From positions 372,001-436,000 of the forward strand of contig NZ_FZNM01000001.1 of the NCBI RefSeq assembly GCF_900188295.1: a stretch of DNA of 64,000 nt. Reading direction: 5' to 3'. The translations under genes were made by a program, and so were the position numbers. Shown here one piece after another: positions 1 to 64,000 of the stretch (positions are counted from its first letter, which is position 1; every line of letters begins with the position of its first letter). Below the pieces are notes generated by a model. That model saw only the letters and a program-made list of their open reading frames with translations, was not told the origin of the DNA and did not search any database. The stretch comes from Paracoccus sediminis (GTDB lineage: Bacteria > Pseudomonadota > Alphaproteobacteria > Rhodobacterales > Rhodobacteraceae).

Positions 1-1058
1 TCTATGGAAGTGGCTGCCTGATTACCGAGGGGGCGCGGGGCGAGGGCGGATACCTGACCAACAGCGAAGGCGAGCGGTTCATGGAACGCTATGCCCCGAC
101 CTACAAGGATCTGGCCTCGCGCGATGTCGTGTCGCGCTGCATCACCATCGAGATCCGCGAGGGTCGCGGCGTCGGTCCCGACAAGGACCACATGTTCCTG
201 AACCTGATGCACCTGCCTCCCGAGGCCCTGGCAGAACGCCTGCCCGGCATCAGCGAATCCGCCAAGATCTTTGCGGGCGTGGACGTGACCAAGCAGCCGA
301 TCCCGATCCTGCCCACGGTCCATTACAACATGGGCGGCATTCCCACGAACTATTGGGGCGAAGTCTTGGCGCCGACCGCCGAAAACCCCGATGCGATCTT
401 TCCCGGCCTGATGGCCGTGGGCGAGGCGGGCTGCGCGTCCGTCCACGGCGCCAACCGGCTGGGGTCGAACAGCCTGATCGACCTGGTGGTCTTTGGCCGC
501 GCCGCCGCCATCCGCGCGGGCCAGGTGATCGATCGCGAAGGCCATATCCCGGAAACCAATCAGGCCCAGGTGGACCAGGCGCTGGCGCGTTTCGACGGAT
601 TGCGCCATGCCGATGGCGCCACCCCCACGGCGGACCTGCGGCTGGACATGCAGCGCACCATGCAGGCCGACGCGGCGGTGTTCCGCACCGACAAGACCCT
701 GGCCGAGGGCGCCCAGAAGATGACCGCCATCGCCGCGCGGATGGACGACATCCGCGTCACCGACCGGGGGCTGATCTGGAACACCGACCTGATGGAAACG
801 CTGGAACTGACCAACCTGATGCCCAATGCCCTGGCCACCATCGTCGCGGCCGAGGCGCGCAAGGAAAGCCGCGGCGCCCATGCCCACGAGGACTGGCCCG
901 AGCGGGACGACGCCACCTGGCGCAAGCACTCGCTTGCATGGGTGGACGGAAACGCGGTTAAACTGGATTACCGCCCCGTTCATCTGGACCCTTTGACCAG
1001 GGAAGAAGATGGCGGGATCGACCTGAAGAAGATTGCTCCCAAGAAAAGGGTTTATTGA
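1..1058 (+). CDS. sdhA: Succinate dehydrogenase flavoprotein subunit, 3' part
   Basis: This is the C-terminal ~350 residues of the FAD-carrying subunit of complex II, which oxidises succinate to fumarate on the cytoplasmic side of the inner membrane. The reading frame is open from the first bases of the window, so the start and FAD-binding N-terminus lie outside. Visible SdhA signatures are [13 protein letters not shown] near the left edge, the [15 protein letters not shown] active-site stretch, [18 protein letters not shown], and the family's typical PKKRVY C-terminus. The TGA stop overlaps the ATG of the next gene (ATGA), so the operon continues. sdhB follows 1.5 kb downstream after three small genes. 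Confidence 0.97.
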
Positions 1059-1426
1059 TGCGTTTCCAGACTTACGCCGCACTGGGTCTTGCCGCCGCCG
1101 CCCTGGCGGGCTGCGTGGCCCCGGTTCCGCCCGCGACCACCGTGACGACCCCGCCGTCGGCCGTGGTGACGACGCCCACGGTGCTTGACGCGGCCTCGCG
1201 CCAGGTGGCCCGCACCGTCATCAACGCCGAGATGGAAAAGCGCCTGCCCGGCGCCAACGTCGCGCCCTATACCGATTGCGTCGTCAACAACGCCACCACG
1301 GCGGAACTGATCGACATCGCCCAGGCCTCGCGCGCGGGTGTTTCGGGCACGGCGGACAGCGTGGCGGCCATCGTCTCGCGCCCCGCGACCACGCAGTGCA
1401 TCGCCGCGGCGGCCCGCACGGCGTGA
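1058..1426 (+). CDS. Small putative lipoprotein, unknown function
   Basis: This 122-residue protein starts at the ATG that overlaps the sdhA stop; a TTG one codon earlier is less likely. The N-terminus [19 protein letters not shown] is a signal peptide ending in a lipobox (LAGC), so the mature protein should be a lipid-anchored periplasmic protein. A Pro/Thr/Val-rich stretch follows, then a compact domain with two further cysteines (YTDCVV and ATTQCIAA) that could form a disulfide. I do not recognise the family. Its place between sdhA and sdhB implies co-transcription, not a shared function. Confidence 0.8.
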   Translation: MRFQTYAALGLAAAALAGCVAPVPPATTVTTPPSAVVTTPTVLDAASRQVARTVINAEMEKRLPGANVAPYTDCVVNNATTAELIDIAQASRAGVSGTADSVAAIVSRPATTQCIAAAARTA

Positions 1427-1430
1427 TGGG

Positions 1431-1748
1431 ATGCGCGCGCGGGCGGGACACATGGCCTTGGCTCTGATCGGGATCGTGGCCGCCTGCGGCCCGGTCCCGG
1501 TCGAACAGGCCGAACTGACCTGCCTGCGCGACGCGGAACTGGCCCAACGCCCGCGCACCAACGTCGCCGTCGGCATCGGCACCGGTTTCGACGGCGATAC
1601 CCGCGGCTTCGGCAGCGTGTCGGTCGATCTGTCGGGCGACTATCTGATGGGGCGCGATCCGTCCCAGGTCTATGACCGCTGTGTGCAGCGCCGGTCGGGC
1701 CAGCCGCCGCGTCGCCCGCTGGCCGACCAGCCGGGCTGGACGGGCTGA
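1431..1748 (+). CDS. Small putative lipoprotein, unknown function
   Basis: This is a 105-residue protein in the same operon. I chose the ATG at 1431, which gives MRARAGHMALALIGIVAACG, a short hydrophobic signal with a possible lipobox (VAAC). An internal ATG at 1452 is an alternative. The frame is open further upstream, but that would overlap the preceding gene and put Arg-rich sequence in front of the signal peptide. The mature part has a Gly-rich VAVGIGTGFDGDTRGFG stretch and a YDRCVQRR motif. The same signal-lipobox layout as its left neighbour suggests a pair of envelope lipoproteins. The function is unknown. Confidence 0.7.
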   Translation: MRARAGHMALALIGIVAACGPVPVEQAELTCLRDAELAQRPRTNVAVGIGTGFDGDTRGFGSVSVDLSGDYLMGRDPSQVYDRCVQRRSGQPPRRPLADQPGWTG

Positions 1749-1751
1749 ATC

Positions 1752-2579
1752 ATGGCGGGCGTGGAAAAGGGGCAGGGGGCACGGCGGCTGATCGTTCACC
1801 TGGGCGTTCAGAAGACCGGCAGCACCGCGATCCAGCGGCATCTGCGCCGCAACGCCGATGCGCTGGCGGGCCATCTGGTGATCCGCACGCCCGAGGAAGG
1901 ATCGCCCATGCGCCCCCTGGGCCGGGCGGCCATCGGTTACAGCCTAGCGCCCGACGCGGATCGCGCGCAGGCGCTGCGTCTGGCGTTTCGCGCGGTGCTG
2001 GACACGCTGCCCGGCAAGGGCCTGCCCGTGCTGGTCAGCCACGAGAACCTGGCCGGCGCGATGCCCGGAAACGGGGGCGAGACGCGGCTTTATCCGGCTC
2101 TGCCGCAGATCGCCGCGCTGCTGATGGCCGAGGCGCAGGATTTCGCCGTGGATTTCGTGGTTTACACGCGCAACCAAAAGGCTTGGCGTCCGTCGGTCTG
2201 GGCGCAGGCGGTGCGGACCGACGGTTATCGCCGCAGCCTTGTTGAATTCGAGGCCGAGACCGCCGATCTTCCCGGATGGGGCGATCTGATCCGCCGCCTG
2301 GGGGCACAGGTCGGCGTGACCCGCTTCAAGCTGGAGGACGAGATGCATCCGACACGCCCCGGCCGGCAATTGTTGCGCCATGTCGGGCTGGCCGACGCCC
2401 TGATCGACACGCTGGAGCCGCTGGACGGACCGGCCAACAGCCGCCTGAATGGCGGGGCCACGGAATTCCTGCGCAGGCTGAACGGCCTGTCGCTGAACCC
2501 CAATGCGCATGGCAAGGTCGTCGATCTTGTCGCGCGCACCGGACATCTTTTCACGGCGCAAGCCGAAGGCACTTCCTGA
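1752..2579 (+). CDS. Sulfotransferase-like P-loop protein
   Basis: This 275-residue protein carries GVQKTGSTAIQ near residues 19-29, the 5'-phosphosulfate-binding loop used by PAPS-dependent sulfotransferases. A second loop, VYTRNQKAWRPSVWAQAV around residue 140, sits where the family has its 3'-phosphate-binding Arg/Ser element, but it lacks the usual RNP form. The substrate cannot be read from the sequence, and a catalytically different relative is possible. The gene is 3 bases after the previous stop and 12 before sdhB, so it appears to be co-transcribed with respiratory complex II. Base composition is like its neighbours. Confidence 0.75.
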   Translation: MAGVEKGQGARRLIVHLGVQKTGSTAIQRHLRRNADALAGHLVIRTPEEGSPMRPLGRAAIGYSLAPDADRAQALRLAFRAVLDTLPGKGLPVLVSHENLAGAMPGNGGETRLYPALPQIAALLMAEAQDFAVDFVVYTRNQKAWRPSVWAQAVRTDGYRRSLVEFEAETADLPGWGDLIRRLGAQVGVTRFKLEDEMHPTRPGRQLLRHVGLADALIDTLEPLDGPANSRLNGGATEFLRRLNGLSLNPNAHGKVVDLVARTGHLFTAQAEGTS

Positions 2580-2591
2580 GAGGAGCACCCC

Positions 2592-3371
2592 ATGGTCCAG
2601 TTCACCTTGCCCAAGAACAGCCAGATCCGGGTCGGCAAGACCTGGCCCAAGCCCGAGGGCGCGACCAACGTGCGCAAGTTCGTCATCTATCGCTGGGATC
2701 CGGATACCGGGGAAAACCCGCGCCTTGACACCTATTTCGTCGATACCGACAAATGCGGGCCGATGGTTCTGGACGCGCTGATAAAGATCAAGAACGAGAT
2801 CGATCCGACCCTGTCCTTTCGCCGGTCCTGCCGCGAGGGGATCTGCGGATCCTGCGCCATGACCATCGACGGCGGCAACCATCTGGCCTGCATCTATGGC
2901 ATCGACGAGGTCAAGGGCGATGTGTCGATCTATCCGCTGCCGCACATGCCGGTGGTCAAGGATCTGGTGCCGGATCTGACGCATTTCTATGCCCAGCACG
3001 CGTCGGTGAACCCCTACCTCATCACCAAGTCGCCCACGCCCGGCAAGGAATGGAAGCAGTCGATCGAGGACCGCAAGAAGCTGGACGGGCTGTATGAATG
3101 CATCCTGTGCGCGTCCTGTTCCACCGCCTGCCCGTCCTATTGGTGGAACGGCGACCGTTATCTGGGACCGGCCGCGCTGCTGCACGCCTATCGCTGGATC
3201 ATCGACAGCCGCGACGAGGCCACGGGCGAGCGGCTGGACGAGTTGGAGGATCCCTTCAAGCTGTACCGCTGCCACACGATCATGAACTGCACCAACACCT
3301 GCCCCAAGGGGCTGAACCCGGCCAAGGCGATCGCGTCGATCAAGCACATGATGGTCGACCGGATGGTGTGA
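2592..3371 (+). CDS. sdhB: Succinate dehydrogenase iron-sulfur subunit
   Basis: This 259-residue protein is the electron-transfer subunit of complex II, passing electrons from FAD to ubiquinone through three Fe-S clusters. All ligand sets are visible: [12 protein letters not shown] for [2Fe-2S], [16 protein letters not shown] for [4Fe-4S], and [17 protein letters not shown] for the [3Fe-4S] cluster and its neighbouring cysteine. The length is normal for alphaproteobacterial SdhB. The start follows a GAGAGGAGC ribosome-binding site. It is the last gene of the operon; a hairpin element follows the stop. Confidence 0.97.
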
Positions 3372-3388
3372 TGTGCGTCCCGCGATAA

Positions 3389-3425
3389 CCGGGGGCTTCG
3401 CGCCCCCGGACCCCCGCGGGATATT
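3389..3425 (+). repeat. Hairpin element after sdhB, copy 1 of a dispersed repeat
   Basis: The stem CCGGGGGC-TTCGC-GCCCCCGG (3389-3409) is followed by ACCCCCGCGGGATATTTG. The same core (CCCCCGGACCCCC, two or three bases, GGGATATTTG) recurs on the minus strand at 32950-32988, again just beyond a gene end and in the same orientation relative to that gene. The hairpin lacks a U-run, so if it ends transcription it is not a classical intrinsic terminator. The rest of the gap up to 3490 shows nothing else I can identify. Confidence 0.6.
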
Positions 3426-3490
3426 TGTGTGAAGAAGACGGGGCCAGAGCAGGAAGGCTTCGGCCCTTTCGCGTTGAAGGATGGGGTTGG

Positions 3491-5791
3491 TCAGCCTTCG
3501 ACCTTGGTGAAGTCGGCGATCTGCCGGCCTGCGGCGCGGATGCGGTGCAGCAGGTTCAGGCGGTTGCGGCGCACGATCTGGTGGTCGGTGTTGACCTGAA
3601 CGGTGTCGAAGAATGCGTCGATGGGCGCGCGGAGATGGGCGATGGCGGTCATGGCTGCGGGGAAGTCTTCCGTCGCGATGGCCTGCTTGATCGCCGGTTC
3701 GGCGGTCTCGAGGGCGGCGAACAGAGCGCGTTCCTGTTCGGTTTCCGCGAACTTCGCGTCGGCGCCGAAGCTGTATTCGACGCCGTCCTTTTCCTCGGCC
3801 TGCGCCAGGATGTTTCCAGCGCGCTTGAGGCCCTGGGTCAGGTTCTTGCCGTCGTCGGTTTGCAGCATGGCGTTCAGCGCCGTGGCACGACGCGCGACCA
3901 GCACGAGGTCGTCATTGCCGGGCTGCGCCAGCACGGCGTCGATGATGTCGTGGCGGATGCCTTGGTCGCGGAGATAGACCTTGAGGCGGTCGTGGAGGAA
4001 AGAGAGGAGGTCATCAATCAAAAGCCGACTGGCTTGATTTTCCACAAAACTAAATCGACCAAAATATGCTTCCGCAACCTGTCTCGCCTGCTCAATTGAT
4101 ACGATTCGCGTAGTATTTTCTTGTTTCTCAAGAATTTGATTCAAGTGCCAAACTTCACCCTCATCTAAGGCATTAAGTTCTGCGATCGTAGCTTCGGCAG
4201 CTTCATAATCTTTTAAGAGCTTTTGTGTAAGTTCTTTCACACCAGATTTGTATTCTTGCCCAATTGAAATACCTCGCGCTTCAAATAGAATATCACGAAG
4301 CGTAAATCGCGTATTGTTTTCAAGAGCCAATCTGATAACGCCCAAAGCCGCGCGACGGAGTGCAAAGGGATCCTTCGATCCCGTCGGCTTCTCATCAATC
4401 GCCCAGAACCCCGTTAGCGTGTCGATCTTGTCGGCCAGTGCCACCGCCACCAAAACCGGCGCGGTCGGCACATCATCAGACGGGCCAAGCGGCGAGTAGT
4501 GGTCGCGGGCGGCGTCGGCTACGGCGTCAGCCTCACCCGCAGCAAGCGCGTAATACCGGCCCATGGTGCCTTGCAGTTCGGGGAACTCTCCGACCATGGC
4601 GCTGCGCAGGTCCAGTTTTGCCAGGCGCGCGGCCTGTTCGGCCTGGTCCGGGTCAGCACCGACCAACGGCGCGATCTCTCGCGCCAAGGCGGCAATCCGT
4701 TCAATCCGGTCCGCCTGCGAACCCAACTTGTTGTGGAAGGTGACGGATTTCAGCCCCTCGGCCCATGCCTGCATCCCCGCCTTCGCCTCGCGCAGGTCGT
4801 TCTGCCAGAAGAACGCCGCATCCGACAACCGAGCCGCCAGAACCCGCTGGTTTCCGGCCAGGATCGTGGCGCCGTCGTCCGGGGTCTCGATGTTGGCGAC
4901 CGTTACAAAGCCCTCGATCCGGCCGGTTTTCGGATTGCGGGCCGAGAAAAACTTCTGGTGTTCCTTCATCGAGGTTTGCAGCACCTCGGGCGGCAGGTCC
5001 AGGAAACGTTGCTCGATCACGCCCATCAGGGGGACGGGCCATTCGACAAGGCCCGCAACCTCGGCCAGCAGGGCGTCGTCGGCGACGATCTCCCATCCCC
5101 GCGCGAAGGCGAGGTTTCCGGCGGCCTGGCGGATCGCATCTTCGCGCTCATGGCTGTCGAGGATCACATGGGCGCGGCGCAGTTTCGCGGCATAGTCATC
5201 GAAACCGGTGACGGTGAAGGCGTCGGGGGACAGGAAGCGGTGGCCGCGCGTGGTGTTGCCGGCCGCGATGCCCTCGACGGTCAGGGGGACCACGGTGGAA
5301 CCCGCCTCGTCCGACAGCAGGCAGAGAATCGAATGCAGCGGGCGCACCCACCGCAGGGTGCCCGCGCCCCAGCGCATCGACCTGGGCCAGGGGAAATTGC
5401 GGATGGTGCTGTCCAGCACCTCGGCCACGATGTCGGATGCAGGGCGGCCCGCGCGTTCGATCACCGCGAACCAGACCTGGCCCTTCTTGTCGTCGCGCGC
5501 TGTCAACTGATCGCGGGTCAGGCCGGTCGAGCGCAGGAAACCCTCCAGCGCGGCGTCGGGGGCGTCGGTGCGCGGCCCTTTGCGTTCCTCGCGCGTGGTC
5601 GGGCTGTTGGCCGTCAGCCCCTCGACCGTCAGCACCAGGCGGCGGGGGGTAGAGAATGCCCCGGCAGAGGCATAGGTCAGCCCGGCGCCAACCAGCCCGT
5701 CCGTCACCAGTCTTTTCAGATCCTGGCGGGCGCGGGCCTGCATCCGGGCGGGGATCTCCTCGGAAAACAGTTCGATCAGCAGGTCGGGCAT
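3491..5791 (-). CDS. glyS: Glycyl-tRNA synthetase beta subunit
   Basis: This 766-residue protein is the beta subunit of the bacterial alpha2beta2 glycyl-tRNA synthetase and carries the tRNA-binding functions. It opens with the family's LLIELFSEEIPARMQ and shows KEHQKFFS, DPFALRRAALGVIRLAL, DLLSFLHDRLKVYLRDQGIRHD, and a C-terminus similar to alphaproteobacterial GlyS (VQVNTDHQIVRRNRLNLLHRIR). Residues ~490-592 are encoded by very AT-rich DNA (separate entry), yet the frame is uninterrupted. The start codon overlaps the stop of the upstream DUF6446-like gene by one base (TGATG), so translation is probably coupled through glyQ-DUF6446-glyS. Confidence 0.96.
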   Translation of the reverse strand: MPDLLIELFSEEIPARMQARARQDLKRLVTDGLVGAGLTYASAGAFSTPRRLVLTVEGLTANSPTTREERKGPRTDAPDAALEGFLRSTGLTRDQLTARDDKKGQVWFAVIERAGRPASDIVAEVLDSTIRNFPWPRSMRWGAGTLRWVRPLHSILCLLSDEAGSTVVPLTVEGIAAGNTTRGHRFLSPDAFTVTGFDDYAAKLRRAHVILDSHEREDAIRQAAGNLAFARGWEIVADDALLAEVAGLVEWPVPLMGVIEQRFLDLPPEVLQTSMKEHQKFFSARNPKTGRIEGFVTVANIETPDDGATILAGNQRVLAARLSDAAFFWQNDLREAKAGMQAWAEGLKSVTFHNKLGSQADRIERIAALAREIAPLVGADPDQAEQAARLAKLDLRSAMVGEFPELQGTMGRYYALAAGEADAVADAARDHYSPLGPSDDVPTAPVLVAVALADKIDTLTGFWAIDEKPTGSKDPFALRRAALGVIRLALENNTRFTLRDILFEARGISIGQEYKSGVKELTQKLLKDYEAAEATIAELNALDEGEVWHLNQILEKQENTTRIVSIEQARQVAEAYFGRFSFVENQASRLLIDDLLSFLHDRLKVYLRDQGIRHDIIDAVLAQPGNDDLVLVARRATALNAMLQTDDGKNLTQGLKRAGNILAQAEEKDGVEYSFGADAKFAETEQERALFAALETAEPAIKQAIATEDFPAAMTAIAHLRAPIDAFFDTVQVNTDHQIVRRNRLNLLHRIRAAGRQIADFTKVEG
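4015..4325. other. AT-rich patch inside glyS
   Basis: By hand count, bases 4021-4320 are ~39% G+C (118 of 300), while the gene on either side is about two-thirds G+C. The boundaries are sharp at about 4015 and 4330. The encoded segment (GlyS residues ~490-592) uses many AT-ending codons that the rest of the window avoids, but contains no stop or frameshift. It lies between the DPFALRRAALG block and the DLLSFLHDRLK block. Confidence 0.85.
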
Positions 5792-6255
5792 CAGTCCATC
5801 ACTCCGCGTTCCGGGGTCTTGTCGTTGTATTGGTGCCAGCCATAGACGCGGCCGTCGGGATAGATCGCCAGCACCCGGTCCACGTCGGGGCGGATTTCGG
5901 ACTGGGACAGGACGGCTTGGGCGGCACCGGATTCCAGATCCTCGGTCAGGCGGCCATAGTCGAAGCAGTCAAACCAGCCGGGGGTGCCCAGCGGCGTCGC
6001 GCCTTGGAACGGGACGGGATCGACGGGGGGCGCGGCCAGCACCGCGCAGGCCCGCCAGCGCAGCGGGGAATTGTCGGCGTCGATGCCCTGAAAGCCGGTC
6101 ACGGGCAGGGTTTCCGGGCCGCTGGCGGTCTGCACCGTGATCGTTTCGGCGGCGGGCAGACGGTTGTAGAAATGGTATTCCTGCAAATACCACAAGCCGC
6201 CGCCCGCGATCACGCCGATGGCCGGCAGGCCGATGCCGATGATCTTGCCGTTCAT
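5791..6255 (-). CDS. DUF6446-like membrane-anchored protein between glyQ and glyS
   Basis: This 154-residue protein starts with [27 protein letters not shown], a single uncleaved membrane anchor or signal segment. A soluble domain follows with two possible cysteine pairs (WRACAVLA and WFDCFDYG) and a Tyr/Trp-rich end. From memory it resembles the rhodobacterial family DUF6446; I could not check this. Its start overlaps the glyQ stop by 4 bases (ATGA) and its stop overlaps the glyS start by 1 base, so it is translated between the two synthetase subunits. Nothing in the sequence explains a role in aminoacylation. Confidence 0.75.
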
Positions 6256-7169
6256 GTCCGGGCCTCCTCGGTCGTGACGAACAAGTCGGCGCAGCCCTTG
6301 GCCAGGGCGCGGACGCGGCCGATATAGGCCTGGCGTTCGGTGACGCTGATGACCCCGCGCGCATCCAACAGGTTGAAGATGTGGCTGGCCTTGATCGCCT
6401 GGTCATAGGCCGGGTGCGCCATCGGGATGGTGCGGCCTGCGCCGTCCACCGGGTCGGCGGCCAGGATGCGGGCGCATTCGGCCTCGGCGTCCTTGAAGTG
6501 GTCGAACAGCATCTGCGTATCGGCCTGATCGAAATTCCAGCGGGAATATTCGCGTTCGGTCTGGCGGAAGACGTCGCCATAGGTCAGCGGAATGGCTGCA
6601 TCGGGGTCGTTGAAGGGCATGTCCATGACGTGTTCCACGCCCAGCACATACATCGCCAGCCGTTCCAGCCCATAGGTCAGCTCGCCCGACACGGGGCGGC
6701 AGTCGTGGCCGCCGACCTGCTGGAAATAGGTGAACTGGCTGACCTCCATCCCGTCGCACCAGACCTCCCACCCCAGGCCCCAGGCGCCGAGGGTCGGGGA
6801 TTCCCAGTCGTCTTCCACGAAGCGGACATCATGGACCATCGGGTCCAGGCCGATGGCGCGCAGGCTGCCCAGATACAGGTCTTGCAAGCCGGGCGGCGAC
6901 GGCTTGATGATGACCTGATACTGGTAATAGTGCTGCAAGCGGTTCGGGTTTTCGCCATAACGCCCGTCGGTCGGGCGGCGCGAGGGCTGGACATAGGCCG
7001 CGGCCCAGGCCCGTCCGCCCAGGGCGCGCAGCGTGGTGGCGGGATGAAATGTGCCCGCGCCGACCTCCATGTCATAGGGTTGCAGGATGGCGCAGCCTTG
7101 GGCCGCCCAATAGGATTGCAGGCGCAGGATCACCTCCTGAAAGCTGCGTGGTCGGTTGGGGCTGGTCAT
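6252..7169 (-). CDS. glyQ: Glycyl-tRNA synthetase alpha subunit
   Basis: This 305-residue class II synthetase catalytic subunit activates glycine with ATP and charges tRNA-Gly together with GlyS. Family motifs are [35 protein letters not shown] at the N-terminus (split by one residue in places), [20 protein letters not shown], and [19 protein letters not shown]. The frame is open 23 codons further upstream. I chose the ATG giving [11 protein letters not shown] because an AAAAGGACGG ribosome-binding site sits at the right distance and the extra residues are not GlyQ-like. The gene heads a three-gene unit with the DUF6446-like gene and glyS. Confidence 0.96.
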
Positions 7170-7267
7170 CGGGGCCGTCCTTTTGCATAGATCGGTCTGG
7201 GCTTGCGGCCTTCTAGGCGGGGCGGGGAACAGGGTCAATAAAGGCCATCAGCTTGAAGGGGACGGCA

Positions 7268-8596
7268 ATGCGGCGACTGGCTTTCTTGGTGATGGCGGCG
7301 GGATTGCCGGCGGCGGCATGGGCGCAGGACGCCGTGATCCGCATCGAGGCCAAACGGGCGGGCGACCTATCCCAGGCGGCGGCCCGATGGGCCGAACGGT
7401 TTGACGATGTGGTGACCTTCCCGCTGCCGCGCGGCTGGACGGCCATCGCCATCGGACCGCTGACGCCCGAGGAAGCGGAGCGACGGGTCGGCGCGCTGAA
7501 AGAGGCCGGGCAGATCCCGCAGGACAGTTTCGTGGCCGTGCCGGGCGCGGATGTGGCGCTGACCCCGGTGGGCGAGGGGGCCGGGGCACAGCCTGCGCCG
7601 ACCGAGGCCGTGCCCGAGGTTGCCGAACCCGCCGCCCCGCAGCCCGACCTGCCCGCGCCGGGCGCCTATATCCGGCTGCAAGCCGTGCAGGCGCGGGCCG
7701 ATGCCGATGCCGCGCTGGCCGAATGGCGCCGCGCTTTCCCCGAGTCGGGGCTGGCGGCGCTGCCGAACGGCTGGTTCGGGGTGACGCTGGGACCGCTGGA
7801 TCCTGCCGCCGCCGATGCCTGGCTGCGGGTCTTCAAGTCCGGCGATCTGGTCCCGAACGATGCCTTTGTGGCGGATGCCGCCGACCTTGGCCCGGTGATC
7901 CAGGCAGGCGAGGCACCCGCCCTGCCCGCGCCCCCCGCATCCGCCGCCGCCATGCCGCCGATGGATCAGGTGCAGCGCGCGCTGCGGTGGGCGGGGGTCT
8001 ATGACGGAGAGATCGACGGCCGGACCGGACCCCGCACCCGCGAGGCCATCGCCGCCGAAATCCTGGCCAGCCGGACATCCACCGATCCCGGCACCGCCAT
8101 GGCCGACCTGATCGCCCGCCGCGACGCCTGGCGGGCCGAAATGGGGCTGGACACGCTGGACGATCCGGCAACTGGCCTGTCCCTGCTGGCGCCGATGGAC
8201 CGGCTGGCCTTCGACCGGACGGAACGCGCGCTGTCGATCTATGGTCCCAGGGACGGATCCGGCGCGGCGCTGATCCTGTTCAGCCAGCCCGGCGGACAAC
8301 AGGAACTGCTGGATCTGTCGGGGCTGGTGACGGCCCTTGGCTGGGTGCCCCAGCCTGTCCGCACGATCCAGCCGGGCTATATCCTGCTGGAGGGCGCGAA
8401 CGACGCGCATATCGGCCGCGCCGAAGGCTGGGTCCGCGACGGCCGGGCCGAGGGCTTCGTGCTGATCTGGCCTGCGGCGGACGCGCAGGGCCAGGCACGG
8501 ATCGCGGCCGAAATGTCGGACAGCCTTGCGCGCAAGGGGCCGGCGGCGAACGATCCGGCCGCACCGCCCGCCTTGCCCGGTCAGGACAACCCCTAA
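7268..8596 (+). CDS. Secreted protein with SPOR-like repeats and a peptidoglycan-binding domain
   Basis: This 442-residue protein starts at the ATG at 7268, preceded by AAGGGGACGG. Its signal peptide is MRRLAFLVMAAGLPAAAWA. Two similar ~75-residue SPOR-like repeats follow (around 20-95 and 130-200), each with a conserved LP.GW..(I/V)..GPL core. Next is a peptidoglycan-binding type 1 motif (VQRALRWAGVYDGEIDGRTGPRTREAI, around 235-265). The C-terminal ~170 residues are conserved-looking but I cannot assign them; no protease or amidase catalytic motif is visible. A role in the periplasmic envelope is likely. It is divergent from glyQ and its stop overlaps the convergent trkH stop by 4 bases. Confidence 0.8.
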   Translation: MRRLAFLVMAAGLPAAAWAQDAVIRIEAKRAGDLSQAAARWAERFDDVVTFPLPRGWTAIAIGPLTPEEAERRVGALKEAGQIPQDSFVAVPGADVALTPVGEGAGAQPAPTEAVPEVAEPAAPQPDLPAPGAYIRLQAVQARADADAALAEWRRAFPESGLAALPNGWFGVTLGPLDPAAADAWLRVFKSGDLVPNDAFVADAADLGPVIQAGEAPALPAPPASAAAMPPMDQVQRALRWAGVYDGEIDGRTGPRTREAIAAEILASRTSTDPGTAMADLIARRDAWRAEMGLDTLDDPATGLSLLAPMDRLAFDRTERALSIYGPRDGSGAALILFSQPGGQQELLDLSGLVTALGWVPQPVRTIQPGYILLEGANDAHIGRAEGWVRDGRAEGFVLIWPAADAQGQARIAAEMSDSLARKGPAANDPAAPPALPGQDNP

Positions 8597-10044
8597 CCCC
8601 GCCAGAACCGCGGCAGCAGCAGGACCAGGACCGACACCAGTTCCAGCCGGCCCAGGTACATGCCCAGGGTCATCAGCCATTTGGCGCTGTCGGGGAATTC
8701 GGCGATGGAGCCGTTGGCGGTGATTTCCGGACCCCAGACGGGGCCGATGTTGGCGATGGCGGTCCAGGCGGCGGTCAACGCCGTGCGGGGGTGCAGCCCG
8801 GTCAGCGACAGCCCCACGATCAGCAGGCCAAAGGTCAGCATGAACAGCGTGAAGAAGGCCATCACCGAATCGATCACGTCCTGGCTCAGCGGGCGCCCTT
8901 CGTAGCGCAGGGCATAGACGCGGTGCGGCGAATGCATCCGCCGCAATTGCGCCTTGACCGCCTGGAACAGCACCAGATAGCGGAACACCTTGACCGAACA
9001 GCCGGTCGATCCGGTGCAGCCGCCGATCAGCCCGCAGATAATCAGGATCGCCAGCGGCAGATGCCCCCATTCCAGCACGTTGGTCGAGGCAAAGCCGGTC
9101 CCCGAAAAGGTCGAGACCACGTTGAAGACGGTTTCGCGCACGATCTCGGCAAAGGTGCCCTGTTGCCGGACCACCACGATCCGATAGATCAGGATAAGGG
9201 CGCAGGCATAGCCGATCCAGCGCAGATAGGCGCGGATCTGCGCGTCCCGCCAGATCGGCGTGACCTGCCCGTGCATCGCCTGCACCAGCCGGATGAAGGG
9301 GATCGACGCCAGAATCATGAAAAACGACCCTGCCCATTCCAGCGGACCCAGAAAGGCGCCGAAGCTGGCATCGTAATTGGAAAACCCCCCGGTCGACACG
9401 GTGCCGAAGGCCTGCACGATGGCATCGAAGCCGTTCATGCCCAGCAGCAGATAGGTCACGGTGCAGAACCCGGTCAGCATCACATAGATGCGGGTCATCT
9501 CGGCCGCGATCTCTCCGGCGCGGGGCAGGATCTTGCCCAGCGTATCGAAGCCCTCGGACCGGAAGAACTGCATCCCGCCGACCTTCATGATGGGCAGAAA
9601 CACCATGGCGACGACGACAATGCCCAGCCCCCCGATCCAGTGCAACAGGGCGCGCCACAGATGCGTGCCCCTGGGCAGGTCGTCCAGATTGGGAAAGGCC
9701 GTGGTGCCGGTGGTGGTCACGCCCGACATCGCCTCGAAATAGGCGTCGACAAAACCGGCATCGGGCTGGCCCAGCACAAAGGGCAGGGCGCCGAACAAGG
9801 GCAGCACCGCCCACAGCCCCGAGGTCAGCAGGAACGCCTGCTGGATCGACAGGCTTTTGTAATCGCCCCAGGTCGCCACCGAAATCAGCGTGCCCGCCAC
9901 GACGGTCAGGGCGCCGGATTGCAGAAACACGACCCAGTGCGGATTGCCCTGCCACCAGTCCACCAGCATCGGAAACACCATCGCAACCCCCAGGGTCACG
10001 ATGATCTTGCCGATCGGATGGGCCACGGGGCGAAGGTCGATCAT
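8593..10044 (-). CDS. trkH: TrkH-family potassium uptake channel subunit
   Basis: This 483-residue inner-membrane protein moves K+ with a cytoplasmic TrkA-type partner, which is not in the window. Four pore-loop signatures are readable in order: TTTGTTAFPNL, FGTVSTGGFSNYDASFG, FSGTGFASTNV (leading into GGCTGSTGCSVKVFR), and AIANIGPVWGPEI. The open frame runs ~79 codons upstream, but that part is Arg/Pro-rich shadow sequence overlapping the MFS gene. The ATG at 10044 (MIDLRPVAHPIGKII) gives a normal TrkH N-terminus. It is followed by a convergent gene end. Confidence 0.95.
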   Translation of the reverse strand: MIDLRPVAHPIGKIIVTLGVAMVFPMLVDWWQGNPHWVVFLQSGALTVVAGTLISVATWGDYKSLSIQQAFLLTSGLWAVLPLFGALPFVLGQPDAGFVDAYFEAMSGVTTTGTTAFPNLDDLPRGTHLWRALLHWIGGLGIVVVAMVFLPIMKVGGMQFFRSEGFDTLGKILPRAGEIAAEMTRIYVMLTGFCTVTYLLLGMNGFDAIVQAFGTVSTGGFSNYDASFGAFLGPLEWAGSFFMILASIPFIRLVQAMHGQVTPIWRDAQIRAYLRWIGYACALILIYRIVVVRQQGTFAEIVRETVFNVVSTFSGTGFASTNVLEWGHLPLAILIICGLIGGCTGSTGCSVKVFRYLVLFQAVKAQLRRMHSPHRVYALRYEGRPLSQDVIDSVMAFFTLFMLTFGLLIVGLSLTGLHPRTALTAAWTAIANIGPVWGPEITANGSIAEFPDSAKWLMTLGMYLGRLELVSVLVLLLPRFWRG

Positions 10045-10075
10045 GCTGCCTGCTTGCCCCGCCTGCCGGTGGCCG

Positions 10076-11566
10076 TCAAGCAGGCTGCGGGCGCCCCCGA
10101 TCCGCCCGGTTGATCCGCCCGACCCACAGGGCGGCCCCCAGCAGCGCGACGGCCGCCGCCAGCGCCACCGCGCCGGTGGCCTGGTCGAATGCGCCGTTGG
10201 CAATCTCCAGCAGGCGTCGCGCCTGGTCCGGGGGCAGGGTGGGGGCCAGCAGCAGCGCCCCGTCCAGAGAATCCGCCGCACCGGCTTCGAAACCCCGGCC
10301 CGCAGCCAGGAACGCCGCGCTGTAGATCCCCGCCATCAGGCTGCCCAGGATCGCGATTCCGAAGGCGCCGCCCAGTTCATAGGACACCTCCTCGATGGAT
10401 GCGGCCATGCCCGCCCGGTTCGCGGGCGCGTTCAGCATGATGGCCGACGATGCGGCGGTCATCGCCGCGCCGATGCCCGCGCCGAGAACGGCAAATCCCG
10501 CAAGCTCGGCCCCCGCATGGCCCAGGCCCAGCCAATAGATCAGGACGCCCGTCCCGCTGACCGCCAGGGCGACGGCCAGCAAACGCCCCGCAGCCACGCG
10601 CGCCAGCATCAGCCCTGCCACCGGCCCCGCCACGAAGGCCGCCAAAGGAACCGGCAGGATGTACAGGCCAGCCTGGAGGGGCGACAGGCCATCGACCAGT
10701 TGCAGCCGCTGGGTGATCGCAAGCTGGACCCCCAGCAGGGCTGCCGCCGAAACGACCGCCCCGATCACCCCGCCCGCAAAGCGCGGATCGCGGAACAGCG
10801 TCAGGTCGATCATCGGATCGGCATGGCAGCGCAGGCGGCGCAGGAACAGCGCCAGCGCGGCGGCTCCGATCAGCGCGGACGCGACCATCACGACGGCCGA
10901 GGGCTGGGGCTTGGCAATCTCCTTGATGGCCAGCGTCATGCCGACAAGGCCCACCAGAATCTGCGCCGACCCCAGCGGATCGAAGGGGTGATGGCCATGC
11001 GCCCCGCCCGCAGGCACCAGCAGCGCCGCCAGCACAAGGGCCACCGCCACCACCGGCAGGTTGACCAGGAACACCGCGCCCCAGTGGAAATGCTCCAGCA
11101 GCGCGCCGCCGATCACCGGCCCGAACGCCGCCCCGCCCGAGGCGACCGCCGCCCAGATGCCGATGGCAAGCGCACGCTGGCCGGGGTCGTCGAAGGTGTG
11201 GCGAATGATCGACAGCGTTGCGGGCATCATCGCCGCCGCCCCCACGGCCAGGCCCGCGCGCGCCGCGATCAGCAGGGCCGACGACGGCGCGAACCCCGCC
11301 GCCAGCGAGGCCGCGCCAAAGATCACCAGCCCGATCATGAACATCCGGCGGTGCCCGTAACGGTCGCCCAACGCCCCCGCGCCGGGCAAAAGCCCCGCCA
11401 CCACCAGAGAATAGACGTTGACGATCCACAGCTTTTCGGTAGCCGACGCGTCCAGGTCGCGGGTCAGCGTGGGCAGCGCCGTGTAAAGCACCGTCATGTC
11501 CACGACGATCAGGAACAGCGCGCTGGACACGATGCCCAGCACAAGCCAGGGGGAACGGGCGGTCAT
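10076..11566 (-). CDS. MFS multidrug efflux transporter, DHA2 (14-TMS) type
   Basis: This 496-residue integral membrane protein looks like a proton-driven drug exporter of the QacA/SmvA group. The N-terminus MTARSPWLVLGIVSSALFLIVVDMTVLYTALPTLTRDL contains the conserved acidic residue in TM1 typical of DHA2 exporters. The MFS signature GALGDRYGHRRMFMIGL lies between TM2 and TM3, and about fourteen hydrophobic segments can be counted. It is divergently transcribed from a TetR regulator, with a palindromic operator in the 85-base gap, so it is probably repressed by that regulator until a ligand such as a cationic compound binds. The substrate cannot be read from the sequence. Confidence 0.9.
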   Translation of the reverse strand: MTARSPWLVLGIVSSALFLIVVDMTVLYTALPTLTRDLDASATEKLWIVNVYSLVVAGLLPGAGALGDRYGHRRMFMIGLVIFGAASLAAGFAPSSALLIAARAGLAVGAAAMMPATLSIIRHTFDDPGQRALAIGIWAAVASGGAAFGPVIGGALLEHFHWGAVFLVNLPVVAVALVLAALLVPAGGAHGHHPFDPLGSAQILVGLVGMTLAIKEIAKPQPSAVVMVASALIGAAALALFLRRLRCHADPMIDLTLFRDPRFAGGVIGAVVSAAALLGVQLAITQRLQLVDGLSPLQAGLYILPVPLAAFVAGPVAGLMLARVAAGRLLAVALAVSGTGVLIYWLGLGHAGAELAGFAVLGAGIGAAMTAASSAIMLNAPANRAGMAASIEEVSYELGGAFGIAILGSLMAGIYSAAFLAAGRGFEAGAADSLDGALLLAPTLPPDQARRLLEIANGAFDQATGAVALAAAVALLGAALWVGRINRADRGRPQPA

Positions 11567-11621
11567 GGTTCACCGGACAATGAAGCGCGACGGGGTGGCG
11601 AGTCGCTCGGGGTTAGTTTAA

Positions 11622-11633
11622 ATACGATCGTAT
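11622..11633. promoter_or_regulatory. Palindromic operator between MFS and TetR genes
   Basis: ATACGATCGTAT is a perfect 12-base palindrome in an AT-rich stretch of the divergent intergenic region, about 19 bases before the TetR start. Its position and symmetry fit the operator of a TetR-family homodimer that controls both its own gene and the transporter. There is no experimental support. Confidence 0.65.
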
Positions 11634-11651
11634 GGAAATGAAAGGGGCGTG

Positions 11652-12197
11652 ATGGCAAGGCCACGCAGCATCGACCGCGACAGGCTGCTGGACGCGGCCG
11701 AGGAGATCGTCCGGCGCCAAGGCGCGGCGGCGCTGACCATCGACACGCTGGCGCGGGCCTGCGGGATCACCAAGGGTGGCGTGCAATACGCCTTTGGCAC
11801 CAAGGACGACATCATCAACGCGATGTTCGACCGGTGGAACCGGGATTACGACGCAAAATTTTCGGCAGCCGCAGGCGATGGCGCGGATCCCCTGCGCCGC
11901 CTGCGCGCCCATGTCGCCGCGACCCGAGAGGCGGACGAGGTGTCGATGTCCAAGGCCGCAAGCCTGATGGCCGGGCTGATGCAGACGCCGGAACACCTGG
12001 CCTCGACGCAAGGGTGGTATCGGGAACGGCTGGCGGGGCTGGACGCCGACAGCCCCGAGGGACGCCGGGCGCGGCTGGCCTTCTTTGCCTGCGAGGGGGC
12101 GTTCCTGTTGCATTTCCTGCGCTTCATGCCGCAGGGGGACGCCGAATGGCAGGCGGTGTTCGACGACATCGCCGGATTGCTGGATCCGTCGGCCTAG
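11652..12197 (+). CDS. TetR/AcrR-family transcriptional regulator
   Basis: This 181-residue protein has an N-terminal TetR DNA-binding domain: MARPRSIDRDRLLDAAEEIV, then the helix-turn-helix ALTIDTLARACGITKGGVQYAFGTKDDII (residues ~30-57). The C-terminal ligand domain is unassigned but resembles regulators of efflux pumps. The ATG at 11652 is preferred over the GTG one codon earlier; AAAGGGG lies just upstream. The divergent MFS exporter and the palindrome between them point to local repression of the exporter and autoregulation. Its stop overlaps that of the convergent ccmE by a few bases. Confidence 0.9.
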   Translation: MARPRSIDRDRLLDAAEEIVRRQGAAALTIDTLARACGITKGGVQYAFGTKDDIINAMFDRWNRDYDAKFSAAAGDGADPLRRLRAHVAATREADEVSMSKAASLMAGLMQTPEHLASTQGWYRERLAGLDADSPEGRRARLAFFACEGAFLLHFLRFMPQGDAEWQAVFDDIAGLLDPSA

Positions 12198-12652
12198 CTG
12201 TTCGGATCCTGATAAACGCCGGTGGCCTTCAGCGTATCGACGACCTCCTTGGGCATGTAGGTTTCGTCGTGCTTGGCCAGCAGGTCGCGGGCCTCGAACC
12301 GACCGTCGCGGTAATAGCCCTTGGCGATGGTGCCCTGGCCTTCGCCGAACAGGTCCGGGCGGGGGTCGCGTCCGACATAGCTGACGGGGATTTCCGCCGC
12401 GCCGTCGGTGATGACGAAATCGAATTCCACCCCGTCGCGGTTGACGACCGAGCCTTCCTTGACCAGCCCGCCCAACTGGAAATACTCATCCGGGTCGGGC
12501 GCCGTGTCGGCCACCTGCGTGGGCGAGCGATACAGGTTGATGCCGTCGCGAAAGCCATAGCCGATCAGCACCACCGCGATCAAAAGCGCGACCGTGGTCG
12601 CCGCGATCACCTGGATGCGGCGGCGTTTCTTCAGGGATTTCATGCCAGCCAT
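12194..12652 (-). CDS. ccmE: Cytochrome c maturation heme chaperone CcmE
   Basis: This 152-residue periplasmic heme chaperone binds heme covalently and hands it from CcmC to the CcmF/H ligase. The single membrane anchor is at residues ~10-30 (KRRRIQVIAATTVALLIAVVLIGYG). The heme-binding element LLAKHDETYMPKEV carries the ligand His and the conserved Tyr; DLFGEGQG is also typical. It lies 10 bases downstream of murI on the same strand. Its partners ccmF and ccmH are 11 kb away in this window; ccmABCDG are not present. Confidence 0.95.
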   Translation of the reverse strand: MAGMKSLKKRRRIQVIAATTVALLIAVVLIGYGFRDGINLYRSPTQVADTAPDPDEYFQLGGLVKEGSVVNRDGVEFDFVITDGAAEIPVSYVGRDPRPDLFGEGQGTIAKGYYRDGRFEARDLLAKHDETYMPKEVVDTLKATGVYQDPNS

Positions 12653-12662
12653 GCCGATGCCC

Positions 12663-13475
12663 TCATGCTGCCTCGAACCGGATCGGGCGGCGCAGGAACT
12701 GCGTGGCCTTGCCCGACACGCGAACCGGATCGCCGGTCGTCAGGTTCCTGGATTGCGTGCCCGGCCCCAGGAATTCGGGCCTGCGGTGCAGATAGTCGGC
12801 CAGGCTTTCGGCGACCAGCCCGGCCTGGCTGAACACCGTCACCCTGGGACCAAGCGCCCGCTGGAATGCGTCCTGGACCAATGGATAATGGGTGCAGCCC
12901 AGCACGGCGGCCTCGGGGTGGGGCATCCGGCGCAACAGCGCCTCGACATGGGATGCCACAAGCGCCTCGGCCAGGATTTCGTCGCCCATCTCGATGGCGT
13001 CCACCACGCCGCCGCAGGGCTGCGCCTCGACATCGACGCCCACGGCGCGAAAGGCCAGTTCCCGCTGAAAGGCGCGGCTGGCGACGGTCGCGGGGGTGGC
13101 GAACAGGGCGACGTGCTTGACCGCGACCTCGCGCGGGGGGGAATTGTCGCCCCAGCGGCGTTCGGTCAGCGCCTCGATCATGGGGACAAAGACGCCCAGC
13201 ACGCGCTTGTCGGCGGGCAGCCATTTTTCCTGCATCCGCTTCAGCGCGGCGGCAGACGCGGTGTTGCAGGCCAGGATCACCAGATCGCAGCCTTCCTGCC
13301 ACAGCCGTTCCACACCCGCGCAGGTCAGGTCGAAGATGTCGTCGGCGTCCCGCACGCCATAGGGGGTATGCTTGTTGTCGCCCAGATAGACCAGCGGCAG
13401 ATCCGGCAGGCGCGCGGCGATGGCCTGATGGACCGTCAGCCCGCCCAGCCCCGAATCAAAGACGCCTACTGCCAT
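12663..13475 (-). CDS. murI: Glutamate racemase
   Basis: This 270-residue cytoplasmic enzyme makes D-glutamate for peptidoglycan. It shows the family motifs [10 protein letters not shown] (residues 6-15), the first catalytic cysteine in [15 protein letters not shown], the second in LGCTHYPLV, and the TPYGVR loop. Length and ends are normal. It is probably co-transcribed with ccmE, which begins 10 bases after its stop. The 92-base gap to the next minus-strand gene shows no clear element. Confidence 0.95.
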
Positions 13476-13567
13476 GCTGCCACCCCGTGCCTGCCCCGCG
13501 AGGCGCCTTTCTAGGACGCATCGCGGTTCTTGGAAATGACCTTGATCGGGTTGTCACCGAAAGGTGG

Positions 13568-16500
13568 TCATTCCGCGGCCTGTTGCAGGGGGGCCTGACC
13601 GCTGCGGAATTGGGCCAGCAATTCGGCCCGGCGGACCGCCGCGACCGCCGCCGCCTGTTCCTTGACCGGGCCGAAGCCGCGCACGGTCAGGGGCAGTTCG
13701 GCCAACTCGATGGCGACGGGCAGGGTGGCGTCCGTCACCTTGGCCAGCACCTCGCGCATGTCGCGTTCGTATTCGCGGATCATGGCCCGTTCGTGGCGGC
13801 GTTCGGCGGTATGGCCGAAGGGGTCGAAGGGCGTGCCGCGCAGGCCCTTCATCCGGGCCAGCACCTTGAAGGCCGTCAGCATCCAGGGACCGAATTCGCG
13901 TTTCTTGGGGCGTCCCTCGGCCGTCTTGCCGGACAGGATCGGCGGGGCCAGATGCAACGTCAGCTTCGTATCGCCGTCCCACTGTTCCGCGACCTGCCGG
14001 GCGGTGGTCAGGTGCAGCCGCGCGACCTCGTATTCGTCCTTGTAGGCCAGCAGCTTGTAGTATCCGCGCGCGACGCTTTCGCGCAGGGGGGCGGGCGCCG
14101 CATCGACCAGCTTGCGGAACCGCCGGGCCAACCGCTGGCCCTGGTATCCGATCAGCCGCGCCTCGCGATAGGCGATGGGATCGGGGGGAAGCTGCGTCAC
14201 CGGGGCGGGCTTGCGGGTCTGGTCGGGAAAGGCCATGGCCCAGCGGCCGATCTGGAAGGCGCGCAGGTTTTCCGCGACCTTGGCGCCGTTCAGCCGGATC
14301 GCCTCCTCGATCGCTCCAAGGCTCAGGGGCAACAGACCCTGCTGCCAGGCCGCGCCCAGCACCAGCATGTTCGAGTATATCGAATCCCCCAGCATCCGCA
14401 GCGCCAGGTCGTTGGCGTCGAAGAACGCCACCCGGTCGCGCAGCCGCGCCTGAAGCGACAGCTTCAACTGGTCGGACGGCACCCGGAAATCGCGGTTCAG
14501 GGTAAAGTCGCCGGTGATGATCTCGTGGTCGTTGACCACCGCGCCGGTGCGGCCGCTGGTCATCAGGCCGATGGTCTTGGCCCCCGCCGTCACCACCAGA
14601 TCGCCGCCGATGATGCAGTCGGCCTCGCCCACCGCGACGCGGATGGCGCTGATGTCCTCGGGGCGGTCGGCCAGGCGCAGGTGGATGTGGACCGCGCCGC
14701 CCTTTTGGGCCAGGCCCGCCATTTCCATCATGCCCGCGCCCTTGCCGTCGATATGGGCGGCCTGGGCCAGCACCGCGCCGATGGTTACGACCCCGGTGCC
14801 GCCGACGCCGGTGATGACGACGTTATGGGTGCCGCTGATCGCGGGCAGGGCGGGGGCGGGCAGGTCGGGAATGTCAAAGGATTCCGCCTTGGGCTTGCGC
14901 AGCGTGCCGCCTTCGACCGTCACGAAGCTGGGGCAGAATCCTTTCAGACAGGAATAATCCTTGTTGCACGACGACTGGTCGATCTGGCGCTTGCGGCCCA
15001 GTTCGGTGTCCAGCGGCACGATCGACACGCAGTTCGACTGCACGCCGCAGTCGCCGCAGCCCTCGCAGACCTCGGGGTTGATCCAGACGCGGCGGTCGGG
15101 GTCGGGGAAGGCGCCCTTCTTGCGGCGGCGGCGTTTTTCGGCGGCGCAGGTCTGGATGTACAGGATCGCGCTGACGCCCGGCGTTTCCGCCAGATCGCGC
15201 TGGACGGCCATCAGTTCGGCCCGTTCCTCGAACCGCAGGCCCGTCGGGAACTGCTTGCGGTCAACGTCTTCCTTTTCGTCATAAACCACGACCAGGGGCT
15301 TGACGCCCATCGCCACCAGCTCCTCGGCGATCTGCTGCGCGGTCAGGCCCCCTTCGTTCGGCTGGCCGCCGGTCATCGCCACGGCGTCGTTGAACAGGAT
15401 CTTGTAGGTGATCGTGGTGCCCGCCGCGATGGCCGCGCGGATCGCCAGCGATCCCGAATGGTTATAGGTGCCGTCGCCCAGGTTCTGGAACACATGCTTG
15501 GTCTTGCTGAACGGCGCCTCGCCGACCCAGTTGACGCCCTCGCCGCCCATGTGGGTGAACCCGGTGGTTTCCCGGTCCATCCACTGCACCATGTAGTGAC
15601 AGCCGATCCCCGCATAGGCGCGGCTGCCCTCGGGCAGCTTGGTCGAGCTGTTGTGCGGGCAGCCCGAACAGAACCACGGCGTCCGCGTGGCGATTTCCGG
15701 GGCGTTGTCGGCCCGGCGCACCTCGGCCAGACGCGTCAGGCCCGCCTTGATGTGGTCGGTGCCGCGGCCCTCCTCGATCAGGATTTCGCCGATCTTCTGG
15801 GCGATCATCACAGGGTCCAGCGCATAGCGGGTGGGAAACAGTTCCGCGCCGGTGCGGTCGTGCTTCCAGCCGTGGACGCGGCGGCCGTGGCGGTTGTCGA
15901 AGATCGCTTCCTTCAACTGGACCTCGATCAGCTTGCGCTTTTCCTCGACGCAGACGATCAGTTCCAGCGTTTCGGACCATTCCTGGAACGACTTCATGTC
16001 CAGCGGCCAGGTCTGCCCGACCTTGTAGGTGGTCAGACCCAGCCGTTCGGCCTCGTCCTCGTCGATGCCCAAAAGCGACAGGGCATGGACCAGATCCAGC
16101 CAGTTCTTGCCCGCCGCGACGAAACCGATCCGGGCGCCCGGCTTGCCCCAGACCTTGTGGTCGATCTTGTTGGCGCGGGAAAACGCCTCGGCCGCCCAGC
16201 GTTTGTAATCGATCATCCGCGCCTCGGACGCGACGGGCGTGTCGTGCAGCCGGATGTTCAGCCCCCCGTCGGGCATGGCGAACTGCGGGGCGACAAAGGA
16301 CAGCCGGAACGGATCGCCGTTGACGACGGATGTCGCCTCGACCGTGTCCTTCATGGTCTTCAGCCCCGTCCAGACGCCCGCGAACCGCGACAAGGCAAAG
16401 GCGTAAAGGCCGTAATCCAGGATTTCCTGCACGCCCGCCGGCGACAGCACCGGGATATAGCGGTCGATCATCGCCCAGTCGGACTGGTGCAGCACGGACG

Positions 16501-16957
16501 AACTTTCGCCGGTATGGTCGTCGCCCATCGCCATCACGACGCCGCCATGGGGCGATGTGCCCGCCATGTTGGCGTGGCGCATCACGTCGCCCGAACGGTC
16601 CACGCCCGGCCCCTTGCCATACCACAGCGCGAAGACGCCGTCGTATTTCCCCTCGCCGCGCAACTCGGCCTGCTGGCTGCCCCAGATGGCGGTCGCGGCC
16701 AGATCCTCGTTCAGGCCGGGCTGGAACAGGATGTTCGATTCCCCCAGCCGCTTGCCTTCGCGCATCATTTGCAGATCGACACCCCCCAGCGGCGATCCGC
16801 GATAGCCGGTGACGAAACCCGCCGTGTTCAATCCAGCCGCCTTGTCGCGCGCCGCCTGCATCAGCATCAGCCGCACCAGGGCCTGCGTGCCGTTCAGCAA
16901 CACCTGCGGTTTCGTCAGATCGAAGCGGTCGGCTAGCGAGAATTCTTGCTTGCTCAT
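13568..16957 (-). CDS. Indolepyruvate ferredoxin oxidoreductase, fused alpha and beta parts
   Basis: This 1129-residue fused 2-oxoacid:ferredoxin oxidoreductase is expected to convert aryl-pyruvates to aryl-acetyl-CoA, reducing ferredoxin. The N-terminal pyrimidine-type TPP domain contains GFVTGYRGSPLGGVD. The middle TPP part has CSGCPHNSST and GIGCHYM. A dicluster-like [4Fe-4S] region follows (CEGCGDCGVQSNC, CNKDYSCLKGFCPSF), then a C-terminal gamma-type domain (VITGVGGTGVVTIGAVLAQA). I chose the ATG with GGAGGAGACCCC upstream, giving MSKQEFSLADRFDLTK. It is divergent from a LysR gene across a gap with two inverted repeats. Confidence 0.9.
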   Translation of the reverse strand: MSKQEFSLADRFDLTKPQVLLNGTQALVRLMLMQAARDKAAGLNTAGFVTGYRGSPLGGVDLQMMREGKRLGESNILFQPGLNEDLAATAIWGSQQAELRGEGKYDGVFALWYGKGPGVDRSGDVMRHANMAGTSPHGGVVMAMGDDHTGESSSVLHQSDWAMIDRYIPVLSPAGVQEILDYGLYAFALSRFAGVWTGLKTMKDTVEATSVVNGDPFRLSFVAPQFAMPDGGLNIRLHDTPVASEARMIDYKRWAAEAFSRANKIDHKVWGKPGARIGFVAAGKNWLDLVHALSLLGIDEDEAERLGLTTYKVGQTWPLDMKSFQEWSETLELIVCVEEKRKLIEVQLKEAIFDNRHGRRVHGWKHDRTGAELFPTRYALDPVMIAQKIGEILIEEGRGTDHIKAGLTRLAEVRRADNAPEIATRTPWFCSGCPHNSSTKLPEGSRAYAGIGCHYMVQWMDRETTGFTHMGGEGVNWVGEAPFSKTKHVFQNLGDGTYNHSGSLAIRAAIAAGTTITYKILFNDAVAMTGGQPNEGGLTAQQIAEELVAMGVKPLVVVYDEKEDVDRKQFPTGLRFEERAELMAVQRDLAETPGVSAILYIQTCAAEKRRRRKKGAFPDPDRRVWINPEVCEGCGDCGVQSNCVSIVPLDTELGRKRQIDQSSCNKDYSCLKGFCPSFVTVEGGTLRKPKAESFDIPDLPAPALPAISGTHNVVITGVGGTGVVTIGAVLAQAAHIDGKGAGMMEMAGLAQKGGAVHIHLRLADRPEDISAIRVAVGEADCIIGGDLVVTAGAKTIGLMTSGRTGAVVNDHEIITGDFTLNRDFRVPSDQLKLSLQARLRDRVAFFDANDLALRMLGDSIYSNMLVLGAAWQQGLLPLSLGAIEEAIRLNGAKVAENLRAFQIGRWAMAFPDQTRKPAPVTQLPPDPIAYREARLIGYQGQRLARRFRKLVDAAPAPLRESVARGYYKLLAYKDEYEVARLHLTTARQVAEQWDGDTKLTLHLAPPILSGKTAEGRPKKREFGPWMLTAFKVLARMKGLRGTPFDPFGHTAERRHERAMIREYERDMREVLAKVTDATLPVAIELAELPLTVRGFGPVKEQAAAVAAVRRAELLAQFRSGQAPLQQAAE

Positions 16958-16988
16958 GTCGGGGTCTCCTCCACCTTGCCGCATTATA

Positions 16989-17005
16989 GGTCAGGTTTGC
17001 TGACC
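16989..17005. promoter_or_regulatory. Inverted repeat in the IOR/LysR divergent region
   Basis: GGTCAG-GTTTG-CTGACC is a perfect 6-base inverted repeat with a 5-base spacer, 32 bases before the oxidoreductase start. It could be an operator for the adjacent LysR regulator or another factor. Confidence 0.4.
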
Positions 17006-17040
17006 GACAAAGGAAAAAAGGTCGCAGCCGCTTTCTCTTG

Positions 17041-17059
17041 CCGGAATGCTGCATTCCGG
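17041..17059. promoter_or_regulatory. Long perfect palindrome in the IOR/LysR divergent region
   Basis: CCGGAATGCTGCATTCCGG is a 19-base perfect inverted repeat around one central base, 48 bases before the LysR start. Its length and perfection make chance unlikely in a 149-base gap. LysR-family proteins typically bind interrupted dyads in their own divergent promoters, so it is a good operator candidate, but another regulator is possible. Confidence 0.5.
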
Positions 17060-17106
17060 TTAGGTCTGCAAAAAACGCATGGCAGACGCCGCAGGATTGT
17101 AACAGC

Positions 17107-18012
17107 ATGGACTGGGACAAGCTCAGAATCTTTCACGCTGTCGCGGATGCGGGCAGTCTGACCCACGCGGGGGATACGCTGCACCTGTCCCAGTCGGCCG
17201 TCAGCCGGCAAATCCGCGCGTTGGAGGAATCGCTGGGCACGACCCTGTTCCACCGCCATGCGCGAGGACTGATTCTGACCGAACAGGGCGAACTGCTGTT
17301 CGATGCCACATCGTCGATGGCGCGCAAGCTGGACACGGCATCGGCGCGCATCCGCGACAGCGAACAGCATGTGTTCGGCGAATTGAAGGTCACGGCCACG
17401 GTTGGGTTCGGGTCGCTGTGGCTGGCGCCGCGCCTGGTCAAGCTGTACGAGAAATACCCCGATCTCAAGATCGACCTGATGCTGGAAGAACGCCTGCTGG
17501 ATTTGCCCATGCGCGAAGCGGACGTGGCCATCCGCATGAAGGAACCCAGCCAGTCCGACCTGATCCGCCGCCGCCTGCTGAACATCCGCATGCGCCTTTA
17601 TGCCACGCAGGACTATCTGGACAAGGCAGGGGTGCCCCGGACCATGGCGGATCTGTCCCCCCACCGGCTGATCTGCCAAAAGCCTGACCAGCCCCAGGTC
17701 GCGGCGGGCGCGCGGCTTGTTCAGGAAATCATGGCCCAGAACATCGGATCGACCCTGACGGTGAACAACTACTTTGGCGTCTTGCAGGCGGTATTGGCAA
17801 AGCTGGGGATCGGCGTTCTGCCCGACTATCTGACCGCCGACCACAAGCAGCTTGTCCGTGTTCTGCCCGACGTCGAATCCGGCGAGGTTCCGGTATTTCT
17901 GGCCTATCCCGAAGAACTGCGCCAGACCCGGCGCGTGGCCGTGTTCCGCGATTTCGTGCTGGAGGAAATCCAGGATTATCGCCGCCGTCAGAGCGAGGCC
18001 TTGCTGACCTGA
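17107..18012 (+). CDS. LysR-family transcriptional regulator
   Basis: This 301-residue protein begins MDWDKLRIFHAVADAGSLT, a standard LysR winged helix-turn-helix (residues ~1-60, including HLSQSAVSRQIRALEESLG). A substrate-binding effector domain follows (VTATVGFGSLWLAPRLVKLYEKYPDLKIDLML onward). The ATG at 17107 is preferred over an in-frame start 23 codons earlier because it gives the canonical N-terminus. The divergent aryl-pyruvate oxidoreductase and the palindromes between them suggest local control. From memory, similar LysR genes in relatives sit beside other genes, so a different target is possible. Confidence 0.92.
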   Translation: MDWDKLRIFHAVADAGSLTHAGDTLHLSQSAVSRQIRALEESLGTTLFHRHARGLILTEQGELLFDATSSMARKLDTASARIRDSEQHVFGELKVTATVGFGSLWLAPRLVKLYEKYPDLKIDLMLEERLLDLPMREADVAIRMKEPSQSDLIRRRLLNIRMRLYATQDYLDKAGVPRTMADLSPHRLICQKPDQPQVAAGARLVQEIMAQNIGSTLTVNNYFGVLQAVLAKLGIGVLPDYLTADHKQLVRVLPDVESGEVPVFLAYPEELRQTRRVAVFRDFVLEEIQDYRRRQSEALLT

Positions 18013-18114
18013 CTTGACCGCCCGCGGGCAGGCGCGGCGCCGCCGGACCAGCCATCCCTGCAAGCCATTCCCCGCCTGCATGTCCGCTATGCGGCCTGTG
18101 CAGCGGGAAAGACC

Positions 18115-18143
18115 TTGAACGGTTCACGGCCTGCCCATAAATC
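18115..18143 (+). promoter_or_regulatory. Candidate promoter for the small RNA
   Basis: TTGAAC (18115-18120) is a good -35 element. A weak -10 is read either as TAAATC at 18138 (17-base spacing) or CATAAA at 18136 (15-base spacing). Either would start transcription near 18148-18150, giving an ~85-base RNA that ends at the terminator at 18232. Confidence 0.4.
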
Positions 18144-18147
18144 GGGC

Positions 18148-18232
18148 GTAGAAGGCGATGATCCGCGTAATCGCGCGTCACCTTCTACCTCCCTGTTGGA
18201 CTTGGGCCGGGCCTTGTGCCCGGCTTTTTTTT
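18148..18232 (+). ncRNA. Candidate trans-acting small RNA, MmgR/suhB-family (alpha-r8) like
   Basis: This ~85-base segment lies between the LysR gene and purL. It has a promoter-like start, an internal inverted repeat (GAAGGCGATGATCCGCG against CGCGTCACCTTC), a single-stranded CCTCCCTGTTGGACTT motif, and a strong intrinsic terminator. From memory, the CCTCCCTGTTG.ACTT motif directly before a GC-rich terminator is the hallmark of the alphaproteobacterial MmgR/suhB RNA family (about 77 nt in Sinorhizobium). The pyrimidine motif could pair with ribosome-binding sites. The end points are estimates. The alternative is a purL leader or attenuator, since purL starts 84 bases after the terminator. 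Confidence 0.55.
18206..18232 (+). terminator. Intrinsic terminator of the small RNA
   Basis: The perfect 7-bp stem GCCGGGC-CTTGT-GCCCGGC is followed directly by eight T residues (18225-18232). It is among the clearest intrinsic terminators in the window. Bases 18233-18315, up to purL, show only the purL ribosome-binding site. Confidence 0.9.
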
Positions 18233-18315
18233 GGCCCTGCGGTCCGGGCTGTCCCTTCCCATGCCGCCTGCCACGCCATAAAAGGCGCCAGACACCCCGG
18301 CAGGAAGGCACCGCG

Positions 18316-20496
18316 ATGCATGAACCGACGATCACACCCGACCTGATCGCCGCGCACGGGCTGAAGCCCGACGAATACGACCGCATCCTGGACATCATCG
18401 GCCGCGAGCCGACCTTTACCGAGCTTGGCATCTTTTCGGCCATGTGGAACGAGCATTGTTCCTACAAGTCGTCCAAGAAATGGCTGCGCACCCTGCCGAC
18501 GACCGGCCCGCAGGTGATCTGCGGTCCGGGCGAAAACGCGGGCGTGGTGGACATCGGGGACGGGCAGGCCGTGGTGTTCAAGATGGAAAGCCACAACCAC
18601 CCCAGCTACATCGAACCGCATCAGGGCGCCGCGACCGGCGTGGGCGGCATCCTGCGCGACGTGTTCACCATGGGCGCGCGGCCCATCGCCGCGATGGATG
18701 CGTTGTCCTTTGGCCGTCCCGAACATCCCAAGACCGCGCATCTGGTCAAGGGCGTGGTGGAAGGCATCGGCGCCTATGGCAACGCCTTCGGCGTGCCGAA
18801 CGTCGGCGGAGAGGTGCGTTTCCACCGCAGCTATGACGGCAACTGCCTGGTCAATGCCTTTGCGGCGGGCCTGGCCGATGCGGACAAGATCTTCTATTCG
18901 GCCGCGTCGGGCATCGGGATGCCGGTGGTCTATCTGGGCGCCAAGACCGGCCGCGACGGCGTGGGCGGCGCGACCATGGCATCGGCCGAGTTCGACGACA
19001 CGATCGAGGACAAGCGCCCCACGGTTCAGGTCGGCGATCCCTTTACCGAGAAATGCCTGCTGGAAGCCTGCCTTGAACTGATGCAGACGGACAGCGTCAT
19101 TTCCATTCAGGACATGGGCGCGGCGGGGCTGACCTGTTCGGCGGTCGAGATGGGCGACAAGGGCGGACTGGGCATCAAGCTGATCCTGGACGCCGTGCCG
19201 CAGCGCGAGACGAACATGACGGCCTATGAGATGATGCTGTCGGAATCGCAGGAACGGATGCTGATGGTCCTCAAGCCCGAGAAGGAAGCCGAGGCCCGCG
19301 CCATCTTCGAGAAATGGGATCTGGATTTCGCCATCGTGGGCGAGACCATCGCCGAGGACCGCTTCCTGATCCTGCACGGCAACGCGGTCAAGGCCGACCT
19401 GCCGCTGTCCAAGCTGTCCTCATCCGCGCCGGAATACGACCGGCCTTGGGTGGAAGCACCCGCCGCCGGTCCCGCGCCCGACCTGCCCGCGATCACGCCG
19501 ATCCAGGCGCTGCGGGCGCTGATCGGATCGCCGTCCTATGCCCACAAGGGTTGGGTCTGGGAACAATACGACACCCAGGTCGGCGCCGACACCATCCGCC
19601 GCCCTGGCATGGACGCGGGCGTGGTGCGCGTCCACGGCACGAACAAGGCGCTGGCCTTCACCAGCGACGTGACGCCGCGCTATGTCAAGGCGAACCCCTT
19701 CGAGGGCGGCAAGCAGGCCGTGGCCGAAGCCTATCGCAACCTGTCCGCCGTGGGCGCGCGACCGCTGGCCACGACCGACAACCTGAACTTCGGCAACCCC
19801 GAAAAGCCCGAGATCATGGGGCAGCTGGTGGGCGCCATCAAGGGCATCGGCGAGGCTTGCGCCGCGCTGGATTTCCCGATCGTGTCGGGGAACGTGTCGT
19901 TGTATAACGAAACCGACGGCAAGGGTATCCTGCCCACCCCCACCATCGGCGGCGTGGGCCTGATCGACGATCTGTCGGACCTGATCGCTGGCCTTCCGGA
20001 TGACGGTGACGTGGCGATTGTCATCGGCGAAACGCGGGGCCATCTGGGCCAGTCGGCGCTGGCCGCCGAGGCCTTCGGGATCGAGGAGGGCGACGCGCCC
20101 CCGGTCGATCTGGCGGCGGAACGCAAGCATGGCGAATTTTTGCGCGCCAACCGCGCCCATGTGGTCTCTGCGACCGACCTGTCCGACGGCGGGCTGGCCC
20201 TGGCCGCGTTCGAGATGGCCGAGGCCGCGGGCATCGGCGTGCGTCTGGACAGCGGCGACCTCGCGCGGTTGTTCGGAGAGGATCAGGCCCGCTATCTGGT
20301 CGCCTGTTCGCCCGACGGCGCGGCGGCGCTGCTGGCGGCCGCTGACGCTGCGGACGTGCCGGCCGCGCAGGTCGGCACCTTTGGCGGCATGGCCGTGCAG
20401 ATGGGCGATGACGCAGGCGATCTGGCGGAATTGTCGGACCTCTATCGCAACGCCTTTGCGCGGGCGATCCGGGGCGACATGCCGGATCACGCATGA
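18316..20496 (+). CDS. purL: Phosphoribosylformylglycinamidine synthase subunit PurL
   Basis: This 726-residue protein is the small-type FGAM synthase subunit of purine synthesis. It works with PurS and PurQ, which are not in the window. Typical sequence includes [12 protein letters not shown], the MESHNHPS motif, [12 protein letters not shown], and [10 protein letters not shown]. The frame is open 67 codons upstream through the small-RNA region. I chose the ATG giving [16 protein letters not shown], preceded by CAGGAAGG, because the upstream part is non-coding. Its TGA overlaps the ispDF ATG (ATGA). Confidence 0.97.
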
Positions 20497-21638
20497 CGCT
20501 CCGCGCGCCCTCGGGCTATGCCGCCATCATCACCGCCGCCGGCCGCGGCAGCCGCGCGGGCGGGGGCGAGCCGAAGCAGTGGCGCGCCCTGTCCGGCCGC
20601 AGCGTGCTGGCGCGGTCGCTGGAGGCCTTTGCGGGCTTCGACCGCGTGGTGCTGGTCGTCCATCCCGACGACATGGCGCGCGCCATCCATGATTTCGTGG
20701 GTGGAATCACCATCGTGACCGGGGGCGAAACCCGCGCGGCCAGCGTCAGGGCGGGACTTCAGGCGCTGGACGGGCAGGCGACCCATGTGCTGATCCACGA
20801 CGGCGCGCGCCCTCTGGTCAGCGATGCGGTGATCGGGGGCGTCATCGACGCGTTGCAGGCTGGCGCCCATGCGGCGGCCCCGGCCTTGCCCATCACTGAT
20901 GCGCTGTGGCGGGGCGAAGACGGCACCGTGGCCGGCACCGCCCCGCGCGACGGTCTTTACCGCGCGCAGACGCCGCAGGGTTTTTCCCTGGACCAGATAT
21001 CCCTTGCGCATCGCCTGAATCCCGAAAACGCCGCCGACGATGTGGAACTGGCGTTGAAGGCCGGAATCCCGGTTGCGATCACGCCGGGGTCCGAGGACAA
21101 TCTGAAGATCACCTTTCCCGCCGATTTCGCGCGGGCCGAACGCATCCTGGGGATCGCGATGGATATTCGCCTTGGCAACGGCTATGACGTCCACGCCTTC
21201 GGACCGGGCGATCACGTCTGGCTGTGCGGCGTGCAGGTGGCCCATGACGCGGGCCTGGTGGGCCATTCCGATGCCGATGTCGGAATGCATGCGCTGACCG
21301 ACGCGATCTATGGCGCCCTGGCCGAGGGCGACATCGGCCGCCACTTTCCGCCCAGCGATCCCCAATGGAAGGGCGCCGACAGCGCGATCTTCCTGCGCCA
21401 TGCCGCCGGCCTGGCCCGCGAACGCGGCTTCACCGTGGGCAATGCCGACGTCACCCTAATCTGCGAAGCCCCCAGGATCGGTCCCCATGCCGCCGCCATG
21501 CAGGCCCGCCTGGCCGAGATCATGGACGTGGATCCGGCCCGCATCAGCGTCAAGGCCACCACCTCGGAACGGCTGGGCTTTACCGGGCGGCGCGAGGGAA
21601 TCGCGGCCATCGCCACCGCCGCTCTGATGGGGGCGTGA
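20493..21638 (+). CDS. ispDF: Bifunctional IspD/IspF isoprenoid synthesis enzyme
   Basis: This 381-residue fusion catalyses two non-consecutive steps of the MEP pathway. Residues ~1-220 are the 2-C-methyl-D-erythritol 4-phosphate cytidylyltransferase ([27 protein letters not shown]). Residues ~223-381 are the 2,4-cyclodiphosphate synthase, starting [14 protein letters not shown] with the metal-binding DVH and [19 protein letters not shown] motifs. The fusion is common in alphaproteobacteria. It overlaps purL by 4 bases and is followed 2 bases later by pgpA. Confidence 0.96.
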
Positions 21639-21640
21639 GG

Positions 21641-22132
21641 ATGGACCGCCTTCTGGCCACCTGGTTCTATGCCGGACTGCTGCGCCCCGGCCCCGGCACC
21701 TGGGGATCGGCCGTTGCGGTCGCGATGGGGGTGCTTTTGCACCGCGCCGGGCATTTTCCCCTGTTGGCCCTGGCGACCGGACTGGTCATCCTGCTGGGGT
21801 TCTGGGTCGTGCCGCGCTATACCGCCGGGATGACCGACCCCGACCGCAGCGAGATCGTCATCGACGAGGTGGCGGGACAATGGCTGGCGCTGATGGCGCC
21901 GTCGTTCGGGTTCTGGTCCGCGGGCCTTCCGGCCGACAGCTTTCCCTATCCGGGCTGGGTCGCGGCCTTTCTGTTCTTCCGGCTGTTCGACATCTGGAAA
22001 CCATGGCTGGTCGGCCGCGCCGACCGCCGGCACGACACGGCGGGGGTGATGCTGGACGATCTGTGGGCGGGGATCTTTGCCGCGCTGGCGACGATGGCGG
22101 CGGCGGCCGTCGCCCATGGGGTGCTGATGTGA
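21641..22132 (+). CDS. pgpA: Phosphatidylglycerophosphatase A
   Basis: This 163-residue inner-membrane enzyme dephosphorylates phosphatidylglycerophosphate to phosphatidylglycerol. PgpA signatures are RPGPGTWGSAVAV near the N-terminus, DRSEIVIDEVAGQWLAL, FFRLFDIWKPWLVGRADRR, and GVMLDDLWAGIFAAL. Several hydrophobic segments are present. The ATG lies two bases after the ispDF stop. A much longer frame on this strand is shadow sequence overlapping ispDF. Its TGA overlaps the GTG of the next gene. Confidence 0.93.
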   Translation: MDRLLATWFYAGLLRPGPGTWGSAVAVAMGVLLHRAGHFPLLALATGLVILLGFWVVPRYTAGMTDPDRSEIVIDEVAGQWLALMAPSFGFWSAGLPADSFPYPGWVAAFLFFRLFDIWKPWLVGRADRRHDTAGVMLDDLWAGIFAALATMAAAAVAHGVLM

Positions 22133-22617
22133 CGCTGGCCGCCGAAGTCCTGGACGCCGCCCGCGCGCGGGGCGTGATGATCGCCACCGCCGAAAGCTGC
22201 ACCGGCGGGCTGATCGCGGGCGCCCTGACCGAAGTGGCGGGATCGTCCGATGCCGTGGACCGGGGCTTTGTCACCTATTCCAACGCCGCCAAGCAGCAGA
22301 TGCTGGGGGTCCGGCCGGACACGCTGGTTGCCCATGGCGCGGTCAGCGAACAGGTCGCCGCCGAAATGGCATCGGGCGCCCTGCGCCATTCGGGCGCCGG
22401 AATCGCCGTCGCCGTCACCGGGATCGCCGGACCCGGCGGGTCGGAACACAAGCCCGAAGGACGGGTTTGCTTTGGCATCGCGCAACCCTTTGGCACCCGG
22501 ACCGAAACGGTCGAATTCGGCGCGATCGGGCGGCACCAGGTCCGCGCGGCGACGGTGGACCATGCGCTGCGGATGCTGCTGGACGGCCTGAGCGGCTGGC
22601 AACGCCCGCAAGGTTAA
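22129..22617 (+). CDS. CinA C-terminal family protein (nicotinamide-nucleotide amidase type)
   Basis: This 162-residue protein is a stand-alone CinA C-terminal domain, the PncC family that deamidates NMN. Signatures are ATAESCTGGLIAGALTEVAGSS and GIAVAVTGIAGPGGSEHKPEGRVCFG, covering the catalytic Ser and the Gly-rich loop. I chose the GTG at 22129, which overlaps the pgpA stop (GTGA) and gives MTLAAEVLDAARARG. The stop codon TAA is itself part of a CtrA-type box that precedes the endolysin gene. Confidence 0.92.
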   Translation: MTLAAEVLDAARARGVMIATAESCTGGLIAGALTEVAGSSDAVDRGFVTYSNAAKQQMLGVRPDTLVAHGAVSEQVAAEMASGALRHSGAGIAVAVTGIAGPGGSEHKPEGRVCFGIAQPFGTRTETVEFGAIGRHQVRAATVDHALRMLLDGLSGWQRPQG

Positions 22618-22629
22618 CGGCCGCTTAAC
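22614..22629. promoter_or_regulatory. Perfect CtrA-type box upstream of the lysis genes
   Basis: TTAA-CGGCCGC-TTAAC exactly matches the alphaproteobacterial CtrA consensus TTAA-N7-TTAAC. It starts inside the last codons of the cinA-C gene and lies 46 bases before the endolysin ATG, in a promoter-proximal position. CtrA is known to be required for expression and release functions of gene transfer agents in Rhodobacter. Confidence 0.7.
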
Positions 22630-22675
22630 CGGACCGGCGCACCCTTTCGGCCTGATCTTGCAAGCTGGGGGTGCC

Positions 22676-23287
22676 ATGCCAAGCGTTGAGGAAATCGCAG
22701 CGCAGATTGTCGCGCGCGAAGGCGGTTACGTGAACGACCCCGACGATCCGGGCGGGGCCACGAATTACGGCGTGACCATCGGGACGATGAAGACCCTGGG
22801 TCTGGATCTGAACAAGGACGGGCGCATCGACGCCGAGGACGTCAAGGCGCTGACCCGCGCACAGGCCCAGCAGATCTTCGTCGAACACTACTTTCGCCGT
22901 CCCCGGCTGTCCGACCTGCCCGATGCGGTCCAGGCCAGCGTTTTCGACATGTATGTGAACGCCGGCGGCAACGCGGTGAAGATCCTGCAACGGCTGGTCG
23001 CGCGCATGGGATTTGCGGCCAGTGCCGATGGCGTCGTCGGACCCCAGACCATCGCGGCGGCGCGCGATGCGGCCGCCGCCGCCCCGGCCCATCTGGCCGA
23101 TGCCTATGGAATCGCCCGTCGCAACTATTACTATTCCCTGGCCGATCAGCGTCCCGCCAGCCGCAAATACGCCCGCACCAGGGCGGGCGGCAAGGGAGGC
23201 TGGATCACGCGGGCCGAGGAGTTCGTCAGTCCCCGCTATCACCTGACCGAGGCCGAGCATCGCGAAAGGACCGCCAAATGGGCATGA
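22676..23287 (+). CDS. Endolysin, glycoside hydrolase 108 type (GTA-lysis like)
   Basis: This 203-residue peptidoglycan hydrolase has no signal peptide and so would need a holin to reach the wall. Residues 1-100 contain the GH108 motif VAREGGYVNDPDDPGGATNYGVTIGT, with the catalytic Glu in REGG. A DLNKDGRIDAED insert and a C-terminal peptidoglycan-binding type 3 stretch (ADGVVGPQTIAAAR) follow. The ATG at 22676 is used; an in-frame TTG lies 6 codons earlier. Its stop overlaps the holin gene. The isolated endolysin-holin pair with a CtrA box and no phage genes nearby matches the lysis cassette described for rhodobacterial gene transfer agents. Confidence 0.88.
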   Translation: MPSVEEIAAQIVAREGGYVNDPDDPGGATNYGVTIGTMKTLGLDLNKDGRIDAEDVKALTRAQAQQIFVEHYFRRPRLSDLPDAVQASVFDMYVNAGGNAVKILQRLVARMGFAASADGVVGPQTIAAARDAAAAAPAHLADAYGIARRNYYYSLADQRPASRKYARTRAGGKGGWITRAEEFVSPRYHLTEAEHRERTAKWA

Positions 23288-23802
23288 TCGACCGCTTCAT
23301 CGGCCTGGGCCAGGGCGTCACCGCCCTGGGCAGCGCCGCGACCGGCGTGGCCGAAGTGTTCACCCAGAACGCCACCCGGCGCATGGAACTGGACGAGGAA
23401 GCCTATGCCCGCGCCATCAACGAATTCGGGCAGGAATTCCAGGCCAGCCGGGGCGGACTCTTCGACGGCTTCGTGAACGGCCTCAACCGGCTTCCGCGTC
23501 CGCTTCTGGCGCTGGGGACAATGGGATTGTTCGTCTATGCCATGGTGGAGCCGCAGGGGTTCGGTCTGCGGATGGTGGGCTTGCAGCAGGTGCCCGAGCC
23601 TTTGTGGTGGCTGCTGGGCGCCATCGTCGGCTTTTATTTCGGCGCACGAGAAGCGCATTACTTTCGCGGCCGCGTGTGGCCCAGCCAAAAGGCCACCGTC
23701 ACCACCACGCAGCAGGTCGCAGCCACGACCGCGGTGCGTCCGGATGACGATTTCGCCGACAACGCCGCGTTGCGCGACTGGGTGACGACCCTGCGCGGCT
23801 AG
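23278..23802 (+). CDS. Holin-like protein, three-TM holin family (GTA-lysis partner)
   Basis: This 174-residue protein starts 10 bases before the endolysin stop, with AAAGGA upstream; a second ATG two codons later is possible. Hydrophobic segments lie around residues 79-95 (LLALGTMGLFVYAMV) and 104-122 (LWWLLGAIVGFYFGA), plus a shorter Gly/Ala-rich N-terminal one. The charged N-terminal part and Thr/Val-rich C-terminal tail fit the 3TM holin family. It would form the membrane lesion that lets the signal-less endolysin reach peptidoglycan. A strong terminator follows, so endolysin and holin form one unit. Confidence 0.85.
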   Translation: MGMIDRFIGLGQGVTALGSAATGVAEVFTQNATRRMELDEEAYARAINEFGQEFQASRGGLFDGFVNGLNRLPRPLLALGTMGLFVYAMVEPQGFGLRMVGLQQVPEPLWWLLGAIVGFYFGAREAHYFRGRVWPSQKATVTTTQQVAATTAVRPDDDFADNAALRDWVTTLRG

Positions 23803-23841
23803 GCCGCCGTCTGGCGACACGCAAAACTGAACGCTGGATCG

Positions 23842-23866
23842 AAAGGGGGGCTTTCCCCCCCTTTTT
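23842..23866. terminator. Intrinsic terminator after the holin gene
   Basis: AAAGGGGGG-CTTTC-CCCCCCTTT forms a 9-bp hairpin followed by further T residues. It separates the lysis pair from ccmF. The A-run on the left side means it could also act on the other strand. Confidence 0.85.
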
Positions 23867-23905
23867 CATGGCCCTATGCTTGCCGGGCATCAAGGGATCT
23901 TTGCC

Positions 23906-25867
23906 ATGACAGCAGAATTCGGCCATTTCGCCCTGATCCTCGCCTTTGCGGTGGCGCTGTATCAGATGGTGGTGCCCCTGATCGGCGCCTCGAAAGGCTG
24001 GGGGGGCTGGATGGACAGCGCCCGACCGGCCGCCGTGGCGCAGTTCCTGCTGACCGGCCTGTCCTTTGCATGCCTGACGGTGGCCTTTGTCACGTCCGAT
24101 TTCTCGTTGAAGCTGGTTTACGAGAATTCGCACACGGCCAAGCCGATGATCTACAAGATCAGCGGGGTCTGGGGGAACCACGAAGGATCCATGCTGCTGT
24201 GGGTTCTGATCCTGTCGCTGTTCGGTGCCGCCGCGGCCGTGTTCGGAACCAACCTGCCGCCCGCGCTGCGGGCGCGGGTTCTGGCGGTGCAGGCGTCGAT
24301 CGGGGCGGCGTTCTATGCCTTTATCATCTTTACCTCGAACCCGTTCCTGCGGCTGGCCAGCCCGCCTTTTGACGGGCGCGACCTGAATCCGCTGTTGCAG
24401 GATCCCGGTTTGGCCTTTCATCCGCCCTTCCTGTATCTGGGCTATGTCGGCCTTTCGATGGCCTTCAGCTTTGCCGTCGCCGCCCTGATCGAGGGGCGCG
24501 TGGACGCGGCCTGGGCACGATGGGTGCGGCCCTGGACGCTGGCCGCCTGGATGTTCCTGACCTTCGGCATCGCCCTGGGCTCGTGGTGGGCCTATTACGA
24601 GCTGGGCTGGGGCGGCTTCTGGTTCTGGGATCCGGTCGAAAACGCCAGCTTCATGCCTTGGCTCCTGGCCGCCGCCCTCCTGCATTCGGCCATCGTGGTC
24701 GAAAAGCGCGAGACGCTGAAAAGCTGGACGATCCTGCTGGCGATCATGGCGTTTGGCTTTTCGATGATCGGCACATTCATCGTGCGGTCCGGCGTCCTGA
24801 CATCCGTGCACAGCTTTGCCAGCGATCCGGCCCGAGGCGTCTTCATCCTGGGCATCCTGACGGTGTTCACCGGCGGCGCGCTGACGCTGTATGCCGTGCG
24901 CGCGCCGCAGATGACGGCCAAGGGCGTCTTCGCCCCCGTCTCGCGCGAGGGAGCCCTGATCCTGAACAACGTCCTGCTGGCGGTCGCGGCCTTTGTGGTC
25001 TTCATCGGCACGATGTGGCCCCTCGTGGCCGAGATGCTGTGGGGCCGCAAGCTGTCGGTCGGACCTCCGTTCTTCAACAAGGCCTTTACGCCCTTCATGA
25101 TCGCTCTGGCCCTGGCCCTGCCGCTGGGGGCGATCCTGCCGTGGAAGCGGGGGTTGCTGGGCCGGTCCTTGCAGCCGTTGCGCGGGGCCTTGCTGCTGGC
25201 GGGGTCGGTGATGGCGCTGGTGTTCGCGGTCTCGACCGGCCGTTCGGCGATCGCGGTGATCGGCGCGGGCCTGGGCGCATGGATCGTCTTTGGCGCGGTG
25301 GCCGAACTGATCCACCGCACCGGGCAATCGGGGTGGTCGCGCTTGCTGCGTCTGCCCCGCGCCGACTGGGGAAAGGCCACCGCCCATGCGGGCCTTGGCG
25401 TCACCTTTATCGGCATCAGTCTGCTGACCGCCTGGCAGGTCGAGGATATCCGCGTGGCCCAGGTCGGCCAAACCTTCCGGGTGGCCGATTACGACATCAC
25501 CCTGGCCAGCGTCGACGAGGTCCAGGGGCCGAACTACATCTCGACCACGGCGACCATGCAGGTCGCCCGCGATGGCCGTCCTGTCGCGACCCTGCAACCC
25601 GAAAAGCGCGTCTATCCCGTCCAGGCCATGCCCACCACCGAAGCCGCGATCGACAACGGCTTTTTCCGGGACATCTATCTGGTGATCGGCGATGCGCAGA
25701 AAGACGGGGGATGGGCCGTGCGCACCTATGTCAAGCCCTTTGCCAACTGGATCTGGGCCGGCACGATCCTGATGGCGCTTGGCGGGATCATCAGCCTTTC
25801 CGACCGGCGCTATCGCGTGGCGGCGGGGGTGCGGCGCGTATCCCCCGCGGCGGTCCCCGCGGAATGA
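23906..25867 (+). CDS. ccmF: Cytochrome c heme lyase subunit CcmF
   Basis: This 653-residue polytopic inner-membrane protein attaches heme to apocytochromes c in System I. The WWD heme-handling domain is clear (SWWAYYELGWGGFWFWDP), as are SNPFLRL, FHPPFLYLGYVG, and the many hydrophobic segments. The ATG at 23906 (MTAEFGHFALILAFAVALYQ) gives the standard N-terminus; a frame open 10 codons earlier is ignored. It overlaps ccmH by ATGA, so the two heme-ligation subunits are co-translated. Confidence 0.97.
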   Translation: MTAEFGHFALILAFAVALYQMVVPLIGASKGWGGWMDSARPAAVAQFLLTGLSFACLTVAFVTSDFSLKLVYENSHTAKPMIYKISGVWGNHEGSMLLWVLILSLFGAAAAVFGTNLPPALRARVLAVQASIGAAFYAFIIFTSNPFLRLASPPFDGRDLNPLLQDPGLAFHPPFLYLGYVGLSMAFSFAVAALIEGRVDAAWARWVRPWTLAAWMFLTFGIALGSWWAYYELGWGGFWFWDPVENASFMPWLLAAALLHSAIVVEKRETLKSWTILLAIMAFGFSMIGTFIVRSGVLTSVHSFASDPARGVFILGILTVFTGGALTLYAVRAPQMTAKGVFAPVSREGALILNNVLLAVAAFVVFIGTMWPLVAEMLWGRKLSVGPPFFNKAFTPFMIALALALPLGAILPWKRGLLGRSLQPLRGALLLAGSVMALVFAVSTGRSAIAVIGAGLGAWIVFGAVAELIHRTGQSGWSRLLRLPRADWGKATAHAGLGVTFIGISLLTAWQVEDIRVAQVGQTFRVADYDITLASVDEVQGPNYISTTATMQVARDGRPVATLQPEKRVYPVQAMPTTEAAIDNGFFRDIYLVIGDAQKDGGWAVRTYVKPFANWIWAGTILMALGGIISLSDRRYRVAAGVRRVSPAAVPAE

Positions 25868-26319
25868 GGCAGGTTCTTCTGCTGCTGGCGTTTCTGCTGC
25901 CGTTTGCGGCGCTTGCCGTGCAGCCGGACGAAATGCTGCCCGATCCGGCGGCCGAGGCGCGCGCGCGGGCCATTTCGCAATTGTTGCGCTGCCCGGTCTG
26001 CCAGGGCGAAACCATCGATGAATCGAACGCCCCCATCAGCCGCGACCTGCGCCTGTATGTGCGCGAACGCATCGTGGCGGGCGACAGTGACGACCAGGTG
26101 ATCGATGCGGTGGTCGACCGTTTCGGCGAATTCGTGCTGTTCCAGCCGACCGCCCAGGGCACCAACCTGGTTCTGTGGATGGCGGGACCGGTCATGGCGG
26201 TGCTGGCCCTGTTGCTGGCCTGGCGTTTCCTGCGCATCCGCGCGGCCGCCCGTCCCGAAACGACGGTTGCGCTGGACCAGGAAGAAAGCGACCGGCTGGA
26301 GCAGATCATGCGCGACTGA
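25864..26319 (+). CDS. ccmH: Cytochrome c maturation thiol-reductase subunit CcmH
   Basis: This 151-residue periplasmic protein has a signal peptide (MRQVLLLLAFLLPFAALA) and the family motif LLRCPVCQGETIDESNAP, whose two cysteines reduce the apocytochrome CXXCH site. A single C-terminal membrane span follows (NLVLWMAGPVMAVLALLLAWRFL). It lacks the TPR extension of the long E. coli form, as is usual when CcmI is a separate protein. It starts within the ccmF stop. Confidence 0.95.
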   Translation: MRQVLLLLAFLLPFAALAVQPDEMLPDPAAEARARAISQLLRCPVCQGETIDESNAPISRDLRLYVRERIVAGDSDDQVIDAVVDRFGEFVLFQPTAQGTNLVLWMAGPVMAVLALLLAWRFLRIRAAARPETTVALDQEESDRLEQIMRD

Positions 26320-26382
26320 CGCGGGGTCGCGCTTTCCCGTGCCGGCATTTCGGTCATGATGCCTTGGAAAAGGGGGACCGCC

Positions 26383-27153
26383 ATGACCTATGAAACCATC
26401 CAGTTCGCCAGGGACGGGGGTGTGGCCACGCTGACCCTGAACCGTCCGCAGGTGATGAACGCGCTGAGCAGCCGGATGCGGGCCGAGATTTGCGACGCCG
26501 TGTCCACCCTTTCTGGCGACGTGCGTTGCCTGGTCATCACCGGGGCGGGGCGGGGCTTCTGTTCGGGCCAGGATCTGACCGACCGGGCGGCGGCGGCCGA
26601 TCTGGAAGGCACGCTGCGCGACGAATACGAACCCATGCTGCGGGCGATCCGGGCCTGCCGCGCGCCGGTGATCGCGGCGGTCAACGGGGTCGCGGCGGGG
26701 GCGGGGGCGAACCTTGCCCTGGCCGCCGACGTGGTGATCGCCGCCGAAAGCGCGACGTTCATCCAGGCCTTCGCGCGCATCGGGCTGGTCCCCGACGCAG
26801 GCGGGACGTTCATCATCCCGCGCGCCGTTGGCGCCGCCCGCGCCATGGGCATGATGCTGTTCGCCGAACCCGTGACCGCGCGACAGGCCGCCGACTGGGG
26901 CCTGATCTGGGACGTCTTGCCCGACGAGGCTTTCACCGACGGCGTCGCCGCCCGAGCGCGCCGTCTGGCCGAGGGACCGACCGCCGCCTATCGCGCCATC
27001 CGCGAGGCGGTCGAGGCCTCCTTTGGCAACAGTCTTGACGCGCAGCTCGCGCTCGAGGCGCGGTTGCAGGGCCAGGCGGGACGCAGCGCCGATTTCGTCG
27101 AGGGCGTGACCGCATTCCTGGAAAAGCGTCCGGCGCGATTCAGCGGCCAGTGA
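26383..27153 (+). CDS. paaG: Enoyl-CoA hydratase/isomerase, PaaG-like
   Basis: This 256-residue crotonase-fold enzyme most resembles PaaG, the isomerase that rearranges the phenylacetyl-CoA 1,2-epoxide to an oxepin. The resemblance covers GRGFCSGQDLTDR, NGVAAGAGANLALAADVVIA (oxyanion hole), RIGLVPDAGGTF (the position of the PaaG catalytic Asp), AADWGLIWDV, and a C-terminus of the form GRSADF.EGV.AFLEKR. No other paa gene is in the window, so a more general enoyl-CoA isomerase or hydratase role is possible. The ATG at 26383 is 9 codons inside the open frame. The stop abuts the convergent Nudix gene directly. Confidence 0.8.
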   Translation: MTYETIQFARDGGVATLTLNRPQVMNALSSRMRAEICDAVSTLSGDVRCLVITGAGRGFCSGQDLTDRAAAADLEGTLRDEYEPMLRAIRACRAPVIAAVNGVAAGAGANLALAADVVIAAESATFIQAFARIGLVPDAGGTFIIPRAVGAARAMGMMLFAEPVTARQAADWGLIWDVLPDEAFTDGVAARARRLAEGPTAAYRAIREAVEASFGNSLDAQLALEARLQGQAGRSADFVEGVTAFLEKRPARFSGQ

Positions 27154-27843
27154 TTACGTTAACTGCGCGAAACGCGGCGCGTGGCCCAGGTTGTCGAAGA
27201 ACGGCACCGTGTCGGGCACCGGCAGGGGCGCGTCGTGGGGCAGATCCGCGATCAGGTCCGCCAGCTCGGCCAGCACGACTTCGGTGATAAAGGGCAGATC
27301 CAGGGCACGGGCCTGCGCCACGGGCACCCAGTGCAGGTGCGAAAGCTCGTCGCAGGCGCGGCTGAAATCGTCCGGGTCGGTGGCCAGACAGGCCGCGTCG
27401 GCGGCAAAGAAACGCGCGTCGAAGCGGCGCGGGCGGCCCGGCGGCGTGATCGCCCGGAACAGATAGACAAGCGCCGAGGCGTCGGGGGCAAGCCCCGCTT
27501 CGGCAAAGCCGGGCAGGGCACATCGACCGGGACGGCCGATCAACTGGCCGGTTTCCTCGGCCAGTTCGCGCAGCGCCGCTGCGGCAATGGCGTCGGGATC
27601 AGGCGCTGTTCCGGGCCGCGGCTGCTGGGCCAGGCGGCGGCGATGCGGCTGGGCCAAGGGTGCAGCCAAGAAAACCGATGCGTCGGCGGCATCGACCGCG
27701 CCGCCCGGAAAGACGTATTTCGACGGCATGAAGGCCGCCCCGGCGCCGCGCATCCCCATCAGGACCGACACCTCGGCCCTGCGCCTGCGCAACAGGATAA
27801 CCGTCGCCGCATCCCGGATGGGCGTGGCGTCCGGGCCGGTCAC
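27154..27843 (-). CDS. Nudix hydrolase, NUDT19/NUDT7-like
   Basis: This 229-residue protein hydrolyses a nucleoside-diphosphate-linked substrate, possibly CoA-type, but the substrate is not readable. The Nudix box is split: KYVFPGGAVDAAD, a ~40-residue insert, then AAALRELAEETGQLIG, an arrangement seen in NUDT19-like enzymes. I chose the GTG overlapping the stop of the upstream DUF983 gene (GTGA). An in-frame ATG 16 codons earlier would overlap that gene by 52 bases. The two genes are probably one transcript. Confidence 0.85.
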   Translation of the reverse strand: MTGPDATPIRDAATVILLRRRRAEVSVLMGMRGAGAAFMPSKYVFPGGAVDAADASVFLAAPLAQPHRRRLAQQPRPGTAPDPDAIAAAALRELAEETGQLIGRPGRCALPGFAEAGLAPDASALVYLFRAITPPGRPRRFDARFFAADAACLATDPDDFSRACDELSHLHWVPVAQARALDLPFITEVVLAELADLIADLPHDAPLPVPDTVPFFDNLGHAPRFAQLT

Positions 27844-28247
27844 GATGCCAGGGACGGCGCGGTGCCAAAGCCGTGCATCCGCCGCGCCCATTGCAGACCG
27901 ACGAAGGCGCCCTTGATGCGCGGCAGCAGCAAGAGCGACAGGACGACGGCGCCCAGGCCAAAGGTCCAGATCATTGTCATCGCCGACGGTCGCCAGGCGA
28001 CATAGCAGGCCAGCAGCAGCGGCGCGCCCAGATGCGATACCAGCAGGATCGTCAAATAGGCCGGTCCGTCATCGGCCCGCTGGTGGTGCAGCGCCTCGTT
28101 GCAGGCGGGACAATGATCGGCCACCTTCAGAAAGGACCGAAACAGCCGGCCTTCGCCGCAGGCGGGGCAGCGGCCTATGGTGGCGCGCAGCATGGCCTGA
28201 CCGGTCGGGCGTTCGACAGGGTTGCCATAGGCGGGGTCATGGGACAT
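27840..28247 (-). CDS. DUF983 family zinc-ribbon membrane protein
   Basis: This 135-residue protein has a four-cysteine zinc-ribbon-like N-terminus (RCPACGEGRLF and HCPACNEAL). Two membrane segments follow (YLTILLVSHLGAPLLLACYVA and MIWTFGLGAVVLSLLLLP) and a short basic tail. This is the DUF983 architecture, whose function is unknown. The ATG giving MSHDPAYGNPVERP is used; the frame is open further upstream but that part is not protein-like. The 111-base gap to the pleD homologue shows no clear signal. Confidence 0.85.
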   Translation of the reverse strand: MSHDPAYGNPVERPTGQAMLRATIGRCPACGEGRLFRSFLKVADHCPACNEALHHQRADDGPAYLTILLVSHLGAPLLLACYVAWRPSAMTMIWTFGLGAVVLSLLLLPRIKGAFVGLQWARRMHGFGTAPSLAS

Positions 28248-28358
28248 GGCATCTCCGACAGCGCATGAGGGGCGTTGGTGACGCCAATCTAGGGGCTGCG
28301 GGGGGCGGTTGCCAGACCTGTCTCGCCCGGCGCCGCCGCAGGATTGTCGCACCCCCCC

Positions 28359-29741
28359 TTAGTGGGCGGGCTGCATGGGCGCTATCAGAACCTGGTTCCG
28401 GCCCAGCGACTTTGCCGCGATCATGGCGCGGTCGGCACGTTCAAGGGCTATTTCGGCCAGGACATCGGGACGGCTGATGTAAAAGGGCGCCTGTTCCAGT
28501 GCCACGCCGACCGACAGCGTGACCTGCACCTGTCCCCCGCCGGACACGCGCGGCAGCAGGGTCGGACGGGTTTCGACAGCGCGGCGGATGTCCTGGGCGA
28601 TGCGATGGGCTTCGGTTTCGGTGGTGTCGGCCAGGACGACCAGGAACTCCTCTCCTCCCAGGCGGGCGGTCATGCCGCGCCCTGCGACCACGCTTTCCAC
28701 CCGGCGCGCGACATCGCACAGCACGGCGTCGCCCGCCGCATGGCCGAAATTGTCGTTGATGGTTTTGAAGCGGTCCAGATCCAGTGCCATCACCGCAAAG
28801 CCGGACTGCTGGCGCATGGCGCCGCGCGCGATCTCGACCAGTTGCGGCACGGCATAGCGGCGGTTGTAAAGGCCAGTCAGCGGATCGGTCATGGCCCAAG
28901 CCATGTTGCGCTTGACCTCCTCGCGACGGCTGTCGGCGCGGCGCTTGCGGTCCAGCTGGTTGCGCAGGGCCAGGGCTGCGATTTCGGCGTTGTTTTCCCC
29001 GGCCGGATCCAGGGGAAGAACCTCTCCTGCGCCCAGGTCCAGGGCAATGGCGCACAGTTCCTCGCGCTCGGGCGCGACCAGGACGGCAAAGCCCGCCTCT
29101 TTCGATCCATTGCGGGACCGCAGTTCCGACAGCAGCCGCAGCCCGTCGCCCTTGCGGTCGATGTCGGCGGCGATGATGTAGAGGTCCGCGCCGTCCCCCT
29201 GGGCTGCCGCGCTGAGCGTCTCGTCAGGGCTGGAAATGGCGAATCGGCAGTTCAGGCGCGGTTGCAGGATATGGCGCCAGCGTTGCGCCCGCGCGGGTTG
29301 GTCGGCCACCAGAACCACATTGCCCGACGGGGCGGGCGCAAAGCCCCCGGCGGCCTCGGCCATGGCGAATTGCGGGGCATCGGTTTCGGAATCGCGCAGC
29401 AGGCCGCGCACCCGTGCCAGCAGCATCTGCTCCTCGACCCGCGGATCCAGAACCGCCGAGGCCCCCGCCTCCAGCGCATCGACCCGACGCTGGCCGTCGG
29501 CCAGGGCCAGAACGGGCGTGCGGGGCCGTTCCACCGACACCATGCGAAAGAAATCGGCCAGCGGCAGTTCCGTGAACCCCATGCCCAGCAGGATCAGGTC
29601 CGGGTGGCCCAGCCGCAGTTGCGACAGCAGTTCGTTCACGGTCGCGGCGGCCAGCACGTCATAGCATGCCCCCGAAAGCCTGACCTTAAGGCTGATCCGG
29701 CTTGTCGCGCTGCTTTCCGCAATGAGGATACGCGCAGTCAT
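28359..29741 (-). CDS. pleD: PleD-like diguanylate cyclase with degenerate receiver domains
   Basis: This 460-residue protein has the PleD layout: receiver (1-118), second receiver-like domain (~140-262), and GGDEF domain (~285-455). The GGDEF domain is intact (LTGLYNRRY, DLDRFKTINDNFGHAAGD, LGGEEF at 361-366), so it should make c-di-GMP. Aligned position by position with the Caulobacter PleD N-terminus, the acidic pair D9-D10 is E9-S10 and the phospho-acceptor D53 is Gly in the string PDLILLGMGF. The RxxD I-site, five residues before the GG motif, reads AGRG. Phosphorylation control and I-site product inhibition therefore both look lost. It is divergent from the DUF3572 gene. Confidence 0.9.
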   Translation of the reverse strand: MTARILIAESSATSRISLKVRLSGACYDVLAAATVNELLSQLRLGHPDLILLGMGFTELPLADFFRMVSVERPRTPVLALADGQRRVDALEAGASAVLDPRVEEQMLLARVRGLLRDSETDAPQFAMAEAAGGFAPAPSGNVVLVADQPARAQRWRHILQPRLNCRFAISSPDETLSAAAQGDGADLYIIAADIDRKGDGLRLLSELRSRNGSKEAGFAVLVAPEREELCAIALDLGAGEVLPLDPAGENNAEIAALALRNQLDRKRRADSRREEVKRNMAWAMTDPLTGLYNRRYAVPQLVEIARGAMRQQSGFAVMALDLDRFKTINDNFGHAAGDAVLCDVARRVESVVAGRGMTARLGGEEFLVVLADTTETEAHRIAQDIRRAVETRPTLLPRVSGGGQVQVTLSVGVALEQAPFYISRPDVLAEIALERADRAMIAAKSLGRNQVLIAPMQPAH

Positions 29742-29843
29742 GATAACGCCCCCCGTTCCGGCGACCTTTCGTCAAAATGACATTGATTCCTTAATAAAGA
29801 GTTTCCAGACAAAGGGCTTGCGAACTCCAACCAAAGGCCTGCG

Positions 29844-30131
29844 ATGACATATACGCGAGAATCCGCCCAAGAGCTTGCGACCGCCGTTCTGCTGCATCTG
29901 GCGGAACGGCCCGACCTGATCCAAGACTTTCTGGGCCAGACTGGGCTGGATGCCGGTGCTCTGCGCAAGGTCGCCACCAGCCCCGACATCGCGCTGCATG
30001 TCCTCGACTATGTGCTGGAGGACGACCGGCGCGTCCTGGACGCCGCCCGCGACGTGCAGGTCGCGCCCGGCGATCTGATGCAGGCCCGGACGGCGCTGGC
30101 CGGTCCGGGAAGCTATGGCTGGGAGGTTTGA
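29844..30131 (+). CDS. DUF3572 family protein
   Basis: This 95-residue acidic, helical protein (MTYTRESAQELATAVLLHLAERPDLIQDFLGQTGLD at its start) matches the small alphaproteobacterial DUF3572 family. From memory, that family often lies beside pleD, as it does here. It has no catalytic motif, signal peptide or membrane segment. It starts 102 bases from the divergent pleD start, in an AT-rich stretch (ATTCCTTAATAAAGAG) likely to hold both promoters. The H-NOX-like gene follows 51 bases later. Confidence 0.85.
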   Translation: MTYTRESAQELATAVLLHLAERPDLIQDFLGQTGLDAGALRKVATSPDIALHVLDYVLEDDRRVLDAARDVQVAPGDLMQARTALAGPGSYGWEV

Positions 30132-30182
30132 CTTTGCGATTTCTTCACCTTTTGCCCTTACGCAGGGCGGCGGAGGTGACGC

Positions 30183-30698
30183 ATGGACGATCTTGTCAGC
30201 CGCGCAATCGAAAAATTCCTGCGCGAGGAACCGACCCTGGGCTGGGTCGAGGCGGGCTTGCTGCCGCCCGGCCAGATGCTGCACGAGGCTGCCTTGCGGT
30301 CCGGCAAGCCCTTCGACGAACTTGTCGAGGATCTGGGCGCCTGGATGGTCCGCCAGGATGAAATCTGGCGTCTGTTGCGGTTTTGCGGGCAGGACTTCCT
30401 GGATTTCCTGCTGCGGCTTGACGAACTTCCCGAACGGATCCGGCTGATCTCGGATGATGTGAACCTGCCCCAGATCGCCTTGTCCCGCAGCCACGACGGC
30501 CTGCTGTGGGTCACGGTGTCGGATGGGCCGCCAGGATGGACCGCGTTTCTCAGCGGGCTTTTGCGGGCCATGGCCGACGATTACGGCGCGCTGTGCGTCA
30601 TCACGCGGACCGCGGACGGCATCTGCATCGACGTGCCCGATTCGGCCTTTGCCGAGGCGCGAACCTTTCGCCTGTCGCCACGGGCCAGCCTCGGATGA
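30183..30698 (+). CDS. H-NOX-like sensor domain protein lacking the heme-ligand histidine
   Basis: This 171-residue protein aligns by eye with H-NOX (heme NO/O2-binding) domains along its length: LVSRAIEKFL at the start, FDELVEDLGAW, GQDFLDFLLRLDEL, and GLLRAMADDYG. In H-NOX the fifth element ends in NLH or EVH, whose His is the proximal heme ligand; here the position is Pro83 (LRLDELPERI). The YxSxR motif that binds the heme propionates is replaced (VTVSDGPP, ~110-117). His104 lies about 20 residues away and is not equivalent. The protein is therefore unlikely to bind heme in the usual way. It has a strong GGAGGTG ribosome-binding site and overlaps the HNOBA-GGDEF gene by ATGA. Confidence 0.75.
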   Translation: MDDLVSRAIEKFLREEPTLGWVEAGLLPPGQMLHEAALRSGKPFDELVEDLGAWMVRQDEIWRLLRFCGQDFLDFLLRLDELPERIRLISDDVNLPQIALSRSHDGLLWVTVSDGPPGWTAFLSGLLRAMADDYGALCVITRTADGICIDVPDSAFAEARTFRLSPRASLG

Positions 30699-31702
30699 CC
30701 CATGCCCTGACCCTGCCGCAGGCGGCGCTGGATCTGCTGATGCCCATGCATCTTTGCCTGGGCGACGACGGAACGATCCATTTTGCCGGCCCCACGATGC
30801 GCAAGCTGATGCCCGCCGGCGCCCAGGTGATCGAGGACATCTTCGTCGAGGCCAAGGGCGTCGAAACCGGCTGCGTGATGTCGTTCGTCCGTGCCGCCCA
30901 TCCCGCGCAGCGCCTGTCCCTGCGCCTGCGCCACCATCGGCAACTGTTGCTGCGGGGCCATGCCGTGGCCCCCGGATTCGGAGGTTTGCTGCTGAATTTC
31001 GGCTTCGGCGTTTCGCTGTCGGACGCGGTCGCGGTTTTCGGCCTGACAGAGGGGGATTTCGCGCCCGCGGAACTGGCGCTGGAACTGATGTTCCTGCAAG
31101 AGGCGAACCGCGCCATCCAGGGCGAACTGGCGCGCTTTAACCGTCACCTGATGCTGGCCCGGCAGGACGCCGAACGCGAGGCGCATACCGATTCCCTGAC
31201 CGGGCTTTTGAACCGCAGGGGGCTGATGGCGGCGATGCGCAATGCCCTGGACCCCCGCACCCCGCAGGCCTTTGCGTTGGCCCATCTGGATCTGGACAAC
31301 TTCAAGGGCGTCAACGACCGGTTGGGCCACGCGGCCGGGGACAGGTTGCTGTGCGACGTAGCCCAGGTTCTGGGCCGCGTCACCCGCAGCCGGGATCACG
31401 TCGCGCGGATCGGCGGCGACGAATTCGTCCTGGTCCTGGGCGGGTCATGGTCCTGCCAGGCGTTGATGGCGATCGGGACGCGGATCGTGCAGGGGATCGA
31501 ACACACCTCGCCCGGCGGCTGCGCCGTCTCGGCCAGCGTTGGCGTGGTGCTGTCGGCAGGCTATGGGCCGGACGACATCGACCAGATGCTGAACGATGCC
31601 GACGTGGTGCTGTATCAATCCAAGCGCGCGGGCAAGGGCCGTGTCACCGTGGCGCCGCTGCCCGACGGCGGACTGCTCAGGCCGCTTGCAGCGCCGCGAT
31701 GA
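30695..31702 (+). CDS. Diguanylate cyclase with HNOBA-type sensor domain
   Basis: This 335-residue protein has an N-terminal H-NOX-associated PAS-like (HNOBA) domain (residues ~10-150: [52 protein letters not shown]). A helical linker leads to a GGDEF domain. Catalytic features are intact: [27 protein letters not shown], and RIGGDEF (residues 238-244). The I-site RSRD sits exactly five residues before RIGG's end, as in PleD. It should make c-di-GMP with product inhibition. The 4-base overlap with the H-NOX-like gene implies a stoichiometric complex, as in known H-NOX/HNOBA-cyclase pairs. Its end overlaps the convergent tpiA by 26 bases. Confidence 0.85.
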
Positions 31703-32423
31703 TCGCGCCGAAATCCGCAGCCTTGAGGCTTGCCCCGCCGACCAGGGCGCCATCCACATCGGAAAGGGCAAAGATCTGGGCCGCGTTGCCGGGCTTGACG
31801 CTGCCGCCGTACAGCAACCGGACCTGCGCGGCATCGCCGATCCTGCCGCCCAGCCGTTCGCGCATCAGGGCATGAACCTCGGCGATCTGGTCAAGGGTGG
31901 GCGTCCGCCCCGTGCCGATGGCCCAGACCGGCTCATAGGCGATGACGGTATTGGCCGCCGTCGCACCCTCGGGAATCGATCCGTCAAGCTGCGAGGCGAT
32001 GACGGCCAGCGTTTGATCCGCATCGCGCTGCGTCTCGGTTTCGCCGACGCAGATGATCGCGATCAGGCCCGCGGCATGGGCGGCTGCGGCCTTGGCCGCG
32101 ACAACCGCATCGGTTTCCCCATGGTCGGCGCGGCGTTCGGAATGGCCCAGGATGACATGGCTGGCCCCGGCGTCCTTCAACTGAACGGCCGAAATGTCGC
32201 CGGTATGCGCCCCTGCCAGGTCCGCATGACAGTCTTGCCCGCCCAGCGCCACCCGCGCGCCGCCCGCCCGTTCCTTCATCGGATGCAGCAGCACCGCCGG
32301 GGGACAGACCAGCACCTCGCAGGATGGCGCGGGATGGGCCGCGATCAAGGCATCGATCTCGGCCAGCGATGCCAGATCGCCGTTCATCTTCCAGTTTCCA
32401 GCAGCCAGTTTGCGCGGTGCCAT
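31677..32423 (-). CDS. tpiA: Triosephosphate isomerase
   Basis: This 248-residue glycolytic enzyme interconverts dihydroxyacetone phosphate and glyceraldehyde 3-phosphate. Catalytic motifs are [11 protein letters not shown] (Asn and Lys), ILGHSERR (His), and [11 protein letters not shown] (Glu), followed by the flexible loop and GGSVKPGNA. Length is normal. The 3' end overlaps the convergent HNOBA-GGDEF gene by 26 bases, an unusually long convergent overlap for this window. Confidence 0.97.
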
Positions 32424-32500
32424 GCCGTCCTCCGTTGATTTGACAACGGCTTAAGCGACCGGGCAGGGCCTTCGCAACGGTGAAAGCGCCGATGGGCGCA

Positions 32501-32872
32501 TCAGCCGCCCGTGCGGGTTCCTTCCAGAGGCTCGAACCGAACCGATTCGCCGCAGCCGCAGGCATCGGTCACGTTGGGATTGCGGAACCGGAACCCGGAT
32601 TCCAGCAAGCCGTCCTCGAAATCGATCTCGGTCCCGAACAGGAACATCTGCGCCTTGGGGGCAATGACCACGCGGGCCGCGCCCTGTTCCACGATCTCCT
32701 CGTTCGGTTCGGCCGCCTGGACCAGGTCCATGGTGTATTCCATGCCCGCGCAGCCGCCCTTCTTCAGCCCGATCCGCAGGCCAAAGGCGTTTTTTCCCGT
32801 CATCAACCGGGCGATCTGCTGTTCGGCCGCCGAGGTGATCGTGACCGGGACCGATCCGGGAATGGCAAACAT
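32501..32872 (-). CDS. sufA: A-type iron-sulfur cluster carrier (HesB/IscA/SufA family)
   Basis: This 123-residue protein carries Fe-S clusters to target proteins. The three conserved cysteines are present in GGCAGMEYTMDL and DACGCGESVRF. The ATG at 32872 gives MFAIPGSVPVTITSAAEQQIARLM; an open frame upstream covers the hairpin region and is not coding. It follows a SufT-like gene on the same strand after 140 bases. The SUF core (sufBCDS) is not in the window, so the exact subtype (SufA or ErpA) is not settled. Confidence 0.88.
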   Translation of the reverse strand: MFAIPGSVPVTITSAAEQQIARLMTGKNAFGLRIGLKKGGCAGMEYTMDLVQAAEPNEEIVEQGAARVVIAPKAQMFLFGTEIDFEDGLLESGFRFRNPNVTDACGCGESVRFEPLEGTRTGG

Positions 32873-32949
32873 GACGCAATCCTTCTGTTGCCCTGCCAAG
32901 ATAGCCATGCGCCGCGCGGCCATCAAGGCGCAGGCCCTTTGGCTTGGAT

Positions 32950-33012
32950 CAAATATCCCACAGGGGGTCCGGGGGACGTGAAGTCCCCTGGCGACCGCCG
33001 CCGAAAGGCGGC
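32950..33012 (-). repeat. Hairpin element after the sufT-like gene, copy 2 of the dispersed repeat
   Basis: On the minus strand, directly after the sufT-like stop, comes GCCGCC-GAAA-GGCGGC (33012-32997; the tetraloop reads TTTC on the minus strand). It is followed by GGGGAC-TTCAC-GTCCCC (32988-32972) and then CGGACCCCCTGTGGGATATTTG. The last part repeats the element after sdhB at 3389-3425 in the same orientation relative to the upstream gene. Neither hairpin has a U-run. It may separate sufT-like and sufA transcripts or stabilise the 3' end. Confidence 0.6.
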
Positions 33013-33366
33013 CTACATGAAGCCCAGCTCCAGCCGCGCCTCGTCGGACATCATGTCCATGCCCCATTGCGGCTGAAAGGTCATTTCCACATCGACCTGC
33101 TTCACGCCGGGGATCGCCTCGACCGCATCCGCGACCCAGCCGGGCATTTCGCCCGCGACGGGACAGCCCGGCGCGGTCAGCGTCATGACGATGCGCACCT
33201 CGTCCTGCGAATTGACGGCGATGGTGTAGATCAGCCCCAGATCGAAGATATTGACCGGGATTTCCGGGTCATAGACAGTCTTGCATGCCTCGACGATGCT
33301 GTCGTACATCGGATGGTCGGTGGATGATGGCGCGATCAACGGGGCGCCTTCCTGCAAGTCGGTCAT
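33013..33366 (-). CDS. SufT/MIP18-like Fe-S assembly factor (DUF59)
   Basis: This 117-residue protein has the DUF59 core: KTVYDPEIPVNIFDLGLIY, then IVMTLTAPGCPVAGEMPGWV with the conserved Cys, and VDVEMTFQPQWGMDMMSDEARLELG. Such proteins help load Fe-S clusters onto target proteins. In alphaproteobacteria they usually end the SUF operon next to a SufA-like gene, which is the arrangement here, although the rest of the SUF genes are absent. It is divergent from tgt over a 126-base gap that must carry both promoters; I could not identify them. Confidence 0.88.
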   Translation of the reverse strand: MTDLQEGAPLIAPSSTDHPMYDSIVEACKTVYDPEIPVNIFDLGLIYTIAVNSQDEVRIVMTLTAPGCPVAGEMPGWVADAVEAIPGVKQVDVEMTFQPQWGMDMMSDEARLELGFM

Positions 33367-33492
33367 GGCATGTTCCTGTCAGGTGCATCCCGATATATAG
33401 GCGCATCCCCCCATCAGGTCCAGTGACCGGGCCGCATTGCGAAGCCCGTCCGCAGCGGCTAGACACGCGCGGTTCCAGCGACAGGTGGCCCC

Positions 33493-34623
33493 ATGAGCAC
33501 GCGTTTCCGATTCACCCTTGGCGCCACCGACGGCCGCGCCCGCACCGGCACCATCCACACGCCGCGCGGGACCATCCGCACCCCCGCCTTCATGCCCGTG
33601 GGCACCGCCGCCACGGTCAAGGCGATGCTGCCGGAATCGGTGCGCGCCACCGGGGCCGACATCCTGCTGGGCAACACCTATCACCTGATGCTGCGACCCG
33701 GCGCCGAACGCATCGCGCGGCTGGGGGGGCTGCACCGCTTCATGAACTGGGACCGGCCGATCCTGACCGATTCCGGTGGTTTCCAGGTGATGTCGCTGGC
33801 CGCCCTGCGCAAGCTGACCGAGGATGGCGTGACCTTTTCGTCCCATATCGACGGGTCGAAACACATGCTGTCCCCCGAAACCAGCATGGAGATCCAGCGC
33901 CTGCTGGGCAGCGACATCGTGATGTGCTTTGACGAATGCCCGGCGCTGCCCGCGACCCCGGACGACGTGGCCAAATCCATGCGCCTGTCGATGCGCTGGG
34001 CGCAGCGGTCGCGTGACGCCTTCGGCGACCGGCCGGGACACGCGCTGTTCGGCATCATGCAAGGGGGCGTCACCCCCGAACTGCGCCAGGAATCGGCAAG
34101 CGCCCTGACCGCCATCGGATTCGACGGCTATGCCATCGGCGGCCTTGCCGTGGGCGAGGGGCAGGAGGCGATGTTCGGTGTCCTGGACTATGCCCCCGGT
34201 TTCCTGCCGGCCGACAAGCCGCGCTATCTGATGGGCGTGGGCAAGCCCGACGACATCGTGGGCGCGGTGCAGCGCGGCATCGACATGATGGATTGCGTGC
34301 TGCCCTCGCGGTCGGGCCGCACCGGGCAGGCCTGGACCCGGCGCGGACAGGTCAACGTCAAGAACGCCCGCCACGCCGACGATCCCCGCCCGCTGGACGA
34401 AGACTGCACCTGCCCCGCCTGCACCGGTTATTCCCGCGCATATCTGCACCATGTCTTCCGCGCGGGCGAGATGATTTCGGGGATGCTGCTGACCTGGCAC
34501 AACCTGCATTACTTTCAGGAACTGATGGCCGGGCTGCGCGGTGCCATAACCGAAGGGCGGCTGGACGATTTCGTCGCCGATTTCCATGCGTCGCGGGCGG
34601 GGGGCGACATTCCGCCGCTGTGA
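33493..34623 (+). CDS. tgt: tRNA-guanine (queuine) transglycosylase
   Basis: This 376-residue enzyme exchanges guanine-34 in the anticodon of Asp, Asn, His and Tyr tRNAs for a queuosine precursor. Signatures are [40 protein letters not shown] (catalytic Asp), and [12 protein letters not shown]. The zinc site is [16 protein letters not shown], with a later His. The ATG follows an ACAGGTGG-type site. The queuosine synthesis genes queA/queF are not in the window. Confidence 0.97.
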
Positions 34624-34720
34624 CCTGTCAGGCATCCTGACCAAAAACGCTTTCCAAAGGCACGACTTGCCCCTATCCGTTGCGGATTGGCGGACGAACC
34701 GCCGGGCATGAAAGACCCCC

Positions 34721-35902
34721 ATGAGCGACGACATCACCACCATCACCCGGACCGACGACCTTGCGCTGTTCTGCGAGACCGCCAAATCCGCCCCCTATGT
34801 CACCGTCGATACGGAATTCCTGCGCGAACGGACCTATTGGTCCAAGCTGTGCCTGATTCAGCTTGCCCTGCCCCCCGCATCCACCCCCAAGGATCAGGGC
34901 GGAGAGGCCGTGCTGGTCGATCCCCTGGCCGAAGGGCTGTCGCTGGAGCCGCTTTACGACCTGTTCCGCCACGGGGGCACCGTCAAGGTCTTTCACGCCG
35001 CCCGCCAGGATCTGGAAATTTTCTTTCACGACGCCGGTCTGTTCCCCCAGCCGCTGTTCGACACCCAGGTCGCCGCGATGGTCTGCGGTTTCGGCGAACA
35101 GGTTGGCTATGAAACCCTGGTGCGGCGGATCGCGCGGGCCAACCTGGACAAGTCGTCGCGGTTCACCGATTGGTCGCGCCGCCCCCTGTCGGACGCGCAG
35201 GCGGCCTATGCCCTGGCCGATGTCACCCATCTGCGGGTGATTTATGAATTCCTGTCGGCCGAACTGCGCAAGAACAACCGCGAAAGCTGGCTGGCCGAGG
35301 AGATCGCGGTCCTTGAGGATCCCGAAACCTATATCACCCGCCCCGAGGAAGCCTGGCTCAAGGTGCGCACCCGCACCAATTCGCCCCGCTTCCTGGCGAT
35401 CCTGCGCGAGCTGGCGCGGTTCCGCGAAGCCTATGCCCAGGACCGCGACATTCCCCGGTCGCGCGTCTACAAGGACGATGCGATGATCGAGGTCGCCTCG
35501 ACCAAGCCGCTGACCGAAGCCGACCTGTCCCGGTCCCGCCTGCTGCTGCGCGAAGCCCGCAAGGGAGAAATCGCGAACGGGATCCTGGCGGCAGTCAAGG
35601 CGGGGATCGAAGCCAGGGATCTGCCCCAGCCCAGGGACGAGGAGCCGGGCCGGCCGGGCAATGCCGCGCTGTCGGATCTGCTGCGGGTGCTGCTCAAGGC
35701 CAAGGCCGATGCCTCGGGCGTGGCGCCCAAGCTGATCGCGTCGTCCGCGGAACTGGACGCCATCGCTCAGGGCGACCGCGACGTTCCCGCCCTGAAAGGC
35801 TGGCGGGCCGAGGTGTTCGGCCAGGACGCCCTGCGCCTTGCGGGCGGGGAAATCGCCCTGTCCGCCAAGGGCGGCATGGTGCGCGTCGTGCCGGTGGGCT
35901 GA
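34721..35902 (+). CDS. rnd: Ribonuclease D
   Basis: This 393-residue 3'-5' exoribonuclease for tRNA and structured RNA 3' ends has a DEDD exonuclease domain at residues ~1-180: VTVDTEFLRERTYWSKLCLI with the first Asp/Glu, FHAARQDLEIFF, and a YALADVTHLRVIYEFL motif III. A helical HRDC region follows (~210-290, ELARFREAYAQDRDIPRSRVYKDD). The length is typical. The gene downstream begins 5 bases after its stop, suggesting co-transcription. Confidence 0.95.
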   Translation: MSDDITTITRTDDLALFCETAKSAPYVTVDTEFLRERTYWSKLCLIQLALPPASTPKDQGGEAVLVDPLAEGLSLEPLYDLFRHGGTVKVFHAARQDLEIFFHDAGLFPQPLFDTQVAAMVCGFGEQVGYETLVRRIARANLDKSSRFTDWSRRPLSDAQAAYALADVTHLRVIYEFLSAELRKNNRESWLAEEIAVLEDPETYITRPEEAWLKVRTRTNSPRFLAILRELARFREAYAQDRDIPRSRVYKDDAMIEVASTKPLTEADLSRSRLLLREARKGEIANGILAAVKAGIEARDLPQPRDEEPGRPGNAALSDLLRVLLKAKADASGVAPKLIASSAELDAIAQGDRDVPALKGWRAEVFGQDALRLAGGEIALSAKGGMVRVVPVG

Positions 35903-35907
35903 CCGGG

Positions 35908-36891
35908 ATGCCCGCGCCGCTGACCTTGACCCGTCCGTGGCCCGAAGACGTCCCTGACATCGCCGATGCCCTGTCGGACTGGAACGTGACCCAATGGCTG
36001 ACCGCCGTGCCCTGGCCTTATCGCCAGACGGACGCGGCCGCCTTTGTCGCCGGGGCGGGGCTTGACGAACACGCCATCCGGCAGGGCGGCCGCCTTGTCG
36101 GCATGGTGCGGGCGTCGGGCAGTTTCGGCATCTGGCTGGCCCCGGAAGCGCAGGGCAGGGGAATGGCCGAAAGGGCGGCGGTTCTTGCCCTGTCGCGCCG
36201 TTTCCATCGCGGCGCTACGGTGGTCGAGGCGAACCACCTGCACGGCAACCGCCGCTCTGCCGCGCTGCTGACGCGGCTTGGGTTTCGCCCGGTCGGCGAC
36301 ATGATGCTGTGGTCCCAGCCCCAGCGGCGGCATCTGCCCGCCGCGGCGCTGCGGCTGACGCGCGCCGATTTTGCAGCCCGTCATGGCATCGCCCTGGTGA
36401 CAGACCGGCTGATGATCGAACCCTTTCGGCACGGGGATCTTCCCGACCTGCACCGCATCGCGACGATGCCCGATGTCGCGTCGAAGCTGCTGCTGTTTCA
36501 TCCGGCGATGACCCCCGACCAGATGGCCCCGCTGTTTCTGTCCGACGGCCTGCTGCCGCCCATGCGGCTGACGGTGCGGCATCAGGGCGGGGTGGCGGGA
36601 TCCATCGGCATCAGCGCGGGCGATCCCGCGCGGGTGTTCTATTTCCTGGACCCGGCCCTGTCGGGAAAGGGCCTGGGCGAGGAGATGGGCCGCGCCTTCC
36701 TGGCCGAGATCGTCGCCCGCTTCGATCCGCCCGAACTGCTGGCGGATGTGTTTCTGGACAACCAGCCGTCGCGGCGGCTGTTGAAGAACCTTGGTTTTCA
36801 ACGCGAGGAAGACGGGATGCTGTCGTCGGCCGGTCGCAGCCAGCCCGCGCCCGCCGCCCTGTATCGCTGGCGCAAGCGGTCCCGGCCCTAG
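35908..36891 (+). CDS. Protein with two tandem GNAT acetyltransferase domains
   Basis: This 327-residue protein repeats the GNAT fold. The first copy (residues ~5-150) contains FGIWLAPEAQGRGMAERAAVLAL with the acetyl-CoA-binding (R/Q)xxGxG/A loop, then NHLHGNRRSAALLTRLGFRPVG. The second copy (~165-320) contains FYFLDPALSGKGLGEEMGRAFL and LDNQPSRRLLKNLGFQRE. Both resemble RimJ/RimL-type N-acetyltransferases, but the substrate cannot be read. It lies 5 bases after rnd, and its stop is 4 bases from the convergent PAS gene. Confidence 0.85.
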   Translation: MPAPLTLTRPWPEDVPDIADALSDWNVTQWLTAVPWPYRQTDAAAFVAGAGLDEHAIRQGGRLVGMVRASGSFGIWLAPEAQGRGMAERAAVLALSRRFHRGATVVEANHLHGNRRSAALLTRLGFRPVGDMMLWSQPQRRHLPAAALRLTRADFAARHGIALVTDRLMIEPFRHGDLPDLHRIATMPDVASKLLLFHPAMTPDQMAPLFLSDGLLPPMRLTVRHQGGVAGSIGISAGDPARVFYFLDPALSGKGLGEEMGRAFLAEIVARFDPPELLADVFLDNQPSRRLLKNLGFQREEDGMLSSAGRSQPAPAALYRWRKRSRP

Positions 36892-36895
36892 ACGC

Positions 36896-37705
36896 TCAGG
36901 TCTTGCTGGCGCCGGTGGGCCGGGTCGCTTCGGGCAGCGGGATCACCCGGAACCGGGCACGTCGCGATTCCGGGCTGTCGGTCCTGGCTGGCGACGGTTC
37001 GCTGGCCGTCAGGGTCAAGGGCTTGACCGGCGCCGGATCCCGGCGCGACGCCCGCCGGTCGGCATCGAAGGCCGAGGCGGTCGGGGCGACCGTCTTGCCG
37101 CCGTCGATGATCGGCAGCACCTCGTCGCCGATCAGGTCGAACCGACGCGGCGCCACGCCGATCTGACCCTCGGCGATGATGCAGCCCAGGGCGCGGGTCA
37201 CGTCGCCCAGGTCCGACGACAGGGGCAGCAGAAGCATCTGCGCGTTCAGTTCCGGCCGGGCGTAATCCGCGGGCGACCGCAGCGTCATCTGTGCCAGCTG
37301 GGGCGCGCGGAACACGGATTCCAGCACGTCCGACAAGCGGCCCCGCGAACTGGTGTTGGCCAGCGAACAGAAGGCCATGCCGCGAACCTCCATCCCCATC
37401 AGGTCGATCAGCTGCTGGCCCGCCAGACGGAACCGCGCCGCGCCGGGGGCGATGCGTTCCAGGATGAAGGCGTGGTCCAGGGCGCGGCGGATGCCCTGCG
37501 GCTGGACGTCGGACCGCGCCGGAACCCCCCGGCCGCGCCGCAGGCTGTCCCAATAGGCGCGCATGTCGGCCAGGATCCGGGCGGGCTGCATCGGGTTGAA
37601 GTCGGCCAGGTGCAAGACCTGCGCCTTTCGATCCGCCAGAGGCGAATGCGACGTGCCGTCGTTCTGACATTCCGACAAAGCCGTATCCTCGTCACCGATG
37701 CGCAT
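36896..37705 (-). CDS. PAS-domain protein (PAS_5 type)
   Basis: This 269-residue protein contains a single PAS_5-like domain (residues ~45-200): LADMRAYWDSLRRGRGVPARSDVQPQGI, HAFILERIAPGAARFRLAGQQLIDLMGMEVRGM. The C-terminal tail is disordered and Pro/Arg-rich. Such proteins are multi-copy in alphaproteobacteria and of unknown function. No output domain is present, so it would act through a partner. The N-terminal ~30 residues are poorly conserved-looking and the exact start is uncertain. A CtrA-like half-consensus lies ~85 bases upstream. Confidence 0.75.
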   Translation of the reverse strand: MRIGDEDTALSECQNDGTSHSPLADRKAQVLHLADFNPMQPARILADMRAYWDSLRRGRGVPARSDVQPQGIRRALDHAFILERIAPGAARFRLAGQQLIDLMGMEVRGMAFCSLANTSSRGRLSDVLESVFRAPQLAQMTLRSPADYARPELNAQMLLLPLSSDLGDVTRALGCIIAEGQIGVAPRRFDLIGDEVLPIIDGGKTVAPTASAFDADRRASRRDPAPVKPLTLTASEPSPARTDSPESRRARFRVIPLPEATRPTGASKT

Positions 37706-37787
37706 CCCGATGACGCGGATGCACCATTTACGCCAAACACTCCAAGGTCATGATAAGCAAAGTTTCGGCCCCTGCCGAGTCGTTTTC

Positions 37788-37802
37788 CTAACGAATGATT
37801 AA
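37788..37802. promoter_or_regulatory. Near-consensus CtrA-type site upstream of the PAS gene and gmk
   Basis: CTAA-CGAATGA-TTAA matches 7 of 8 conserved bases of TTAA-N7-TTAA. It sits in the 199-base divergent region between the PAS gene and gmk. The rest of that region is AT-richer than average and shows only the GAAGGA ribosome-binding site of gmk. One mismatch makes this a weak call. Confidence 0.3.
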
Positions 37803-37904
37803 GACTTTCATGCAAATGCCATGGAACCGTGCGCGAATGCCGGGGTCTTGACCGTCCGCCACCGCTGGTCCATCCCGCCGTTCAGGACACGAAGGACAAT
37901 GCCC

Positions 37905-38534
37905 ATGGACCGCACCGGCCTGCTCATCATCTTGTCATCGCCATCGGGGGCGGGCAAATCGACGCTGGCGCGGCGGCTGATGGACTGGGATCCGTCGCTG
38001 CGGTTTTCGGTGTCGGCCACCACGCGTCCGCCGCGACCGGGGGAAATTGACGGGCACCATTATTACTTTACCACCCCCGGCGCCTTCCGCCAGATGGCCG
38101 AACAGGGGCAGATGCTGGAACATGCCGAGGTGTTCGGACACCTGTACGGCAGCCCGCGCGTCCCGGTCGAGGCCGCGATGCGCGACGGGCGCGACACGCT
38201 GTTCGACGTGGACTGGCAGGGGGGCCAGCAGATCCGCGCATCCGCCCTGGGCGGTCACGTCGTGTCGATCTTCGTGCTGCCGCCATCGCTGCCCGAACTG
38301 GAACGGCGCCTGCGGGCGCGCGGACAGGACAGCGATGCCGTGATCGCCGGGCGGATGGAGAAAAGCCGTTCGGAAATCAGCCACTGGGCGGAATACGATT
38401 ATGTCCTGGTCAACGACGACCTGGATCGGACCGAACGGGACTTGCGCGCCATCGTGACCGCCGAACGCCTGCGCCGCGACCGGCAGGGGGGGCTGGGCCG
38501 TTTCGTCAAGCATCTGATGGAGGAGCACGCGTGA
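37905..38534 (+). CDS. gmk: Guanylate kinase
   Basis: This 209-residue enzyme phosphorylates GMP to GDP. It has the P-loop [17 protein letters not shown], then [22 protein letters not shown], and the GMP-binding [15 protein letters not shown]. Three in-frame starts exist. The ATG at 37905 is preferred because the GAAGGA site is 8 bases upstream, and it gives [19 protein letters not shown]; 37899 would be too close. Its stop overlaps the GTG of the next gene. Confidence 0.95.
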
Positions 38535-39055
38535 TCTGGGAACTGGATGGCATCGCCCCGCGCATCGCGGCGAATGCCTGGGTCGCGCCCGATGCGCAGG
38601 TGATCGGCGATGTCGCGCTGGAGGAGGAGGCCTCGGTCTGGTGGGGCGCCGTGCTGCGCGGCGACGGAGAAGGGATCCGCGTCGGCCGGGGCAGCAACAT
38701 CCAGGATCTGTGCGTCCTGCACACCGATCCCGGCTGTCCCCTGACGGTCGGTGCGAACTGCACCGTCGGTCATCGCGCGATCCTGCATGGCTGCGCGATC
38801 GGTGACGGGGTGCTGGTCGGCATGGGCGCCACGATCCTGAACGGCGCCCGCATCGGCACGGGCGCCCTGATCGGGGCGGGCGCCCTGATCGCCGAAAACA
38901 AGGAAATCCCGCCCGGCGCCCTGGTCGTGGGCGCACCCGGCAAGGTGGTGCGGATGCTGGATCAGGCCGGACGGGACATGCTGCTGCAATCGGCGGCGCG
39001 CTATCGCGTCAATGCCGCCCGGTTCCGCGCCGGGCTGCGGCAGGCCGGCGGATGA
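38531..39055 (+). CDS. Gamma-class carbonic anhydrase-like protein (YrdA/PaaY family)
   Basis: This 174-residue left-handed beta-helix protein is built of hexapeptide repeats ([40 protein letters not shown]). Metal-binding positions typical of gamma-carbonic anhydrases are present: [18 protein letters not shown], and [11 protein letters not shown]. The family may bind zinc or iron; whether this member hydrates CO2 cannot be judged. The GTG start overlaps gmk (GTGA) and the stop overlaps the kinase gene (ATGA). Confidence 0.9.
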
Positions 39056-40158
39056 CCACCGTGCAACGCGTGGCATCCGACCTGCTGGACGGCGTGCCCG
39101 TACCGATGCTGGCGGTCGACGGGCGCGCGCGCACCATCGCCGCCAACGCCGCCGCTGCCGCGCTGTTCGGGGGGGATCTGCTGAACCGGCCCTTTGTCAC
39201 CGTGCTGCGGCACCCGGCGGTCGTGACGGCGGTCGAATGGGTGCTGGACCCCGACCGCCATCCCGTGCCCCCCGCGGATCCTCTGCTGCCGGCTCCGTCC
39301 CCCGGCGTGGTCAGGCTGGGCGCGGTGATCGGCGCCGACGGGCGCGACATCACGGCCGAGATCACGGTGGCCCGGCTGCCGCTGGCCCTTGGCCGGGGCG
39401 CGACCATCGCCGTGCTCGACCGGTCCGAGGCCGAGGAGGCCGAACAGATGCGGCGCGATTTCGTGACCAATGTCAGCCACGAGCTGAAGACGCCATTGAC
39501 CGCGATGATCGGTTTCATCGAAACCCTGCGCGGCCCCGCCCGCGACGACGCCAAGGCGCGGGACCGATTTCTGGACATCATGGAACGCGAGGCCGCGCGG
39601 ATGAATCGGCTGGTCAGCGACCTGCTGTCGCTCGGCCGCGTCCAGGCCGAGGAACGACGCCGTCCCGCAGGCCAGGTCGATCTGCCGCTGCTGCTGCGCC
39701 GGGTGCTGGCGACCATGGACCAGGCGGCCCGGGCAGCGGGCGTGACGGTCGAAACCCGCGCGATTGATGGCAGCCAGCGGATCCCCGGCGATTCCGACCA
39801 GTTGGTGCAGGTGTTCCAGAACCTGATCGAGAACGCGATCAAGTATGGCGGGTCGGGCGGCCATCTGGGCGTCAGCCTGCGCCGCATCGACCACGAGCCG
39901 CTTCTGCGCGGTCCCGCCTGGGCCGTCGAGATCCGCGACAAGGGCGAAGGAATCGAGGGGATGCACCTGCCCCGCCTGACCGAGCGTTTCTATCGGGTGG
40001 ACGCCCACCGGTCCCGCGCCCAAGGCGGCACCGGCCTGGGCCTTGCCATCGTCAAGCACATCGTGAACCGCCATCGGGGCCGCCTGCGCATCGACAGCGC
40101 GCGGGGCCAGGGCAGCGCCTTCACGGTGATCCTGCCCGAGGGGGCGGGCCGAGGGTGA
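39052..40158 (+). CDS. Soluble PhoR-like sensor histidine kinase, orphan
   Basis: This 368-residue protein has an N-terminal PAS-like domain (residues ~8-125), a HisKA domain with the phospho-accepting His143 in [19 protein letters not shown], and an HATPase domain with [35 protein letters not shown] and [14 protein letters not shown]. The sequence follows PhoR closely after the HisKA start, but no membrane segment is visible, so it should be cytoplasmic. No response regulator or pst/pho gene adjoins it. It overlaps the upstream gamma-carbonic anhydrase gene by 4 bases. Confidence 0.88.
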
Positions 40159-40229
40159 GGGCTTTTGCCGTGGCAGGCTGCCTTTCCCTGTCCTATAACC
40201 GTCCCGACGCCCTTGGACAGGAGGCCCCG

Positions 40230-40991
40230 ATGACCCGGCACCCCGAACCCGATCCCGCCAAGCTGGCCGCCGCGCGCGCCGCCGTGGCCTTGGTGCAGGA
40301 CGGCATGAAGCTGGGGCTGGGGACCGGATCGACCGCCAGCGTCATGGTCCGTGTCCTGGCGGACCGCGCGCGCGCCGAGGGGCTGCGGCTGCGCTGCGCC
40401 GCCACGTCCCTGGCCACCTGCGAACTGGCCGAAAGCCTGGGCCTGTCCATCGAAAGCCTGGATCGGATCGGCTGGCTGGACATGACCATCGACGGCGCCG
40501 ACGAGATCGATCCCGACCTGCATCTGATAAAGGGCGGCGGCGGGGCGCATCTGCGCGAAAAGATCGTCGCGGCCGCCAGCAAGCGGATGGTGGTCATCGC
40601 CGATCCGGCCAAGGTCGTCGAACAGCTGGGCGTCTTTCCCCTGCCGGTCGAGGTCGTGCAGTTCGGCTTTGAAACCACCCGGACGCTGATCCGCCGCGCC
40701 TTGACCGATCTGGATTTGGGCGACCGGGACGTGCTGCACCGCCTGAAAGGCAGCGATCCCTGGGTGACGGACGAGGGGAACTGGATCCTGGACCTGCATC
40801 TGGCCTGCATTCCCGATCCGGTCGCCCTGGCCCGCGCCCTGTCGGCCATTCCCGGCGTGGTCGAACACGGGCTGTTCCTGGGCATGTGCCAGCTTGCGAT
40901 CATCGGCAAGCCCGACGGCACCGTGATCTGCCTGGACCGCAACGAGGGACTGGATGCCGACCTGCTGGCCCATGAAGGGGACGGGCTGTGA
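40230..40991 (+). CDS. rpiA: Ribose-5-phosphate isomerase A
   Basis: This 253-residue pentose-phosphate enzyme interconverts ribose 5-phosphate and ribulose 5-phosphate. It shows KLGLGTGSTASVMVRVL, MTIDGADEIDPDL with the catalytic Asp pair, and LIKGGGGAHLREKIVA. The ATG with an ACAGGAGG ribosome-binding site (40230) is chosen over an in-frame start 25 codons earlier. Its stop overlaps the GTG of gor. Confidence 0.95.
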   Translation: MTRHPEPDPAKLAAARAAVALVQDGMKLGLGTGSTASVMVRVLADRARAEGLRLRCAATSLATCELAESLGLSIESLDRIGWLDMTIDGADEIDPDLHLIKGGGGAHLREKIVAAASKRMVVIADPAKVVEQLGVFPLPVEVVQFGFETTRTLIRRALTDLDLGDRDVLHRLKGSDPWVTDEGNWILDLHLACIPDPVALARALSAIPGVVEHGLFLGMCQLAIIGKPDGTVICLDRNEGLDADLLAHEGDGL

Positions 40992-42385
40992 GCTTTGACC
41001 TTGATCTGTTCGTGATCGGCGGCGGTTCCGGGGGCGTAAGGGCCGCGCGGATCGCGGCGGGCGAACACGGCGCCCGCGTCGCCCTGGCCGAGGAAAGCCG
41101 CATGGGCGGCACCTGCGTGATCCGCGGCTGCGTGCCCAAGAAGCTGATGGTCTTTGCCAGCCAGGCCGGACTGATGGCCGACGAGATGCGCGGCTATGGC
41201 TGGTGCGATGCGCAGGCGGGACGGTTCGACTGGACCGTGTTCCGGCAGAAACTGGACGCCGAACTGACCCGGCTGGAAATGATCTATACCGCCAACCTGG
41301 AAAAGGCGGGGGTCGAGATTTTCCATCAGCGCGCCACCATCGTCGATCACCACACCGTCGCCTTGGCCGACGGCACCACCAGGACCGCCAAGCATATCCT
41401 GATCGCCGTCGGGGGGCGCCCCGCCCTGCCGGGCATTCCGGGGCAGGAACTGGGCCTGATTTCCGACGACCTGTTCCTGATGGAATCCCTGCCGCGCCGG
41501 GTGCTGCTGGTCGGCGGGGGGTTCATCGCCTGCGAGTTCGCGACCATCCTGGCGGGTTTGGGGTGCGAAACGGTGCAGGTCTATCGCGGCGACGCGGTGT
41601 TGCGCGGATTCGACCGGCAGGCCCGCGACATGGCCACCCTGCAACTGAGCGCGATCGGCGTCGATCTGCGCCTGAACGTCAACCCGACCGGCCTTGAACG
41701 GTCCGGCGACCGCATCGGCGTCACGTTCAACGACGACAGCCGCGACGACTTCGACGCGGTCATCTGGGCCACGGGGCGCGACCCCCATACTGGCGGTCTG
41801 GGGCTGGAAAACACCGGCGTCCACCTGCGCCCGAACGGCGCCATCGTCGTGGACGAGTGGTCGCAGACGGCGGTGCCGTCGATCTTTGCCGTGGGCGACG
41901 TGACCGACCGGGTGAACCTGACCCCCGTGGCGATCCGCGAAGGCCATGCCTTTGCCGACACGATGTTTGGCGGGCGCGCGCGCAGCGTGACGCACCATAA
42001 CATCGCCAGCGCCGTCTATCTGCGCCCGCACGAGGTCGCGTCCGTCGGCCTGACCGAGGAACAGGCCTGCGCGCGGGGCGACGTGGACGTCTATGCGACA
42101 GTCTTTCGGCCCATGCGGTCGATGTTCGCGGGCAGCGATGCCAGGATGATGATGAAGCTGCTGGTCGATCCCGACACCGACCTTGTGCTGGGCTGCCACA
42201 TCTTCGGCCCCGATGCCGGAGAGATGATCCAGCTGGCAGCCATTCCCATCACCCTGGGCGCCACCAAGGCCGATTTCGACGCGACCATGGCCGTGCATCC
42301 CACCGCGGCCGAGGAACTGGTGACGATGCGCCAGCCCGCGCGGCGGCATCGGCTGGCGGTTTCTGCACAGGCTGCAACCGCCTGA
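40988..42385 (+). CDS. gor: Glutathione-disulfide reductase
   Basis: This 465-residue FAD/NADPH flavoenzyme keeps glutathione reduced in the cytoplasm. The FAD-binding GGGSGGVRAARIAA, redox-active disulfide GTCVIRGC (Cys43 and Cys48), NAD(P)-binding LVGGGFIACEFA, FAVGDVTDR, and C-terminal active-site HPTAAEELVTM are all present. The GTG start overlaps rpiA (GTGA), so it is probably co-transcribed. Confidence 0.95.
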   Translation: MSFDLDLFVIGGGSGGVRAARIAAGEHGARVALAEESRMGGTCVIRGCVPKKLMVFASQAGLMADEMRGYGWCDAQAGRFDWTVFRQKLDAELTRLEMIYTANLEKAGVEIFHQRATIVDHHTVALADGTTRTAKHILIAVGGRPALPGIPGQELGLISDDLFLMESLPRRVLLVGGGFIACEFATILAGLGCETVQVYRGDAVLRGFDRQARDMATLQLSAIGVDLRLNVNPTGLERSGDRIGVTFNDDSRDDFDAVIWATGRDPHTGGLGLENTGVHLRPNGAIVVDEWSQTAVPSIFAVGDVTDRVNLTPVAIREGHAFADTMFGGRARSVTHHNIASAVYLRPHEVASVGLTEEQACARGDVDVYATVFRPMRSMFAGSDARMMMKLLVDPDTDLVLGCHIFGPDAGEMIQLAAIPITLGATKADFDATMAVHPTAAEELVTMRQPARRHRLAVSAQAATA

Positions 42386-42490
42386 CAATTGCGACAGATC
42401 GGCGCGGTCGGGGGGCGTTCGGGTTGACATTTCCCCCCGTCGCACCAGTTTTCAGGCAACGGAATTCCGAAGAAGAAAGAAGGACGACGG

Positions 42491-43696
42491 ATGGCAAGTC
42501 AGGGCCCATGGGGCGGCGGAAGCGGCGGAGGAGACGACGAGGATCGCGGCAAGCAGCCCTCGAACCGCCCCTGGGGACAGCAGCAGCCGCCAAAGGGGCC
42601 GCAGCGGCCCGGCGGCCCGCAGCAGATGCCCGAGATCGAGGAACTGATGAAGAAGGGCCAGGAACGCCTGCGCGTCCTGATGGGCGGGCGCGGCAGCGGC
42701 AACGGCCCGAACGGCGGACCGCGTAGGCCCCAGGGGCCGTCGGGCTTGCAGCTGAATCGATCCACCCTGACCATTGGCGGTCTGGTCCTGGTCGCCTTGT
42801 GGGCATTCGCCAGCTTCTATCGCGTCCAAACCAACGAACGCAGCGTCGAATTCCTGTTCGGCCGCGCCGTGGCGGTGGGAAGCGAGGGCCTGAATTTTGC
42901 CCCCTGGCCCATCGTCACCGCCGAGGTCATTCCCGTCACCAACGAACGCGTGACGGAAATCGGCACCGGCGCCCAGGGCGAAATGGACAATGGCCTGATG
43001 CTGACCCGCGACCAGAACATCGTGGACATGGAATATCAGGTGGTCTGGAACATCTCGGATCCTGAAAAATACCTGTTCAACCTGGCCGATCCCGCCGACA
43101 CCATGCGGGCCGTGGCGGAATCCGCCATGCGCGACATCATCGCCCGCAGCGAACTGGCGCCGATCCTGAACCGCGACCGGGGCGCCATCGCCACCGACCT
43201 GCGCGAGGCGACGCAGCGTACGTTGGACGCCTATCAGTCCGGTATCAACGTGGTTCGCGTCAACCTGGCCCGCGCCGACCCGCCCGGAGAGGTGATCGAC
43301 GCCTTCCGCGAGGTCCAGGCTGCCCAGCAGGAACGCGACCGGCTCGAGAAAGAGGCGGACGCCTATGCCAACCGCGTCCTGGCCCAGGCCCGCGGTGATG
43401 CGGCCCAAGCCCTGGAACAGGCCGAGGCTTATCGTGCCCAAGCCGTCAACACCGCCCAGGGCGAGGCCGCGCGGTTCAATTCGATCTACGAGGAATATGT
43501 GAAGGCGCCCGAGGTCACGCGACGCCGCATGTACCTGGAGACCATGGAGGGCGTGCTTGGCGGCGTGGACAAGATCATTCTTGGCGAAGGCATGGACGGG
43601 CAGGGGTCGGGCGTCGTGCCCTATCTGCCGCTGGACCAGTTGCGCCGTTCCGGCACCAATGCCGACACCAATCCGAATGCCGGGGGGACCAATTGA
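42491..43696 (+). CDS. hflK: FtsH protease modulator HflK
   Basis: This 401-residue membrane protein forms the HflKC complex that surrounds and modulates the FtsH protease. The N-terminal ~85 residues are Gly/Pro/Gln/Arg-rich low complexity. A single membrane span follows (LTIGGLVLVALWAFASFYRV), then an SPFH/prohibitin domain (VQTNERSVEFLFGRAVAVGSEGLNFAPWP) and a long Ala/Glu-rich helical region. A TTGACA hexamer at 42424 could be part of its promoter, but no matching -10 is clear. The stop overlaps the hflC ATG by one base (TGATG). Confidence 0.95.
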   Translation: MASQGPWGGGSGGGDDEDRGKQPSNRPWGQQQPPKGPQRPGGPQQMPEIEELMKKGQERLRVLMGGRGSGNGPNGGPRRPQGPSGLQLNRSTLTIGGLVLVALWAFASFYRVQTNERSVEFLFGRAVAVGSEGLNFAPWPIVTAEVIPVTNERVTEIGTGAQGEMDNGLMLTRDQNIVDMEYQVVWNISDPEKYLFNLADPADTMRAVAESAMRDIIARSELAPILNRDRGAIATDLREATQRTLDAYQSGINVVRVNLARADPPGEVIDAFREVQAAQQERDRLEKEADAYANRVLAQARGDAAQALEQAEAYRAQAVNTAQGEAARFNSIYEEYVKAPEVTRRRMYLETMEGVLGGVDKIILGEGMDGQGSGVVPYLPLDQLRRSGTNADTNPNAGGTN

Positions 43697-44907
43697 TGGT
43701 GCGTAAACGATCCATTGCGGGAACGCTGGCCATTCCGTTCCTGATCGTGGTCGGCGTCCTTGCGGCATCGTCCCTGTTCATCGTGGACGAACGCGAAAAG
43801 GCGCTGGTGCTTCGCCTGGGCCGGGTCGTGTCCGTGCAAGAGGAGCCGGGCCTGGGCTTCAAGGTGCCGTTCCTGGACAACGTGGAAAAATACGACGCCC
43901 GCATCCTGGGCCTGCCTACCACGCCGCTGGAGGTGACGCCCCTGGATGACCGCCGCCTGGTGGTCGATGCCTTTGCGCGCTGGCGCATCACCGATGTGGT
44001 CCGCTTCCGTCAGGCCGTGGGCACCGGCGGCATCCAGACCGCGCTTGGCCGGTTGGAGCCGATCGTCAGCACCTCGATCCGCGAGGTTCTGGGTTCTGTG
44101 CCCTCGACCCAGGTGCTGTCGGACGACCGGACCGCGCTGATGAACCAGATCCGGGACGAGGCGCGGGCCAATTCCGAAGGGTTGGGCGTCGAGATCATCG
44201 ATGTGCGCCTGACGCGCACCGATCTGCCCGAACAGAACCTGAATGCGACCTATGCCCGGATGCGCGCCGAACGCCAGCGCGAGGCTGCCGACGAAATCGC
44301 CCGCGGTGGCGAGGCCGCGCAGCGGGTTCGCGCCGCCGCCGACCGCACGGTGGTGGAACTGACCTCGGAAGCGCAGAAGCGGGCCGAGATCGTCCGGGGC
44401 GAGGCCGATGGCCAACGGAACGCGATCTATGCCGACGCCTTTGGCCGCGATCCCGAATTCTTTGCCTTCACGCGGTCGATGACGTCGTACGAACGGGCAC
44501 TTCGGGGGGAAAACAGCACCATGGTGTTGCAGCCGGATGGCGAGTTCTTCAACTATTTGCGCGATGACGGCGCGAGCCGCGCCAATCCGCCGACGACCCC
44601 GGTTCCCGCAGGCAATTCGGCGCAGAACGCCGCCGTCGAACCCCCCGCGCCCGAGGAAGGGCTGGTGACGCCGACCGTCACCGACCGCGAAGGCAACCGC
44701 CTGGGCGAAAGCGCGGGCGTCACCCTGACGCCGGTGCCCGAAAGCCTGACCACGCCGCCGCAGGACGCCGAAAGCGTGCCGATGCCGGCCGTGGGAACGG
44801 GGGACGCGGCCGATGCGGCCCCATCGGCGCCTGCCGACGCCCCCGTGGATCAGGCCCCGGAACCGCAGCCCCAGGCCGAGCCGGAACCGCCGGCGGCACA
44901 AAACTGA
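43696..44907 (+). CDS. hflC: FtsH protease modulator HflC, with long C-terminal extension
   Basis: This 403-residue partner of HflK has a membrane anchor at residues ~9-28 (TLAIPFLIVVGVLAASSLFIV) and an SPFH domain (VDEREKALVLRLGRVV onward). The family signature regions FAFTRSMTSYERAL and MVLQPDGEFFNYL mark the usual end near residue 295. About 105 more residues follow that are Pro/Ala/Glu-rich and look disordered. I chose the ATG at 43696 over the TTG one codon earlier. A 175-base gap before degP carries no recognisable element. Confidence 0.94.
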   Translation: MVRKRSIAGTLAIPFLIVVGVLAASSLFIVDEREKALVLRLGRVVSVQEEPGLGFKVPFLDNVEKYDARILGLPTTPLEVTPLDDRRLVVDAFARWRITDVVRFRQAVGTGGIQTALGRLEPIVSTSIREVLGSVPSTQVLSDDRTALMNQIRDEARANSEGLGVEIIDVRLTRTDLPEQNLNATYARMRAERQREAADEIARGGEAAQRVRAAADRTVVELTSEAQKRAEIVRGEADGQRNAIYADAFGRDPEFFAFTRSMTSYERALRGENSTMVLQPDGEFFNYLRDDGASRANPPTTPVPAGNSAQNAAVEPPAPEEGLVTPTVTDREGNRLGESAGVTLTPVPESLTTPPQDAESVPMPAVGTGDAADAAPSAPADAPVDQAPEPQPQAEPEPPAAQN

Positions 44908-45082
44908 CCGCATGAACACCACCGGGCGGATGGCAGGCATCCGCCCTTTCTGACATAATTGTCACGATCAGTTCACTGTCCGAGAGCGTGGTTTATTTGC
45001 AACGCCGCCCTATTTCTTTTTGGTATCACTGGCGGTCTCCGGCCATGTCAGGACCGGCACTGCGAAAGATGAGGACATCCGC

Positions 45083-46642
45083 ATGAAGACGCTTTCTCCT
45101 CGGCACCTTTTGACTGCCTCGGCCTTGGCCGTGACCGTCGGCCTTGGTTTTGCCGCCGCGCAGGACGCGCAGCCGGAAATTTCGCCCGAGGCCAGCCAGC
45201 AGGCACAAGAGGCGGCGAACAACAACGAACCGCTGTCGGTTCCCGAAACCGCCACGTCCCAGGTCATGCCCCAAAGCTTTGCCGACCTGGTCCAGAAGGT
45301 CGCCCCGGCGGTCGTGAACATCACCACCAGCGCCGTGGTGGCCCAGCCGACCGGCGGTCCCCAGGGCGGGCCGAGCTTTCCCGAAGGCAGCCCGTTTTCC
45401 GACCTGTTCCGCGACTTCGGCTTTCCCGGAATGCCGGGCGAGGAAGGGCCGCGCGGCCCCCGGATGCCCCAGCGGTCGAACGCGCTGGGATCGGGCTTCG
45501 TCATTTCGGCCGATGGCTTCATCGTCACCAACAACCACGTCATCGATGGCGCGGACGAGATCGAGATCGAGTTCTATTCGGGCGAAACCCTGCCCGCCGA
45601 GGTGATCGGCACCGATCCCAACACCGACTTGGCCGTTCTCAAGGTTGAAAGCAGCGATGCGCTGCCCTTCGTGGAGTTCGGAAATTCCGACGACGCGCGC
45701 GTGGGCGACTGGGTGCTGGCGCTCGGCAATCCGCTGGGACAGGGTTTTTCGGCCAGTTCGGGGATCGTGTCGGCCCGCAACCGCGAGTTGTCGGGCACCT
45801 ATGACGATTACCTGCAAACCGACGCCGCGATCAATCGCGGCAATTCCGGCGGGCCGCTGTTCAATCTCCAGGGCGAGGTGGTGGGCGTGAACACTGCCAT
45901 CCTGTCGCCGAACGGCGGATCGATCGGCATCGGGTTTTCCATGGCGTCCAATGTGGTGTCCAGCGTCGTGGAGCAACTGCGGGAATTCGGCGAAACCCGG
46001 CGTGGCTGGCTTGGTGTCAAGATCCAGGACGTGACCCCCGACATGGCCGAGGCGCTTGGCCTTGCCGCCGAATCGGGCGCCATGGTGACGGATGTCCCCG
46101 AAGGTCCGGCGCGCGAGGCCGGAATGCTTGCGGGCGATGTCATCACCAATTTCGCCGGATCCGAGGTCGAGGATACCCGGACCCTGGTCCGCCGCGTGGC
46201 CGAGGCGCCCGCGGGCGAACCTGTGGACGTGGTCGTGCAGCGCAGCGGCGGTCCGGTCACGCTGTCGGTGACGCTGGGCCGCCGCGAAACCGCCGAAGGC
46301 ATGGGCGACCCGTCGGGTCCGGCTGAACGGGACGTTGCGCCCCAGCGAGTTCTGGGCATGTCGCTTGCGCCGTTGACGTCGCAAATGGCGCAGGAGATGG
46401 ACCTGCCCTCGGACAGTCAGGGGCTGGTGGTGCAAGAGGTCGATCCGGCCAGCGAGGCCGCCGAAAAGGGCTTGGCCCCCGGAGACATCATCACCGAGGC
46501 GGGCCAGCAGCCTGTGATGTCGGTGGGCGATCTGAACGACCGCATCGACGAGGCGCGCGAGGCAGGCCGCAAGTCGTTGCTGGTGCTGGTGCGCCGTGGC
46601 GGCGAACCGCGCTTCGTGGCGCTTCCGGTCGGCCAATCCTGA
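45083..46642 (+). CDS. degP: Periplasmic serine protease DegP/HtrA family
   Basis: This 519-residue periplasmic protease/chaperone for misfolded envelope proteins has a signal peptide (MKTLSPRHLLTASALAVTVGLGFAAA). The trypsin-like domain carries the triad His152 (TNNHVID), Asp182 (PNTDLAVLKV) and Ser255 (NRGNSGGPL). Two PDZ domains follow (RRGWLGVKIQDVTPDMA onward, and QRVLGMSLAPLTSQMA onward). The ATG at 45083 has GAGGA upstream. It follows hflKC, so three proteolysis-related genes lie together. A strong terminator follows. Confidence 0.96.
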   Translation: MKTLSPRHLLTASALAVTVGLGFAAAQDAQPEISPEASQQAQEAANNNEPLSVPETATSQVMPQSFADLVQKVAPAVVNITTSAVVAQPTGGPQGGPSFPEGSPFSDLFRDFGFPGMPGEEGPRGPRMPQRSNALGSGFVISADGFIVTNNHVIDGADEIEIEFYSGETLPAEVIGTDPNTDLAVLKVESSDALPFVEFGNSDDARVGDWVLALGNPLGQGFSASSGIVSARNRELSGTYDDYLQTDAAINRGNSGGPLFNLQGEVVGVNTAILSPNGGSIGIGFSMASNVVSSVVEQLREFGETRRGWLGVKIQDVTPDMAEALGLAAESGAMVTDVPEGPAREAGMLAGDVITNFAGSEVEDTRTLVRRVAEAPAGEPVDVVVQRSGGPVTLSVTLGRRETAEGMGDPSGPAERDVAPQRVLGMSLAPLTSQMAQEMDLPSDSQGLVVQEVDPASEAAEKGLAPGDIITEAGQQPVMSVGDLNDRIDEAREAGRKSLLVLVRRGGEPRFVALPVGQS

Positions 46643-47068
<426 letters not shown>

Positions 47069-47114
47069 TCGGACATCCTGCCGCCAGGATGTCCGCTGTG
47101 GATTCTGCCCGTCT

Positions 47115-47864
47115 CTAAGGCGTCAGCCAATGGGACAAATCCCGATTCATTCTGTCCTGAAGCCCAAGAACGTCGTCCCTGTAGATCGACCCCAGTTCCG
47201 CCTGGACCGCCGGGCTGAGGCGGGGCAGTGTCACGTCATAGGAATGTCGGGATGCGTTTTTTTCCTTGGTATTGACGCTGAAATTCAGGTTCCCGGCCGT
47301 CAGATCGGATTCTAGGCGAAGGTCTTTCATGATCCGCGACACGAGGTTTTCCGGTTCGGCGGCAATGTCGTCGTAAGGATAGATGTTTATGTCCGAGAAA
47401 TGGGAATCAAAATGCTGAAGGATGTGGAAATATCTTCCAAGTTCGACCATCATCAGATCGTTCGAGACGGTCTCGATGATCGTGGTGGTCGGAAGCCTGC
47501 CTTGCAGCATGTGGTGGGTGTAACACGACAGATAGCGTTCCACAGGGTTTCGAACCAGCAAGATCAACGGAATATCGCCAAGGCCTGATCTTATCCGCGC
47601 CGCGATGTCCATGCCCCTCGAGGGCGGCCGAAAGTAGTGCGGAGTGCTTTCATACCAGTATGTCGCATCGTCCGTGTCGGGAAAATGGCCCAGATACCCT
47701 TCGAATGAGCCAAGGGTTCTCTGGTTCCAGTAATTGACCTCTTTTGGTGTGCTGCCGCTGAAATGACGGGACTTGTTCAGGGCATAGTGCAACCATGTGG
47801 TGCCGCATTTTTGCGCGCCGATAATCAGCAGGTTGGGCTTTTTATGCTTGGGGGTGCCGGTCAT
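47115..47864 (-). CDS. Sulfotransferase, low-GC and probably acquired
   Basis: This 249-residue PAPS-dependent sulfotransferase has both cofactor loops: LLIIGAQKCGTTWLHYAL for the 5'-phosphosulfate, and LLVRNPVERYLSCYTHHM for the 3'-phosphate. The fold resembles heparan-sulfate-type sulfotransferases (STPKEVNYW, WYESTPHYF). The acceptor is unknown; a polysaccharide or lipid is plausible. Bases 47161-47820 are ~54% G+C by hand count, well below the neighbourhood, and codon use is correspondingly different. It lies directly after hisA on the same strand, with an 88-base gap. Confidence 0.88.
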   Translation of the reverse strand: MTGTPKHKKPNLLIIGAQKCGTTWLHYALNKSRHFSGSTPKEVNYWNQRTLGSFEGYLGHFPDTDDATYWYESTPHYFRPPSRGMDIAARIRSGLGDIPLILLVRNPVERYLSCYTHHMLQGRLPTTTIIETVSNDLMMVELGRYFHILQHFDSHFSDINIYPYDDIAAEPENLVSRIMKDLRLESDLTAGNLNFSVNTKEKNASRHSYDVTLPRLSPAVQAELGSIYRDDVLGLQDRMNRDLSHWLTP

Positions 47865-47952
47865 TTCGTCTCCTCCAGGATTAAAAATGAATGTTCTGCG
47901 AACGGGATCGTAAAATTTGGGGTGCGCGGCAGCGCCTTGCCTGCCATCCGGG

Positions 47953-48669
47953 CTATCCCAGCATCGCCAGCGCCTGGCGCAGGTCGATGGCCCCGTCGTA
48001 GAGGGCGCGGCCCGAAATCGCGCCGGCGATGACGCCCGTGTCCGACAGCGCCCGCAGGTCGTCCAGCGACGATACCCCGCCCGAGGCGATCACGGGAATG
48101 CCGACCGCGCGGGCCAGCGCCTCGGTCGCGGGGACGTTCGGTCCATGCATGGCCCCGTCGCGGTCGATGTCGGTATAGACGATCGCGGCCACGCCCGCGT
48201 CCTGGAACCGGCGGGCCAGGTCGGTGGCCGTGACGTCGGTTTCGGTTGCCCAGCCGCGGGTGGCAACACGGCCTGCGCGCGCGTCGATGCCGACCGCGAT
48301 CCGGCCTGGAAAGGCCGCCGCTGCCTGCCGCACCAGGTCGGGGTTCTCGACGGCCACGGTTCCCAGAATCACGCGGGTCAGGCCCTTGGACAGCCAGCCC
48401 TCGATGGTCGCCATGTCGCGGATGCCGCCGCCAAGCTGGACCGGGATGCGGACCGCCGCCAGGACCGCCTCGACCGCCGCGGCATTTACCGGCTGGCCCG
48501 CAAAGGCGCCATTCAGATCGACCAGATGCAGCCATTCGGCCCCCGCGTCCTGAAAGCCGCGCGCCTGCGCCGCCGGATCGGTGCCGAACACGGTCGCCGC
48601 CTCCATGTCCCCGCGCAGCAGGCGGACGCAGTTGCCGTCCTTCAGGTCGATGGCGGGGTACAGGATCAT
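47953..48669 (-). CDS. hisA: HisA isomerase of histidine biosynthesis
   Basis: This 238-residue (beta/alpha)8 enzyme isomerises ProFAR to PRFAR. The catalytic Asp is in [19 protein letters not shown], and [42 protein letters not shown] and [13 protein letters not shown] follow in the normal order. No hisF, hisH or other his gene adjoins it here: a sulfotransferase follows, and a divergent gene precedes. That is unlike the usual hisB-hisH-hisA-hisF cluster. Confidence 0.96.
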
Positions 48670-48813
48670 GGCAGTCTCCGGGTTTCGCGGTGGTGTTTCT
48701 TTGCCACGCGGACGGGCGGAACGGAAGGCCGGGCCGCGACCTCACGTCATGCTTGCCCGAATCCGGACTGCCCCGCAGCATCCGCCCACCATCCCAGGAC
48801 CGAAGGTCATCAT

Positions 48814-49197
48814 ATGCGCCACATCATCGCCGCCGCCATCCTTGCGCTGGCAGGCACCGCCGCCGCCGCCGATCCGATCGAAGGAGTCTGGCAGACCCAG
48901 CCGGACGAGGGATCCTTTGCCCATGTCGTCATCAGCCCGTGCGGCGGGGCGTTCTGCGGCACGATCAGCCGCACGTTTCAGGGAACGGCGGAATTCCAGT
49001 CGCCGAACCTGGGTCGCCAGATCGTCATCGACATGGCCCCGCAGGGCGGCGGCAACTATGCGGGCCGGGTGTGGCGGCCGGCCAACGACAGGATCTATAT
49101 CGGCAAGGCCAGCGTGCAGGGCGACCGGATGAGCCTGTCGGGCTGCGTCGCGGGCGGGCTGATCTGCAAAAGCCAGACCTGGGTGCGTGTGCCGTAA
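48814..49197 (+). CDS. DUF2147 family secreted protein
   Basis: This 127-residue protein has a signal peptide (MRHIIAAAILALAGTAAAA). Its single small beta-rich domain fits DUF2147: DPIEGVWQTQPDEGSFAHVVISPCGGAFCG, then GKASVQGDRMSLSGCVAGGLICKSQTWVRV. Four cysteines could form two disulfides. The function is unknown. The ATG at 48814 gives the signal peptide; the much longer open frame upstream is antisense to hisA and not coding. Confidence 0.82.
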   Translation: MRHIIAAAILALAGTAAAADPIEGVWQTQPDEGSFAHVVISPCGGAFCGTISRTFQGTAEFQSPNLGRQIVIDMAPQGGGNYAGRVWRPANDRIYIGKASVQGDRMSLSGCVAGGLICKSQTWVRVP

Positions 49198-49259
49198 GGC
49201 GCAACCCGAACCGACGCGGCGGCGTTCCCCGGCGAACCTTTTTCGCCAGGGAACGCATC

Positions 49260-50078
49260 ATGCCGGTAATCACCACGAACGACGGGACGGATCTTCATGT
49301 CCGGGACTGGGGGCAGGGCCGCCCGGTGGTCCTGATCCACGGCTGGCCGCTGAACGCGGACAGTTGGGAATACCAGGCCGTGAAACTGGCCGAGGCCGGA
49401 TACCGCGTCGTCAGCTATGACCGCCGCGGCTTTGGCCGGTCCGGCCAGCCCTGGAACGGCTATGACTATGATCGGCTTGCCGATGACCTTGCCCATGTGA
49501 TGGACAGTCTGGATCTCGAGGATGTCACGTTGGTCGGCTTTTCCATGGGCGGAGGAGAGGTCGCGCGTTATATGTCCCGCCACGGCGGCGGCGTATCGCA
49601 AGCGGTCTTCGTGTCGTCAGTCGTTCCGGGAATGCTGAAATCCGACAGCAATCCAGACGGCATCACGCGCGATCTTCTGGAACAGATCCAAGCCGGCCTG
49701 CGCAAGGATCGCCCGGCCTTCCTGTCGGATTTCTTCAAGGACTTTTATGGCCAGGGGCTGATGTCCGGGGTCAGCCAGCCGATTCTCGACTGGACCCTGG
49801 ACATGGCGATGTTGGCCAGCCCGCGCGCCACGCTGGAATGCGTGACGGCATTCGGCACGACGGATTTTTCGGACGATGTGTCCAAGATCAACGTGCCGAC
49901 GCTGATCGTCCACGGCAAGAGCGACAAGACGGTCCCCATCGACGCCACCGCGCGCCGGTTGGCCAGGATGCTGCCGAATGCGCAACTGCTGGAATACGGC
50001 GGGGCGCCGCACGGGCTGACGGCCACCCACGCCGATCAATTGGTCGAGGATCTGCTGACGTTCCTGCGAACGGCCTGA
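49260..50078 (+). CDS. Alpha/beta hydrolase, non-heme chloroperoxidase/arylesterase type
   Basis: This 272-residue protein starts MPVITTNDGTDLHVRDWGQG and has the oxyanion motif VVLIHGWPLNADSW and the nucleophile elbow LVGFSMGGGEVARYM. The acid is in LIVHGKSDKTVPID, and the His is in GGAPHGLTATH. This pattern is that of cofactor-free chloroperoxidase/arylesterase hydrolases, which act on small esters or as perhydrolases. A GCCAGGGAAC site precedes the start. Its stop is 5 bases from the convergent sqdB stop. Confidence 0.9.
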   Translation: MPVITTNDGTDLHVRDWGQGRPVVLIHGWPLNADSWEYQAVKLAEAGYRVVSYDRRGFGRSGQPWNGYDYDRLADDLAHVMDSLDLEDVTLVGFSMGGGEVARYMSRHGGGVSQAVFVSSVVPGMLKSDSNPDGITRDLLEQIQAGLRKDRPAFLSDFFKDFYGQGLMSGVSQPILDWTLDMAMLASPRATLECVTAFGTTDFSDDVSKINVPTLIVHGKSDKTVPIDATARRLARMLPNAQLLEYGGAPHGLTATHADQLVEDLLTFLRTA

Positions 50079-50083
50079 ACGCG

Positions 50084-51247
50084 CTATGCCGTCCGCCACT
50101 GCGACACGCAGGGGATCTTGTCGCGGTCGCAGCGGTCGGCGTATTTGCGGGCGATTTCCTGGACCTCGGCCAGCAGGCCGTCGGCCAGCCTGATCGGGTC
50201 CAGCCCCAGGCCCAGGAACCGGTCGTTGGCGACGTGCAGGTCGTTCTCGTCCGCCTCGTTTCGGGGGTTCTTGAGGAACGCCACCTCGACCCCGGTCTGA
50301 TCGGCGATCATCTTCGCAAGATCGCGGACGCGGTGGGTTTCGGTCATCTGGTTCAGGATGCTGACCCGGTCGCCCTTGGCGGGCGGGTTCGTCAGCGCCA
50401 GATCGATGCAGCGGCAGGTGTCCTGGATGTGGATGAAGGCGCGGGTCTGGCCGCCCGTGCCATGCACCGTCAGCGGATAGCCGATGGCCGCCTGCATCAG
50501 AAAGCGGTTCAGCACCGTGCCGTAATCCCCGTCGTAATCGAACCGGTTGATGAGACGGTCGTCCATCCGGGTTTCCTCGGTCTGGGTGCCCCAGACGATG
50601 CCCTGGTGCAGGTCGGTGATCCGCACGCCATCGTTCTTGTTGTAATAGAAAAAGAACAGCTGATCCTGGGTCTTGGTCATGTGATAGATCGATCCCGGAT
50701 TGGCGGGATACAGGATTTCCTGCCGGTGGGGTCCGTTTTCGGTGTCCACCACCACGTCCAGATAACCTTCGGGAATCTTCATACCCGCCGTGCCGTAACC
50801 ATAGACCCCCATTGTGCCCAGGTGGACCAGATGGATGTCCTGGCCGGACTCGACAATGGCCGCCAGCACGTCGTTGGTGGCATTGAGGTTGTTGTTGACG
50901 GTATAACGCTTGTGCCAGCTGGATTTCATCGAATAGGGCGCGGCGCGCTGTTCGGCGAAATGGATCACCGCGTCGGGGCGTTCGGTCTGCAACAGGGTCA
51001 GCAGGCGGTGGTAGTGTTCGCCCACCGTAAAGTGTTCCACCCGGATCGTGTGGTTGGTCAGGTCGTGCCAGGCGCGCACGCGTTCGCCCAGCGGGCGGAT
51101 GGGCGTCAGGCTGCCGACCTCGAGTTCCACGTCGATCTTGCGGCGCGACAGGTTGTCCACGACGATGACGTCATGGCCGCGCGCCGACAGGTGCAGCGCG
51201 GTCGGCCAGCCGCAAAAGCCGTCTCCGCCCAGAACGATGATCTTCAT
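50084..51247 (-). CDS. sqdB: UDP-sulfoquinovose synthase
   Basis: This 387-residue extended short-chain dehydrogenase makes the head-group donor of the sulfolipid SQDG from UDP-glucose and sulfite. Motifs closely follow plant SQD1: [20 protein letters not shown] (NAD binding), [37 protein letters not shown] (catalytic Thr), YHMTKTQD (Tyr and Lys), and a [17 protein letters not shown] block. The glycosyltransferases that transfer sulfoquinovose (SqdX, or SqdD with SqdC) are not in the window. The 120-base gap to choV shows nothing clear. Confidence 0.9.
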
Positions 51248-51367
51248 GAAACCGCCTTTGATACGACCGCGTTTTGCCGCCTTTTAGAATGCCGGCCGGG
51301 CGGACGCCATAGCTGCCACGCGGCTGACACACAGCCGTCGCAAAGGCCGGCTCGGGCAAAGGGCGCG

Positions 51368-52384
51368 TCAGCCCCGCGGATCGATCAGCCGGGCCAGGAC
51401 GGCGTCGCGGGTGATGCAGCCGCCGCCCTGGACGGGCAGGGCGGTGCGATCCGCCAGCAGGCCCATGACCTGCCGCACCGGCATGTCGCGGGGAACAGGA
51501 TCACCGGCCGCGTCGCCCGGCTGAGCCACGTCGGCGGCGGTTAGCACGCCCAGCGGGTTCATGTGGGCCACGAAATCGGCGACATAGCCGTTGACCGGAT
51601 TGGCGATGATGTCGCGCGCGGTGCCGATCTGGACGATGCGGCCCCCCTCCATCAGGGCGATTCGGTTGCCCAGCTTGAACGCCTCGTCCAGATCGTGGCT
51701 GACAAAGATGATCGTGCGCTGCGTCTTGGCCTGCAATTCCAGCAATTCGTCCTGAAGCCGCGCCCGGATCAGGGGATCCAGCGCGCTGAAGGGTTCGTCC
51801 ATCAGCAGGATCGGCGCCTCGGTCGCGAAGGCGCGGGCCAGGCCCACCCGCTGTTGCATTCCCCCCGACAGATCGCCCACCTTGCGTTCGGCCCAGTCGG
51901 CCAAGCCCACGGTTTCCAGCTGCCGGTCCACGCGGGCCTTGCGGTCGGCCACCGGCATCCCGGCCAGTTCCAGCCCCAGGCCCACGTTCTCGCGCACGGT
52001 GCGCCAGGGCAGCAGGCCGAACTGCTGGAACACCATCGCCACATGGCGCAGGCGGATGTCGCGCAGCGCGCGCTTGCCCGCGCCGCTGACGGAAATCATC
52101 TTGCCGCCGTCCCAGACCCGAACCTCGCCCCGGCAGACGTCGTTCAGGGCGTTCACGGCGCGCAGCAGGGTGGATTTGCCCGACCCGGACAGGCCCATCA
52201 GCACCAGGATCTCGCCCTGGCGGACGTTCAGGGAACAGTCGTGGACGCCCAGAACCTGTCCGGTGGCCGTCCGAATCTCGGCCCGCTCCTTGCCCTGGTC
52301 CATCAGGGGCAGGGCGGCTTCGGGATGGTCGCCAAAGACGATGCTGACCCGGTCGAATTCGACGGCATTGGGTGAGTCGGTCAT
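51368..52384 (-). CDS. choV: Choline ABC transporter ATP-binding protein
   Basis: This 338-residue ATPase drives choline import. It shows Walker A LMGLSGSGKSTLLRA, signature LSGGMQQRVGLARA, Walker B PILLMDEPFSALD, and switch His in IIFVSHDLDEAF. A C-terminal CBS-like regulatory part follows from ~residue 275. It overlaps choW by ATGA; a longer frame upstream is shadow of choW. The order choX-choW-choV beside betIBA supports choline as substrate. Confidence 0.93.
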   Translation of the reverse strand: MTDSPNAVEFDRVSIVFGDHPEAALPLMDQGKERAEIRTATGQVLGVHDCSLNVRQGEILVLMGLSGSGKSTLLRAVNALNDVCRGEVRVWDGGKMISVSGAGKRALRDIRLRHVAMVFQQFGLLPWRTVRENVGLGLELAGMPVADRKARVDRQLETVGLADWAERKVGDLSGGMQQRVGLARAFATEAPILLMDEPFSALDPLIRARLQDELLELQAKTQRTIIFVSHDLDEAFKLGNRIALMEGGRIVQIGTARDIIANPVNGYVADFVAHMNPLGVLTAADVAQPGDAAGDPVPRDMPVRQVMGLLADRTALPVQGGGCITRDAVLARLIDPRG

Positions 52385-53229
52385 TTGCGTCCCTCCATCC
52401 GCAGCATCCGGTCTAGAAGAATGGCGACAACCACGATCACGAAGCCCGATTCGAACCCCAGCGAGGTGTTCACGCTGTTCAGCGCCCGGACCACCGGAAC
52501 CCCCAGGCCGGACGCCCCGACCAGGGCCGCGATCACGACCATCGACAGCGACAGCATGATGGTCTGGTTCAGCCCGGCCATGATCTGGGGCAGCGCGCTG
52601 GGTAGTTCGACCTTCCACAGAAGCTGGCGCGGGGTGGCGCCAAAGGCGGTCGCGGCCTCGACCAGGGCGGGCGGGGTCGAACTGATGCCAAGCTGCGTCA
52701 GCCGGATCGGCGCCGGCAGCACGAAGATCACGGTGGCCAGCAGGCCCGGCACCATGCCGATGCCGAAGAACACGATGGCCGGGATCAGATAGACGAAGGT
52801 GGGCAGCGTCTGCATCAGATCCAGCACCGGCCGCATCCAGGCGTACAGGCGCGGGCGGTGCGCGGCGGCGATCCCCACCGGCACGCCGATCGCCATGCAG
52901 ACCAGGCAGGCGGCCAGCACCAGGGTCAGGGACTGCATCATCTCGTCCCAATAGCCCTGGTTCAGCACGAACAGCAGGCCCAGGGCCACCAGCAGGCAGG
53001 TCTTCCAGTTGCGTTGCAGCAGCCAGGTCAGCGCCATGGCCAGCAGGATGAACAGCAGCGGGTGCGGCGCCTGAAGCGCCGCCAGGATGCCCGCGATCAG
53101 CCATTCCAGAACCCCCGCGATGGTGTTGAACAGCCCCGCCGCATTGGCGTTCAGCCAGTCGAAGACTCCCTTGGCCGTCCGTCCGACGGGAATCTTGTTG
53201 TCGGTGACAAGCGCCGTCAGCTGCTCCAT
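52381..53229 (-). CDS. choW: Choline ABC transporter permease
   Basis: This 282-residue inner-membrane permease has at least six hydrophobic segments. The permease-ATPase coupling loop is VEAATAFGATPRQLLWKVELPSALPQIMAGL. ProW/OpuAB-like features include the amphipathic N-terminus and LMQTLPTFVYLIP. It lies between choX (46-base gap) and choV (4-base overlap). Confidence 0.94.
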   Translation of the reverse strand: MEQLTALVTDNKIPVGRTAKGVFDWLNANAAGLFNTIAGVLEWLIAGILAALQAPHPLLFILLAMALTWLLQRNWKTCLLVALGLLFVLNQGYWDEMMQSLTLVLAACLVCMAIGVPVGIAAAHRPRLYAWMRPVLDLMQTLPTFVYLIPAIVFFGIGMVPGLLATVIFVLPAPIRLTQLGISSTPPALVEAATAFGATPRQLLWKVELPSALPQIMAGLNQTIMLSLSMVVIAALVGASGLGVPVVRALNSVNTSLGFESGFVIVVVAILLDRMLRMEGRK

Positions 53230-53275
53230 TCGGTGTTCCTTGGTTGGATGTGGTTGCCTGCGGCGGGGCGGGGGA

Positions 53276-54217
53276 TCAGCCGGACAGCGCCTCGATCAGG
53301 GCGGCCTGCGCGTCGTTGCCGTCCACGGTGGTCACGCCGTCCAGCCAGGGGGCGGCGGCATCGGGATTGGCCGTCAGCCAGTCCTTCGCGGCCTCCATCG
53401 GATCCTGGCCGTCGTTCAGGATCTTGCCCATCACCTCGTTTTCCATGGGCAGGGTGAATTCCAGGTTTTGCAGGAACTTGCCCACGTTCGGGCATTCCGC
53501 GACATAACCCTGGCGTGTGTTGGTGCGCACCTCGGCCCCGCCCAGATCGGGGCCGAAAACCTCGTCCCCGCCGGTCAGATAGGTCATGGCGAACTGGGCG
53601 TTCATCGGGTGGGGTTCCCAGCCCAGGAACACCACCGGCTGGCCTGCGGCATCGGCGCGGGCCACCTGCGCCAGCATTCCCTGTTCGCTGGATTCGACCA
53701 CCTCGAAGGTGCCCAGCCCGAACTTGTCCTCGGCCACCATTTCCAGCAGCAGGCGGTTGCCGTCGTTGCCCGGCTCGATGCCATAGATCTGGCCGGACAG
53801 CGCGTCCTTGTTTTCGGCGATCTTGCTGAAATCCGTGATGCCCAGGTCGGCGCCCGCCTTGTTGGTGGCCAGCGTGTATTTCGCGCCCGTCAGGTTGGTG
53901 CGCACCGTGTCGACCGTGCCCGCGTCGCGATAGGGGGCGATGTCGGCCTCCATCGTGGGCATCCAGTTGCCCAGAAAGATGTCCACGTCGTCGGTGGACA
54001 GCGCCGTATAGGTGACGGGCACCGACAGCAGCTTTGTTTCGGTTTCATACCCCAAGGCTTGCAACACCGTCGAGGCGAGGGCCGTCGTCGCGGTGATGTC
54101 GGTCCAGCCGACGTCGGACAGGACCACCTGGCGGCAATCCTCGGGTTCGGCGGCGGCAAGCGGTCCGGCAAGGATCGCACCAAGCACCAGAGATGTGGTC
54201 AGGCGAAAACGGATCAT
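53276..54217 (-). CDS. choX: Choline-binding periplasmic protein
   Basis: This 313-residue OpuAC-type substrate-binding protein has a signal peptide (MIRFRLTTSLVLGAILAGPLAAA). A mature domain follows with SDVGWTDITATTALAS, DIFLGNWMP, GIEPGNDGNRLL and VFLGWEPHPMNAQF, which carry aromatic residues typical of quaternary-ammonium binding sites. As the first gene of choXWV, it is divergent from betI across 85 bases that contain a candidate BetI operator. Confidence 0.93.
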   Translation of the reverse strand: MIRFRLTTSLVLGAILAGPLAAAEPEDCRQVVLSDVGWTDITATTALASTVLQALGYETETKLLSVPVTYTALSTDDVDIFLGNWMPTMEADIAPYRDAGTVDTVRTNLTGAKYTLATNKAGADLGITDFSKIAENKDALSGQIYGIEPGNDGNRLLLEMVAEDKFGLGTFEVVESSEQGMLAQVARADAAGQPVVFLGWEPHPMNAQFAMTYLTGGDEVFGPDLGGAEVRTNTRQGYVAECPNVGKFLQNLEFTLPMENEVMGKILNDGQDPMEAAKDWLTANPDAAAPWLDGVTTVDGNDAQAALIEALSG

Positions 54218-54233
54218 GCAAGGCTCCCTGTTC

Positions 54234-54253
54234 TTGATTGGTCAGTCAATTAA
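54234..54253. promoter_or_regulatory. Candidate BetI operator between choX and betI
   Basis: TTGATTGGTCAGTCAATTAA is an AT-rich imperfect dyad (outer TTGATTG/CAATTAA arms) located 16 bases before choX and 49 before betI. Position, symmetry and composition fit a BetI-type operator that would repress both the transporter and the bet genes until choline binds. The exact half-sites are not established. Confidence 0.5.
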
Positions 54254-54302
54254 AGATAGACAGGCCCTGAATAGCAACCATCTTCTGCAAACAGGTGCCG
54301 CA

Positions 54303-54869
54303 TTGCCCAAGATCGGGGCCGAGCCTATCCGAAAAGCCGCGTTAATCAACGCCACGATCTTCGAGATCGGGCGCGCGGGTTCGCTGGACGTGACCGTGGC
54401 GCAGATCGCCCGGCGCGCGGGCATGTCGCCGGCGCTGGCGCATCATTATTTCGGATCCAAGGAACAGATGTTCCTGTCGGCGATGCGTTACATCCTGCGC
54501 ACCTATGGCCGGTCGGTGGTCGAACGCCTGCCGGGCCACGGGCGGCGCGGGCGCCTTGACGCGATCATCCAAGCCAGTTTCGCCCCCCAGAATTTCCAGC
54601 GCGAAACCGTCAGCGCCTGGATCAATTTCTATGCCTTGGCGCTGATAAACCCCGAGGCCGGGCGCCTGCTGCGCGTTTATCACCGCAGGCTGCGGTCGAA
54701 CCTGATCCTGGCGCTGCGGCCCCTGACCGACGATCCGGCACGGATAGCCGAAACCCTGGGGGCGCTGATCGACGGGGTGTATCTGCGCACCGTCCTGATG
54801 CGCGGCGACGTGGATGCCAAGGCCGCCATCACCCTGATCTCTGATTATCTGGACGAGGCCCTGCGATGA
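54303..54869 (+). CDS. betI: Choline-responsive TetR-type repressor BetI
   Basis: This 188-residue regulator of choline oxidation starts at a TTG codon giving [23 protein letters not shown], matching the family's MPK.G.EPIRR start. An AGGTG site lies just upstream. No suitable ATG gives that N-terminus, and longer frames run into the choX promoter region. The helix-turn-helix is [27 protein letters not shown] (residues ~27-53). Its stop overlaps betB (ATGA). Confidence 0.92.
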
Positions 54870-56311
54870 CCCTTGACGCCCAACCCGCGGCCAGCCTGTT
54901 CATCGACGGCGGCTTTGTCGAAGGCGAAGGCGCGGCGCTGCCGGTGCTGTATCCCTTTACCGGCCAGGAAATCGCATCGCTGCGCGAGGCGTCCGCGAAT
55001 CAGGTGGCGCTGGCCTGTCGGGCGGCGGCCCGCGCGCAACCCGCATGGGCGGCGATGGCGCCCGCCGACCGGGGCCGCGTCCTGTCGCGGGCCGCCGCGA
55101 TCATCCGCGACCGCAACGACGACCTGTCCCGGCTGGAAACGCTGGACACCGGCAAGCCGATCCAGGAAACGCTGGTGGCCGACTGGGCGTCGGGCGCGGC
55201 GGCGCTGGAATATTTCGGCGGGCTGGCGGCGACCGTGACCGGCCAGATGATTCCGCTGGGCCGCGACTGGGCCTATACGCGGCGCGAGGCCCTGGGCGTC
55301 TGCGCGGGCATCGGCGCCTGGAACTATCCCAGCCAGATCGCCTGCTGGAAGGCCGCGCCCGCGCTGGCCATGGGCAACGCGATGGTCTTCAAGCCGTCCG
55401 AGGAAACGCCGCTGGGCGCCCTGAAGCTGGCTGAGATCCTGCTGGAGGCGGGCGCCCCGCCGGGCGTCTTCAATGTCGTGCAGGGACGTGGCGATGTCGG
55501 TGCGGCGCTGGTGACGGATCCGAACGTCGCCAAGGTTTCGCTGACCGGATCGGTGCCTACGGGCCGTCGCGTCTATGCCGCCGCCGCCGAGGGGATGCGC
55601 CATGTGACGATGGAGCTTGGCGGCAAGTCGCCCCTGATCGTGTTCGACGACGCCCGCCTTGACGATGCCGTGGGCGCGGCGATCCTGGCGAATTTCTATT
55701 CCTCGGGGCAGATCTGTTCCAACGGCACGCGGGTGTTCCTGCAACAGGGCATCGCGCAGCGGTTCCTCGATCGGCTGGCCGAGCGGCTGGCGCAGGTCCG
55801 CACCGGCGACCCGCTGGACCCGGACACGCAGTTCGGCCCGATCATCAACCCGGCGCAGGCGGACAGGATCCGCGCGGCCATCGCGGCAGGGCAGGACGCC
55901 GGCGCGCGGCTGGTCTGCGGCGGCGCGGGCGAGGGGGCCTTCATTCCCCCCACCGTCTTTGCCGATGCCACCGACGACATGACCATCACCCGCGACGAGA
56001 TCTTCGGCCCGGTGATGACCACGCTGTCCTTTGCCGACGAGTCCGAGGCCGTGGCCCGCGCGAACGCCACAGGCTTCGGCCTGGCGGCAGGCGTCTTTAC
56101 CCAGGATCTGACGCGCGCCCATCGGGTCGTCGCGGCGCTGGAGGCGGGCACCTGCTGGATCAACGCCTACAACCTGACGCCGGTGGAAATGCCCTTCGGG
56201 GGCATCAAGCTGTCGGGCCTGGGCCGCGAGAACGGCACCGCCGCCATCGAGCATTATTCGCAACTCAAAACCGTCTATGTCGGCATGGGCGCCGTCGAGG
56301 CGCCGTATTAG
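54866..56311 (+). CDS. betB: Betaine-aldehyde dehydrogenase
   Basis: This 481-residue NAD(P)-dependent enzyme oxidises betaine aldehyde to glycine betaine. The catalytic Glu is in [13 protein letters not shown] and the catalytic Cys in [13 protein letters not shown]. The Rossmann loop [12 protein letters not shown], and NPAQADRI and [19 protein letters not shown] typical of BetB, follow. It is translationally coupled to betI and precedes betA by 10 bases. Confidence 0.96.
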
Positions 56312-56321
56312 GGGGATCGTC

Positions 56322-57941
56322 ATGACCGCAGATTACGTCATCGTCGGCGCCGGGTCCGCCGGCTGCGCGCTGGCCTATCGCCTGACCGAGGCCGGGCACA
56401 GCGTCACCCTGATCGAATACGGCGGCAGCGATATCGGCATCTTCATCCAGATGCCGGGCGCGCTGTCCTATCCCATGAACATGCCGCGATACGACTGGGG
56501 ATTCGCCAGCCAGCCCGAACCGCACCTGGGCGGGCGCAGGCTCGCCACGCCGCGCGGCAAGGTGCTGGGCGGGTCGTCGTCCATCAACGGCATGGTCTTC
56601 GTGCGCGGCCATCGCAAGGACTACGACCACTGGCGCGACAGCGGCGCGTCCGGCTGGGGCTATGACGACGTGCTGCCCTATTTCAAGCGGATGGAAACCT
56701 GGCACGGCGGCGTGTCGGAATGGCGCGGCACCGACGGGCCGCTGCACGTGACGCGCGGCAAGCGGCGCAATCCGCTGTTCAACGCCTTCATCCAGGCGGG
56801 CCAGCAGGCGGGCTGGCCCTATACGTCTGATTACAACGGCGAAAACCAGGAAGGCTTCGGCCCGATGGAGGCGACCATCTGGAAAGGCCGCCGCTGGTCC
56901 GCCGCCAATGCCTATCTGCGCCCGGCGCAAAAGACCGGCCGCCTGACCGTGATCCGCGCCTTTGCCCGCCGCATCCTATTCCGGGACCGGCGCGCCTGTG
57001 GCGTCGAGATCGAGCGCGGCGGCCGGATCGAGGACATCCGCGCGGGCCGCGAGGTGATCGTCTCGGCCAGTTCGATCAACACGCCGAAACTGTTGATGCT
57101 GTCGGGAATAGGCCCCGCCGACCACCTGCGAAGCCACGGCATCACGCCGCTGGCCGATCGTCCGGGCGTCGGCGCGAACTTGCAGGACCATCTTGAAATT
57201 TACATGCAATACAAGGCGTTGAAGCCGATCACGCTGTACACCTATTACAACCTGCTGGGCAAGGGCCGGGTGGGTGTGGAATGGCTGCTGCAAAAGACCG
57301 GGCTGGGGGCGTCGAACCAGTTCGAAAGCTGCGGGTTCATCCGGTCTTCGGACGCGGCGGATTATCCCGACATCCAGTATCATTTCCTGCCGCTGGCCGT
57401 GCGCTATGACGGCAAGGCGGCGGCGCAGGGCCATGGCTTTCAGGCCCATGTCGGCCCGATGCGGTCGAAATCGCGCGGCACGGTACGGCTGACCTCGGCC
57501 GATCCGGCCGCGGCCCCGGACATCCGCTTCAACTACATGTCCCATCCCGACGACTGGGCCGAATTCCGCGCCTGCGTGCGCCTGACACGGCAAATCTTCG
57601 ACCAGCCCGCCTTTGCCGAATACCGGGGCGATGAAATCCAGCCCGGCGCGGCGGTCCAGACCGACGACCAGATCGACGCCTTCATCCGCGACCATGCCGA
57701 ATCGGCCTATCACCCCTGCGGCACGGCCCGCATGGGGGCGGCGACCGACCCGATGGCCGTGGTCGATCCCGACCTGCGGGTGATCGGGGTCCAGGGGCTG
57801 CGCGTCGCCGACAGCTCGGTCTTTCCGCGCGTGACCAACGGCAACCTCAACGGCCCCTCGATCATGGTCGGCGAAAAGGCGGCCGACCACGTCCTGGGCC
57901 GCCTGGCCAGCCCCGACAGCGACCGGATGGCGGCCGAATAG
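56322..57941 (+). CDS. betA: Choline dehydrogenase
   Basis: This 539-residue GMC-family flavoprotein oxidises choline to betaine aldehyde. The N-terminal dinucleotide fold is [21 protein letters not shown] signatures are [19 protein letters not shown] and [21 protein letters not shown]. The catalytic His is in [10 protein letters not shown]. The ATG at 56322 gives [11 protein letters not shown]; a start 15 codons earlier would overlap betB. It ends the betIBA operon; the 57-base gap to the next convergent gene shows no strong terminator. Confidence 0.95.
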
Positions 57942-57998
57942 GCGCTTTCGTCCCTATTGAAGCATTCCCGCCAGAGGCTTGGGCGCCCGCCGCCCGGA

Positions 57999-58745
57999 TC
58001 AGCCCTTCCCGTCGCGCGCGGCGGCGATGGCGGGTTCCAGCCCGTCGGCGGGCATTCCCCGCAACAGCGTGTCGCCGATGACGAAGGTGGGCGTGCCCAT
58101 GATCGCCATGCGTTCGGCCAGCTGCCGGTTGTCGCGCAGCACGGCCGAAACGGAGTCCGTGTTCATCGTGTTCAGAATCTCGTCCGCGTCCACGCCGATG
58201 TCGCCGGCGATGGTGCGCAGCGCCTCGGGCGAGGGCGCGCCGCGCAGGGCCATCAGGGCGTGATGGGCCTTGACATAGGCGTCATCCCCGCCGATCTGCT
58301 TGACCGCAACCGCAAATCGGGACGAGGTTTCGCTGTCCTGTCCCAGGATCGGAAATTCCTTCAGGATCAGCCTGATATTTCCGTCTGACGCCACGGTGTC
58401 CTGGACCTGCTGGTTGAACTTGCGGCAATAGCCGCAGCGATAGTCGATGAATTCCACCATCGTCACATCGCCGTCAGGGTTGCCGCCGACCCAGCTGTAA
58501 CCATCCTCGAAGATGGCATCGCGGTTTGCGGCGATCAGGGCCACGTCGTTTTCGACCTCGGACGCGGCGCGGCGTTCTTCCAGCACGTTGATGGATTCCA
58601 CCAGAACCTCGGGGTTGGCCATCAGGTATTCGCGCACGGCCGCCCCGAAGGCGGTCTTTTCGGCGTCCGACATCGCGCCGATCTCAAAGGACAGGGCGGG
58701 GGTCGCGGTCATCAGCAGCGCAGCGATCAGGCGTTTCATCGGCAT
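57999..58745 (-). CDS. DsbA-family thiol-disulfide oxidoreductase
   Basis: This 248-residue periplasmic protein has a short signal peptide (MPMKRLIAALLMTATPALS). A helical N-terminal segment follows, then a thioredoxin-like domain with the active site Cys104-Gly-Tyr-Cys107 (DYRCGYCRKF) and the cis-proline GTPTFVIG. The CGYC dipeptide and N-terminal extension resemble DsbA/ScsC-like proteins. Start alternatives are at 58745 and 58739. It is divergent from the aminotransferase gene over 159 bases. Confidence 0.92.
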   Translation of the reverse strand: MPMKRLIAALLMTATPALSFEIGAMSDAEKTAFGAAVREYLMANPEVLVESINVLEERRAASEVENDVALIAANRDAIFEDGYSWVGGNPDGDVTMVEFIDYRCGYCRKFNQQVQDTVASDGNIRLILKEFPILGQDSETSSRFAVAVKQIGGDDAYVKAHHALMALRGAPSPEALRTIAGDIGVDADEILNTMNTDSVSAVLRDNRQLAERMAIMGTPTFVIGDTLLRGMPADGLEPAIAAARDGKG

Positions 58746-58904
58746 CCTCGTGACAGGTTTTCACGAAGCTTGGCGCGTGAACGCGCCCTTGGCAAGAAAG
58801 CCGCCGACAAAGCTGCGTGACCGGCGCCCGTCCCAAGGGGCTTTTCGGACACGTCCTACGCGCGTAAGACAGCACAAAAAGGCAAAAGGCCCCCGAGGAG
58901 AGCA

Positions 58905-60041
58905 ATGAGGACATCCGCCCGCGGACAGGTCGATCCGTTTATCGTCATGGACGTGATGGAGGCAGCGAGCCGCGCCGAAGCCGCAGGCCGCCACATCATC
59001 CATATGGAGGTCGGACAACCCTCCACCCCCGCGCCTGCCGGTGCCCGCCGCGCGCTTGCCGCCGCCTTGGAACAGCCGCTGGGCTATACGGTCGCCCTGG
59101 GCCTGCCCGCGCTGCGCCAGGGCATCGCGGATCTGTATCGCCGCTGGTACGGGGTCGATCTGGACCCGGCCCGCGTGGTGGTGACGCCGGGCAGCAGCGG
59201 GGCGTTCATCATCGCGTTTTCGGCGCTGTTCGACGCCGGCGACCGGGTGGCGATGGGCTATCCGGGCTATCCCAGCTATCGCCAGATCCTGCGGGCCATG
59301 TCGCTGGACCCGGTGGGCATCCCGACCCGCCCCGAGGATCGGTATCAGCCGCGCCCCGACGATCTTCCCGATGGCTGCGCGGGGCTGATCCTTGCGTCCC
59401 CCGGCAATCCCTCGGGCACGGTGCTGCGCACGGACGAACTGCGGGCGCTGTCCGATGGGGCGCGGGCGCGTGGCATGGCGCTGATCTCGGACGAGATCTA
59501 TCACGGCCTGTCCTATGGCGACCGCTGCCATTCCGCGCTGGAGGTGACGGACGAGGTGTTCGTCATCAACTCCTTCAGCAAGTATTTTTCCATGACCGGC
59601 TGGCGGCTGGGCTGGATGGTGGTTCCCGAAAGCCATGTCCGCACCGTTGAACGGCTGGCGCAGAACCTGTTCATCTGCCCGCCCCATGCCAGCCAGGTGG
59701 CGGCCCTTGCCGCGCTGGACTGCATGGACGAAGCCGACGCCAACCTGGCCGTCTATGCCGAAAACCGCCGCCTGATGCTGGACGGTTTGCCCCGCGCGGG
59801 TTTCGACCGCATCGCGCCGCCCGAGGGGGCGTTCTATATCTATGCCGACGTATCCCACCTGACCGACCATTCGCCCAGTCTTGCCGCCGAGATCCTTGAC
59901 ACGGCGGGCGTCGCGGTCACGCCGGGGCTGGACTTTGACCCCGACCGGGGCGCCCGGACCTTGCGGTTCTCCTATGCCCGCGCGACCGCCGACATCGCCG
60001 AAGGACTGCGCCGCCTGCAAGGGTTCATGGCCGCACGATGA
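58905..60041 (+). CDS. PLP-dependent aminotransferase, class I/II
   Basis: This 378-residue fold-type I aminotransferase has the PLP Lys in INSFSKYFSMTGWRLGWMV. The cofactor-binding Asn/Pro motif is LILASPGNPSGTVL and the Asp/Tyr is in LISDEIYHGLSYG. A C-terminal Arg region (ARTLRFSYARA) would bind the substrate carboxylate. The amino donor and acceptor cannot be read. The stop overlaps the ATG of the amidase gene, so they are likely co-transcribed. Confidence 0.92.
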   Translation: MRTSARGQVDPFIVMDVMEAASRAEAAGRHIIHMEVGQPSTPAPAGARRALAAALEQPLGYTVALGLPALRQGIADLYRRWYGVDLDPARVVVTPGSSGAFIIAFSALFDAGDRVAMGYPGYPSYRQILRAMSLDPVGIPTRPEDRYQPRPDDLPDGCAGLILASPGNPSGTVLRTDELRALSDGARARGMALISDEIYHGLSYGDRCHSALEVTDEVFVINSFSKYFSMTGWRLGWMVVPESHVRTVERLAQNLFICPPHASQVAALAALDCMDEADANLAVYAENRRLMLDGLPRAGFDRIAPPEGAFYIYADVSHLTDHSPSLAAEILDTAGVAVTPGLDFDPDRGARTLRFSYARATADIAEGLRRLQGFMAAR

Positions 60042-61237
60042 AAGGGCTGGCGCTGATCCTGGCCCTGCTGCTGGCGGTGCCCGTCTGGGCCGTGGAACCG
60101 GCGCGGCTGGATCCGGGCGGATCGGCCCTGGTCGCGACCGGGCGCGGATGGGGCGGGCCAAAACCGCTGGAACTGCGGCTGGCCCTGACCAGGCCCGTGC
60201 CTTTCCGCGCCTATCTGGTCGCCGATCCGATGCGGCTGGTCGTCGATCTGCAAGGCGCCGATCTGGGACTGGCGCGCCCGCAGGATCTGTTCGGCGCCGA
60301 CCTGGCCCCGGCGATCCGCTGGGGCCGGGATCGTCCCGGCTGGTCGCGGGTGGTGGTCGAACTGCCCGGTCCTTACCGCATCGACCGCGCGGGCCAGCGG
60401 GCCGGTCCCGCAGCGGCGCAGATCACCGTGGCCCTTGCGCCGGTCGATCCCGACGATTTCGCGCCCCGCGCCTCGGCCACCGCCGCGCTGCGGGGTCTGC
60501 CCGAACCGGCCGACATTCCGCAGCCCGCGCCCGACGACCGCTTCACGGTCATGCTGGATCCGGGCCATGGCGGGTTCGATCCCGGCGCCTCGGCCGAAGG
60601 CGAAAGCGAGGCGAACCTGGTCCTGGTCTTTGCCCTGGAACTGCGCGCCGCGTTGCAGGCGCGGGGCGTGGACGTGCAGATGACGCGGCAGGACGACCGT
60701 TTCGTGGCCCTGGAACGGCGGGTGACGGCGGCGCGGCAGAAACGGTCGGATCTGTTCATCTCGCTTCACGCGGATGCGCTGCCCCAGGGGCAGGCGGCGG
60801 GGGCCACCGTCTATGTCTGGAATCCCGCCGCCGACAGCCGGGCGGCGGAACAGTTGACGCTGCGGCACGGGCGCGACGACCTGCTGGCGGGAACCGACCT
60901 GACCGGCCGCGATGACGCCCTGACCGGCGCCTTGATGGATTTCGCCCGCACCGACACCCAGCCCCGATCGGAAAGTTTCGCCCGCTGGCTGACATCGCGG
61001 ATGGCGCTGCTGGGGATCGGAATGCACGGACGCCCCGTCCAGGGGGCCACCTATTCCGTCCTGAAATCGCCCGACATCCCGTCGGTGCTGCTGGAACTGG
61101 GCTTTATCTCGGATTATGACGACCGCGCGAACATCCTTGACCCGCAATGGCGAGAGCGCATGGTCCGCGTCATCGCCGAGGCGATCGTCGGCTGGGCGCG
61201 CGACGAGGCCGTGCGGGCATCCATGCTGCGCCAATAA
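60038..61237 (+). CDS. N-acetylmuramoyl-L-alanine amidase, AmiC type
   Basis: This 399-residue periplasmic zinc amidase cleaves peptide stems from peptidoglycan during cell separation. It has a signal peptide (MKGLALILALLLAVPVWA) and an AMIN domain (residues ~30-140, LRLALTRPVPFRAYLVADPMRLVVDLQG). The Amidase_3 domain (~165-395) has MLDPGHGGFDPGA (Zn His), EANLVLVFAL (Glu), LFISLHADALP (second His), and SVLLELGFISD (catalytic Glu). The adjacent PBP1A gene supports a cell-wall role. Confidence 0.95.
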   Translation: MKGLALILALLLAVPVWAVEPARLDPGGSALVATGRGWGGPKPLELRLALTRPVPFRAYLVADPMRLVVDLQGADLGLARPQDLFGADLAPAIRWGRDRPGWSRVVVELPGPYRIDRAGQRAGPAAAQITVALAPVDPDDFAPRASATAALRGLPEPADIPQPAPDDRFTVMLDPGHGGFDPGASAEGESEANLVLVFALELRAALQARGVDVQMTRQDDRFVALERRVTAARQKRSDLFISLHADALPQGQAAGATVYVWNPAADSRAAEQLTLRHGRDDLLAGTDLTGRDDALTGALMDFARTDTQPRSESFARWLTSRMALLGIGMHGRPVQGATYSVLKSPDIPSVLLELGFISDYDDRANILDPQWRERMVRVIAEAIVGWARDEAVRASMLRQ

Positions 61238-61317
61238 GGGCGCGGTCGCCCAGTGTTGTTTTGACCGGGGCAGGGTGCGCCGCTATAGGGGGACGATTCC
61301 TTGAAAGGCCCTTGTCC

Positions 61318-63867
61318 TTGCTGCGCAGCATCCTGTCCTTTTTCGGCGCCATCTTTTCGTGGTTCGTCACCGCCAGCTTCTTCATCGCGCTGACGGTGGG
61401 GGCGATCTTCTGGATCTATTCGCGCGACCTGCCCAGCCACGAGACCCTGGCGCAATACACCCCCAAGACCATCAGCCGGATCTATTCGGGCGAGGGCATG
61501 CTGATCGACGAATTCGCCGAGGAACGCCGCCTGTTCGTCCCCGTCGAGGAGATCCCCGATCTGGTCAAGCACGCCTTCATCAGCGCCGAGGACAAGAATT
61601 TCTACAGCCATCCCGGCTATGACGTGCGCGGGATCGTCGGGGCGGCGTATCAGGCCGTGGCCTCGGGCGGGTCGTCCGTGCGCGGCGCGTCCACGATCAC
61701 GCAGCAGGTGATGAAGAATTTCCTGCTGTCCTCGGACCGCAGCGTCGAACGCAAGGTCAAGGAACTGATCCTCGCGTCCCGGCTGGAACGCACGCTGTCC
61801 AAGGAACAAATCCTTGAATTGTATCTGAACGAGATTTTCCTGGGGCAGAACAGTTTCGGCGTGGCCGCCGCGTCCCAGACCTATTTCAACAAGTCGCTGA
61901 CCGAACTGGCCCCGCGCGAGGCCGCGATGCTGGCCGCCCTGCCGCAGGCGCCGGGCCGGTATCATCCCGTCGCCGCCAAGGATCGCGTGACCGAACGGCG
62001 CAACTATGTCCTGCGCGAGATGTGGCAGAACGGCTATATCACCGAGGCGGTCTATCAGGCCGAGGCGAAGCTGCCGCTGAAATCGGTGCAGAACGGCGAT
62101 TACCCCTCCTTTCGCCAGCAGTTGCCGCCGCGCGATTACTTTACCGACGAAATCCGCCGCCAGCTGTCGCTTGAATTCGGGCAGGACGAGTTCTTTGGGG
62201 GGGGCCTGACGATCCGCGCCACCGTGGACCCAGACTTGCAATCGGCCGCCGCCGACGCCCTGCGCGCGGCGCTGGAGGATTACGACCGGGGCGCCGGCGT
62301 CTGGCGCGGCACGGGCGAGACGGTCCCCGCAGACCAGTTGGGCAGCGAGGCCGCATGGCGCGGCGCGCTGTGGCAGGCCAAGGTTCCTCGCGACATTCCC
62401 GGCTGGCGTCCCGCCGTGGTGCTGGAACTGGGCGACAGCGACGCGCGCATTGGCATCGAGGGGATCGAGGAAGACGCCGACGGCCACTGGATCCCGGCCG
62501 AGGACGTGCAATGGGCGCGCAAGCGCGGGCCGGACAGCCGCCTTGGCCCGCGCGCGCAGGTCGCGGGCGATCTGGTCGCCGTGGGCGACGTGGTGCTGGT
62601 CCGGGCAATGACGCGCGACGGCGACGGCGGCTTCATCCGCTGGACCCTGCGCCAGATCCCCGAGGTTCAGGGCGGGTTCATGGCCATGGACGTGAACACC
62701 GGCCGCGTGATGGCGATGCAGGGCGGGTTCAGCTACCAGTCCTCGGTCTTTAACCGGGCGACGCAGGCGCAGCGCCAGCCGGGGTCGTCGTTCAAGCCCT
62801 TTGTCTATGCGGCGGCCTTGGACAACAACTATACCCCCGCCACCATCGTCGTGGACGAGCCGATCACGCTGAACACGCCGTTCGGGTTGTGGGAACCCAA
62901 GAACTCGACCGGCAAGACATACGGCCCCACGCCGCTGCGCACCGGCATCGAGATGTCGCGGAACCTGATGACCATCCGCATCGCCCAGGACATCGGGATG
63001 GAACGCGTGGCGGAATATGCCGAACGCTTCGGCGTCTATGACGACCTGAAACCGTTCCTGGCCAACGCGCTGGGGGCGCAGGAAACCACGCTGTTCAAGA
63101 TGGTCGCGGCCTATGCGATGTTCGCCAACGGCGGCGAACGGGTGGAGCCGACGCTGGTGGACCGCGTGCAGGACCGGCGCGGGCGCACCGTCTATCGCCA
63201 CGACCAGCGCGTCTGCGAAACCTGCGGCCAGCAGGCGCTGCCGGCGGGGCAGGGTCCGGTGATCGACACCAACCGCGAACGGGTGATGGACGCCGTGACC
63301 GCCTATCAGCTGACCTCGATGCTGGAAGGCGCGGTCGAACGCGGGTCGGGCAACAAAGTCGATCTGCCGGTGCCGATCGCGGGCAAGACGGGCACCACGA
63401 ACGATGCCAAGGACGTGTGGTTCATCGGCTATTCCAGCAACATCGTTGCAGGCTGCTATCTGGGATACGACCAGCCGCGCACGCTGGGCCGGAACGCCTA
63501 TGGCGGGACGCTGTGCGTGCCGGTGTTCCACGCCTTCATGCGCAAGGCGGTGGCCGAATTCGGCGGCACCGATTTCGCGGTTCCGCCGGGCGGCTATTGG
63601 GTCAAGATCGACCGCACCACCGGCCAGCGGCTGTCGGACAGCGCCACCGGCCCCAATGTCGTGGCGGAATATTTCCGCGACGGCACCGATCCCGACTGGG
63701 GTTCGCCGCTGATCGTGTCGGGCTTTGGCGACGGTCCTGTCGCCCTGCCGTGGGAGGCGGGCGCCGGATCGGGGTCGGGCACGTCGATCACCACCTCGAC
63801 CGGGGAACGCCGGGTGATCCCGCGCCAGACCGATTTCGGCACCATGTCGTCGGGCGGACTTTACTGA
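61318..63867 (+). CDS. mrcA: Penicillin-binding protein 1A, bifunctional
   Basis: This ~849-residue inner-membrane enzyme polymerises and cross-links peptidoglycan. I chose a TTG start at 61318 with AAAGG nine bases upstream, giving MLRSILSFFGAIFSWFVTAS directly before the membrane span. No ATG is available without ~57 extra residues that overlap the amidase gene. The glycosyltransferase domain shows FISAEDKNFYSHPGYD and STITQQVMKNF. The transpeptidase has the Ser in GSSFKPF, SRN in MSRNLM, and KTGTTNDAKD. A PBP1A-type OB insert lies near residues 330-460. Confidence 0.95.
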   Translation: MLRSILSFFGAIFSWFVTASFFIALTVGAIFWIYSRDLPSHETLAQYTPKTISRIYSGEGMLIDEFAEERRLFVPVEEIPDLVKHAFISAEDKNFYSHPGYDVRGIVGAAYQAVASGGSSVRGASTITQQVMKNFLLSSDRSVERKVKELILASRLERTLSKEQILELYLNEIFLGQNSFGVAAASQTYFNKSLTELAPREAAMLAALPQAPGRYHPVAAKDRVTERRNYVLREMWQNGYITEAVYQAEAKLPLKSVQNGDYPSFRQQLPPRDYFTDEIRRQLSLEFGQDEFFGGGLTIRATVDPDLQSAAADALRAALEDYDRGAGVWRGTGETVPADQLGSEAAWRGALWQAKVPRDIPGWRPAVVLELGDSDARIGIEGIEEDADGHWIPAEDVQWARKRGPDSRLGPRAQVAGDLVAVGDVVLVRAMTRDGDGGFIRWTLRQIPEVQGGFMAMDVNTGRVMAMQGGFSYQSSVFNRATQAQRQPGSSFKPFVYAAALDNNYTPATIVVDEPITLNTPFGLWEPKNSTGKTYGPTPLRTGIEMSRNLMTIRIAQDIGMERVAEYAERFGVYDDLKPFLANALGAQETTLFKMVAAYAMFANGGERVEPTLVDRVQDRRGRTVYRHDQRVCETCGQQALPAGQGPVIDTNRERVMDAVTAYQLTSMLEGAVERGSGNKVDLPVPIAGKTGTTNDAKDVWFIGYSSNIVAGCYLGYDQPRTLGRNAYGGTLCVPVFHAFMRKAVAEFGGTDFAVPPGGYWVKIDRTTGQRLSDSATGPNVVAEYFRDGTDPDWGSPLIVSGFGDGPVALPWEAGAGSGSGTSITTSTGERRVIPRQTDFGTMSSGGLY

Positions 63868-63877
63868 GGGACGTGGC

Positions 63878-64000
63878 TCAGCGGTCGTCCCGCGTCGCCG
63901 GGGGCCGTTCCGCCGGGGCCTTTCCCCGGTGCTTTTCATGCGCGGGCGTGCTGATGATCCGCACCATCCACAGGATCACCACCGCCAAAGCCGTGCCCAT
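63878..64000 (-). CDS. 3' end of a small membrane protein, hypothetical
   Basis: On the minus strand, the last 123 bases encode a 40-residue stretch ending at a TGA. It contains a hydrophobic segment (GTALAVVILWMVRII) followed by a basic Pro/Arg-rich tail. An ATG lies exactly at the window edge, so the protein may start there or, more likely, continue beyond it. It is convergent with mrcA, 10 bases away. No family can be assigned. Confidence 0.45.
   Translation of the reverse strand: MGTALAVVILWMVRIISTPAHEKHRGKAPAERPPATRDDR

Follow-up and report, generated by a model that had tools for sequence, protein, structure and literature searches.

The endolysin-holin pair in the window (the whole 64,000-nt stretch of DNA that was analyzed, from a genome of the genus Paracoccus) is likely to be a lysis cassette of the RcGTA type, encoded apart from the structural cluster of the gene transfer agent (GTA), with a promoter that takes input from both CtrA and the GTA activator GafA. 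This assessment draws on orthology, synteny, the presence of a GTA cluster and a gafA-like gene in the same genome, and the conservation and fixed spacing of two promoter elements, namely a CtrA box and a second element, CGNNCG (Table 1). A GTA lysis cassette had been predicted here in a sequence-only reading, and the GTA cluster, the orthology with the Rhodobacter capsulatus locus, and the conservation of the box within the genus support that prediction. Three things were absent from the earlier reading: the second element, the ccm setting that is likely ancestral for the pair, and the rearrangement at cinA that accounts for the "box in the stop codon."

Table 1. Features of the lysis locus and its promoter (positions in the window)
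Feature	Position	Strand	Description
cinA	22129..22617	+	GTG start; PF02464 2.4e-53; runs into the promoter
Second element GCAACGCCCG	22599..22608	+	Core CGCCCG (CGNNCG) at 22603-22608; candidate GafA operator; conserved in family and genus
CtrA box TTAACGGCCGCTTAAC	22614..22629	+	TTAAC-N6-TTAAC (TTAA-N7-TTAAC); conserved in genus
GTA endolysin	22676..23287	+	GH108 + PG_binding_3; NCBIfam holin-associated N-acetylmuramidase
Holin	23278..23802	+	PF11351 GTA_holin_3TM 7.4e-28
Intrinsic terminator GGGGGGCTTTCCCCCC, then T-run	23845..23866	+	GC stem; closes the lysis unit
ccmF	23906..25867	+	Downstream neighbor of the pair, conserved across the family

The lysis pair and its genomic setting

Two Pfam domains were identified in the endolysin (PF05838, 7.5e-28; PF09374, 2.5e-22), which also passed the NCBIfam model for a holin-associated N-acetylmuramidase (361 bits vs a cut-off of 240), and the family matched by the holin is entitled "Holin of 3TMs, for gene-transfer release." These matches bear out the earlier description of a GH108 endolysin overlapping a 3TM holin, the 3' end of the former and the start of the latter sharing 10 nt (23278-23287). 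The 46 bases said to separate the CtrA box from the endolysin (22629 to the ATG at 22676-22678) and the strong terminator said to close the unit were likewise found. Seven terminator-like sites, several of them overlapping, were listed in the interval 21900-24300, where 2.0 were expected. No sigma-70-like site that would place the -10 element of the lysis promoter was found in that interval.

Alignment with the R. capsulatus lysis locus (G279; taken as rcc00555/rcc00556 from its family and genome position, not from a locus tag) gave 133 of 203 identical residues for the endolysin and, against an R. capsulatus open frame, 93 of 158 aligned residues for the holin. Endolysins in loci of 24 other genera were 64-75% identical. 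The window's pair and the R. capsulatus lysis genes are orthologs. The R. capsulatus pair also lies away from the structural cluster, where it adjoins ccmE (PF03100), and a TTAACC half-site is found 45 nt before its endolysin start. R. capsulatus has one more GTA_holin_3TM match, a weak one (L350, G279 C1:1078830; 25.7 bits), with no endolysin match beside it.

The family sample comprised 120 genomes from 119 genera; 111 loci (L010-L120) were fetched, and after six without a usable endolysin start were dropped (L038, L060, L112, L115, L119, and L120), 105 were analyzed together with the window. Linkage to ccm genes was evident in 93 of the 105 family loci, as ccmE (82) or ccmF (72) within the fetched stretch (CcmE was verified by Pfam in two of these loci), and hence the order ccmE-promoter-endolysin-holin-ccmF is likely ancestral. 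The remaining 12 are unlinked copies. As the comparison shows, the pair has long been stably settled at the cytochrome c maturation locus and is no stray phage remnant.

At the window locus, ccmF alone has been kept, and cinA stands upstream in place of ccmE, whereas R. capsulatus retains ccmE. The upstream gene is ccmE in 27 of 30 genus loci and cinA in the window's own, with no ccmE match in two others (L134 and L138). Paracoccus acridae (L263), which is outside these 30, shares the replacement of ccmE by cinA. Its cinA ends with TAG directly before the sequence CAACG; the codon at that place in the window is TGG, leaving cinA six codons longer (WQRPQG) and ending in the TAA of the first CtrA half-site (22615-22617). 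The box does, as claimed, reach into the stop codon of the upstream gene. The rearrangement placed a purL-ispDF-pgpA-cinA block where relatives have ccmE.

That the pair is instead a prophage remnant unrelated to GTA release is very improbable, and this reading was rejected. The endolysin does match a PHROG endolysin family (1.7e-35), a minority of the family loci are unlinked to ccm, and Methylobacterium nodulans has prophage-like segments in which homologues of rcc00555 adjoin head-tail clusters resembling that of RcGTA (PMC11409702), so that the endolysin gene has a phage origin. The fixed ccm neighborhood, the high conservation, and the linkage with gafA and GTA genes nonetheless contradict a remnant. 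The statement that there are no other phage genes held as far as it was tested: among 20 further window genes (of 57 ORFs selected), no phage family was matched (Pfam, E 1e-6), and two of the 20 had no family of any kind.

The sequence-only reading had made its prediction depend on a GTA structural cluster elsewhere in the genome, and such a cluster was found on contig C13, in the order fabF-mltG-...-TerL-portal-protease-capsid-...-g15, with the ketoacyl synthase (fabF) and YceG (mltG) genes preceding TerL. The contig also encodes a major tail protein, an RcGTA-type tape measure protein (NCBIfam RcGTA_tape passed), matches to TIGR02217, TIGR02218, and TIGR02219, and distal tail, hub, and NlpC proteins. 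GTA_TIM and Rcc01698_C are both present in the g15 protein, and the capsid matches the RcGTA capsid Rcc01687 in the PDB (2e-150, 62% identity). One gafA-like DUF6456 gene is located at C30:219334. Two more GTA_TIM (g15-like) genes (C18:7457-8353 and C12:9910-10806) may belong to prophages with GTA-like tails or to extra clusters.

Across the 120 family genomes, the holin family was found in 103, GTA_TIM in 104, and DUF6456 in 110, and eight genomes were without all three. The gafA-like gene and the holin occurred together in 102 genomes, gafA alone in eight, the holin alone in one, and neither in nine (p 2e-8, ignoring relatedness). The corresponding numbers for GTA_TIM and the holin were 96, 8, 7, and 9 (p 2e-5, again ignoring relatedness), meaning that 7 of the 16 genomes without GTA_TIM still hold the holin (G028, G030, G036, G071, G076, G095, and G114). 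One of these, G071, nonetheless has a GTA-type capsid. Within the genus, the holin was present in 79 of 81 genomes, and the two without it are 71% and 81% complete.

Two conserved elements in the lysis promoter

The claim of a perfect CtrA box in front of the pair was correct to the base. TTAA-N7-TTAA occurs once in the window, where shuffles predict 0.01 occurrences, and 15 times in the 3.64-Mb genome vs 4 for the reversed pattern, and a chance match was rejected on these counts. The box is exact in 24 and within one mismatch in all of the 30 lysis loci compared in the genus (the top 30 by score among 79 genomes with a match, the window's own included), although counts within the genus are not independent because the loci are closely related. 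The lysis promoter is thereby supported as a candidate CtrA-controlled promoter, its box being conserved in relatives. The other 14 perfect boxes in the genome have mixed neighbor genes (capsule/sugar transferases, RTX, Hint, PAS, LysR, and others; 20 neighbors scanned). One of them precedes a 535-aa PAS-domain protein (L368 2577-4213), which may be DivL-like and for which there was no NCBIfam match.

In the wider family, the box usually amounts to one strong half-site, and the upstream half is weak (T at 0.41 and 0.56 at -11 and -10). Two-half boxes with up to one mismatch were counted in 19 of 106 family promoters vs 5 of 618 control intervals, a weak signal against controls that are themselves weak since they are mostly coding DNA; a stronger promoter signal came from anchoring on the half-site. 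Also conserved downstream of TTAACC are CA at +15/16 and TT at +20/21. The prevalence of a single strong half-site would fit a TTAACC that is merely a -35 element, with CtrA acting on lysis indirectly via GafA. We consider this unlikely, given the exact double half-sites at CtrA spacing in most genus loci, the diminished GafA-driven induction of the R. capsulatus endolysin when ctrA is missing (PMC6363796), and the putative CtrA half-sites that Sherlock and Fogg (2022, PMC9638019) report in three late promoters, that of the R. capsulatus lysis genes included.

Upstream of this candidate CtrA site, family promoters share the second element. In 68 promoters anchored on TTAAC (window included), CG-N-R-CG is conserved at -22 with frequencies of C 0.91, G 0.93, C 0.93, and G 0.93, and with a slightly wider anchor, CGNNCG lies exactly 22 nt upstream of the TTAACC half-site in 60 of 70 family promoters (window included). 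At offsets more than 6 nt away from -22, CGNNCG was found in a mean of 0.38 and a maximum of four of the same 70 promoters, and -18 has five. Anchors were chosen after inspecting the sequences, and TTAAC was absent from the first anchor range in 38 of 106 upstream regions. Within the genus, CAACG..C and the composite CGNNCG-N16-TTAA are each present in 29 of 30 lysis loci. The composite in the window, CGCCCGCAAGGTTAACGGCCGCTTAACC (22603-22630), is its single occurrence there. It was further identified in 64 of 80 database loci (the best-scoring 80 of 552, a set that is rich in Paracoccus and overlaps with the other samples); 15 of the 16 loci missing it are not Paracoccus by title. In the family sample, the composite accompanies 68 of 93 ccm-linked cassettes vs 2 of 12 unlinked ones (Fisher 2e-4). 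Where the promoter in the window shows a full double CtrA box and its CGNNCG is intact, the lysis promoter of R. capsulatus itself has one half-site, and the sequence at -22 is a degenerate TGAGCG that overlaps with the stop codon of ccmE.

The possibility that CGNNCG forms part of an extended CtrA site was rejected: among the 15 perfect boxes of the genome, the lysis box alone has CGNNCG at that place, and the GTA promoter of R. capsulatus has CGNNCG yet is reported not to be bound by CtrA (PMC6363796). It is very improbable that the element is conserved as code for the C-terminus of the upstream gene and not as DNA. The ccmE frame ends within or after the element in 30 of the 53 ccmE-linked promoters that have it, and a stop codon within the lysis promoter is thus not rare in the family; the stop nonetheless comes first in the other 23, and the P. 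acridae element lies behind the stop of a gene unrelated to ccmE, namely cinA. CGNNCG at the lysis promoter is probably a GafA site.

CGNNCG in the gafA and GTA-cluster promoters

In Fogg 2019 (PMC6363796), GafA is reported at three promoters, those of the GTA cluster, gafA, and the lysis genes, which led us to look for CGNNCG in the first two as well. The same study describes binding of CtrA to the gafA promoter but not to the GTA promoter. The C-terminal domain of GafA binds a GTA fragment containing the -35, the -10, and the transcription start site, and putative GafA sites are drawn in two of the three late promoters with CtrA half-sites (Fig. S7 of PMC9638019). Part of the CGNNCG motif may therefore already be in print in that figure, and the GafA site was called unmapped in a 2024 paper.

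CGNNCG occupied fixed positions in most promoters of both sets. Upstream of gafA in the genus, it lies at -21 from TTTAG in 27 of 28 promoters (2 of 30 had no anchor), and in the family it lies at -60 (10 promoters) or -61 (4 promoters) from the CtrA box among 16 promoters; the other 4 of 20, two of which come from the window's genome and from congener G023, offered no box as an anchor. Both CGTTCG and CGAACG occur as the core of gafA promoters. In GTA-cluster promoters, CGNNCG is found at +9 from TTGAC, within the spacer between -35 and -10, in 23 of 27 genus promoters (1 of 28 not anchored; fragments L231 and L232 left out) and in 10 of 17 family ones (3 of 20 gave no anchor, and the 17 in use likely include false ones). 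The R. capsulatus (G279) GTA promoter reads TTGACTTTGCGAACGCTTCAAGGTAGAG, with the hexamer GCGAACGC, and its gafA promoter reads CAACCGAACGCTGCG, with the hexamer CCGAACGC. In the window's own genome, the GTA promoter reads AGAACG instead of CGNNCG. A second CGNNCG, at +56 in the conserved leader of the genus GTA promoters, is almost as constant in position (21 of 27) as the one proposed here, and fixed spacing alone therefore proves nothing.

The gafA promoter of the window's genome (L261; C30 about 218563) contains TTAAC-N5-TTAAC, one base short of the usual CtrA spacing, as do the gafA promoters of five congeners (L249, L252, L253, L254, and L260). On contig C13, the gap behind mltG was rejected as the GTA promoter, the true promoter being further down: a 145-aa ORF and a terminator (identified by eye) separate the two (L121 13117-13812), and the promoter TTGAC is at L121 13813, about 0.7 kb past the mltG stop.

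With somewhat more belief than doubt, we propose that CGNNCG (near sCGNRCGs) serves as the GafA operator throughout Rhodobacteraceae in three geometries, namely in the -35/-10 spacer of the GTA promoter, about 21 nt before TTTAG/TTTAT at gafA, and 22 nt before TTAACC at the lysis genes, so that GTA production, self-activation, and lysis gated by CtrA would all belong to one circuit. It is possible, if doubtful, that CGNNCG is instead the site of another shared factor, or three unrelated CG-rich features, and that GafA recognizes something else. In keeping with this, a weight matrix derived from the GTA promoters transfers just in part, scoring highest at -22 in 26 of 70 lysis promoters (7 at the next offset) and at -60 in 4 of 20 gafA promoters, and the gafA core is variable, as noted above. 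Against it, the regulator reported at all three promoters is GafA, and CGNNCG sits within the GTA fragment bound by its C-terminal domain. The Caulobacter element bound by GafZ is similarly placed between -35 and -10 (PMC11150451).

Predicted control of lysis and comparison with known systems

With CGNNCG as the GafA operator, phosphorylated CtrA would occupy TTAAC-N6-TTAACC, overlapping or flanking the -35 region, and GafA would read CGNNCG 22 nt upstream of the TTAACC half-site. Together, the two would switch on the endolysin and holin late in the GTA program, so that lysis proteins would be made just in cells that are already running this program (GafA) and in which CtrA is phosphorylated. 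The arrangement suggests that lysis needs both signals (AND logic), with binding by CtrA and GafA predicted from the promoter sequences. Published expression data support such logic in R. capsulatus (PMC6363796), where both regulators are needed for endolysin expression (PMC6363796, PMC9638019). Cells that make GTAs die in releasing the particles, and a gate on the lysis genes would therefore decide who pays. The comparison also names exact bases in three promoters and supplies a signature by which further GTA genes could be sought across the family.

In Dinoroseobacter shibae, an endolysin and holin (Dshi_1756/1757) have been named for GTA release within a CtrA/quorum-sensing network; the CtrA sites given in that account are those of gafA, com, and Tad genes, and the lysis pair is not mentioned among them (PMC6473078). 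In Caulobacter crescentus, GafZ, a homologue of the GafA C-terminus, binds the CcGTA promoter element mentioned above, and the left arm of this element, GCGCCCG, contains CGNNCG (PMC11150451). The system differs in having a separate GafY element (mutated bases ACTATG) and a dependence on IHF (PMC11150451), and the description in PMC9632790 records neither homologues of the R. capsulatus lysis genes nor a holin/endolysin there. A response regulator-GGDEF protein is encoded in the window at 28362-29741, about 4.6 kb from the lysis pair, and c-di-GMP has been reported to affect CckA in R. capsulatus (PMC9638019).
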